From an uncultured Eubacteriales bacterium (GTDB lineage: Bacteria; Bacillota; Clostridia; Oscillospirales; Acutalibacteraceae), in contig ONAS01000010.1 of assembly GCA_900315815.1 (NCBI GenBank), forward strand, positions 1 through 34,715: a DNA stretch of 34,715 nt, given 5' to 3'. A model generated the notes under the pieces. The model saw nothing but the letters and a program-made list of their open reading frames with translations, made no database searches and was not told where the DNA came from. This document shows positions 1 to 34,715 of the stretch, in pieces (the stretch's first letter is position 1; every line of letters starts with the position of its first letter). The position numbers and the translations under genes were made by a program.

Positions 1-38
1 TCCCAAACCACCCGCGCTACCAACTGCGCTACACCCGG
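1..38 (-). tRNA. tRNA-Pro (anticodon UGG), 5' part only
   Basis: Read on the minus strand from 38 down, this is the 5' half of a tRNA. It has a 7-nt acceptor strand CCGGGTG, TA at positions 8-9, a D arm GCGC-AGTTGGTA-GCGC, an anticodon stem 5' strand GGTGG and the loop TTTGGGA, giving anticodon TGG (proline). The 3' half lies beyond the left edge of the window, so completeness cannot be judged. It would share the promoter at 298-326 with the broken copy at 174-216. Confidence 0.85.
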
Positions 39-173
39 AAATGATTATTCTTTTGTGATTGTTTGTGGTCATCGTTGTGGTCAGGCGGTGTTTTGCTGAA
101 CTTTCGCCGATGAAGAATCCCACTGTTTAAGCCGATGTCCGGTCGGTTTCGGCGGAAGCGTCGGATTTGATAC

Positions 174-216
174 CATACTCCCAAAGCAGGCGCGCTACCA
201 ACTGCGCTACACCCCG
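174..216 (-). pseudogene. Broken tRNA-Pro 5' half (anticodon UGG)
   Basis: From 216 down, the minus strand reads CGGGGTG, TA, GCGC-AGTTGGTA-GCGC, G, CCTGC, TTTGGGA: a good acceptor strand, D arm and anticodon loop (TGG) of a proline tRNA. The anticodon stem partner is GTATG instead of GCAGG. No T arm that pairs and no 3' acceptor strand CACCCCG follows before the next tRNA begins at 38. It is therefore a 5' half or a decayed duplicate. The D-arm region is identical to that of the tRNA at 1-38. It is not an intact tRNA. Confidence 0.75.
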
Positions 217-297
217 ATATATGATCCTGTTTTCCGCAAATGCTGCCGCCGCAGCATACAGCGGACGATCACGACAAAACCGAACTTCGGCATGGTC

Positions 298-326
298 ATT
301 ATACCCTAACATAAAAAAGTTGTCAA
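298..326 (-). promoter_or_regulatory. Full-consensus sigma-A promoter for the tRNA region
   Basis: On the minus strand a TTGACA -35 box (326-321) is separated by 17 bp from a TATAAT -10 box (303-298). Both hexamers match consensus exactly. Transcription would start near 291, pass through the tRNA half at 216-174, and continue into the tRNA-Pro at 38. Such strength is typical of stable-RNA promoters. Confidence 0.85.
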
Positions 327-364
327 CCGAAAAAACACCACCTCAAAAAATCAGCGATTTCCTC

Positions 365-393
365 TTGCGTTTTGTCGGCAGGAGGGATATAAT
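365..393 (+). promoter_or_regulatory. Promoter of the exported membrane protein gene
   Basis: TTGCGT (365-370), a 17-bp spacer and TATAAT (388-393) face the gene that starts at 468. The leader would be about 70 nt. The 39-467 region otherwise holds only the tRNA half and its minus-strand promoter; I see no other gene in it. Confidence 0.7.
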
Positions 394-467
394 AATCTAG
401 AATAGGGTAATATGGCTGTGGCACAGAAACAGCCGCTATCCGATGCTTATCGAGGGGAGGGTAACGA

Positions 468-1598
468 TTGGCTTCCGGACTACCCAGACGCTTTGCCGCC
501 GTATGTGCGGCGATCGCTCTGCTGTTTGCGTTTATCATACAGGCGTCCGCGCTGGAGGATAAATATCGCTTTGATGAGTTGAAAATGTCCGTCAAGCTGC
601 CGAAGGATTACTATGTCATCACCCGCGACAGCGACCGCAGCGACAGCGTATTCGAAACACTGAATCTCGGCTATGACGAAACGATGATCGCGTTCCGCAA
701 CTCAGATATCTACCTGCGCGCCTACGATCCGCAGCAGATCTACTGGATCAGCGTGATCGTCACCAAAACCGACGAAAGCAAAACCATCAACAACTATTCC
801 GATATCTCTGCCTCCGACCGCAAGGGTATCCTCGAGAATCTCAAGCAAGAACCATCAGTCGATTCCGCGGTAGAGGTCAAGCACAACAATAACATTTTCT
901 TCGATACCTCCGGCAAGACGAACGACGGCACCAAGCCGCTGTATTTCAAGCAGAGCAATACCGTCATCAACGGGATGCAGATCGATCTGGTTCTGCAAAA
1001 GTACGATGAAGAGATCCTGTCCGAGGAATCGAAGGCGCTCACCAACGTCGCGAATTCGCTGGAATTCGACAAGATCAACCGCACCACGGGGCCGATCTTC
1101 GAGTGGTGGCGGCTTCTGTTATGGGTCGCGATCCTCGCAGGCTTAGCCTTTGCGTTATCCATCCTGTACCGTCAGCGCAACGCCGCCAACCGCCGCAAGC
1201 TGCAGGAGCGCCGCAAGCAGCGCGAGGCAGCCGGCGCACAAGCGAACGGCATCCCGGTCATAGAGCCGGGCGACGACCATATGACCTTTGACAAAGTGCT
1301 GGGTTATCAGGACGACGAGCAGTTCGAGAACCGCGCGGCGACCGATATCGACACCTACGATATCAATGTCACCAACAAGAATCCCATGCGCGGCGTCGCC
1401 TACTTTGAGGACAACGGCGAAAGCATCGACGACGGTACCGATTACTTTGACACCTACTTCCGCGAGCCCGCACAGACCCGCTCCGGACCGAAGCGATTCT
1501 TCGGCGCCGTATGGACATACATCAAGATCGGCTTCAGGCGTCTGGGATACTTCTTCACCAACATCAAACGCAAGCTGTTCAAAAAGAAGCCGAAATAA
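468..1598 (+). CDS. Exported, membrane-anchored protein of unknown function
   Basis: This 376-aa protein matches no family I can name. Residues 1-28 form a signal peptide (MASGLPRRF, then a hydrophobic run ending in QASA before LED). Residues about 29-212 would be an extracytoplasmic domain rich in charged and aromatic residues. A transmembrane helix lies at about 213-235 (WWRLLLWVAILAGLAFALS). A basic segment (RRKLQERRKQRE) follows, then an acidic region rich in Asp and Glu, and a Lys/Arg-rich end (FKKKPK). The start is TTG at 468, set by the strong ribosome site GGGGAGGG at 454-461; no ATG lies nearby. The gene is monocistronic, with its own promoter and terminator. The layout suggests a surface or envelope protein with a cytoplasmic tail, but no function can be assigned. 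Confidence 0.8.
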   Translation: MASGLPRRFAAVCAAIALLFAFIIQASALEDKYRFDELKMSVKLPKDYYVITRDSDRSDSVFETLNLGYDETMIAFRNSDIYLRAYDPQQIYWISVIVTKTDESKTINNYSDISASDRKGILENLKQEPSVDSAVEVKHNNNIFFDTSGKTNDGTKPLYFKQSNTVINGMQIDLVLQKYDEEILSEESKALTNVANSLEFDKINRTTGPIFEWWRLLLWVAILAGLAFALSILYRQRNAANRRKLQERRKQREAAGAQANGIPVIEPGDDHMTFDKVLGYQDDEQFENRAATDIDTYDINVTNKNPMRGVAYFEDNGESIDDGTDYFDTYFREPAQTRSGPKRFFGAVWTYIKIGFRRLGYFFTNIKRKLFKKKPK

Positions 1599-1616
1599 CA
1601 CAGAATACGCATTCCC

Positions 1617-1645
1617 GGGGAGAGCCGTCCGCTCTCCCCTTTTTT
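1617..1645 (+). terminator. Rho-independent terminator
   Basis: GGGGAGAG (1617-1624) pairs with CTCTCCCC (1632-1639) around a 7-nt loop and is followed by six T residues. It ends the 468-1598 transcript. Confidence 0.9.
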
Positions 1646-1816
1646 CGGCGTTTCGTGACGCCGTATGCCGTCTTTTCGTCCTTCATCTCTGTTTTTTCTC
1701 ATAAATTAACAGGGAACATGACATTTTATTAGGATGAAAACGGCGTTTTTTGCAAATTATATAAAATTTCAGTGCGTTAAAGCAAAAAATGTGGCAGTTC
1801 ATTTTTCGGATTGTTA

Positions 1817-1845
1817 TTGAATTAACAAGCAAAATGGCATATAAT
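1817..1845 (+). promoter_or_regulatory. Promoter of the serC-serA operon
   Basis: TTGAAT (1817-1822), a 17-bp spacer and TATAAT (1840-1845) lie in an AT-rich stretch. The start site would be near 1852. The remainder of the 1646-1816 gap is AT-rich sequence in which I see no gene. Confidence 0.8.
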
Positions 1846-1856
1846 TGTTACTGTTG

Positions 1857-1942
1857 GTCATCAGGTTTTGATGACATATCAACCCGCAAACCATATCATG
1901 GTATATGAAAAGACATGATTTTTAATCAGGAGGCTGGAAAAA
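1857..1942 (+). promoter_or_regulatory. serC leader with 5' hairpin
   Basis: The predicted transcript opens with a hairpin in which GTCATCA (1857-1863) pairs with TGATGAC (1869-1875) around loop GGTTT. An imperfect palindrome CATATCATGGTATATG follows, then the ribosome site AGGAGG (1929-1934). I see no T-box sequence (TGGNACCGCG) and no riboswitch motif I recognise. The hairpin may only stabilise the 5' end. Confidence 0.4.
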
Positions 1943-3028
1943 ATGGCAAGAGTTTATAATTTCTCGGCAGGTCCTTCGATGCTGCCCGAGAGCGTACTGA
2001 GAAAAGCAGCTGACGAGATGCTCGATTATCAGGGCAGCGGTCAGTCGGTCATGGAGATGTCCCACCGTTCCAAGGTATACGACGGCATCATCAAAGAGGC
2101 CGAAGCGCTTCTCAGAGAAGTAATGAACATCCCCGATAACTACAAGGTCCTGTTCCTGCAGGGCGGCGCTTCCTCACAGTTCGCCGCTATCCCGCTGAAC
2201 CTCACCACCAAGGACGGCAAGGCCGACTACGTCATCACCGGTCAGTGGGCAAAGAAAGCCTACAAAGAGGCTTCCCGCTACTGCAACGCGAACGTCGTCG
2301 CGTCCTCTGAGGACAAAACCTTCTCTTATATCCCGAAGCTGGATCCGTCCACCTTCACTCCCGACGCAGATTACTTCTATATCTGCATGAACAACACCAT
2401 CTACGGCACGGTTTATCATGAGCTGCCCGAGACCGGCGACGTTCCGCTGGTAGCAGACATCAGCTCCTGCATCCTGAGCCGTCCGATCGACGTCAGCAAG
2501 TTCGGCATCCTCTATGCCGGCGCTCAGAAGAACATGGCTCCCGCCGGTCTGACCGTCGTGATCGTCCGCGAGGACCTCATCGGTCACGCACAGGATATCT
2601 GCCCGACCATGTTCAACTATCAGATCCATGCCGACAACGGCTCGATGTTCAACACTCCCCCCTGCTACACCATCTACATGGCGAAGCTGGTTCTCGAGTG
2701 GATCAAGAATGATATCGGCGGTCTTGACAAGATGTATGAGCTGAACCTCAAGAAGGCGAACCTGCTCTACGACTTCCTCGATTCCTCCGAGATGTTCAAG
2801 GGCACCGTTGTTCCCGAGGACCGTTCTCTCATGAACGTTCCGTTCATCACCGGCGACGACGAGCTTGACGCGAAGTTCGTCAAGGCCGCTACCGAAGCGG
2901 GCTTTGTCAACATCAAGGGTCACCGCTCCGTCGGCGGCATGCGCGCTTCCATCTACAACGCGATGCCGTATGAGGGCGTTGAAAAGCTCGTCGCCTTCAT
3001 GAAGAAATTCGAAGAAGAGAACAAATGA
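1943..3028 (+). CDS. serC: Phosphoserine aminotransferase
   Basis: This 361-aa protein is a PLP-dependent class V aminotransferase (EC 2.6.1.52). It converts 3-phosphohydroxypyruvate and glutamate to phosphoserine and 2-oxoglutarate, the second step of serine synthesis. The N-terminus NFSAGPSMLPESVL is typical of SerC. LFLQGGASSQF contacts the cofactor phosphate. AGAQKNMAPAGLTVVIV carries the lysine that forms the Schiff base. The C-terminus has the family motif KGHRSVGGMRASIYNAM. Length is normal and the start at 1943 follows AGGAGGCTGGAAAAA. The product of the next gene, serA, makes its substrate. Confidence 0.97.
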   Translation: MARVYNFSAGPSMLPESVLRKAADEMLDYQGSGQSVMEMSHRSKVYDGIIKEAEALLREVMNIPDNYKVLFLQGGASSQFAAIPLNLTTKDGKADYVITGQWAKKAYKEASRYCNANVVASSEDKTFSYIPKLDPSTFTPDADYFYICMNNTIYGTVYHELPETGDVPLVADISSCILSRPIDVSKFGILYAGAQKNMAPAGLTVVIVREDLIGHAQDICPTMFNYQIHADNGSMFNTPPCYTIYMAKLVLEWIKNDIGGLDKMYELNLKKANLLYDFLDSSEMFKGTVVPEDRSLMNVPFITGDDELDAKFVKAATEAGFVNIKGHRSVGGMRASIYNAMPYEGVEKLVAFMKKFEEENK

Positions 3029-3059
3029 TTTCCAATTCCTCATTCTAAGGAGTAACGAT

Positions 3060-4208
3060 ATGTATAATATTCTGAAATTGAACAAGATCGCCGCCGTAGG
3101 CACAGACCGCCTCGGCGAGAATTACAACTGCACAGATGAGTGCGCTAATCCCGACGGCATCCTTGTCCGCTCCGCTTCCATGCACGAGATGGAGCTGCCC
3201 GAGAGCCTTCTCGCCATCGCGAGAGCCGGCGCGGGCGTCAACAACATCCCGCTCGACAAATGCACCGAAAAGGGTATCTGCGTATTCAACACTCCCGGCG
3301 CAAACGCGAATGCCGTTATGGAGCTGGTCATCGCAGGTCTGCTGCTCGGCTCCCGCAAGATCGCGCAGGGTATCCAGTGGAACCTGACCCTCAAGGATGA
3401 CGAAAACTGCCTCAAGACCGTAGAAAAGGGCAAGAGCCAGTTCGTCGGTCCCGAGATCAAGGGCAAGACCATCGGCGTTGTCGGCCTCGGCGCTATCGGC
3501 GTTCTGGTCGCAAATGCCGCCCGCGCGCTGCATATGCACGTTGTCGGTTACGATCCCTACCTGAGCGTAGACGCGGCGCTCCACCTGAGCCGCCACGTTG
3601 CCACCGTCAAGAACATCGACGAGCTGTACGCGCAGGCTGACTATATCACCTATCACCTGCCCCTCAACGACGGCACCCGCGGCATGGTCAATGCCGAGAG
3701 CATCGCGAAGATGAAGGACGAGGTCCGCATCCTCAACTTCTCCCGTGACGGTCTGGTCGTTTCCAAGGACATCATCGACGGTCTGGCCGGCGGCAAGATC
3801 GCTTCCTATATCACCGACTTTGCCACCCAGGATCTGCTGGGCGTTGACGGCGTAGTCGCGATGCCCCACCTCGGCGCTTCCACTCCCGAGAGCGAGGACA
3901 ACTGCGCGATCATGGCTGCCGACGAGCTCAAGCAGTATCTGGAGCTGGGCAACGTCAAGAACTCCGTCAACTTCCCGAACGTATCCATGCCCAAGTCCGG
4001 CGACGTCCGTTACTGCGTATGCCACAACAACACCCCGAAGATCATCGCAAAGCTCCTTGAGGTCATCGGCGGCAACGTTGAGAACATGGAGAACAAGAGC
4101 CGCGGCGATTTCGCTTACACCATCATCGACGCGACCGCGCCCAACGCCGACGCGGAAGCGGCGATCAAGGATATCAAGGGTATCGTCAGATACAGAGTCA
4201 TCAAATAA
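3060..4208 (+). CDS. serA: D-3-phosphoglycerate dehydrogenase
   Basis: This 382-aa NAD-dependent enzyme (EC 1.1.1.95) catalyses the first step of serine synthesis. The Rossmann motif VGLGAIGVLVANAA lies at about residues 140-154. The substrate-binding arginine is in ILNFSRDGLVV, where the usual RG pair reads RD. The catalytic His is in MPHLGASTPE. The C-terminal 60-70 residues, starting near YCVCHNNTPKIIAKLLEVI, form an ACT-type regulatory domain, suggesting feedback by serine. The start follows AAGGAGTAACGAT, and the gene lies 31 bp after serC in one operon. Length is close to the short ACT-bearing SerA type. No serB lies nearby. Confidence 0.93.
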   Translation: MYNILKLNKIAAVGTDRLGENYNCTDECANPDGILVRSASMHEMELPESLLAIARAGAGVNNIPLDKCTEKGICVFNTPGANANAVMELVIAGLLLGSRKIAQGIQWNLTLKDDENCLKTVEKGKSQFVGPEIKGKTIGVVGLGAIGVLVANAARALHMHVVGYDPYLSVDAALHLSRHVATVKNIDELYAQADYITYHLPLNDGTRGMVNAESIAKMKDEVRILNFSRDGLVVSKDIIDGLAGGKIASYITDFATQDLLGVDGVVAMPHLGASTPESEDNCAIMAADELKQYLELGNVKNSVNFPNVSMPKSGDVRYCVCHNNTPKIIAKLLEVIGGNVENMENKSRGDFAYTIIDATAPNADAEAAIKDIKGIVRYRVIK

Positions 4209-4226
4209 AATACCGCTTGCATCAAC

Positions 4227-4256
4227 AAAGGCTGTTCCGATCGGAACAGCCTTTTT
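4227..4256 (+). terminator. Terminator of serC-serA
   Basis: A long perfect inverted repeat runs from AAAGGCTGTTCCGA (4227-4240) to its complement (4241-4254) and ends in a T run. The A-rich left flank makes it usable from the opposite strand too, where the acyltransferase gene ends at 4270. Confidence 0.9.
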
Positions 4257-4269
4257 CTGTTACAGTGGA

Positions 4270-5373
4270 TTATTCTGCGGGTTGGTTTTTCCTGCATTTC
4301 CGGTACACGGAGCTGACGCCCTTGACGCCGAGCTGAACCAGCAGATGGAATACGATCCCCGCCGCGATACCGCCTAAGGCGATCAGCACCGACTGCCATA
4401 CTCTCAGCGTTGTGATATCCACCGCGTTTTTGATCCGTGCAAACAGGAAATTGGAGATCAGGAAGATCTCAAGCGAAGCCTTCCCCAGAAAACGCAGTAC
4501 CGCATGCCAACGGCGCAGACCCTTTTCGCACAGGCAGAACAGCTTACACAGCAGCAGCGAGCCGGTCGGTGCGATCAGCAGAAACGGATACCACCACATC
4601 CCGTAAGGCCAGAGCAGCTTCGGCTGACACTTCAGCAGATAGATCATTACTGCGGCGCCGACGCAGAACACAGCAGCGCAGAGGATGAGGTCGCGCGCCC
4701 TCATGACCTTCTCCTTCAGTGCGGCGGAAAACACCATGCCGACGAAAAAGACCGGCAGTCGGGAGAACGCGATCAGATAATGCTTCTGCAGGAACCAGTC
4801 CGCGGAAATAAAGGCGGTGGAGCCGAGCAGCGCGACCGTGACAAGGATCGCACCGGTAATCATTTTCCGTTTGCTGCTGCGCAGCAAAAAGAACGGGATC
4901 GGCGCCAGAACATAGAACAGCATGATGGTATACACATACCAGTTGCCCTGATAAAGCAGCTCCGACGACCAATTGCCGAAAAAGGTCAGGTAGCCAAATA
5001 TTTCTTTTATCGAAAAATATTGATGATACCCCAGCGCAAAGACCGCCAGCATCATCACCACATAGGTCCCCCAGATGGGATAGATGCGGCTGAGGCGGTT
5101 TTTGAAATACTGCCCGGGATCATTTTTTGACAGGGACTGATAGATCCCGATCCCGCTGACAAACAGAAAAATGTCCACTCCGCCGTAGCCGAACGTCTGG
5201 AAAAGATTCAGCGGCTCGTACAGCCATCCAGGCAGCCAATCGGGCAGACGGATAAAGGAATGGAACAGTACCACCCACAATGCCGCAAAGCCCATCAGCT
5301 CGCCGCGATAGCGCGATACCAGCCCATATGTCGTATTCGGTTTTCGGACACGCGTCGTGTCGTTATCGGTCAT
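4270..5373 (-). CDS. Acyltransferase family 3 membrane protein
   Basis: This 367-aa polytopic membrane protein resembles acyltransferase family 3 (OafA/WecH-like). Proteins of this family move acyl groups, often acetyl, onto sugars or other envelope compounds. The N-terminal region has the family layout: Arg23 (SRYRGELMGFAAL) and the likely catalytic His38 (WVVLFHSF), then GVDIFLFVSGIGIY and KNRLSRIYPIW. About ten hydrophobic helices follow. The chosen ATG at 5373 has AGAAGG upstream. A TTG 60 nt earlier has no ribosome site and lies in a hairpin. No sugar or polysaccharide genes are adjacent, so the substrate is unknown. Confidence 0.82.
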   Translation of the reverse strand: MTDNDTTRVRKPNTTYGLVSRYRGELMGFAALWVVLFHSFIRLPDWLPGWLYEPLNLFQTFGYGGVDIFLFVSGIGIYQSLSKNDPGQYFKNRLSRIYPIWGTYVVMMLAVFALGYHQYFSIKEIFGYLTFFGNWSSELLYQGNWYVYTIMLFYVLAPIPFFLLRSSKRKMITGAILVTVALLGSTAFISADWFLQKHYLIAFSRLPVFFVGMVFSAALKEKVMRARDLILCAAVFCVGAAVMIYLLKCQPKLLWPYGMWWYPFLLIAPTGSLLLCKLFCLCEKGLRRWHAVLRFLGKASLEIFLISNFLFARIKNAVDITTLRVWQSVLIALGGIAAGIVFHLLVQLGVKGVSSVYRKCRKNQPAE

Positions 5374-5422
5374 TCTATCACCGGCCTTCTGATATGATGA
5401 TGTTATCAAATTATTGAGTGTC

Positions 5423-5444
5423 CGGCAAAGCAAGCGCTTTGCCG
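5423..5444 (-). other. Hairpin without clear U tail
   Basis: CGGCAAAGC (5423-5431) pairs with GCTTTGCCG (5436-5444). It lies between the 5482-6228 gene and the acyltransferase gene on the minus strand. A second inverted repeat, CGGCAG/CTGCCG, lies at about 5452-5477. Neither has a good T run, so they may be weak terminators or RNA-processing sites. Confidence 0.35.
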
Positions 5445-5481
5445 ATCACCGGCGGCAGGCGTCCGAAGCTGTCTGCCGTCC

Positions 5482-6228
5482 TCAGTATTTTCGCAGATGC
5501 TCGAAGGTCGGGCAATCACTGCCGGATACCACATCCATCAGCCGCACCCGATTGTCGACGATCTTCATCAGCACAAAATCATTGTAATACACGGTGGTCA
5601 GGAAGGTCTCATACGCGGGCATATGCGCACTGCGATAGCAGAACGCGCTGACAAAGCTGCGCTGCAGCGCTTGGACAAGCATCTCTACCCCATCCTGCGG
5701 GCGCTGCTCCTCCGCAAAACGGTACTCGTAAGGATAGAACAGCAGCAGGTTCTTGCGGGTCTCCAGCTTCTCCAGAAACACCTTGATATCCTTTTCATAG
5801 CTTTGCAGATTCTCACCGCCGCGGATGCGCTCCAGCTCCTGCGGCGTCGCCTGACGGATCGCCGCGTGCAGACGAGTCACGGTGATCTCGCTCTCACGGT
5901 TCAGCTTGTCCTGCTTGCTCTCATATCCGACGATGTTCCCGTTCTCATCGATCCGGTAGTGCGGGGACAGAACGCTGGACGCCTTCATGCTTGACTGGCT
6001 GGCGATCAGCTTGAAATCGATCCCGTAGCTGCCGGAGTAGGCGTCGCATTCCGCGTGTGCCTGGCTGGCGTGCCACACAAACTGCTGCGGATGGAGCCTG
6101 CGCATCTCTTTGGAATGGTTGAGCAGCTCTACCATATAAAATTCATAGTTGCACTTGGGGTCGTTGCGCACAAAGTTTTTGACGGTGACGGGCGCGTCAA
6201 GCTGTCTGAGCATCAATTCCGGTTTCAA
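5482..6228 (-). CDS. Hypothetical protein, 248 aa
   Basis: I do not recognise this protein. It is soluble, without a signal peptide or membrane segment. It has a His/Cys-containing stretch WHASQAHAECDAY at residues 52-64, a charged helical middle (about 110-160) with KVFLEKLETRKN, and a C-terminal aromatic region YETFLTTVYYNDFVLMKIVD. The start is TTG at 6228, supported by AGAGG seven bases upstream; an ATG five codons later has no better site. It begins 27 bp after the acylphosphatase stop and is probably co-transcribed with it. The conserved-looking His and Cys residues could bind a metal or form an active site, but that is speculation. Confidence 0.75.
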   Translation of the reverse strand: MKPELMLRQLDAPVTVKNFVRNDPKCNYEFYMVELLNHSKEMRRLHPQQFVWHASQAHAECDAYSGSYGIDFKLIASQSSMKASSVLSPHYRIDENGNIVGYESKQDKLNRESEITVTRLHAAIRQATPQELERIRGGENLQSYEKDIKVFLEKLETRKNLLLFYPYEYRFAEEQRPQDGVEMLVQALQRSFVSAFCYRSAHMPAYETFLTTVYYNDFVLMKIVDNRVRLMDVVSGSDCPTFEHLRKY

Positions 6229-6255
6229 GTCGTTACCTCTGTCGATCTGTGATTC

Positions 6256-6546
6256 TTAGTAATACCTGACCCTGAACCCGCGTTCATCGGGCTCGAGGTC
6301 GATCTCTCTGACGTCCATATAATCGATGCGTACATAGGTGCCGCGCCGGATCGCGGCGATCACATCGTCGATCTGCGCCTCTGTCCCCTGGATCTCCATC
6401 GTCACCGAATCATCGTACTCGTTCTGCACCCATCCGGTCGCGCCGTAAAGCCGCGCGGCATTCAGCGCGTAATAGCGGAAGCCTACCGCCTGCACCCTGC
6501 CGTAAAAGCGGATGTGCTTGCGCACCGTTTTTTTCCTTGTCAACAT
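6256..6546 (-). CDS. Acylphosphatase
   Basis: This 96-aa protein is an acylphosphatase (EC 3.6.1.7), a small alpha/beta enzyme that hydrolyses carboxyl phosphates such as acetyl phosphate and 1,3-bisphosphoglycerate. The signature GRVQAVGFRYYALNAA holds the phosphate-binding loop and the catalytic Arg; GWVQNEYDDSV holds the catalytic Asn. Length is normal. The ATG at 6546 lies just behind a GAGGTGAG ribosome site. A GTG at 6555 is in frame but overlaps that site, so ATG is preferred. The gene has its own promoter at 6565-6593 and is followed by the unknown 248-aa gene. Confidence 0.95.
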   Translation of the reverse strand: MLTRKKTVRKHIRFYGRVQAVGFRYYALNAARLYGATGWVQNEYDDSVTMEIQGTEAQIDDVIAAIRRGTYVRIDYMDVREIDLEPDERGFRVRYY

Positions 6547-6564
6547 TGCGCTCACCTCAGTTCC

Positions 6565-6593
6565 ATTATATCCGCAAACAGCCGCGATTGCAA
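6565..6593 (-). promoter_or_regulatory. Promoter of the acylphosphatase gene
   Basis: On the minus strand TTGCAA (6593-6588), a 17-bp spacer and TATAAT (6570-6565) lie just upstream of the acylphosphatase start. The tandem repeat at 6599-6644 begins five bases upstream of the -35 box. Confidence 0.85.
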
Positions 6594-6598
6594 GTGCC

Positions 6599-6644
6599 TT
6601 GCATCATACAGCGCTGCGACTTTGCATCATACAGCGCTGCGACT
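6599..6644 (+). repeat. Perfect 23-bp tandem duplication
   Basis: Two identical 23-bp units run head to tail at 6599-6621 and 6622-6644, each beginning TTGCATCATACAG and containing the 8-bp palindrome CAGCGCTG. They sit against the -35 box of the acylphosphatase promoter. The 23-bp period is close to two helical turns, as expected for a doubled operator, but a simple slippage duplication is also possible. Confidence 0.85.
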
Positions 6645-6713
6645 TGCGTTTACTTTTACAATTAACGGAAGGCACGAGTGCCCAAAGTCCCGTTTATCGG
6701 ACATATGTGCGTA

Positions 6714-6741
6714 TATAATAGAATCACAGGCGAATCACAGG
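6714..6741 (+). promoter_or_regulatory. Possible promoter and direct repeat before small-protein gene
   Basis: TATAAT at 6714-6719 faces the 54-aa gene at 6782. No good -35 box lies at the proper distance (CGTTTA at 6691-6696 is poor), so an activator may be needed. Immediately downstream, GAATCACAGG occurs twice (6721-6730 and 6732-6741) with an 11-bp period, about one helical turn. A short hairpin, GGCAC-GA-GTGCC, lies at about 6671-6682. Confidence 0.5.
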
Positions 6742-6781
6742 AAAACAAAACCGCTTACTGAAATTTTTACGAGGTGATTTT

Positions 6782-6946
6782 ATGTTTGATGATGCAAGAT
6801 TTTACGGTAAACTGGCTGAGAATTCCCGCTGCTACGGCAAGCTGAGGTGCGACGACTGCGCGATGTATATCAGGATCAGCGCGCTGGATACGGACGACGA
6901 CCTGCTGGCGGCAATGGAAAAGGCTGACGAATACCTGATCGAATAA
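6782..6946 (+). CDS. Small cysteine-containing protein, 54 aa
   Basis: The reading frame ATG-TTT-GAT-GAT... ends at TAA 6944-6946. It has the ribosome site GAGGTGA at 6771-6777 with good spacing, and a terminator 34 bp after the stop. The protein begins MFDDARFYGKL and has three cysteines, Cys17, Cys23 and Cys26, in the pattern C-x5-C-x2-C (RCYGKLRCDDCAMYI). The string YGKL occurs twice, at 8-11 and 18-21. The C-terminus is acidic. The cysteine cluster could bind zinc or an iron-sulfur group or form a disulfide; I know no family for it. Dedicated signals on both sides make it likely to be real. Confidence 0.7.
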   Translation: MFDDARFYGKLAENSRCYGKLRCDDCAMYIRISALDTDDDLLAAMEKADEYLIE

Positions 6947-6980
6947 CCGACAACCGGTCATTTTTGATTTCCTCTTTGAG

Positions 6981-7010
6981 TCCTCCGTCATTCGGCGGAG
7001 GATTTCTCTT
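6981..7010 (+). terminator. Terminator of the small-protein gene
   Basis: TCCTCCG (6981-6987) pairs with CGGAGGA (6996-7002) and is followed by TTTCTCTT. The T-rich tail overlaps the -35 box of the next promoter. Confidence 0.75.
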
Positions 7011-7037
7011 GCCAAAAGGAAAATCATACAGTATAAT
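7009..7037 (+). promoter_or_regulatory. Promoter of the YbaK-family gene
   Basis: TTGCCA (7009-7014), 17 bp, TATAAT (7032-7037). The start site near 7044 leaves a leader of only about 12 nt, carrying GGAGATGA before the ATG at 7056. Confidence 0.8.
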
Positions 7038-7055
7038 AAGCTCGGAGATGATAGC

Positions 7056-7535
7056 ATGGGCAAAAAGACGGAAAAAACCAATGTCATGCGGATTTTGGAC
7101 CGCTGCGGCGTCGGATACAACAGCTACGACTACAGCTTTACCGCCGCTCTCAGCGGCACCGAGGTAGCCGCCGCGCTCGGAAAGGATCCTGCCTGCACCT
7201 TCAAGACGCTGGTGACGCAGGGCGCCTCTAAGGCTTACTATGTCTTTATGGTACCGGTCGCCGACGAACTGGATCTGAAGAAAGCGGCGCGCGCCGCAGG
7301 AGAAAAGAGCATCGCGATGATCAAGTCGAAGGATCTGCTGCCTTTGACCGGCTATATCCACGGCGGATGCTCGCCCATCGGGATGAAAAAGCAATTCCGC
7401 ACCTTTATCCATGAGACCGCCGCCCGCTTTGACGCTATCCTCTTTTCCGCAGGAAAGATCGGTTATCAGGTGGAGATGCCGCTGTCAGGACTGCAGAAGG
7501 TCGTCCCGGTCACGCCTGCCGATATTATAGTATGA
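7056..7535 (+). CDS. ybaK: YbaK/EbsC-type Cys-tRNA(Pro) deacylase
   Basis: This 159-aa protein matches the YbaK family, which hydrolyses Cys-tRNA(Pro) misacylated by prolyl-tRNA synthetase and so protects proline codons. The catalytic lysine lies in TFKTLVTQG (about residues 48-56). The family motif GYIHGGCSPIGMKK lies at about 98-111, and the substrate-pocket motif LSGLQKVV near the end. Length is normal. The gene stands alone behind its own promoter, with a membrane-protein gene 57 bp downstream that may be transcribed with it. Function is assigned by family; it was not named from context. Confidence 0.93.
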   Translation: MGKKTEKTNVMRILDRCGVGYNSYDYSFTAALSGTEVAAALGKDPACTFKTLVTQGASKAYYVFMVPVADELDLKKAARAAGEKSIAMIKSKDLLPLTGYIHGGCSPIGMKKQFRTFIHETAARFDAILFSAGKIGYQVEMPLSGLQKVVPVTPADIIV

Positions 7536-7592
7536 TGATACGCCCATTCCTGACCGCTCTGCGGGTACAGCGAATGATGATGAGGAGGAAAT

Positions 7593-8381
7593 ATGACTGC
7601 TGAAATGATGAAAAAAAGAAAGTGCAGGCTGATGCTCGGGATGCTCGCCGCGGTACTGATGATGCTCGGCGACCTGATATGGCGGGCACGCGGCGCCGGA
7701 GCGATCGACACCGCCCTCGGCGCGTTTGCCGACAAGGCATGGCTCGATATGAGCACATGGCGGTTTGTAGTGAGCAATATCCTGTTCGCCGCCGCTGTTC
7801 CGCTCTACTACATCGGCTTCACCGAAATGTATCACATCATCCGCGACCGCGCTCGCGATAAGACCGACCGGATCCTTTCCAAGCTGTTCCGCTTCGGGAT
7901 GCTGGCGGCCACGATGGCGTTCATCTTCATCCACACCCTGTGCGTCAATATGCCGCTGATCATGCAGGGGATCGCGCCGTATGTATCCGTGGAAAAGGCC
8001 GCAGAGATTACCAACAACATCATGATGCTGAACATCGTGCCGACGGTCGCGTATTTTCTCGCCGCTGACGGCGTGCTGACGGTCGTGATGGTCATACTGG
8101 TATGGCGCAGGACACTTCCGCTGAATCGGGTCGCTCTGCTGTGCAATCCGCTCTTTGCCGCCGGCGTCGGGATGATCCTCGGGATGCTGCCGTGGCCGAT
8201 GAACCAGATAAACTACATGGGCGAAGCGTGCGGACATCTGCTGATCACGGTTGCGGGAATGATCACCGTCATGAAGGATGAAAAGCAGATGCCGAAGCCG
8301 CGCAGAAAGAAGCCGGCAGAGGATGACAGACCGATCCTCAATCTTGACGATGAGCCGGACGCGGATGCCACGGTCATCTGA
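7593..8381 (+). CDS. Multipass membrane protein of unknown function
   Basis: This 262-aa protein has six predicted membrane helices (about residues 12-30, 57-77, 99-119, 144-171, 182-200 and 212-228) and an acidic cytoplasmic tail (RKKPAEDDRP, then DDEPDAD). Motifs that may be characteristic are LMMLGDLIW in helix 1, LYYIGFTEMY after helix 2 and LPWPMNQINYMGE before helix 6. I cannot tie it to a transporter or enzyme family. The start follows GATGAGGAGGAAAT. A terminator lies 21 bp after the stop. Confidence 0.8.
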   Translation: MTAEMMKKRKCRLMLGMLAAVLMMLGDLIWRARGAGAIDTALGAFADKAWLDMSTWRFVVSNILFAAAVPLYYIGFTEMYHIIRDRARDKTDRILSKLFRFGMLAATMAFIFIHTLCVNMPLIMQGIAPYVSVEKAAEITNNIMMLNIVPTVAYFLAADGVLTVVMVILVWRRTLPLNRVALLCNPLFAAGVGMILGMLPWPMNQINYMGEACGHLLITVAGMITVMKDEKQMPKPRRKKPAEDDRPILNLDDEPDADATVI

Positions 8382-8402
8382 TTATTATTCTAATATAGAA
8401 AT

Positions 8403-8436
8403 AACCGCTCGATCGGAGATGTCCGGCCGGGCGGTT
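8403..8436 (+). terminator. Terminator, possibly bidirectional
   Basis: ACCGCTCGATCGG and CCGGCCGGGCGGT form a 13-bp imperfect stem around a short loop, followed by TTTTCTGTTT. It lies between converging genes; the minus-strand tail TTATTTC is weaker, so use by the malic enzyme transcript is uncertain. Confidence 0.75.
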
Positions 8437-8515
8437 TTCTGTTTCACTCTCACATCATACGAGATCCGATAGGCGAAGAACGGCTCAAGCCTCTCCCCCG
8501 CGTCATCGGTCATGC

Positions 8516-9688
8516 TTATACTCTGGCGACGCCGGTCTCCTTTGCCGCCTTGATAACGGCTTCGGCGACGACGGGAGCCACCTGCTTGTTCAGCGCGGAG
8601 ATGATGATATGATCCGCGCGAAGCTCGTCGTCGGGGATCAGCGACGCGAGCGCAAAGGAGGTCGCGACCTTCATTTCCTCATTGATGCAGGTCGCGCGGC
8701 AGTCCAGCGCACCGCGGAAAATACCGGGGAACGCCAGCACGTTGTTGATCTGGTTCGGAAAATCCGAGCGTCCGGTACCCACGATCACCGCGCCTGCCTT
8801 GAGGGCTTCATCCGGCATGATCTCGGGGGTCGGGTTTGCCATCGGGAATACGATCGCCTGATCCGCCATAGAGCGCACCATTTCGGGCGTGACGACGCCG
8901 GGGGCGGACACGCCGATAAAGACGTCGGCGCCCTTCATCGCGTCGGCAAGGCTTCCGGTCAGCTTCTGACGGTTGGTCACCTTCGCGATCTCCGCCTTCG
9001 CGGGATTGAGCCGCGCGTCGCCCTCACACAGGATTCCTGCGCTGTCGCACATGGTCAGATCCTTCACGCCGATCTGCATGAGATGCTTGCAGATCGCGAT
9101 GCCTGCCGAGCCTGCGCCGTTGATCACAACGCGGATCCCGTCCATCTTCTTTCCGACCACCTTCAGCGCGTTGATGAGCGCCGCGGCGACGACGATCGCC
9201 GTACCGTGCTGGTCGTCATGGAAGATCGGGATATCACAGATCTCCTTGAGCTTTCGCTCGATCTCAAAGCATCTGGGCGCGCTGATATCCTCCAGATTGA
9301 TGCCGCCGAACGAGCCGGAGATCAGGTAGATCGTGCGGACGATCTCGTCAACATCCTTGGAGCGGACGCACAGCGGGAACGCGTCGACGTCCGCAAAGGT
9401 CTTGAACAGGGCACATTTGCCCTCCATGACCGGCATACCTGCCTCGGGACCGATATCGCCGAGTCCCAGCACCGCGGTACCGTCGGTGATGACGGCGACG
9501 AGGTTGGAGCGGCGGGTCAGCTCATAGCTCTTGCTGATATCCTTGTTGATCTCAAGGCACGGCTCCGCTACGCCGGGCGTATAGGCAAGGGACAGATCCT
9601 CGCGGGTCTCGATCGGACAGCGGGTGACGACCTCGATCTTGCCCTGCCATTCATAGTGCTTCTGAAGTGATTCTTTTCTGATGTTCAT
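8516..9688 (-). CDS. NAD(P)-dependent malic enzyme
   Basis: This 390-aa protein is a short bacterial malic enzyme (oxaloacetate-decarboxylating malate dehydrogenase), converting malate to pyruvate and CO2 with reduction of NAD(P). Seen motifs are LAYTPGVAEPCLEI near residue 35, ITDGTAVLGLGDIGPEAG, PIFHDDQHGTAIV (divalent-metal and substrate site) and the nucleotide fold VVINGAGSAGIAICKHL. NAD versus NADP preference cannot be read with confidence. The start follows GGAAGG. It lies 18 bp after fumC, so the pair can take fumarate through malate to pyruvate. Confidence 0.95.
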   Translation of the reverse strand: MNIRKESLQKHYEWQGKIEVVTRCPIETREDLSLAYTPGVAEPCLEINKDISKSYELTRRSNLVAVITDGTAVLGLGDIGPEAGMPVMEGKCALFKTFADVDAFPLCVRSKDVDEIVRTIYLISGSFGGINLEDISAPRCFEIERKLKEICDIPIFHDDQHGTAIVVAAALINALKVVGKKMDGIRVVINGAGSAGIAICKHLMQIGVKDLTMCDSAGILCEGDARLNPAKAEIAKVTNRQKLTGSLADAMKGADVFIGVSAPGVVTPEMVRSMADQAIVFPMANPTPEIMPDEALKAGAVIVGTGRSDFPNQINNVLAFPGIFRGALDCRATCINEEMKVATSFALASLIPDDELRADHIIISALNKQVAPVVAEAVIKAAKETGVARV

Positions 9689-9706
9689 AATACCTTCCTG
9701 CCTTTC

Positions 9707-11080
<1,374 letters not shown>

Positions 11081-11126
11081 ACTGTTCCTCCCAAATCAAT
11101 CTATTTTCTATATCAAGACAATGCTT

Positions 11127-11873
11127 TCATGCTTTGATCAGCTTTTCCAGTACATCACGGCAGAATTCCTGACAGTATCTGCCGTAGCTGTGGTCAAACT
11201 CCTCGCCGGGATGCCACTCGCTGTTGCTGATCACGCGGATATCCGCGCACGGGACGCCCATCTGGGCACAGACCTGAGCGACGGCAAAGCCCTCCATCTC
11301 CTCACAGTCGGTGCCGAGCTGTTCCCTGAGACGGGCGATCACATCCAGCTCGCGGTTCCAGATATCTGCCGCGCCGATCGTACCGCGGATCACCCTGCCG
11401 TAAGGATAATCCGTCGCGGCGGCGGCAGCGATGATCGACGGGTCGCTGTGAAGGACGTCGATCTCCTTCAGCTCTCCGTCTGTGACGATCTCCGAACCGG
11501 GATAACTCCAACGGGTGTAGTCGCATCCCTTTCCGCTGTCCATATGAGCGGCAAAGTATCTGCCGATATGGACGATGCTTTCTCCGAGGACGATATCGCC
11601 CTGATGCAGGCTGGGATCATGCGCGCCGGAGGTTCCCTGTATGATGATACAGCGGGGTCGGAACCTCTCGATCGCGAGCGTCGTCGCGGCGGCGGCGTTC
11701 ACCATACCGATATAGGTGCGACCGACGATCACGGGATAGCCGAAGAGGGCGCCCTCGGTAAAGCGATATGAACCGAAGTCCTTTTCCGCAGGATGATCCA
11801 GATTTTCGATCAGATACGCCGATTCGCTCTCCATCGGGCCCAATATGACGATCGGTTTTCTTTGCTGTTCCAT
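11127..11873 (-). CDS. Nucleosidase, MTA/SAH nucleosidase-like
   Basis: This 248-aa protein belongs to the nucleoside phosphorylase/nucleosidase fold. It likely cleaves a purine nucleoside such as S-adenosylhomocysteine or methylthioadenosine (EC 3.2.2.9 type). The nucleoside-binding motif is CEEMEGFAVAQVC, and IIIQGTSGAHDPSLHQGDIV resembles a clostridial subfamily. The catalytic Asp of classical MTA/SAH nucleosidase, in ISD, is replaced: the protein reads RVISNSEW. Substrate is therefore uncertain; futalosine-type enzymes are an alternative. ATG at 11873 follows GGAGG by seven bases; an earlier in-frame start lies across that site. Confidence 0.8.
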   Translation of the reverse strand: MEQQRKPIVILGPMESESAYLIENLDHPAEKDFGSYRFTEGALFGYPVIVGRTYIGMVNAAAATTLAIERFRPRCIIIQGTSGAHDPSLHQGDIVLGESIVHIGRYFAAHMDSGKGCDYTRWSYPGSEIVTDGELKEIDVLHSDPSIIAAAAATDYPYGRVIRGTIGAADIWNRELDVIARLREQLGTDCEEMEGFAVAQVCAQMGVPCADIRVISNSEWHPGEEFDHSYGRYCQEFCRDVLEKLIKA

Positions 11874-11896
11874 AACAATGCCTCCGCAACTTATAT

Positions 11897-11925
11897 ATTT
11901 TACCACATTCGCCCCCGCAGGTCAA
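11897..11925 (-). promoter_or_regulatory. Promoter of the nucleosidase (and likely fumC-malic enzyme) genes
   Basis: On the minus strand TTGACC (11925-11920), 17 bp, TAAAAT (11902-11897). Start near 11890 gives a leader of about 18 nt. Copy C of the dispersed repeat lies 30 bp upstream. Confidence 0.85.
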
Positions 11926-11955
11926 ACATTACCTGCTGTTTTCCGAGGCTCGCAG

Positions 11956-12040
11956 CAAGAAAGCACGCACACCAAGCACGTCCGCTTTCACATACCCATC
12001 GCTTTTGCACACGCAGCGTTCAGCTGAGCGGGGATGATAA
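11956..12040 (+). repeat. Dispersed intergenic repeat, copy C (diverged)
   Basis: It opens CAAGAAA, shares CTTTCACATACCCATCGC (15 of 18 bases with copy B), then CGCAGCGT and an AGCGGGGATGATAA end. CATCGCT and AGCG..GATG can form the second stem with a bulge; the first hairpin is not well kept. This is the weakest of the three copies (see 17338-17414 and 18702-18786). Confidence 0.55.
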
Positions 12041-12042
12041 AG

Positions 12043-12071
12043 AAAAAAGAAGCCTTCGCACGGAAGACTTC
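12043..12071 (-). terminator. Terminator of the ZIP transporter gene
   Basis: On the minus strand GAAGTCTTC and GAAGGCTTC form a 9-position stem with one mismatch around CGTGC, followed by six T residues. The ZIP stop codon lies eight bases upstream. Confidence 0.85.
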
Positions 12072-12078
12072 TCAGCGC

Positions 12079-12849
12079 TTATCCGAAAGCGACGTCGAGG
12101 GACATCATCAGGGTAAAGCCGACCGCAAAAAACAGCACGCCGACAGACGGATCGTCGCCCTGTGACATTTCGGGGATCAGCTCCTCGACCACGACGTACA
12201 TCATCGCGCCCGCCGCAAAGGCGAGCAGATACGGCATCGCAGGCGCGATCAGCCACGCGTAGGCGACCGTCAGCGCTCCGAACAGCGGCTCCACCGCGCC
12301 GGACAGCATCCCGTATACGAACGACCGTGTCCGCGAATATCCCTGCGAATGCAGCGGCATGGAAATGATCGCGCCCTCGGGGAAATTCTGGATCGCGATG
12401 CCGACCGCCAGCGCCAGCGCGCCTCCCGCCGTGATATCGCCGATACCCGAGAGCCATCCCGCGTACACCACGCCGACCGCCATGCCCTCCGGGATATTGT
12501 GCAGGGTGACCGCGAGCGCCATCATCGAGGTACGCGTTCCTCCGGACGCCTGCTCAGCGCGCTTGTATAGGCGCGGGATCAGCCGGTCGATCAGCATCAG
12601 CAGCAGGATCCCCGCCCAGAAGCCGATGAGCGCCGGCAAAAACGACAGCGCGCCGAAGGACGCCGACTGCTCCAAGGCGGGCAGGATCAGGCTCCATACC
12701 GACGCCGCGACCATCACGCCCGCCGCAAAGCCTCCCAGTGCGTTCGTCACCTTATCGCCCAGCTTCTTTTTCATAAAAAACACGACTGCCGCGCCCAGTG
12801 TCGTGCCGATAAACGGAACCGTGAGTCCGAGAATCACATCAGCATTCAT
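12079..12849 (-). CDS. ZIP family metal transporter
   Basis: This 256-aa protein is a ZIP transporter, which imports zinc or related divalent metals. It has about eight membrane helices. The metal site in helix 4 is HNIPEGMAVGV and that in helix 5 is NFPEGAIISMPL; EELIPE occurs in a late helix. The order and length fit the ZupT/GufA branch. The chosen ATG at 12849 has AAGGAAATTGAT before it; upstream in-frame starts lack such a site. An inverted repeat GTTCCC/GGGAAC at 12879-12920 lies in the upstream region and could be an operator. Metal preference cannot be read from sequence. Confidence 0.92.
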   Translation of the reverse strand: MNADVILGLTVPFIGTTLGAAVVFFMKKKLGDKVTNALGGFAAGVMVAASVWSLILPALEQSASFGALSFLPALIGFWAGILLLMLIDRLIPRLYKRAEQASGGTRTSMMALAVTLHNIPEGMAVGVVYAGWLSGIGDITAGGALALAVGIAIQNFPEGAIISMPLHSQGYSRTRSFVYGMLSGAVEPLFGALTVAYAWLIAPAMPYLLAFAAGAMMYVVVEELIPEMSQGDDPSVGVLFFAVGFTLMMSLDVAFG

Positions 12850-12930
12850 ATCAATTTCCTTTTTCATTATTGGGTTCTGTTCCCACGGTACATCATATGC
12901 AAAAAACACACAACGGGAACCGCGAATCGG

Positions 12931-12960
12931 TTGACAAGCCCGATATGATTGCGATAGAAT
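12931..12960 (+). promoter_or_regulatory. Promoter of galK-galT
   Basis: TTGACA (12931-12936), an 18-bp spacer and TAGAAT (12955-12960). Start near 12967 excludes the TTG at 12972 as a normal start and supports ATG 12999 for galK. Confidence 0.8.
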
Positions 12961-12998
12961 AGAAGCAGAAATTGAACCAAATCGAAAGGCTGACGGCG

Positions 12999-14282
12999 AT
13001 GAAAAAGGAACTTTTTTTACAGAAGCTGAACACAGGCGGATTCGACCCCATCCTCCGCACGCTTTACGGCGCCGATGAAACGATCCTGACCCGCCAGCGG
13101 GCGCGGTACGCGGATGTGATACGGCGTTTTGACGAGCATTTTCCCGGACACGAGGATATCCGTGTGTTTTCCGCTCCCGGCAGAAGCGAGATCGGCGGCA
13201 ACCACACCGATCACCAGCGCGGGTGTGCGCTCGGGGCGGCGGTCAGTCTTGACGCGGTCGCCGTTGTCGCGTTCCACGACGAGGGCGTCATCCGTTTCGG
13301 CTCCGTCGGACACGCGACGCATGAGGTGGAGCTGGACGATCTGACGATGCGGGCATATGAGCGTGACAGCTCAATCTCGCTGATCCGCGGGATCGCGGCG
13401 CGGTTCGCGCAGATGGGCGCCGATATCAGGGGCTTTGACGCCTACAACGTGACCGACGTCAAAAGCGGCAGCGGGCTGTCGTCCTCGGCGGCATTCGAAA
13501 CGCTCGTCGGCACCATCATCAACCACGGATATTTCAGCGGACAGGCAGACGCGATGGAGATTGCAAAGATCGGCCAGTACGCCGAAAACGTCTATTACGA
13601 TAAAGCGAGCGGTCTGCTGGATCAGTCGATCAGCGCCGTCGGCGGCTTCGTGTTCCTTGATTTTCTGGACAGCGCGAATCCCCGCATCGACCGATGCGCG
13701 TTCGACTTTGAAAAGGCGGGCTATCACCTCTGCATCACCGACACCAAGGGCAGTCACGCCGATCTGACCGACGAATACGCCGCTGTCCCCGCAGAAATGA
13801 AATCGATCGCGCATCAGCTGGGCAAGGACGTCCTGCGCGAGGTGGACGAGGAGGAATTCTACCGCGCGATCCCGATGCTCAGAAAGGGCTGCGGCGACCG
13901 CGCCGTACTGCGCGCCATCCATTTCTTCGGTGAGAACCGACGCGCCGCGCAGGAGGCGGAAGCGCTCAAGGCAGGCGATATCGACACGTTCTTCCGTCTG
14001 TACCGCGCTTCGGCGGATTCCTCCGCAAGGCTTCTGCAGAATCTCTATTCCTGCAAAAAGCCGCAGGAGCAGGGGATCCCGCTCGGACTTGCGGTCAGCC
14101 GCCTGATCCTCGGCAGCGACGCCGCTGTCAGGGTCCACGGAGGGGGCTTTGCGGGGACCGTTCAGGCATTCGTCCCCATCGACAGGACCGAGGAATACAC
14201 CGCGCGGATGAACGCGGTATTCGGCGAAAACAGCTGCTGCGTTGTGCGCATCCGACCCGACGGCGGCGTTGAGATCAAATAA
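12999..14282 (+). CDS. galK: Galactokinase
   Basis: This 427-aa GHMP kinase phosphorylates galactose to galactose-1-phosphate with ATP (EC 2.7.1.6). Seen motifs: galactokinase signature GRSEIGGNHTDH at residues 61-72, ATP-binding loop SGSGLSSSAA at 156-165, catalytic Asp208 in SGLLDQS, and the C-terminal GGGFAGT. The GGNH form of the signature, instead of the classic GEH, fits a clostridial subfamily, so a related sugar substrate is possible. ATG 12999 has AAAGG upstream. It is followed 19 bp later by galT in the same operon; galE and galM are not nearby. Confidence 0.92.
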   Translation: MKKELFLQKLNTGGFDPILRTLYGADETILTRQRARYADVIRRFDEHFPGHEDIRVFSAPGRSEIGGNHTDHQRGCALGAAVSLDAVAVVAFHDEGVIRFGSVGHATHEVELDDLTMRAYERDSSISLIRGIAARFAQMGADIRGFDAYNVTDVKSGSGLSSSAAFETLVGTIINHGYFSGQADAMEIAKIGQYAENVYYDKASGLLDQSISAVGGFVFLDFLDSANPRIDRCAFDFEKAGYHLCITDTKGSHADLTDEYAAVPAEMKSIAHQLGKDVLREVDEEEFYRAIPMLRKGCGDRAVLRAIHFFGENRRAAQEAEALKAGDIDTFFRLYRASADSSARLLQNLYSCKKPQEQGIPLGLAVSRLILGSDAAVRVHGGGFAGTVQAFVPIDRTEEYTARMNAVFGENSCCVVRIRPDGGVEIK

Positions 14283-14301
14283 GACAATCGGGGAGGCTCC
14301 T

Positions 14302-15795
14302 ATGATTTACGGATATATCCAAAAGCTCATCGACTATTCCCTAGCGGCGGGACTGATCGACAGTGACGACACGCTGGTGATACGCAATCAGCTGATGGAC
14401 GCCCTGCATGTTTACGACTGGCAGGACGATCAGACAGACGGCGCGCCGCTCACGATCGACGAGATCCTCAAGCCCCTGATCGATCATGCCTGCGAAAACG
14501 GCGTGATCGAGGACACCGCCTCCAACCGCGACCTGTTCGACACGAAGCTGATGGGGATCGTCACTCCCCTGCCCCGCGACGTCATCCGCGCCTTCTGTGC
14601 ACATTATGAGCAATCGCCCGAGGCGGCGACCGACTGGTATTATGACGTCAGCAAAAAGACCAACTATGTCCGCGCGGGAAGGATCGCAAAGGATCTGAAA
14701 TGGACGTATGCGTCCGAATACGGAACACTGGACATCACCATCAACCGAAGCAAGCCCGAGAAGGATCCCCGCGATATCGCCGCGGCGAGAGCGGCCGCCT
14801 CGACCGCCTACCCGAAGTGTCAGCTCTGTGCGGAAAACATGGGCTTTGCGGGCAGTCTCAGTCATCCCGCGCGTCAGAACCTGCGCCCCGTTCCTCTGAA
14901 GATCGGCGGCGGAAGATGGTATCTGCAATACTCGCCCTACGGCTATTACAACGAGCATTGTATCGTGTTCAACGAACAGCATATCCCGATGAAGATCGAC
15001 GCCGAGGTCTTTGACAAGCTCTTTGACTTTGTCGCGCTCTTCCCGCATTATTTCGTCGGCTCCAACGCGGATCTGCCCATCGTCGGCGGCTCCATCCTCA
15101 GTCACGAGCACTTCCAGGGAGGTCACTACACCTTCGCGATGGCGTCCGCGCCCGAGGAATTCACCTTCCGTATCGCGGACTATCCCGACGTCGAGGCCGC
15201 CGTCGTCAAGTGGCCGATGTCGGTCATCCGTCTGCGGTCAGCGGATCGCCGTGCGCTGTCTGCGTGCTGTGCCGCCGTGCTCGCGAAATGGCGCGGCTAT
15301 ACCGATGAGGCGGCGGGCATTTTCGCCGTTACGGACAACACGCCGCACAACACGATCACGCCCATCGCGCGGATGAAGGACAGCCGTTATGAATGCGATC
15401 TGGTACTGCGCAACAACCTGACCTCCGACGAGCGGCCTCTGGGCGTCTTCCATCCCGCTCCGTCCCTGCATCATATCAAAAAGGAGAACATCGGTCTGAT
15501 CGAGGTGATGGGACTCGCCGTCCTCCCCGCAAGGCTCGCCGTCGAGCTGGAGAAGGTCAGAAGGGCGCTGCTGAATCATGACGATCTGACGGCAGATCCG
15601 CAGACCGCCTCCCACGCGCCATGGGCGCGGGAGCTCCTGCAAAAGCATCCCGAATTCAATGAGGACAACGCCGAAGCGATCATCCGTGACGAGGTCGGCG
15701 CGGTCTTTGAAAGGGTCCTGTGCGACGCGGGCGTTTTCAAGCGCGACAAAGCAGGCACACAGGCGTTCAGACGGTTCATCGGAACCCTGCTGTGA
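14302..15795 (+). CDS. galT: UDP-glucose-hexose-1-phosphate uridylyltransferase
   Basis: This 497-aa protein is the Firmicutes-type GalT (EC 2.7.7.12). It exchanges galactose-1-phosphate with UDP-glucose, using a covalent uridylylated His. The catalytic motif is SHEHFQGG at about residues 267-274, preceded by YYNEHCIVFNEQHIPM. A Cys pair (KCQLCAE, about residue 175) may be part of a metal site. The start ATG follows GGGGAGGCTCCT. It takes its substrate from GalK. The long form without homology to E. coli GalT at the N-terminus is normal for this branch. Confidence 0.95.
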   Translation: MIYGYIQKLIDYSLAAGLIDSDDTLVIRNQLMDALHVYDWQDDQTDGAPLTIDEILKPLIDHACENGVIEDTASNRDLFDTKLMGIVTPLPRDVIRAFCAHYEQSPEAATDWYYDVSKKTNYVRAGRIAKDLKWTYASEYGTLDITINRSKPEKDPRDIAAARAAASTAYPKCQLCAENMGFAGSLSHPARQNLRPVPLKIGGGRWYLQYSPYGYYNEHCIVFNEQHIPMKIDAEVFDKLFDFVALFPHYFVGSNADLPIVGGSILSHEHFQGGHYTFAMASAPEEFTFRIADYPDVEAAVVKWPMSVIRLRSADRRALSACCAAVLAKWRGYTDEAAGIFAVTDNTPHNTITPIARMKDSRYECDLVLRNNLTSDERPLGVFHPAPSLHHIKKENIGLIEVMGLAVLPARLAVELEKVRRALLNHDDLTADPQTASHAPWARELLQKHPEFNEDNAEAIIRDEVGAVFERVLCDAGVFKRDKAGTQAFRRFIGTLL

Positions 15796-15816
15796 CCGTT
15801 ATTCACACATAGAAAA

Positions 15817-15859
15817 AGCCCGATTCCGGCAAACGCTGAAATCGGGCTGATTGTTTTTT
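15817..15859 (+). terminator. Bidirectional terminator, galT / sodium symporter
   Basis: AGCCCGATT...GC and GC...AATCGGGCT form a long stem (15817-15848). GATTG and TTTTTT follow on the plus strand; five A residues precede it and serve as a T run on the minus strand. It serves both converging genes. Confidence 0.9.
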
Positions 15860-15860
15860 A

Positions 15861-17243
15861 TCAGTACACGCCGAACGAGCCGAGCAGCAGGATCAGCAGC
15901 AGCACGGGCGCGACGAATTTCACCATGACGGTATACAGATGGCGGCGCAGGAACCGCTCTCCGTTCTTGGTCGCCTCGTCGATGACCGTCTTCGGCTTGA
16001 GGACCCAGCCGATCAGGATACAGGTGCCGATGGCAAGGATCGGCATGAGGATGTTGTTGGACAGATAGTCAAGGATATCCAGGATCTGACCGGTGTCGCC
16101 GTTGGGGAGCGGCGCCTCGAAGTACAGCACGTTGTATCCCAGACAAACGACCACCGCGATCACGATCGCGATACCGCTCTCGATCAGGGTCGCTTTTTTT
16201 TTCTTTACGCCCTTGTCGATCATTCCCGATACGACTGCCTCGAGCAGCGAGATCGAGCTGGTCAGCGCGGCGAACAGCACCATCACGAAGAACACGATCC
16301 CCAGCACCGTGCCGGCTGCGCCCATCTGCGCGAAGATCTTCGGCATCGCGACAAACATCAGTCCGGGGCCGCCGGACATCCCCTCAGGGCCGAGGAACAC
16401 ATACACGGCGGGGATGATCATCACGCCCGCCAAAAAGGCGACGACGGTATCAAAGATCTCGATGTGATTGACGGAGCGCACCAGGTTGTCCTTGTCCTTA
16501 AAGTAGGAGCCGTAGGTGACCATGATGCCCATCGCGACGGAGATGCTGTAGAACAGCTGTCCCATCGCGCTCATGATGACCTTGAGGATCTCTCCGATCC
16601 CCATACCGTCAACGCTCGGGATCACATAGAACAGGAAGCCGTCCATACCGGTACGGTCATCATATTCCTTGCCGCCCTGAATGGTCAGCGAGTAGATCGA
16701 GATACCGATGATCAGTACGAACAGGATCGGCATCAGGATCTTGGACATCGCCTCGATGCCCTTGTTGACGCCGCGGAATACGACAAAGCCGGTCAGCAGG
16801 AGGAACACGACCGTATAGATGATCGGCTCTCCGTTGCCGGTGATGAAGTCGGAAAAGAAGTCATCCCCTGCGGCGGTCACGCCCTGACCGATGATGAACG
16901 ACATGGCGTATTTCATGACCCAGCCGCCGATGACGCAGTAGTACGGCAGGATCAGAAACGGGATGATCCCGGCAAGTCCGCCGAGCCAGCCCCAGTTTTT
17001 GTTCAGATGCTTATAGGCGGTCAGACAGCTGTTTTTGGTTTTTCTGCCGATAGCGACCTCGCTCATCAGAAGCGTAAAGCCGAAGGTCAGCGCCAGACCG
17101 ATGTAGATGACCAGGAAGAGTCCGCCGCCGCCCTCCGCGGCAAGGTACGGGAATCTCCAGATATTGCCCAGTCCGACCGCACTGCCCGCAGCAGCCAGCA
17201 CAAAGCCGATAGAGCCGGAAAATGAGCTGCGTTGTTTTTCCAT
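15861..17243 (-). CDS. Neurotransmitter:sodium symporter family transporter
   Basis: This 460-aa membrane protein is a bacterial NSS (LeuT-like) sodium-dependent transporter, usually importing amino acids. The first helix has the family signature AAAGSAVGLGNIWRFPYLA, followed by the glycine run EGGGGLF. About eleven or twelve hydrophobic segments follow, including FYSISVAMGIMVTYGSY for the sodium site in helix 6-7. Start ATG follows GAGGG. A run of nine A residues lies in the coding strand at 16202-16194 (KKKK). The substrate cannot be named. Confidence 0.94.
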   Translation of the reverse strand: MEKQRSSFSGSIGFVLAAAGSAVGLGNIWRFPYLAAEGGGGLFLVIYIGLALTFGFTLLMSEVAIGRKTKNSCLTAYKHLNKNWGWLGGLAGIIPFLILPYYCVIGGWVMKYAMSFIIGQGVTAAGDDFFSDFITGNGEPIIYTVVFLLLTGFVVFRGVNKGIEAMSKILMPILFVLIIGISIYSLTIQGGKEYDDRTGMDGFLFYVIPSVDGMGIGEILKVIMSAMGQLFYSISVAMGIMVTYGSYFKDKDNLVRSVNHIEIFDTVVAFLAGVMIIPAVYVFLGPEGMSGGPGLMFVAMPKIFAQMGAAGTVLGIVFFVMVLFAALTSSISLLEAVVSGMIDKGVKKKKATLIESGIAIVIAVVVCLGYNVLYFEAPLPNGDTGQILDILDYLSNNILMPILAIGTCILIGWVLKPKTVIDEATKNGERFLRRHLYTVMVKFVAPVLLLILLLGSFGVY

Positions 17244-17277
17244 AAATAACCCTCATTTGCAAATTCGATACTGTGCT

Positions 17278-17306
17278 ATTATAGCATAAACCCGACCCGC
17301 GGACAA
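17278..17306 (-). promoter_or_regulatory. Promoter of the sodium symporter gene
   Basis: Minus strand TTGTCC (17306-17301), 17 bp, TATAAT (17283-17278). Copy A of the dispersed repeat lies 31 bp upstream. Confidence 0.85.
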
Positions 17307-17337
17307 GACAGAAAACGGAAAAATCCGCACGATCCGC

Positions 17338-17414
17338 ACAAGAAATCGCGCTCTGCGCGCATTTTGCACAGTCATCGCCGATGATCGCCTCCGCAGAATC
17401 GGCGGGCAATATCA
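17338..17414 (+). repeat. Dispersed intergenic repeat, copy A
   Basis: This copy reads ACAAGAAATCG, a first hairpin CGCGC-TCT-GCGCG (17347-17359), ATTTTGCACAGTCATCGCC, a second stem CGCCGAT (17376-17382) with ATCGGCG (17398-17404), and GGCGGGCAATATCA. It aligns along its length to copy B at 18702-18786 with a few gaps. Confidence 0.8.
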
Positions 17415-17481
17415 TACGATAGCTTGTAAACATACAGAACGGGTAAATGATGATGCTGTTTGCAGTGATCTCCTGTCAAAT

Positions 17482-17511
17482 AAAAAAGACGGAGCCGCAA
17501 TGGACTCCGCC
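17482..17511 (-). terminator. Terminator of the EEP-family gene
   Basis: On the minus strand GGCGGAG pairs with CTCCGTC (17511-17488), followed by TTTTTTATTT. Confidence 0.9.
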
Positions 17512-17526
17512 GTAATATCGTCAGGA

Positions 17527-18636
17527 TCATTTGAGCTTGAACTTCATTTCCACCGGATTGTGGTCGCTGTACAGGAACTGATTGTCCACCACATCCACAA
17601 ATGTGGTCTCTACGTTGTCGGATACGATGAAGCCGTCGACCGTCACGGTAAAGCAGTCGGGACCTGCGGGCTTGTCGCAGTTGCGGCAGGACGGAACGGT
17701 CACGCCGCTCGCGTAATCGGTCACCTTGCTGAAATGCTCGGGGATCAGCTCGTCGGGGAACTCCGCCGCCCAGCTGTACTGCTCGGGAACCTCGTCGTTG
17801 AAGATCTCCTTGGAGTTGCCGAGGAAGTCGTGGTTGAAGTCGCCGCCGCAGATGACGTAGTTGCCCTTTTCATACTCCGCCTGCATATCGCCGAACATCT
17901 TGGACAGCTGTTGATGCTGCAGATCGCCGTTGGTGCCGTACGCGGACAGATGGGTGTTGATGATGACCAGCTCTTTGCCGTTTTCGACGTCGATGCGGTT
18001 CACGGAGTAACAGCGGTCAAGGTCGAGGAGCTTGGACAAGCCCTCGGAGATCGGCAGGCTGCGCCGCAGAGAAGAAGTGATCTGCGCGTCGGAGAGGGTC
18101 AGCAGACAGGAATTGGACGCGCCGTGCGGCTGGAAGATCGGATAGAACAGGAACGCGGAGTGGTAGTTGACCGCCTGCGTAGACGCCATCTGAGGGAACG
18201 CGTCGCGGAGCATCTGCGCCTGATCGACATGGTAACTGCGGGTAGAGTCGAAGTCGACCTCCTGGATCAGCGCAAAATCCACCTTGTGCTTTTTGAGCAG
18301 GTCGATATCGCCGTCGATGCAGTCAATGACGCTTTCCTTGGATTTTGCCCACGACTGGGTACCGCCGTCCATGAAGAAGGTGAAGTCGGGCGTATACGCG
18401 CCGAAGCCGATGTTGTAGGTCATGGCGGTGTATTCCGTGCCGGTGCTGACCGCCGCGGTCTTTGCCTGACCGCTTACGTCCAGCGTCTGATTGTCCTCGA
18501 TGCGGTTATAGCTGATGAAAACATAGGCGACGTATATCAGCACGATCGCCAGCAGTCCCGCGATGACGCCGAGCAGGATCTTCCACCATTTTTTGCCCTT
18601 TTTCTTCTTTCTCATGACTTTCATTTCCCCGTTCAT
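17527..18636 (-). CDS. Membrane-anchored endonuclease/exonuclease/phosphatase family protein
   Basis: This 369-aa protein has a Lys-rich start (RKKKKGKKWW), one membrane helix (about residues 19-42) and an outside EEP domain. EEP enzymes are metal-dependent phosphodiesterases acting on DNA, lipids or phosphoinositides. Catalytic motifs in order are TYNIGFG, ALIQEVDFDS, NTHLSAYG, GGDFNHD, VDGFIVSD and YSDHNPVEM. The cysteine pair in PSCRNCDKP may form a disulfide. The start is ATG 18636 with GGGAGA upstream. The outward position suggests a secreted-face phosphodiesterase, not DNA repair. The substrate is unknown. Confidence 0.9.
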   Translation of the reverse strand: MNGEMKVMRKKKKGKKWWKILLGVIAGLLAIVLIYVAYVFISYNRIEDNQTLDVSGQAKTAAVSTGTEYTAMTYNIGFGAYTPDFTFFMDGGTQSWAKSKESVIDCIDGDIDLLKKHKVDFALIQEVDFDSTRSYHVDQAQMLRDAFPQMASTQAVNYHSAFLFYPIFQPHGASNSCLLTLSDAQITSSLRRSLPISEGLSKLLDLDRCYSVNRIDVENGKELVIINTHLSAYGTNGDLQHQQLSKMFGDMQAEYEKGNYVICGGDFNHDFLGNSKEIFNDEVPEQYSWAAEFPDELIPEHFSKVTDYASGVTVPSCRNCDKPAGPDCFTVTVDGFIVSDNVETTFVDVVDNQFLYSDHNPVEMKFKLK

Positions 18637-18666
18637 CTTCGCGTCTCCCTTCGGTTCGTTCTCCCT

Positions 18667-18695
18667 ATCATAACACTATTCGGCCGTCGCCGCAA
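18667..18695 (-). promoter_or_regulatory. Promoter of the EEP-family gene
   Basis: Minus strand TTGCGG (18695-18690), 17 bp, TATGAT (18672-18667). Repeat copy B starts six bases upstream of the -35 box. Confidence 0.8.
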
Positions 18696-18701
18696 GAGGG
18701 G

Positions 18702-18786
18702 ACAAGAAAATCGTGCCTTCGGCACGCAATTTTCGCATAGCCATCGCCCGCTGCCGCCTCAGCGTAAAACCGGGCGGGCACTATCA
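18702..18786 (+). repeat. Dispersed intergenic repeat, copy B
   Basis: This copy begins ACAAGAAAATCG, has hairpin CGTGCC-TTC-GGCACG (18712-18726), then AATTTTCGCATAGCCATCGC, a second stem GCCCGC (18746-18751) with GCGGGC (18774-18779), and ends GGGCACTATCA. Both stems differ in sequence from copy A yet still pair. Confidence 0.8.
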
Positions 18787-18809
18787 ATTCCTTATAAAGT
18801 AAAAAACTA

Positions 18810-18838
18810 TTGCGCTTTTTCTCATAATAAGGTAAAAT
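18810..18838 (+). promoter_or_regulatory. Promoter of the ABC-F gene
   Basis: TTGCGC (18810-18815), 17 bp, TAAAAT (18833-18838). The leader is only about 28 nt, so no long regulatory leader of the type seen before some antibiotic-resistance ABC-F genes is present. Confidence 0.8.
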
Positions 18839-18872
18839 GTGTTAGGTATCATCTGGGGAAAGGAGTGGTCAT

Positions 18873-20768
18873 ATGCCGGTATTATCGCTGAGCAAGCTGT
18901 CGATGTCGTTCGGAGAACGCGAGCTGTTCCGTGATCTGAGCTTTGAGGTCGACGCACGCGACAAGGTCGGACTGATCGGACGCAACGGCGTCGGCAAAAC
19001 CACTCTGTTCAAGATCATCTGCGGCGAGCTGGATCCGACCGCGGGCGTCGTCGCCGCGGAGCGGGGACTTGTCATCGGCTACATGGAACAGCACGCCTGC
19101 TCCGACAGCAGCCGCAGCATCTACGACGAGCTGGAATCCGTCTTTGACGCGCTCAAGGAAACCGAGCGCGAGATCGAGCGCCTGACCGCGCAGATCGACA
19201 GCGGCGGCAGGGATCTCGACGCGCTGATCGAGCGCCAGACACAGCTGATCGACGCCTTTGAGGCGCAGGGCGGTCTGACCTACAAAAGCCGCACCCGCTC
19301 GGCGCTCCTCGGACTGGGCTTCAAAGAAGCGGAATTCGGCATGCCGACCTCCGCGCTCAGCGGCGGTCAGCGCTCCAAGCTGAGCCTTCTCAAGCTCCTG
19401 CTGTCAAAAAGCGACCTGCTCCTGCTGGACGAGCCGCCCAACCACCTCGACATCCGCTCCGTCAGCTGGCTGGAGGGCTTTCTGCGTGATTTTCGCGGCG
19501 CGATGATCATCGTCAGCCACGACCGCTATTTCCTCGACGCGGTCACCAACAAGACCGTCGAGATCGAGCACGGCAAGAGCATGACCTACAAGGGCGCCTA
19601 CTCCGAGTTCATCCAAAAGAAGCAGGCGGTCATCGAAGCACAGAAAAACCAATACGCCAACGATATGAAGGAGATCCGCCGCATCGAGGGCATCATCGAA
19701 CAGCAGCGCCGATGGAACCGCGAGCGCAACATCCGCATGGCGGAAAGCAAGCAGAAGGAGGTCGACCGCATCAAAGAACGGCTGGTCGTCCCCGACGGCG
19801 AGCTGGAAAACATGCGCATGCGGTTCGAGCCGCGTCACGAAAGCGGAAGCGACGTGCTGATCGTCAGGAATCTGCGCAAGGCGTTCGGCGACAAAAAGCT
19901 GTTCAAAAACGTGAACATGCATATCAAAAAGGGCGAGCGGGTCTTTATCCTCGGCGAAAACGGCTGCGGCAAGACCACGCTGTTCCGCATCCTCAACCGC
20001 CAGCAATACGCCGACGAGGGCGAGTACATCTACGGTGCGAACGTCGACCAGGGGTACTTCGACCAGATGCAGGAGAACCTGAATCTCAACAACACCGCCA
20101 TCGACGAGATCTGGAACACCTACCCCTTCCTCACCGAAACAAAGGTCAGATCCTCTCTTGCGGCGTTCCTGTTCAAGGGCGACGAGGTATTCAATCCGCT
20201 GTCGGCGATGAGCGGCGGCGAACGCGCGAGGGTCTCACTGCTGAAGCTCATGCTCGGCGGCTATAATCTCCTGCTTCTCGACGAGCCCACCAACCACTTG
20301 GACGCTTCCTCCCGCGAGGCGCTCGAGGACACACTGCTCGGCTTTGAAGGCACGCTGGTGATCATCAGCCACGACCGCTACTTCATCAACAAGCTCGCCG
20401 ACCGCGTGCTGGTGCTCACGCCCGACGGCATGACCGAATATCTCGGAAACTACGACTACTATCTGGAAAAACAGACAGAAGAGACCTCTCCCCTGACTGA
20501 GAAGGCAGAGAAAAAGGAAAAGCCCCTCAACGACTATCAGCTGAAAAAACAGCGTCAGAGTGAGGAGCGCAAGCGCAGGACGAAGCTCGCCCGTACAGAG
20601 GCGGACATCGAACAGCTGGAGGGCGAGGTCGAAGCGCTGCAGGCACAGCTGTCGAGCGAACAGGTACAGAGCGACTACGAACAGCTGCTCACCCTCACCC
20701 AAAGCCTTGAAGAAAAACAGCAGCAGCTCGAAGCTCTCTACGAAACATGGGCGGAGCTGCAGGAATGA
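18873..20768 (+). CDS. ABC-F family ATPase (YdiF/Uup-like)
   Basis: This 631-aa protein has two ABC domains and no membrane segment, the form of ABC-F proteins that act on the ribosome. Domain 1: Walker A GRNGVGKTT (about residues 37-45), signature LSGGQRSKLSL, Walker B LLLLDEPPNHLD. Domain 2: Walker A GENGCGKTT (about 360), signature MSGGERARVSL, Walker B LLLLDEPTNHLD. Between them lies a charged linker (about 250-320) with RRWNRERNIRMAES. A coiled-coil tail covers about 545-631. Domain 1 has Pro where the usual motif has Thr (DEPTNHLD). Start ATG follows AAAGGAG. Resistance function is not implied by sequence alone. Confidence 0.93.
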   Translation: MPVLSLSKLSMSFGERELFRDLSFEVDARDKVGLIGRNGVGKTTLFKIICGELDPTAGVVAAERGLVIGYMEQHACSDSSRSIYDELESVFDALKETEREIERLTAQIDSGGRDLDALIERQTQLIDAFEAQGGLTYKSRTRSALLGLGFKEAEFGMPTSALSGGQRSKLSLLKLLLSKSDLLLLDEPPNHLDIRSVSWLEGFLRDFRGAMIIVSHDRYFLDAVTNKTVEIEHGKSMTYKGAYSEFIQKKQAVIEAQKNQYANDMKEIRRIEGIIEQQRRWNRERNIRMAESKQKEVDRIKERLVVPDGELENMRMRFEPRHESGSDVLIVRNLRKAFGDKKLFKNVNMHIKKGERVFILGENGCGKTTLFRILNRQQYADEGEYIYGANVDQGYFDQMQENLNLNNTAIDEIWNTYPFLTETKVRSSLAAFLFKGDEVFNPLSAMSGGERARVSLLKLMLGGYNLLLLDEPTNHLDASSREALEDTLLGFEGTLVIISHDRYFINKLADRVLVLTPDGMTEYLGNYDYYLEKQTEETSPLTEKAEKKEKPLNDYQLKKQRQSEERKRRTKLARTEADIEQLEGEVEALQAQLSSEQVQSDYEQLLTLTQSLEEKQQQLEALYETWAELQE

Positions 20769-20770
20769 TA

Positions 20771-20810
20771 AAACGCTTCTGACATTCTGTTGTCGGAAGC
20801 GTTGTTTTTT
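20771..20810 (+). terminator. Terminator between ABC-F and AraC genes
   Basis: AACGCTTC (20772-20779) and GAAGCGTT (20796-20803), with inner GACA/TGTC pairing, followed by G and six T residues. The flanking A residues allow minus-strand use as well. Confidence 0.88.
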
Positions 20811-20839
20811 GTGATTGGATTGTCGGGTGCGGATCGCCG

Positions 20840-21721
20840 CTACAGCTTCTGTATCTCTGAGATCGGCGCTTCCTCCTGGTACTGCTTGACGTACTCGCTC
20901 GGGGCACAGCCGTATACGCTCTTGAACACGGCGATGAACGCCTTGACGCTCGGGAAGCCGTTTTCCAGAGAGGCACGGGTCTCGCTCATACCGTTCTGCT
21001 GGATATCGATCAGGGTGTTCTCAAGCCGAACGAGATTCAGATAGCACTTGAAGGTCTTGTGGGTCGTCGCCTTGAAGTAGCGCGAAAAATAGGTCGGCGT
21101 CAGCCCCACAAAGGAGCTGATATCCTCCAGCGTGATGCGCTCGCGGTAATTCTCGCGGATGAAATCGATCGCTTTGGTGATGTACTCCGGCTCATCGGCA
21201 GAGGGTGCCGCCGCGGGGTCGATCTCGCGCTTGATGCGGCATTTGGTGAACAGATACATCATGATCTGATTCATCGCCAGCGAGATCTTCAGCCGTGAAA
21301 ACTCGCCGGGATTCTCCACCTCAAAGACGATCGCCTTCAGCAGATCGCGGATCCTTGCGCGCACCTGTTCGTTGACGTTCACGTCGAAGGTGTATTTTTC
21401 AAAGTCCGCGAAATAGGACTTGATATAGCTGTACGAGAACAGCACGACCAGATATTTGACAGGCTCGTCGGGCTCCTTTCCGCAGGTCTGATGGACCGCC
21501 TCCGAGTTGACGAGGATGTAGTCCCCGTCATACAGATCCCTGTCCACGCCGCAAAGATTCGTCCACATCCGTCCCTTGACGATGTAGTCGATCTCGAGAT
21601 TCTTGTGCCAGTGCTTGTTGGTATAGCACTCTTTTCCGGGCTTGGAATACAAAAGCACCTTGCCGGGCAGGTTATCGTCCGCCGTTACGATCTCATATTT
21701 CCCTTTATAATTCGCCGCCAT
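20840..21721 (-). CDS. AraC family transcriptional regulator
   Basis: This 293-aa protein has an N-terminal cupin-like sensing domain (with HWHKNLEIDYIVKG at about residues 37-50, and GDYILVNSEAVHQT) and a C-terminal AraC DNA-binding domain with two helix-turn-helix units (ITLEDISSFVGLTPTYFSRYFK, then SVKAFIAVFKSVYG followed by APSEY). This layout is common in regulators of sugar use. ATG 21721 follows AAGGAG. The nearby genes do not reveal a target; the effector is unknown. Confidence 0.92.
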   Translation of the reverse strand: MAANYKGKYEIVTADDNLPGKVLLYSKPGKECYTNKHWHKNLEIDYIVKGRMWTNLCGVDRDLYDGDYILVNSEAVHQTCGKEPDEPVKYLVVLFSYSYIKSYFADFEKYTFDVNVNEQVRARIRDLLKAIVFEVENPGEFSRLKISLAMNQIMMYLFTKCRIKREIDPAAAPSADEPEYITKAIDFIRENYRERITLEDISSFVGLTPTYFSRYFKATTHKTFKCYLNLVRLENTLIDIQQNGMSETRASLENGFPSVKAFIAVFKSVYGCAPSEYVKQYQEEAPISEIQKL

Positions 21722-21843
21722 AAGCTACTCCTTATCCGGACCTTGTCCTCACAACAAAGCCGTCCGCATCACAGACTGAGGATTGCAAAACCAGTACGAA
21801 TCCGGCGGGTGAGGATCACGCAGAACGGGAATCCACTCCCACC
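21722..21843 (-). promoter_or_regulatory. Long folded leader of the AraC gene
   Basis: The predicted transcript starts near 21843, leaving about 120 nt before the AraC start. A long-range stem closes it: TCCTCAC (minus 21815-21809) pairs with GTGAGGA (minus 21752-21746). No known riboswitch motif is recognised. Confidence 0.45.
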
Positions 21844-21849
21844 TATATC

Positions 21850-21878
21850 ATTATATCACAAGTTCCGATAATAGTCAA
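21850..21878 (-). promoter_or_regulatory. Promoter of the AraC gene
   Basis: Minus strand TTGACT (21878-21873), 17 bp, TATAAT (21855-21850). Confidence 0.88.
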
Positions 21879-21895
21879 ATTTTGACGAATTCGGC

Positions 21896-21924
21896 TTGCG
21901 CTCGGCGCGATCATATTGTATATT
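21896..21924 (+). promoter_or_regulatory. Promoter of the MBL-fold lipoprotein gene
   Basis: TTGCGC (21896-21901), 17 bp, TATATT (21919-21924). It is divergent from the AraC promoter, the two -35 boxes being 17 bp apart, so a shared regulator is possible. Confidence 0.75.
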
Positions 21925-21945
21925 AGATACAAAGGAATGATGATT

Positions 21946-23004
21946 ATGAAAAAACTCTTATGTCTGCTCACGGCGCTCGTGATCCTGATATCCCTCGCGG
22001 GCTGCGACATCATCACGCCGAAGCTGCTCGAGCTGCTGAACACCGATGCCTGTCTGAACGTCCACTTCATCGACGTCGGTCAGGGCGACAGCATCCTGAT
22101 GGAATCCGACGGCGAGTTCGTGCTGATCGACGCGGGCGAAAAGGAATACGGCCCCGCGGTGCTGGAATACCTCAAAAAATGCGGCGCGGACAGGCTGAAA
22201 TACATGATTGCCACCCATCCCCACTCCGACCATATCGGCGGCATGCGCAAAGTGCTCGACGGGATCGAGACCGATAACTTCATCGCCGCGGAGACCGATC
22301 AGGAGACCTACGCGTGGCTCAAGGTTCTGCGGGCGGTCGACAAAAAGAACATCAACTATATCGACGCGAAGGTCGGCGACACCTACCGCTTCGGCGAGGC
22401 GACCTTCAGGATCCTCGCGCCGCTGTCGGGCAATTACGAGGGCTACAACAACTACTCGATCGTGACGATGGTAGAATGCGGCGACATCCGCTTTCTGCTG
22501 ACGGGCGACGCGGAAACGGACAGCGAGAAGGAAATGGTGAACGCCGGAGAGGACCTGAGAGCCGACGTGCTGAAATGCGGTCATCACGGTTCGTCCACCT
22601 CAACATCGGCGGCATTTTTGCAGACCGTCAAGCCGTCCTACGCGATCATCTCCTGCGGCAAGAACAACGACTACGGCCATCCCCACCGTGAAACGCTCAA
22701 AAAGCTCAGGCTGATGCAGTGCACCTGTCTGCGGACCGACACCGTGGGGACCATCATCGCCTCTACCGACGGCACGCATCTCAGCTTTTCCACCGAACGC
22801 GGCAGAAAGGAGATCCCCACCATGGACGCGAACGAGCGTCAAGAGGTCGAGATCGGTTATGTCGGCAACAAAAACAGCCATGTGTTCCACTATGCCACAT
22901 GCACGGGCGCCATGTCGATGAGCGAGAAAAACAGAGTGGAATTCTCCACCCGCGAGGAAGCGATCAAGGAAGGCTATACGCCCTGCGCCTCATGCGAACC
23001 GTAG
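21946..23004 (+). CDS. Lipoprotein with metallo-beta-lactamase domain and C-terminal Cys/His domain
   Basis: This 352-aa protein starts with a lipoprotein signal (MKKLLCLLTALVILISLAGC, lipidated Cys20). An MBL-fold domain of the ComEC/Rec2 C-terminal type follows: VHFIDVGQGDSILM, ATHPHSDHIGGM (metal-binding HxHxDH), LLTGDAE and CGHHGSSTST. The last ~45 residues are a small Cys/His domain like the metal-binding part of Ada (HVFHYATC...GYTPCASC). Such proteins may cleave phosphodiesters outside the cell, but they lack the ComEC channel. Start ATG 21946 follows AAAGGA; 21940 is also possible. Confidence 0.9.
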   Translation: MKKLLCLLTALVILISLAGCDIITPKLLELLNTDACLNVHFIDVGQGDSILMESDGEFVLIDAGEKEYGPAVLEYLKKCGADRLKYMIATHPHSDHIGGMRKVLDGIETDNFIAAETDQETYAWLKVLRAVDKKNINYIDAKVGDTYRFGEATFRILAPLSGNYEGYNNYSIVTMVECGDIRFLLTGDAETDSEKEMVNAGEDLRADVLKCGHHGSSTSTSAAFLQTVKPSYAIISCGKNNDYGHPHRETLKKLRLMQCTCLRTDTVGTIIASTDGTHLSFSTERGRKEIPTMDANERQEVEIGYVGNKNSHVFHYATCTGAMSMSEKNRVEFSTREEAIKEGYTPCASCEP

Positions 23005-23012
23005 GTGCCGCC

Positions 23013-24056
23013 ATGCTGTTCGACTTTACATACCCGGACGTCTGGGACGCGCTGGAGCGCACCCAAAAGCCCATCGTCCTGTACGGCATGGGCAACGGTG
23101 CGGACAAGGTGCTGGACGAATTTGAGCGGCGCGGCATCACCGCGGCGGGCGTGATGGCAAGTGATGATTTTGTCCGATATCAGCGCTTTCGCGGCTTCAC
23201 CGTGAAAAAGCAGAGCGATCATGAGCGGGAGCTGGGCGATTTTCTCGTCGCACTGTGCTTTGCCAGCGATCTGCCGAACGTCACGGCGCATATCAGAACG
23301 GTCGCGGATGCGCATGAGCTGTTGGTGCCGAACGTCCCGGTCTTCGGCGCGGAGATCCTCGACGACGCGTATCTCAACGCGCACAGGGTCGCGATCGGCG
23401 AAGCCTTTTCCCTGCTCGCCGACGACGCCTCCCGCAGGGTCTTCAAAGGCGCGCTGGACTTCTTTTACACGGGCAGACTTCCCTGTCTCGACGCGATCGA
23501 CAGCGGCAAAGCGGAGGTGTTCCGCGATATCCTGCGTCTGCGTGGGGAGAGCTATCTCGATCTGGGCGCGTACCGCGGCGATACCGTCGACGAATTCCTG
23601 CGATACACCGACGGCTATACCCGCATCACCGCCGTCGAGCCGAACCCGAAGAATTTCGCGAAGCTGTCCCTGCATCTAGCGGACATAAAAAACGCCGAAG
23701 CCGTCCAAGCGGGGATCGCCGATACCGTCGGCACGATGTACGTCACCAAGGGCGGCGGCAGGATGGCGGCGCTGAATCCCGACGCGGGCGTCGAGGTCCC
23801 TGTCACCACGGTGGACGCGCTGGACTGCGGCCCCACCTACATCAAAGCCGATATCGAGGGCATGGAAAGCGCGATGCTGAAGGGCGCGGCAAATACGCTG
23901 AGGACAAAGCCGAAGCTGAACCTCGCCGCCTACCACCGCACAGCGGATTTCTTTGCGCTGATCCTGCAGCTGCACGCGCTCAATCCCGATTATCGGATCT
24001 ATCTGCGCAAGCACCCCTATATTCCCTGCTGGGATCTGAATATCTACGCAATATAA
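23013..24056 (+). CDS. FkbM family methyltransferase
   Basis: This 347-aa protein ends in a FkbM-type SAM-dependent methyltransferase domain (about residues 165-347), with ESYLDLGAYRGDTVDEFL as the SAM site, AVEPNPKNF and YIKADIEGMESAMLKGA. FkbM-type enzymes O-methylate sugars or polyketides. The N-terminal half (about 1-160) begins like a nucleotide-binding fold (IVLYGMGNGADKVLDEF). ATG 23013 lies eight bases after the lipoprotein stop, with a weak ribosome site (TAGGTG), so translation is probably coupled. The substrate is unknown. Confidence 0.85.
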   Translation: MLFDFTYPDVWDALERTQKPIVLYGMGNGADKVLDEFERRGITAAGVMASDDFVRYQRFRGFTVKKQSDHERELGDFLVALCFASDLPNVTAHIRTVADAHELLVPNVPVFGAEILDDAYLNAHRVAIGEAFSLLADDASRRVFKGALDFFYTGRLPCLDAIDSGKAEVFRDILRLRGESYLDLGAYRGDTVDEFLRYTDGYTRITAVEPNPKNFAKLSLHLADIKNAEAVQAGIADTVGTMYVTKGGGRMAALNPDAGVEVPVTTVDALDCGPTYIKADIEGMESAMLKGAANTLRTKPKLNLAAYHRTADFFALILQLHALNPDYRIYLRKHPYIPCWDLNIYAI

Positions 24057-24059
24057 CAG

Positions 24060-24090
24060 GAGCTGTATCGTGATGGATACAGCCCCTTTT
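24060..24090 (+). terminator. Terminator after the FkbM gene
   Basis: GCTGTATC and GATACAGC form a stem followed by CCC and six T residues. It also lies at the end of the converging DMT gene. Confidence 0.88.
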
Positions 24091-24094
24091 TTGA

Positions 24095-24991
24095 TTATTT
24101 ATTTTTCCTTTTCGGAATTTTGACATTGATCAGCACAACGGACAGGAACACCAGCGCCACGCCGATATAGCCGAACGGCACGCCGATCGCTTCACCGAAG
24201 TACCACGCGCCGACGATCGTAGCGACGACCGGCTCGACGGTCGCGATGATGGACGCAGTGCTGGAGCTGATCCTTTTCAGTCCCAGCGTATAGAACACAT
24301 ACGGCAGGACACAGCTGATCAGCGCGAACAGCACGGCAAAGCCGAAGCTGGCGATATCCGCCGTGATCACCCCGACAACGGGGCGCACGTCGCACATAGC
24401 GATCGAGAACACCGCGGCAAACAGGAAGGTGTAAAGCGTGATCGTAAACGGCTGATAGCCCCTTTTGAGAGCAAAGCGCGAAAAGATCGAGTACAGCGCG
24501 TAGCATACGCCCGAGCCCAGACCGTACAGCAGACCGGCGAGCGTCACGTTGATATCGCCGCCGATCACGCCCGTCGTCATCGCACAGCCCAGCACCGCCA
24601 GTACCAGCGACACGCCCTTCATCACGGTCATTTTCTCCTTGAACAGGATCAGCGAAAACAGCATGACAAAGGCGGGCGCGGTATACAGCAGCACCGCCGC
24701 GACGGACAGCGAGCTCAGCTCGATCGACTTGAAGTAGCAGAACGTGAACACGCCGACGCTGACGACGCCCGTTCCGAGAAAGCACCAGAGATCCCGCAGT
24801 CTGATCTTGAACAGCCGCGGCTTGCAGATCAGGATAAACAGGGTGAACAGGATCGCGGAGAGAGCGATGCGCAGGGCGGCTGTCTGCATCGAGCTCAGCC
24901 CCAGCGCCTCATACCGGCGGACAAAAAAGCCGATACAGCCCCACAGCACTCCCGCCGAAAGCACCGACAAAACGGCAAGTTTCTTTTTCAT
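24095..24991 (-). CDS. EamA/DMT family transporter
   Basis: This 298-aa protein has ten hydrophobic helices in two repeated EamA halves, typical of drug/metabolite exporters. It opens LSAGVLWGCIGFFVRRYEALG, and the second half has the marks RISSSTASIIATVEPVVATIVG. The substrate is unknown. ATG 24991 follows GGAGGGTTGAG, which lies in the end of the asparaginase-like gene, whose stop is one base away; the two are translationally coupled. It ends near a basic tail (KIPKRKNK). Confidence 0.9.
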   Translation of the reverse strand: MKKKLAVLSVLSAGVLWGCIGFFVRRYEALGLSSMQTAALRIALSAILFTLFILICKPRLFKIRLRDLWCFLGTGVVSVGVFTFCYFKSIELSSLSVAAVLLYTAPAFVMLFSLILFKEKMTVMKGVSLVLAVLGCAMTTGVIGGDINVTLAGLLYGLGSGVCYALYSIFSRFALKRGYQPFTITLYTFLFAAVFSIAMCDVRPVVGVITADIASFGFAVLFALISCVLPYVFYTLGLKRISSSTASIIATVEPVVATIVGAWYFGEAIGVPFGYIGVALVFLSVVLINVKIPKRKNK

Positions 24992-24992
24992 C

Positions 24993-25949
24993 TCAACCCT
25001 CCATGAACTCCCGCACCGACATCCTGTCCTGCGCACAGGCGAGCACCAGCTTCATGTAGGCGCATTCGGGAGAGATATCCGTCAGCGGTATCGCCCCTGC
25101 GCCGATGACGTCGATCGCCGTCTGATAGCGCGGCTTTCCGCCGCGGAACGACGCAAGATACATCGGCACATCGCCGAGCCGCCTCAGCAGTCTGATCGCG
25201 CCGTCGCTGTTCAGCGTCGAGCTGTGATACAGCGTGTGGATGACTGCGCGCTTGCCCGTGATGTCCAGCGCGTCATAGTCAAGCATCGGATAGGGATGTA
25301 TCAGCAGGACGTCCTCGCGGATCACGGGCAGATGCGCCGCGTCAAAGACGTCCGGGATGGTCTGACGGATATACGCATCGCTGACCGCGCTGCCGCCGTG
25401 CAGGTTCTTCGTGTCGGTATATCGACCGCTGAAGCTGTAAAAGTCAGAGGACAGATCCGCCTGACGGATATCGAACGCCGAATGGATCAGCATGCCGCCG
25501 GTGTTGCGGTACGGCACACACGGACCGCAAAAGGAGTCCGAGATCAGCCCGACGGCAGTGCAGAAATTCTCATATCCGTTGCCGGCGGGATCGGTGAGGA
25601 CCTTATCGGAGGCGACCGTCATGACCGGCTTGCGGCGGTAGGTCAGCAGACCGATAAAGGACGCGAGATACGCCAGGTTATCGCTCCCGCACAGCACGAT
25701 CACACCGTGATATTTTTCGAGATCCGCCGTCAGCAGTGCCTTCGCGAGCGTATTCAGATCCCCCGCGCACAGATTTTCGCTGAGGATATTCATCACGGGC
25801 ATGACGTCGAACCGCACGTGCGGATGCTCCGCCCTGTACATTTCTGCGACAGGCGGGTTCACGTCACCGCCGTCGATCACATTGACGGCGCCGTTATTCT
25901 GCGCACTGCCGATCGTGCCGCCCGTCGTGATAATCAGTATATCCAACAT
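24993..25949 (-). CDS. Asparaginase-like protein
   Basis: This 318-aa protein is in the L-asparaginase/GatD fold. The first catalytic motif is intact: ILIITTGGTIGS (residues 4-15), holding the nucleophile Thr. The second motif is altered: GVIVLCGSDNLAYLASF, where family members have HGTDT. The Asp is kept and Ser stands for Thr. A third segment is KPVMTVASDKVLTDPAGNGYEN. The usual function is hydrolysis of Asn to Asp and ammonia; here the change leaves substrate uncertain. Start ATG 25949 follows AAGGGTGATC. The gene is followed by a coupled DMT gene. Confidence 0.8.
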   Translation of the reverse strand: MLDILIITTGGTIGSAQNNGAVNVIDGGDVNPPVAEMYRAEHPHVRFDVMPVMNILSENLCAGDLNTLAKALLTADLEKYHGVIVLCGSDNLAYLASFIGLLTYRRKPVMTVASDKVLTDPAGNGYENFCTAVGLISDSFCGPCVPYRNTGGMLIHSAFDIRQADLSSDFYSFSGRYTDTKNLHGGSAVSDAYIRQTIPDVFDAAHLPVIREDVLLIHPYPMLDYDALDITGKRAVIHTLYHSSTLNSDGAIRLLRRLGDVPMYLASFRGGKPRYQTAIDVIGAGAIPLTDISPECAYMKLVLACAQDRMSVREFMEG

Positions 25950-25972
25950 ATGATCACCCTTACAAAGAATCA

Positions 25973-25992
25973 GGGAGGGCAAATACCCTCCC
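25973..25992 (-). other. Hairpin between transketolase and asparaginase-like genes
   Basis: GGGAGGG (25973-25979) and CCCTCCC (25986-25992) flank a 6-nt loop. On the minus strand it is followed by TGATTCTTTG, not a strong T run. It could be a partial terminator that lowers expression of the downstream genes. Confidence 0.5.
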
Positions 25993-26006
25993 CGTAAAAC
26001 GCTGAT

Positions 26007-26951
26007 TTATTTTGCGAGCTCTTCCTCAATGACCTTTTTGATGCCGGGAGCGGTGAGTCCGAAGATATCGAGCAGCTCCTTGGCGGGACCGGAGTAGCCG
26101 AAGCGGTCATATACGCCGATACGGCGGACCGGTACGGGGCACTCGGAGGAGGTCACCTCGCATACCGCGTCGGCAAGTCCGCCGATCACGTTATGCTCTT
26201 CCACGGTGATGATCCTGCCGGTCTCCTGCGCCGCCTTGATGATGATCTCACGGTCGATGGGCTTGATGGTGTGGATGTTGATCAGGCGCACGCTCTTGCC
26301 CTCTGCTTTCAGCTCACGGACCGCCTTGAGCGCTTCCAGAACGCAAAGTCCGGTCGCGATGACGGTGATATCGGAGCCTTCCTCCAGCGTGATGCCCTTG
26401 CCCCACTCGAATTTGTAGGTATCGGGATCGTTGAAGGAGTCGACCGCCAGTCTGCCTAAGCGGATGTAAACGGGGCCTTCATATTCCAGCGCCGCATTGG
26501 TCGCGGCTTTCATTTCCCAGTGATCCGCGGGATTGAGGACCACCATGCCGGGGATGGTACGCATGATACCGATATCCTCAAGGCACTGATGGGTCGCGCC
26601 GTCCTCGCCGGTGGAGATGCCCGCATGAGAGCCGGCGATCTTGACGTTGAGGTTCGGGTACGCGACGGAGTTGCGGATCTGTTCAAAGGCTCTGCCGGTG
26701 GCGAACATCGCGAACGAAGCCGCTACGGGAAGCTTTCCGGAAGCCGCCAGACCTGCCGCTACGCCGATCATGTTGCCCTCGGCGATGCCGCAGTCAAAGA
26801 AGCGGTCGGGATAGGCTTTTGCAAAAATAGAGGTCTTGGTAGCCGCCGCAAGGTCGGCGTCCAGTACAACGATATCGGGATTGGACGCGGCAGCCTCACA
26901 CAGCGCCTCACCGAAGCTTTCACGCGTTGCTTTTGTAATGATCTCAGCCAT
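26007..26951 (-). CDS. Transketolase, C-terminal subunit
   Basis: This 314-aa protein is the pyrimidine-binding plus C-terminal half of a split transketolase (EC 2.2.1.1). Marks are RESFGEALCEAA, DCGIAEGNMIGVAAGLA (with the Glu that activates TPP), HAGISTGEDGATHQ and the C-terminal region SECPVPVRRIGVYDRFG. It transfers two-carbon units in the non-oxidative pentose phosphate pathway with the N-terminal subunit, two bases upstream. Clostridia commonly have this split form. Confidence 0.95.
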   Translation of the reverse strand: MAEIITKATRESFGEALCEAAASNPDIVVLDADLAAATKTSIFAKAYPDRFFDCGIAEGNMIGVAAGLAASGKLPVAASFAMFATGRAFEQIRNSVAYPNLNVKIAGSHAGISTGEDGATHQCLEDIGIMRTIPGMVVLNPADHWEMKAATNAALEYEGPVYIRLGRLAVDSFNDPDTYKFEWGKGITLEEGSDITVIATGLCVLEALKAVRELKAEGKSVRLINIHTIKPIDREIIIKAAQETGRIITVEEHNVIGGLADAVCEVTSSECPVPVRRIGVYDRFGYSGPAKELLDIFGLTAPGIKKVIEEELAK

Positions 26952-26953
26952 AC

Positions 26954-27793
26954 TTACGCCTCCAGTTCTTTCAGCTGTGCTTCCAGCTCGTCGATCGCGA
27001 TCTTGTATTCCTCGGCGTTGGGCGCCTTGCCATGCCAGCCTACCTGGTTCTCCATATAGGAAACGCCCTTGCCCTTGACGGTCTTCATGATGATCGCGAA
27101 GGGCTTATCGGAGGCCTTCGCCTCAGCCATCGCTTTCTCGATCTCGTCAAAGCTGTGACCGTCGATGATGGTCGTATCAAAGCCGAAGCTCTCGAATTTG
27201 GTGTCGAGCGGTTCAACGCCGCCGACCTCCTCGGTGGTGCCGTCGATCTGCAGACCGTTCCAGTCCACGATGACGGTCAGGTTGTCAAGGCCCTTGTGAC
27301 CGGCAAACATCGCGGCCTCCCAGACCTCGCCTTCCTCGCACTCGCCGTCGCCGAGCACGGTATATACTCTGTAATCCTTTTTATCCAGCTTTGCGGCGAG
27401 CGCCATTCCGCACGCGGCGGAGATGCCCTGACCGAGGGAGCCGGAGCTCATATCGATACCGGGTGTGCCCTTCATATCGGGATGTCCCTGCAGCATCGCG
27501 CCGACGTGACGCAGCACGCTGAGCTCTTCCCACGCAAAGTAGCCCTTGAGCGCCAGAACGGCGTACAGGCTGGGACAGCAGTGGCCCTTGGACAGGACAA
27601 AGCGGTCTCTGTCAGCCCACGCGGGATTCTGCGGGTCAACGTTCATTTCCTTGAAATAAAGATAGGTAAACATATCCGCCGCCGACAGCGAGCCGCCGGG
27701 ATGTCCGGATTTCGCGTTAAATGTTCCGATGATCGCGCCGATCCTCGCTTTACAGGCAAGGATCTCGAGATTTCTTCTCTCTTCCTGAGTCAT
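26954..27793 (-). CDS. Transketolase, N-terminal subunit
   Basis: This 279-aa protein is the TPP diphosphate-binding half. Marks are AKSGHPGGSLSAAD, DRFVLSKGH and the TPP motif GDGECEEGEVWEAA...VDWNGLQIDG. The reaction moves C2 units between sugar phosphates, requiring the C-terminal partner. The start at 27793 follows GGGGAGGAAGATTTG; the ORF could extend upstream, but the palindrome at 27822-27840 lies there. A pair split this way is usual in anaerobic Firmicutes. Confidence 0.95.
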   Translation of the reverse strand: MTQEERRNLEILACKARIGAIIGTFNAKSGHPGGSLSAADMFTYLYFKEMNVDPQNPAWADRDRFVLSKGHCCPSLYAVLALKGYFAWEELSVLRHVGAMLQGHPDMKGTPGIDMSSGSLGQGISAACGMALAAKLDKKDYRVYTVLGDGECEEGEVWEAAMFAGHKGLDNLTVIVDWNGLQIDGTTEEVGGVEPLDTKFESFGFDTTIIDGHSFDEIEKAMAEAKASDKPFAIIMKTVKGKGVSYMENQVGWHGKAPNAEEYKIAIDELEAQLKELEA

Positions 27794-27821
27794 CAAATCT
27801 TCCTCCCCTTTGAGTGCAAAT

Positions 27822-27840
27822 ATGACCGCAGTACGGTCAT
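27822..27840 (-). promoter_or_regulatory. Perfect inverted repeat in the transketolase leader
   Basis: ATGACCG (27822-27828) and CGGTCAT (27834-27840) flank CAGTA. It lies 29 bp upstream of the transketolase start, in the leader, with the ribosome site between. It could be an operator or an RNA hairpin. Confidence 0.5.
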
Positions 27841-27911
27841 CATACACAGATATTCTAACACATCACGGCCGTTATATTTTTCATTATGTGAAAAAAGCTG
27901 AAAATTGCTCA

Positions 27912-27940
27912 ATTATATTGAAAATACCTAAAAAGTGTGA
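27912..27940 (-). promoter_or_regulatory. Possible promoter of the transketolase operon
   Basis: Minus strand TATAAT (27917-27912) with TCACAC 17 bp upstream (27940-27935), a poor -35. An alternative -10 TAGAAT lies nearer the gene with no -35. The boxes overlap the divergent coaX promoter on the other strand, so the two would compete. Confidence 0.4.
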
Positions 27941-27946
27941 TACAAT
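27918..27946 (+). promoter_or_regulatory. Promoter of coaX
   Basis: TTGAAA (27918-27923), 17 bp, TACAAT (27941-27946). Start near 27953 excludes the upstream in-frame start at 27937. Confidence 0.8.
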
Positions 27947-27966
27947 CCTCAGCGGAAAGGAGCGAA

Positions 27967-28743
27967 ATGTATATGCTGCTTGCGGTCGATATCGGAAACA
28001 CCAATATCAAGTTCGGCATCTTTGACGGCGATACGCTGAAAAGAACGCTGACCATTTCCTGCAACAAGGACAAAACTGCGGACGAATACGGCGTAGAGCT
28101 GTACTCGCTGATCCGCGTGATGGGCATCCACCGCACGGACTTTGACGGCTGTATCATCAGCTCGGTCGTTCCGACGGTCACGGCGCGGATCCGGTCGGCT
28201 GTCAGCGATCTGCTGGGCATCGACGCGCTGGTCGTCGGTCCCGGGATCAAGACAGGGCTGAACATCCACATCGAGGATCCGTCCCAGCTGGGCGCGGATC
28301 TGGTCGTCGCCTGCGTCGCCGCAAACGCAAAGTACCCCGCTCCCTGTATCGTCATCAGCCTCGGTACCGCTACCGTCATGTGCGTGATCGATAAGAACCG
28401 CGCGATGCTGGGCGGCCCGATCGCACCGGGCGTGATGGTCTCGCTGAACGCCCTGACCGGCAACGCCGCGCTGCTGTACTCTGTATCGCTGGACGCTCCG
28501 GAATCCGTCATCGGCAACAACACCGACCGCTCCATCCGCTCCGGCGTGGTATGGGGCAATGTGTGCATGATCGACGGCATGATCGATAAGATCGAAAAGG
28601 AGCTGGGCGAGCCGTGCACCGTCGTCGCGACGGGCGGCATGGCAAAGACCATCATCCGCCACTGCTCTCACGACATCACTCTGCAGGACGATCTGATCAT
28701 GCAGGGGCTGAAGCTGATCTACCGCAGAAACCGTAAAAACTGA
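27967..28743 (+). CDS. coaX: Type III pantothenate kinase
   Basis: This 258-aa protein is a CoaX-type kinase (EC 2.7.1.33), the first step of coenzyme A synthesis from pantothenate. Motifs are AVDIGNTNIKFGIFDG near the N-terminus (ATP-binding loop), GPGIKTGLNI, QLGADLVVACVAA (catalytic Asp), SLGTATVMCVID and GGPIAPGVMVSLNAL. Length is standard. ATG 27967 follows AAAGGAG. Biotin-binding BirA often sits beside coaX in Firmicutes but is absent here; an ECF vitamin transporter gene follows. Confidence 0.95.
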   Translation: MYMLLAVDIGNTNIKFGIFDGDTLKRTLTISCNKDKTADEYGVELYSLIRVMGIHRTDFDGCIISSVVPTVTARIRSAVSDLLGIDALVVGPGIKTGLNIHIEDPSQLGADLVVACVAANAKYPAPCIVISLGTATVMCVIDKNRAMLGGPIAPGVMVSLNALTGNAALLYSVSLDAPESVIGNNTDRSIRSGVVWGNVCMIDGMIDKIEKELGEPCTVVATGGMAKTIIRHCSHDITLQDDLIMQGLKLIYRRNRKN

Positions 28744-28777
28744 ATATCGATCCCTTGTGGATTTGATAGATAAATAT

Positions 28778-28863
28778 ATTGCGCTTCACCTCGCCGAAGC
28801 AAGCTGTGCCGGCTCGGGCGATCCGAAAGGATCCTCACCGCCCCGCACAAGCGATACGGCAAT
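28778..28863 (+). ncRNA. Structured leader RNA before the ECF transporter gene
   Basis: Hand folding gives a closed multi-branch form. ATTGC (28778-28782) pairs with GCAAT (28859-28863). Inside are hairpin GCTTC/GAAGC (28783-28787, 28796-28800) and a long arm: GC-TGTGC (28803-28809) with GCACA-A-GC (28845-28852), GGGCG (28816-28820) with CGCCC (28839-28843), and ATCC-GAAA-GGAT (28821-28832) capped by a GNRA loop. No T run follows, so it is not a terminator. The ribosome site starts about 10 nt after it. It may be a riboswitch or protein-binding leader; I match it to no class I know. Confidence 0.5.
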
Positions 28864-28891
28864 CATGAGGGAGGCAGCAGGAGGTATTATT

Positions 28892-29488
28892 ATGTCAACA
28901 GCAAACAAGAAGTTCAACACCTATCGCCTGACGGCGCTGGGGATCCTGACAGCCATCATCATCGTGCTGCAGATATTCTCCACGTTCGTCAAGATCGGTC
29001 CGTTCTCCATCACGCTGGCGCTGATCCCGATCGTCATCGGCGCGGCGATGTTTGGCGCGGGCGCAGGCGCGTATCTCGGCTCGGTATTCGGCGTCGTGGT
29101 ACTGCTGATGTGCATTTTCGGCGCTGACGTCGGCGGTGCGATGGTATGGAACGCAAGCCCGATCATCTGCGCGATCCTGGTCATCCTCAAGGGCGCTCTC
29201 GCCGGCTTTGAGGCAGGCGTGCACTACCGCGCTCTCGCTCAGACCAACAAGATCCTCGCCACCGTAGTCGCGGCGCTGATCTCTCCGCTGGTCAACACCG
29301 GTATCTTTGTCATCGGCATGATGATCTTCTTCAAGGATATCCTGAATGCGTGGGCAGGCGGCTCTGACGTTCTGTATTACATCATCTTCATGATGACCGG
29401 CGTGAACTTCCTCGTAGAGGTCGCCACCAATATCGTACTGTGCCCCGTGGTCGTGAAGATCATGGACGCGGTCAAGAAGAACAAATAA
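28892..29488 (+). CDS. ECF transporter S component (perhaps pantothenate)
   Basis: This 198-aa protein has six hydrophobic helices and the start RLTALGILTAIIIVLQ typical of energy-coupling-factor S components, which bind vitamins for uptake and work with a shared EcfA-EcfA'-EcfT module. SITLALIPIVIGAAMFGAGAG is the conserved early segment. The ATG at 28892 follows GGAGG (28880-28884). Its neighbour coaX phosphorylates pantothenate, so pantothenate is a likely substrate (PanT-like), but this rests on context. No EcfT or EcfA gene is in the window. Confidence 0.85.
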   Translation: MSTANKKFNTYRLTALGILTAIIIVLQIFSTFVKIGPFSITLALIPIVIGAAMFGAGAGAYLGSVFGVVVLLMCIFGADVGGAMVWNASPIICAILVILKGALAGFEAGVHYRALAQTNKILATVVAALISPLVNTGIFVIGMMIFFKDILNAWAGGSDVLYYIIFMMTGVNFLVEVATNIVLCPVVVKIMDAVKKNK

Positions 29489-29503
29489 ACTGCATATAAC
29501 AGG

Positions 29504-29537
29504 AAAACGCTTCCGGCTTCGGAAGCGTTTTTTCTTT
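29504..29537 (+). terminator. Bidirectional terminator, ECF / cohesin-like gene
   Basis: AAAACGCTTCCG (29504-29515) and CGGAAGCGTTTT (29520-29531) form a 12-bp stem with T-rich ends on both strands. The two genes converge here. Confidence 0.9.
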
Positions 29538-29548
29538 TCGGAATGATT

Positions 29549-30391
29549 CTATTTGCTATCCCCGGGATCCTCCTCTGCGTCCTTTTGAGGCGTCTCTTCC
29601 CCGCAGTCCTCCCGATCAGACTCAGGCGCGTCCGCCGGACCTGCGGCAGGGCGCTTTTTCTTGATCCGCAGACCGATCACGATCCCGAGCACGACCAGCA
29701 GGATCGCCGCCGCGGTCGCCATACTGCCGAGCAGAAACCATTTCCCGCTGTCGCCGTGCGAGAGCTCACGGTACTCGCCGACGGTGTCCTTGACGGCTGA
29801 TGCGTCGTCGTCATCTTCTTCATCATCCGGGTCAACAGACGATCGCTTGCCGGAGGAAGTCGATTTGGAGCCGCCGTAGGTTTTGCGGGGTGCGGAGGTC
29901 GCTGAGGATCTGCCGCCGTCGGCTGCCGCGCCTGCCGCGACGTCCTCATTGCCGAGACGGAAGCTGAGCGTGCTGTCGGGGATCTCCCGCAGATAGCCCA
30001 TATCGGCGCCGATCGCCTGAACGGTATGCAGGGTCACGGAGGTATCCCCGTCGGAAAGCGCCTTGAACGACAGCTGCAGCAGTCTGCCGCCGATACCGTT
30101 CGGGTCACTGACAACGATCTTCACAACGCCGCTGTCGGCTTCGACCGAAACGGACGCATCGTCATCGCTGTCCACACTGCGGTATTCCATCGCCGCCGCG
30201 TCATAGCGCAGCTCCAATACCGCGGCGGAAAGGGCGCTGTCGGTATTCACATCCAGAAAAAACAGCGTCCCGCGATCGGAGCGCGGGACATATGTGACAG
30301 TTATCGGTACACTGTCGGCAGACGCAGTGACGCACAGCGCGGTCAGCAGCGCCGACAGGATCATCCATAAACAGAGAAAACGCTTCATCAT
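29549..30391 (-). CDS. Membrane-anchored cohesin-like domain protein
   Basis: This 280-aa protein starts with a signal peptide (residues 1-26, ending VTASA). Residues about 29-146 look like a cohesin or related beta-sandwich fold: TLFFLDVNT, AAVLELRYDAAAMEY, VVKIVVSDPNGIGGRLLQLSFKAL, DTSVTLHTV. A Ser/Gly/Asp-rich linker (about 150-215, with DPDDEEDDDD) leads to a membrane helix at 217-241 and an acidic tail. Cohesins bind dockerins in cellulosomes, but many single cohesin-like proteins occur elsewhere. No dockerin is seen in this window. Its ATG overlaps the SDR stop by 4 bp (ATGA). Confidence 0.7.
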   Translation of the reverse strand: MMKRFLCLWMILSALLTALCVTASADSVPITVTYVPRSDRGTLFFLDVNTDSALSAAVLELRYDAAAMEYRSVDSDDDASVSVEADSGVVKIVVSDPNGIGGRLLQLSFKALSDGDTSVTLHTVQAIGADMGYLREIPDSTLSFRLGNEDVAAGAAADGGRSSATSAPRKTYGGSKSTSSGKRSSVDPDDEEDDDDASAVKDTVGEYRELSHGDSGKWFLLGSMATAAAILLVVLGIVIGLRIKKKRPAAGPADAPESDREDCGEETPQKDAEEDPGDSK

Positions 30392-31119
30392 ATCACCATA
30401 CCGCCGTTCACGCCCAGCACCTGACCGGTGATGTAACGCGCCCGATCGGACGCGAGGAACACAGCCGTCCGCGCGATATCCTCGGGAGCGCCGAGGGTAC
30501 ACAGAGGGGTCTCGTCCTTGAGCGCCGCGACGTCCTCCGCTGAAAAGCCCGCCATCATGTCGGTCATGACCACGCCGGGAGAGACCGCGTTGACGCGGAT
30601 GCCCGAGGGACCCAGCTCCTTGGCGAGCGCCTTCGTCAGCCCGATGACGCCAGCCTTGGCGGCGGAGTAAGCGACCTCACAGGACGCGCCGACCTCGCCC
30701 CACATCGAGGCGATATTGACGATACAGCCGCGGTGCTCACGGATCATCGCGGGGGCGACAGCCCTGCAGCAATAGAACACCGAGCTGAGATCCGAGGCGA
30801 TCATATCGTCCCAGTCGCTGTCGGTCGTGTCGGTAAAGAGCTTCTGCATCGCGACGCCGGCGTTGTTCACCAGCACGTCGATAAAGCCGAACCGCTCCTC
30901 GACCAGAGCGGTCATCCGCCTCACGGCGGCGCTGTCGCGGACGTCCGCACAAACCGCCGCCGCTTCATGACCCGCGGCGGTCAGCTCCTCACAGAGAGCC
31001 AGTGCCTGCGCCTCGCTCTGACGATAATGGACGGCGACGGCATAGCCCTCACGCGCGAATTCACGTGCGCAGGCCGCGCCGATCCCGCGGGAGGCGCCGG
31101 TGATCAGTACAGCGCCCAT
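30388..31119 (-). CDS. Short-chain dehydrogenase/reductase (FabG-like)
   Basis: This 243-aa protein has the cofactor loop TGASRGIG, NNAG, and the catalytic Ser-Tyr-Lys set (NIASMWGEVG..., YSAAKAG). The end, SDRARYITGQVLGVNGGMVI, is typical of 3-oxoacyl-ACP reductases. The substrate could be an acyl-ACP or another ketone. It starts one base after the TrkH stop, its ribosome site GAGGG being in the trkH end, and overlaps the following gene by 4 bp. It is not beside other fatty-acid genes. Confidence 0.88.
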   Translation of the reverse strand: MGAVLITGASRGIGAACAREFAREGYAVAVHYRQSEAQALALCEELTAAGHEAAAVCADVRDSAAVRRMTALVEERFGFIDVLVNNAGVAMQKLFTDTTDSDWDDMIASDLSSVFYCCRAVAPAMIREHRGCIVNIASMWGEVGASCEVAYSAAKAGVIGLTKALAKELGPSGIRVNAVSPGVVMTDMMAGFSAEDVAALKDETPLCTLGAPEDIARTAVFLASDRARYITGQVLGVNGGMVI

Positions 31120-31120
31120 C

Positions 31121-32572
31121 TTATGCCCTCTTCCATGCAGACGGCACGAAGATCAGCAGGAACGGATAGAGCTCCAGTCTGCCGGCGAGCATGTTGAAAA
31201 TGAAAATGATCTTGGAAAAGATATTGAAATCGGCGTAGTTGCCGGTGGAACCGACCACATTGAAGCCGGGACCCGTGTTGTTGAGGGTCGCCAGCACCGA
31301 GGAGAAGTTGGTCATGAAGTCGAAGCCGTTGAGCGAGATCAGGATCGTGGTGACGATGATGATCAGGCAGTAGATCACAAAGTACACGCTGACAGAGCGG
31401 GTGACCTCGTGGGTGATGCGCTTTTTATCCATCTTGACGGTATGGACAGAGCGCGGATGCATGATCAGGTTGAACTCCTTGCGGACGCCCTTGAACAGGA
31501 TCAGCACGCGCGATACCTTGAAGCCGCCGCCCGTAGAGCCGGCGCACGCGCCGATACAGGTGACGATCAGGACGATCGTCTTGGAGAACTCCGGCCATTG
31601 GTTGACGTCGGTCATCGCAAAACCCGTTGACGAACCGACCGAGGTGATATAGAAGAAGCTCTGGTGGATCGACTGGTAGACGTCGTCGCCGTAGGTGCGG
31701 TTGAACAGCAGATCGCCGGCGATGATCGCGGTCGCGAGGAAGGTGATGCCCAGATAGACCCACAGCTCCTCGTTGCGGAACGCGAGCTTGAAGCGGCGCG
31801 AGAGGATCAGGATATAGACGTAGAAGTTCACGCCGAACAGCATCATAAAGACGGCGCAGACCGTCTGCAGATAGGGGCTGAAGCTTGCCAGCGAATCATT
31901 GTAGACCATGAAGCCGCCGGTGCCCGCCGTCGCGAACGAGGTGGTGACCGAGTCAAAGAAGCCCATGCCGCCGCACAGCAGCAGGATGCACTCGAGGGCG
32001 GTCAGACCGCAGTAGATCCCGTACAGCAGCGCGGCATAGTTGCGCAGCTTGGGGATGCTTTTGGATACGGAAGGACCGGTGGATTCCGCCTTCATGAGGT
32101 TGATGCTCTGATTTCCGCCCAGACGGGGGATGATCGCGAGCAGGAACACGACGACGCCCATGCCGCCCAGAAAATGAGAGAAGCTGCGCCAGAACAGGAT
32201 GCAGTGCGGCAGACCCTCGATCTCCCTGAGAATGGTCGCGCCGGTGGTGGTGAAGCCTGACGCGGTCTCAAACAGCGCGTCGACGAAGCTCGGGATCGCG
32301 CCGGTCAGACAGAACGGCAGACATCCCGCCAGCGACAGCACGATCCATGACAGCGCCGTCGCGGCAAAGCCGTCGCGCAGCAGCATGACGTTGCTCTTCG
32401 GTTTTTTGATCACGAGCGCGCCGCCGATCAGCGCACACCCGAGACCGATCAGCAGGAAATAAAGGTATTCCCTGTCGCCGTAGATCAGACCTACGATCGT
32501 AGAGAGCTGCATCGCGGCTCCCTCGATCAGCAGGACCCAACCCAGTATATAGATGATCAATCGTTTATTCAT
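31121..32572 (-). CDS. trkH: Potassium uptake protein TrkH
   Basis: This 483-aa polytopic protein is the ion-conducting Trk/Ktr subunit. It has four pore-loop repeats, each with a filter glycine: TASGFTTTGATI, ATAGTGGFMVYN, VGSSTGFAMTD and LNNTGPGFNVVG. K+ enters through this pore under control of TrkA. The start has a weak site (GGGTAAATGTT). It lies 25 bp after trkA in the same operon. Confidence 0.95.
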   Translation of the reverse strand: MNKRLIIYILGWVLLIEGAAMQLSTIVGLIYGDREYLYFLLIGLGCALIGGALVIKKPKSNVMLLRDGFAATALSWIVLSLAGCLPFCLTGAIPSFVDALFETASGFTTTGATILREIEGLPHCILFWRSFSHFLGGMGVVVFLLAIIPRLGGNQSINLMKAESTGPSVSKSIPKLRNYAALLYGIYCGLTALECILLLCGGMGFFDSVTTSFATAGTGGFMVYNDSLASFSPYLQTVCAVFMMLFGVNFYVYILILSRRFKLAFRNEELWVYLGITFLATAIIAGDLLFNRTYGDDVYQSIHQSFFYITSVGSSTGFAMTDVNQWPEFSKTIVLIVTCIGACAGSTGGGFKVSRVLILFKGVRKEFNLIMHPRSVHTVKMDKKRITHEVTRSVSVYFVIYCLIIIVTTILISLNGFDFMTNFSSVLATLNNTGPGFNVVGSTGNYADFNIFSKIIFIFNMLAGRLELYPFLLIFVPSAWKRA

Positions 32573-32597
32573 AACATTTACCCGCCGTCAGATTACC

Positions 32598-33956
32598 TTA
32601 TTTCAGGATCGCCTTGAGGTCGGTCAGACCCTTGTGCTTGGTGACAACGATCACGCTGTCGCCCTTTTCGATGGTATCGTTTCCGCCGGGGGTGATCAGC
32701 TTGCCGGCGCGTCCGATACAGACGATCTGCAGGTCGTCCTTGAAGTTGAGTCTGGACAGCGGCACGCCGGTCACGGCGCTCTTCTCGCGGACGCTGAACT
32801 CCAGCACCTCGGCGCGGTCGCCGGCGATCTTGTACATCGTCTCGACGTTGTTTCCGATGGTGTTCTGCATGCCGCGAACATAGCGGATGATGAACTGACC
32901 GGTCAGCTGCTTGGGACGGATCACGGAATCCAGCGGCAGCTTATCGATGACGGAGTCGAATTTCAGGTTGCCCAGCTCGGTGACCACCTTCGCTTTTGGG
33001 TTGACCTGCTTGACGTACAGAGAGGCGAGCATGTTCTCCTCGTCGGTATCCATCAGACAGACCACCGCGTCGGCACGGTCGACGCCCTCGCTCACCAGCA
33101 GATCCTCGTCCATCGCGTTGCCGTTGATGATCATCACGCCGGGAAGGTCCTCGGACAGCTCCGCACAGCGCTCCGGAAGGTGCTCAAAGATCTTGACGCT
33201 CAGCCCGGTCTCCCGCAGGATCTTGGCGAGATAGAAGGCGATCTTGCTGCCGCCCAGTATCATGACGGTACGAGTTTTGTTGGAGATGACGCCCAGCTGA
33301 CGGAGCATCTTTGCCGCCGCCGCGGAGGGCGCGACAAAGGAGACCATGTCCCCTACCCGCAGGGTGAAATCGCCCGAGGGGATGTGCAGCTCGCCGTAGC
33401 GCTCGACGAACGCGATACGGATGCCGCCCTTGAGGACAGAGCCGAGATCGGCGATGCGCTTGTTGGCGATCGCTGTTTTCTCCTTGACCTCGATCTTGAT
33501 CAGATCGATCTTGCCGCCGGCAAAGCTGGAGATGCTCGACACGCCGACGTATTTGACCAGCCGCGCGATCTCGCCCGCACAGGCGAATTCGGGATTGATC
33601 GCCAGCGAGAGCTTCAGGTCGTCCTTGATCACGCTGACGTCGCTGATATAGCCGGGGTTGCGGACACGCGCGATCGTGGACTGGACGCCCGCGTTCTTCG
33701 CCAGCAGGCAGGTATACAGGTTCAGCTCGTCGGTGGCGGTGACCGCGATCAGCAGATCACAGTTCTGGATCTCCGCCTCACGCAGGACCGTCATGGTCGC
33801 GCCGTTGCCTTCGATAAGCATGATGTTTTCCGTGTCATAGATTCTGTCCAGCTCCTGCGGGTTGGTGTCGATGACCCTGACGGAATGTCCCTCCGCGTTC
33901 AGCTGTTCTGCGATCGAGCGGCCGACTCTGCCGCAGCCGACGATAATTATATTCAT
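32598..33956 (-). CDS. trkA: Trk system potassium regulator TrkA
   Basis: This 452-aa cytoplasmic protein has two RCK units in tandem. The first begins MNIIIVGCGRVGRSIAEQL (Rossmann fold, NAD(H) or nucleotide binding). The second begins near VMILGGSKIAFYLAKIL. Each ends in an RCK-C domain (DLIKIEVKEK; EVLEFSVREKS). It gates TrkH according to bound nucleotide. Start ATG follows GAGGG. Two-unit TrkA is the form that pairs with TrkH. Confidence 0.95.
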   Translation of the reverse strand: MNIIIVGCGRVGRSIAEQLNAEGHSVRVIDTNPQELDRIYDTENIMLIEGNGATMTVLREAEIQNCDLLIAVTATDELNLYTCLLAKNAGVQSTIARVRNPGYISDVSVIKDDLKLSLAINPEFACAGEIARLVKYVGVSSISSFAGGKIDLIKIEVKEKTAIANKRIADLGSVLKGGIRIAFVERYGELHIPSGDFTLRVGDMVSFVAPSAAAAKMLRQLGVISNKTRTVMILGGSKIAFYLAKILRETGLSVKIFEHLPERCAELSEDLPGVMIINGNAMDEDLLVSEGVDRADAVVCLMDTDEENMLASLYVKQVNPKAKVVTELGNLKFDSVIDKLPLDSVIRPKQLTGQFIIRYVRGMQNTIGNNVETMYKIAGDRAEVLEFSVREKSAVTGVPLSRLNFKDDLQIVCIGRAGKLITPGGNDTIEKGDSVIVVTKHKGLTDLKAILK

Positions 33957-33981
33957 AAAACTACCCTCATCAAATAGTCAT

Positions 33982-34025
33982 ATCGTACATCTGTTTCGCC
34001 GCCGTCTCAACACGCAGCGGCGGCG
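33982..34025 (-). promoter_or_regulatory. Possible trkA promoter and hairpin
   Basis: Minus strand TTGAGA (34010-34005), 17 bp, TACGAT (33987-33982) could start a trkA transcript. A GC-rich hairpin, CGCCGCCG (33997-34004) with CGGCGGCG (34018-34025), overlaps it and has no T run. The hairpin may instead end or process the ktrA transcript. Confidence 0.4.
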
Positions 34026-34041
34026 TCAAGACGGAGAGCTG

Positions 34042-34689
34042 TCAGATCTTGAAGCACTTTTGTACCGCCTTGTATTCGCCGAGGATCAGCAGGGAGCTGT
34101 TCTCGGTCAGCGTGGTTTCGGGCGTTACCATAAAATTCATGTTCTCGTCCTTTTTGACGGCGATGATATTCAGGTTGTATTTTCTTCTGACGTCGAGCTC
34201 AAGCACGTTCTTCCCGACCCACGACGCGGGGGTGGAGACCTCATACAGAGAGTGCTTTTCATCCAGCTCGATATAATCGAGGATCTGCAGAGAGCTGTAG
34301 CGGATCGCCGCCCATCTCGCGACCTGTTTCTCGGGATATACGACCCTGTCGGCGCCGTTGCGGAGCAGGAACTTTTCCTGTCCGTCGCGCTCGGCGCGCG
34401 AGACGACGAACTTCGCGCCCATCTCCTTGAGCAGACTGGTGGTCTCCAGAGAGCTCTGGAAATCGTTGCTGATAGTGACGTAACAGATATCAAAGCTGCG
34501 AACGCCGAGCGACTGCAAAAACTCCTCGTTGGTGCTGTCGCCGATCTGAGCGTCGGTGACGATATTGAGCGCCTCGTTGACCCTGTCCTCATCATGATCG
34601 ATGCCCATGACGTCATGTCCCAGCTCAGCGAGCTGGACAGCGAGGGTCTTGCCGAATCTTCCGAGTCCGATCACCAATACTGATTTCAT
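34042..34689 (-). CDS. KtrA/TrkA-type RCK potassium regulator
   Basis: This 215-aa protein is a single RCK unit like KtrA, with the Rossmann fold SVLVIGLGRFGKTLAVQLAE, then DHDED at the end of strand 2, and an RCK-C domain at about residues 135-215 (LYEVSTPASWVGKNVLELD). It would gate a KtrB-type channel by ATP or ADP. ATG 34689 follows AAAGGAG. No KtrB partner is in the window; it may lie past the right edge, upstream on this strand. Confidence 0.9.
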   Translation of the reverse strand: MKSVLVIGLGRFGKTLAVQLAELGHDVMGIDHDEDRVNEALNIVTDAQIGDSTNEEFLQSLGVRSFDICYVTISNDFQSSLETTSLLKEMGAKFVVSRAERDGQEKFLLRNGADRVVYPEKQVARWAAIRYSSLQILDYIELDEKHSLYEVSTPASWVGKNVLELDVRRKYNLNIIAVKKDENMNFMVTPETTLTENSSLLILGEYKAVQKCFKI

Positions 34690-34715
34690 ATCTTTCTCCT
34701 TTATCCTACTGTGAT

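Follow-up and report, generated by a model that had tools for sequence, protein, structure and literature searches.

The closest described relative of the leader RNA that we discuss here is the pan motif (Rfam RF01749). This is an orphan RNA of panB/panC/panD operons, and the accessible part of its original description (Weinberg et al. 2010, PMC2864571) suggests, from its near-twofold layout and its tandem copies, that it is recognized by a dimeric protein. The accessible text of three transcriptome papers reports pan RNAs either before panB operons (PMC4342826, PMC5670726) or without naming a gene (PMC4634765). The accessible portion of a reconstruction of vitamin metabolism in gut bacteria (PMC6593275) lists TPP, FMN, THF, and B12 riboswitches and does not list pan, and the terms "riboswitch" and "RNA motif" do not occur in a 2024 paper about CoA in B. 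subtilis (PMC11487621) or in a 2025 review of CoA in the gut (PMC12570885). Among the literature matches listed, no paper reported that panT has a pan motif or is controlled by an RNA; subscription journals, supplements, and the Rfam member list lay outside the scope of this search, and the priority of our finding is uncertain. To our knowledge, nothing has been identified that triggers the pan motif since its description in 2010.

Other systems are comparable in part. RAT hairpins are short stems with two offset unpaired sites, and they are read by LicT/SacY-type antiterminator dimers. Our leader resembles them in its short stem, in its two offset unpaired sites, and in the homodimeric reader that we propose, but the sequences, the genes, and the platforms differ. 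The vitamin riboswitches that precede ECF transporter genes (TPP, FMN, THF, and cobalamin) are similar in that a leader controls vitamin uptake genes. However, a preliminary description of our locus had noted that the motifs of these four are missing, and indeed Rfam matches none of these riboswitches in the window. (By the window we mean the whole stretch of 34,715 nucleotides that was analyzed, contig ONAS01000010.1 of an uncultured member of the Eubacteriales.)

The same description had placed a structured leader between coaX and the gene for an ECF vitamin transporter, and the gene assignments bear out this location. The features of the locus are as follows.

27918-27946, + strand: promoter-like site before coaX, TTGAAA-17-TACAAT (consensus match only)
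27973-28743, + strand: coaX, type III pantothenate kinase (NCBIfam NF009855 over cut-off; Pfam PF03309)
28780-28782, + strand: 5' strand of helix P1a, UGC, which pairs with GCA at 28877-28879 (GGC/GCU and UGA/UCG in relatives)
28783-28787, + strand: 5' strand of the five-pair helix P1b, GCUUC, which pairs with GAGGC at 28871-28875 (two-sided changes at 5 of 5 pairs in alignment A1, described below)
28788, + strand: 5'-side bulged A (present in each of the 36 rows of A1; all 31 canonical pan hairpins have it at this place)
28789-28792, + strand: 5' strand of helix P2, CCUC, which pairs with GAGG at 28867-28870
28793-28866, + strand: variable apical insert, with a GCCG/CGGC extension and a GAAA-capped arm (GAAA at 28825-28828); the loop is 3-28 nt in most near relatives
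28867-28870, + strand: 3' strand of P2, GAGG (covariation in A1; fold)
28871-28875, + strand: 3' strand of P1b, GAGGC (covariation in A1)
28876, + strand: 3'-side bulged A (present in each of the 36 rows of A1)
28877-28879, + strand: 3' strand of P1a, GCA (covariation in A1)
28880-28884, + strand: ribosome-binding site GGAGG, abutting the hairpin (from the sequence; about 0-3 nt after the stem in the leaders of relatives)
28892-29488, + strand: PanT-like S component of an ECF transporter, 198 amino acids (Pfam PF12822 over cut-off)

A scan of the + strand of the gap between coaX and panT found no promoter-like or terminator-like site, and judging from the sequence, the two genes are probably a single transcript. 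The nearest solved chains of the S component are 4rfs_S (E = 1.9e-7) and 6zg3_C (E = 1.4e-4), which we take to be PanT structures. These are its only credible solved relatives, and it scores below the cut-off for Thia_YuaJ. We describe it as PanT-like, with a predicted substrate. The genome, which is 96.88% complete, has no match to panC or panB, so this bacterium probably depends on the uptake of pantothenate. The original suggestion of a cis-regulatory leader for a vitamin transporter gene, with a link to pantothenate or CoA, fits with the PanT-like S component, the adjacent coaX, and the missing panC and panB.

There is a structured stretch upstream of the transporter gene, as had been proposed, but its fold and its extent are different. 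The conserved hairpin runs from 28780 to 28879 and consists of UGC/GCA, a bulged A, GCUUC/GAGGC, another bulged A, and CCUC/GAGG. Within its arms (28780-28792 and 28867-28879), every pair is formed and both A's (28788 and 28876) are in place. The minimum-energy fold of 28774-28894 is an outer hairpin (28779-28880) with the two bulged A's, at -44.9 kcal/mol (z = -2.34; 4 of 200 shuffles were as good). The preliminary description had instead given 86 nt (28778-28863), closed by an outer stem AUUGC/GCAAU (28778-28782 with 28859-28863) and ending about 10 nt before the ribosome site. That interval stops short of the 3' strand of the conserved hairpin, whose last pair (28879) actually abuts the GGAGG. 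Because the interval ended before this strand, the outer stem that was drawn was an accidental one: it is displaced in the longer fold, and the relatives keep the other hairpin. By itself, the interval folds at -32.0 kcal/mol (z = -1.87), which is only modestly better than shuffles (8 of 200 were as good). A GNRA tetraloop is present as claimed, and its arm does fold, though inside the apical insert. The other proposed arm, GCUUC/GAAGC, also falls in the apical loop, which has just 9 nt in the relative L096 and 24 nt in L097.

To describe the relatives, the S-component protein was searched against 300 genomes of the same taxonomic family, of which 201 had a match. In the loci that we fetched, the homologue usually lies after coaX, and the intergenic stretches have two short arms in common and little else. 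We placed the arms in 48 leaders with ungapped position matrices, not by their pairing. The resulting consensus is UGC-GCUGU-A-YCC ... GGR-ACAGC-A-GCA-GGAGG, and the loop between the arms measures 3 to 76 nt. For alignment A1, made with MAFFT, we kept the 36 leaders with loops of at most 15 nt and left out the 12 leaders with longer loops, including the one in the window. The only two invariant columns in A1 are the two A's (36 of 36 rows). The 11-pair stem is formed in 97.0% of 395 cells, whereas shuffles reach 79% and slid versions 32-62%, and there are two-sided changes at 10 of the 11 pairs (81 cells). The covariation score is 0.657, versus 0.305 +/- 0.020 for shuffles and 0.126-0.201 for slid versions. 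RNAalifold draws the same stem from A1 unaided. So the covariation that had been proposed as a check on homologous ECF leaders is strong, but it belongs to the hairpin at 28780-28879 and not to the fold that was originally drawn.

The hairpin is also enriched at the starts of these genes. A strict descriptor asks for 11 pairs, at least 7 of them G-C, for both A's, and for a position near a start codon. If the search ends 12 nt past the start codon, 48 of the 80 named relatives and 3 of 610 other ORF starts satisfy it; if it ends at the start codon, 45 of the 80 and 2 of the 610 do. A looser descriptor of the architecture finds 74 of the 80 and 17 of the 610. All of these counts are inflated by related sequences, and both the matrices that placed the arms and the descriptor give weight to the A's. 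The six misses are L159 and L167 (too few pairs), L152 (an AT-rich chance match), and L155, L171, and L175 (loops above 100 nt). The gene in the window satisfies the strict descriptor, which is satisfied in just 2 of 1,000 shuffles of its leader. Upstream of the hairpin's gene, coaX is found in 67 of the 80 named loci, and the named hosts include Ruminococcus bromii (L142 and L154).

The apical loop ranges from 3 to 81 nt across 74 loci. It is short in close relatives of the window's copy, with 9 nt in L096 (85% protein identity), 8 nt in L099 (80%), and 24 nt in L097 (90%), and long in L112 (43 nt) and L115 (81 nt). In the window, the insert is 74 nt. We considered that this insert might be a dispersed repeat, and we rejected the idea: its next best match in its own genome has E = 0.996. 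By eye, the leaders of L003, L005, L010, and L115 have a duplicated 5' arm or a palindrome-rich insert of similar sequence in the loop, as if a small mobile repeat had entered the hairpin loop in some members of the genus. We also note sub-threshold matches to Gut-1 RNA near two panT loci (L032 at 3285-3354 with 36 bits and L041 at 1125-1196 with 32.3 bits; the cut-off is 50).

A model built from A1 (R1) has matches at E <= 0.01 in 155 of the 300 family genomes; seven of these have two or three matches and the others have one. Among the best 30 of the 155 (one per genome), the hairpin lies directly before an ECF S gene in all 30, and coaX is adjacent, either upstream or downstream, in 28. By best tblastn query, the S genes behind these 30 loci fall into two sequence subtypes. 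Across 299 genomes of the phylum, R1 has few true matches. L067 is a real one, with an ECF gene. The top match from the phylum, L066, reads like a coding stretch for a tyrosine recombinase (by reading the frame, without a search), and we took it as a chance match, so the E-values of such a short model are not proof by themselves.

How does this hairpin relate to the pan motif? A search of 14 sister leader loci against Rfam gave one sub-threshold match to pan, in L041 (26.6 bits versus a cut-off of 36.2), and this match coincides residue for residue with the leader hairpin. RF01749 passes its cut-off in 2 of the 300 family genomes, namely at L051, before panB-panC, and at L052, where a tandem pan motif lies between coaX and an ECF gene (genes by Pfam). 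In the phylum, it passes in 106 of 299 genomes. We compared the first hairpins of 31 canonical pan RNAs (the 30 best loci from the phylum plus L051). All 31 have, in the same register, three pairs, an A, five pairs, an A, and two pairs, and in each of them at least 9 of these 10 pairs are formed. Both A's are present in 31 of 31 rows of their alignment (A3), and these hairpins have a covariation score of their own of 0.640 versus 0.271.

Models built from one group recognize the other in part. A model from canonical pan RNAs alone (R2), run without filters on 27 panT loci (94,320 bases), gave 25 matches. The panT hairpin, in register, accounts for 16 of these and for 10 of the 11 best; the remaining one of the 11, in L044, resembles a second hairpin immediately upstream, and 8 matches are elsewhere. 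With filters, R2 gave two matches in 35 other loci, both of them to the correct panT hairpin. Run with default filters on the 80 nearest relatives, R2 detected no panT leader, and its one match is away from the leader. In the opposite direction, the three best matches of R1, run without filters on the 31 canonical loci, lie on the first pan hairpin. Tandem leaders of the panT type are found in L052 and probably in L044.

The panT leader and the pan motif thus share three pairs, a 3' bulged A, five pairs, a 5' bulged A, and at least two more pairs, in the same register, and a GUAUC...GAAC core beside the 5' bulge is often common to both. Both also have pantothenate genes downstream: in the window, the hairpin stands before a PanT-like ECF gene with coaX. 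There are differences as well. Most canonical members have two hairpins, but the panT leader has one, and the 150 nt upstream of it hold no second one in any of the 74 relatives searched. The gene downstream of panT leaders is a transporter. In panT leaders the ribosome site abuts the stem, whereas canonical RNAs mostly have a terminator: an intrinsic terminator lies within 140 nt after the canonical RNA in 22 of 30 cases (versus 2 of 180 control windows) and after 0 of the 57 panT leaders examined. (These 57, out of 80, have the exact string AGCAGGAGG and a locus above 5 kb.) And few panT leaders reach the Rfam cut-off. From these sequence comparisons, the panT leader looks like a diverged pan RNA with a single hairpin and a ribosome site, which Rfam's two-hairpin model misses. 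The structure, the register, and the intermediates place it with the pan motif rather than in the new leader class that had been suggested as a possibility.

The copy in the window requires more care. At gathering scores, Rfam gives no match in the whole window. A permissive Rfam scan of 28650-28950, up to E = 10, yielded only a chance match to a snoRNA and none to RF01749 or another relevant family. The Rfam scan that was originally called for therefore returned no relevant family on this copy, and the match to a known class came only via relatives. R1 and R2 also miss the full hairpin in the window, and R1 misses it in its own genome as well, presumably because of the 74-nt apical insert. 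Because all of these models miss it, our assignment of this copy relies on the comparison with near relatives, the descriptor, and the fold, and we expect that it behaves like the hairpins of its relatives.

We think it likely that the leader is a single pan-motif hairpin that acts as a translational off switch for panT in the coaX-panT operon. With ample pantothenate or CoA, a factor would hold the hairpin, the 30S ribosome would not be able to use the adjoining GGAGG, and the translation of PanT would stop. If the vitamin is short, the factor would release the hairpin and PanT would be made. The stem itself does not pair with the GGAGG, so blocking the ribosome would need a bound factor or a stiff stem. 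Most likely, the factor would be a protein that binds RNA as a homodimer and recognizes the bulged A's on either side of the five-pair helix. Each strand of this helix has a bulged A at its 3' end, and a homodimer would suit this near-twofold layout. Which way the control runs, what the signal is, and what kind of factor is involved are inferred.

Alternatively, the hairpin might be a riboswitch: pantothenate, a phosphorylated intermediate, or CoA would bind the bulged-A core and stiffen the hairpin against the ribosome site, which predicts direct binding. The genes behind the motif do concern pantothenate or CoA (the biotin genes and L206, described below, apart), there are two classical expression platforms, and the accessible text of PMC9971707 and PMC10043782 counts a CoA riboswitch among the classes that are missing. 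But the core would be very small, with two bulged A's and hardly another invariant base; the helix pairs are free to change; there is no conserved loop; and the near-twofold layout and tandem copies fit a dimeric protein, as the accessible part of the original description argues (PMC2864571). We consider a riboswitch to be possible but not probable. The factor might instead be CoaX, with the pantothenate kinase moonlighting as an RNA-binding repressor of its operon partner, and this seems less probable still. CoaX is dimeric. It is encoded upstream or adjacent in most of the panT loci (the 67 of 80 and the 28 of 30 given above), and by our own reading of two lists, coaX has a match in 102 of the 106 genomes whose pan motif is over the cut-off and in 164 of the 193 others. 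However, such an operon neighborhood is expected from shared metabolism, and four of the 106 pan-positive genomes have no coaX match: G452 and G518 (97% and 99% complete) and G373 and G616 (82% and 63%). Similarly, G563 (96%) has the leader hairpin before an ECF gene and no coaX match. We do not favor CoaX as an obligate factor.

Other readings explain less. An inverted repeat close to a gene start could be an operator in the DNA that a transcription factor binds, a simple attenuator, or a hairpin that affects RNA stability. None of these would account well for a loop that varies from 3 to 81 nt, for G-U pairs (which are common in A1, with 15 of 36 rows at one pair), for invariant unpaired A's, or for a ribosome site almost immediately after a stem that no terminator follows in the 57 leaders mentioned above, and we consider them very unlikely, although the hairpin may have some part in RNA stability. 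Least credible, to the point that we would set it aside, is a two-armed, 86-nt aptamer of a new class at 28778-28863, as originally drawn. Its GAAA-capped arm does fold, but its outer stem gives way in the full-length fold, the 3' strand of that stem is missing in L096 and L099, and its arms sit in an insert that most relatives lack. We rejected it as the conserved structure.

A regulatory role is indicated because one hairpin has two usual outputs, a terminator or a ribosome site. For the canonical RNAs, antiterminator pairing is only moderately supported: the end strand of the second hairpin can pair with the 5' arm of the terminator over at least 6 bases in 12 of 22 cases, versus 237 of 1,100 shuffles. 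Many of the canonical RNAs at L176-L205 have a similar second hairpin, CCGCUUGGA...CCGAGACGG.

At the best 30 of the 106 canonical loci, there is a match to panB, panC, or DUF2520 within 1.5 kb in 29, and the other one has an ECF match together with a gene for BirA. In many pan operons, the gene next to the motif encodes a DUF2520/Rossmann protein (for example in L176, L180-L182, and L064). Another 19 pan loci are mostly second copies within their genomes, and 12 of these have matches to panB, panC, or DUF2520. In six of the other seven, the motif precedes panD (L215 and L222), panE (L220, with a PanE-type ketopantoate reductase), ECF-coaX operons headed by a BioY or BirA gene (L211 and L217), or an OPT-family transporter gene (L209, described below), and the seventh is L206; the motifs of L217, L220, and L222 are below the Rfam cut-off. 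Except for the biotin genes and L206, the gene set concerns pantothenate or CoA.

This arrangement suggests that one shared sensor governs both the synthesis and the import of vitamin B5, so that uptake is tied to the same control as synthesis, and the swap of terminator for ribosome site, together with the wider range of genes, suggests that the signal is CoA or pantothenate status. More speculatively, and we would not bet on it, the pan hairpin could be a portable sensor of that status, coupled to a terminator for synthesis or to a ribosome site for import, with a regulon that is wider than in the papers covered here and takes in PanT, PanE, a PanS-like transporter, and CoaX operons, as well as an OPT transporter paired with a type II pantothenate kinase. 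The single-hairpin version of about 40 nt at a ribosome site, in 155 of 300 sampled family genomes, is a simpler object in which to search for the sensor; the named records of this family are mostly gut and rumen relatives of Ruminococcus. If the RNA itself were to bind a metabolite, then it would be the missing riboswitch of the CoA pathway, in a minimal form.

A few loci deserve separate mention. In L202, a PanS-like gene of the bile-acid symporter family (NF047939 at 299 bits, below the 400-bit cut-off) and then panC lie behind the pan motif. L204 also has the motif with panC, and its PanS-like transporter is putative. On the minus strand of L206 (G358:C110:67500-71500), a two-hairpin pan motif and a terminator-like stretch are followed by a 78-amino-acid ORF with two CxxC pairs. 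This ORF has no Pfam match, and the locus has no match to panB, panC, or DUF2520; the small protein is a possible member of the regulon. Finally, in L209 (G548:C27:10500-15000), a pan motif at 1592-1676 (52.5 bits, over the cut-off) precedes a gene for an OPT-family transporter, which is followed by a gene for a type II pantothenate kinase (NF009842 over cut-off). This transporter is a candidate for a bacterial importer of CoA precursors.
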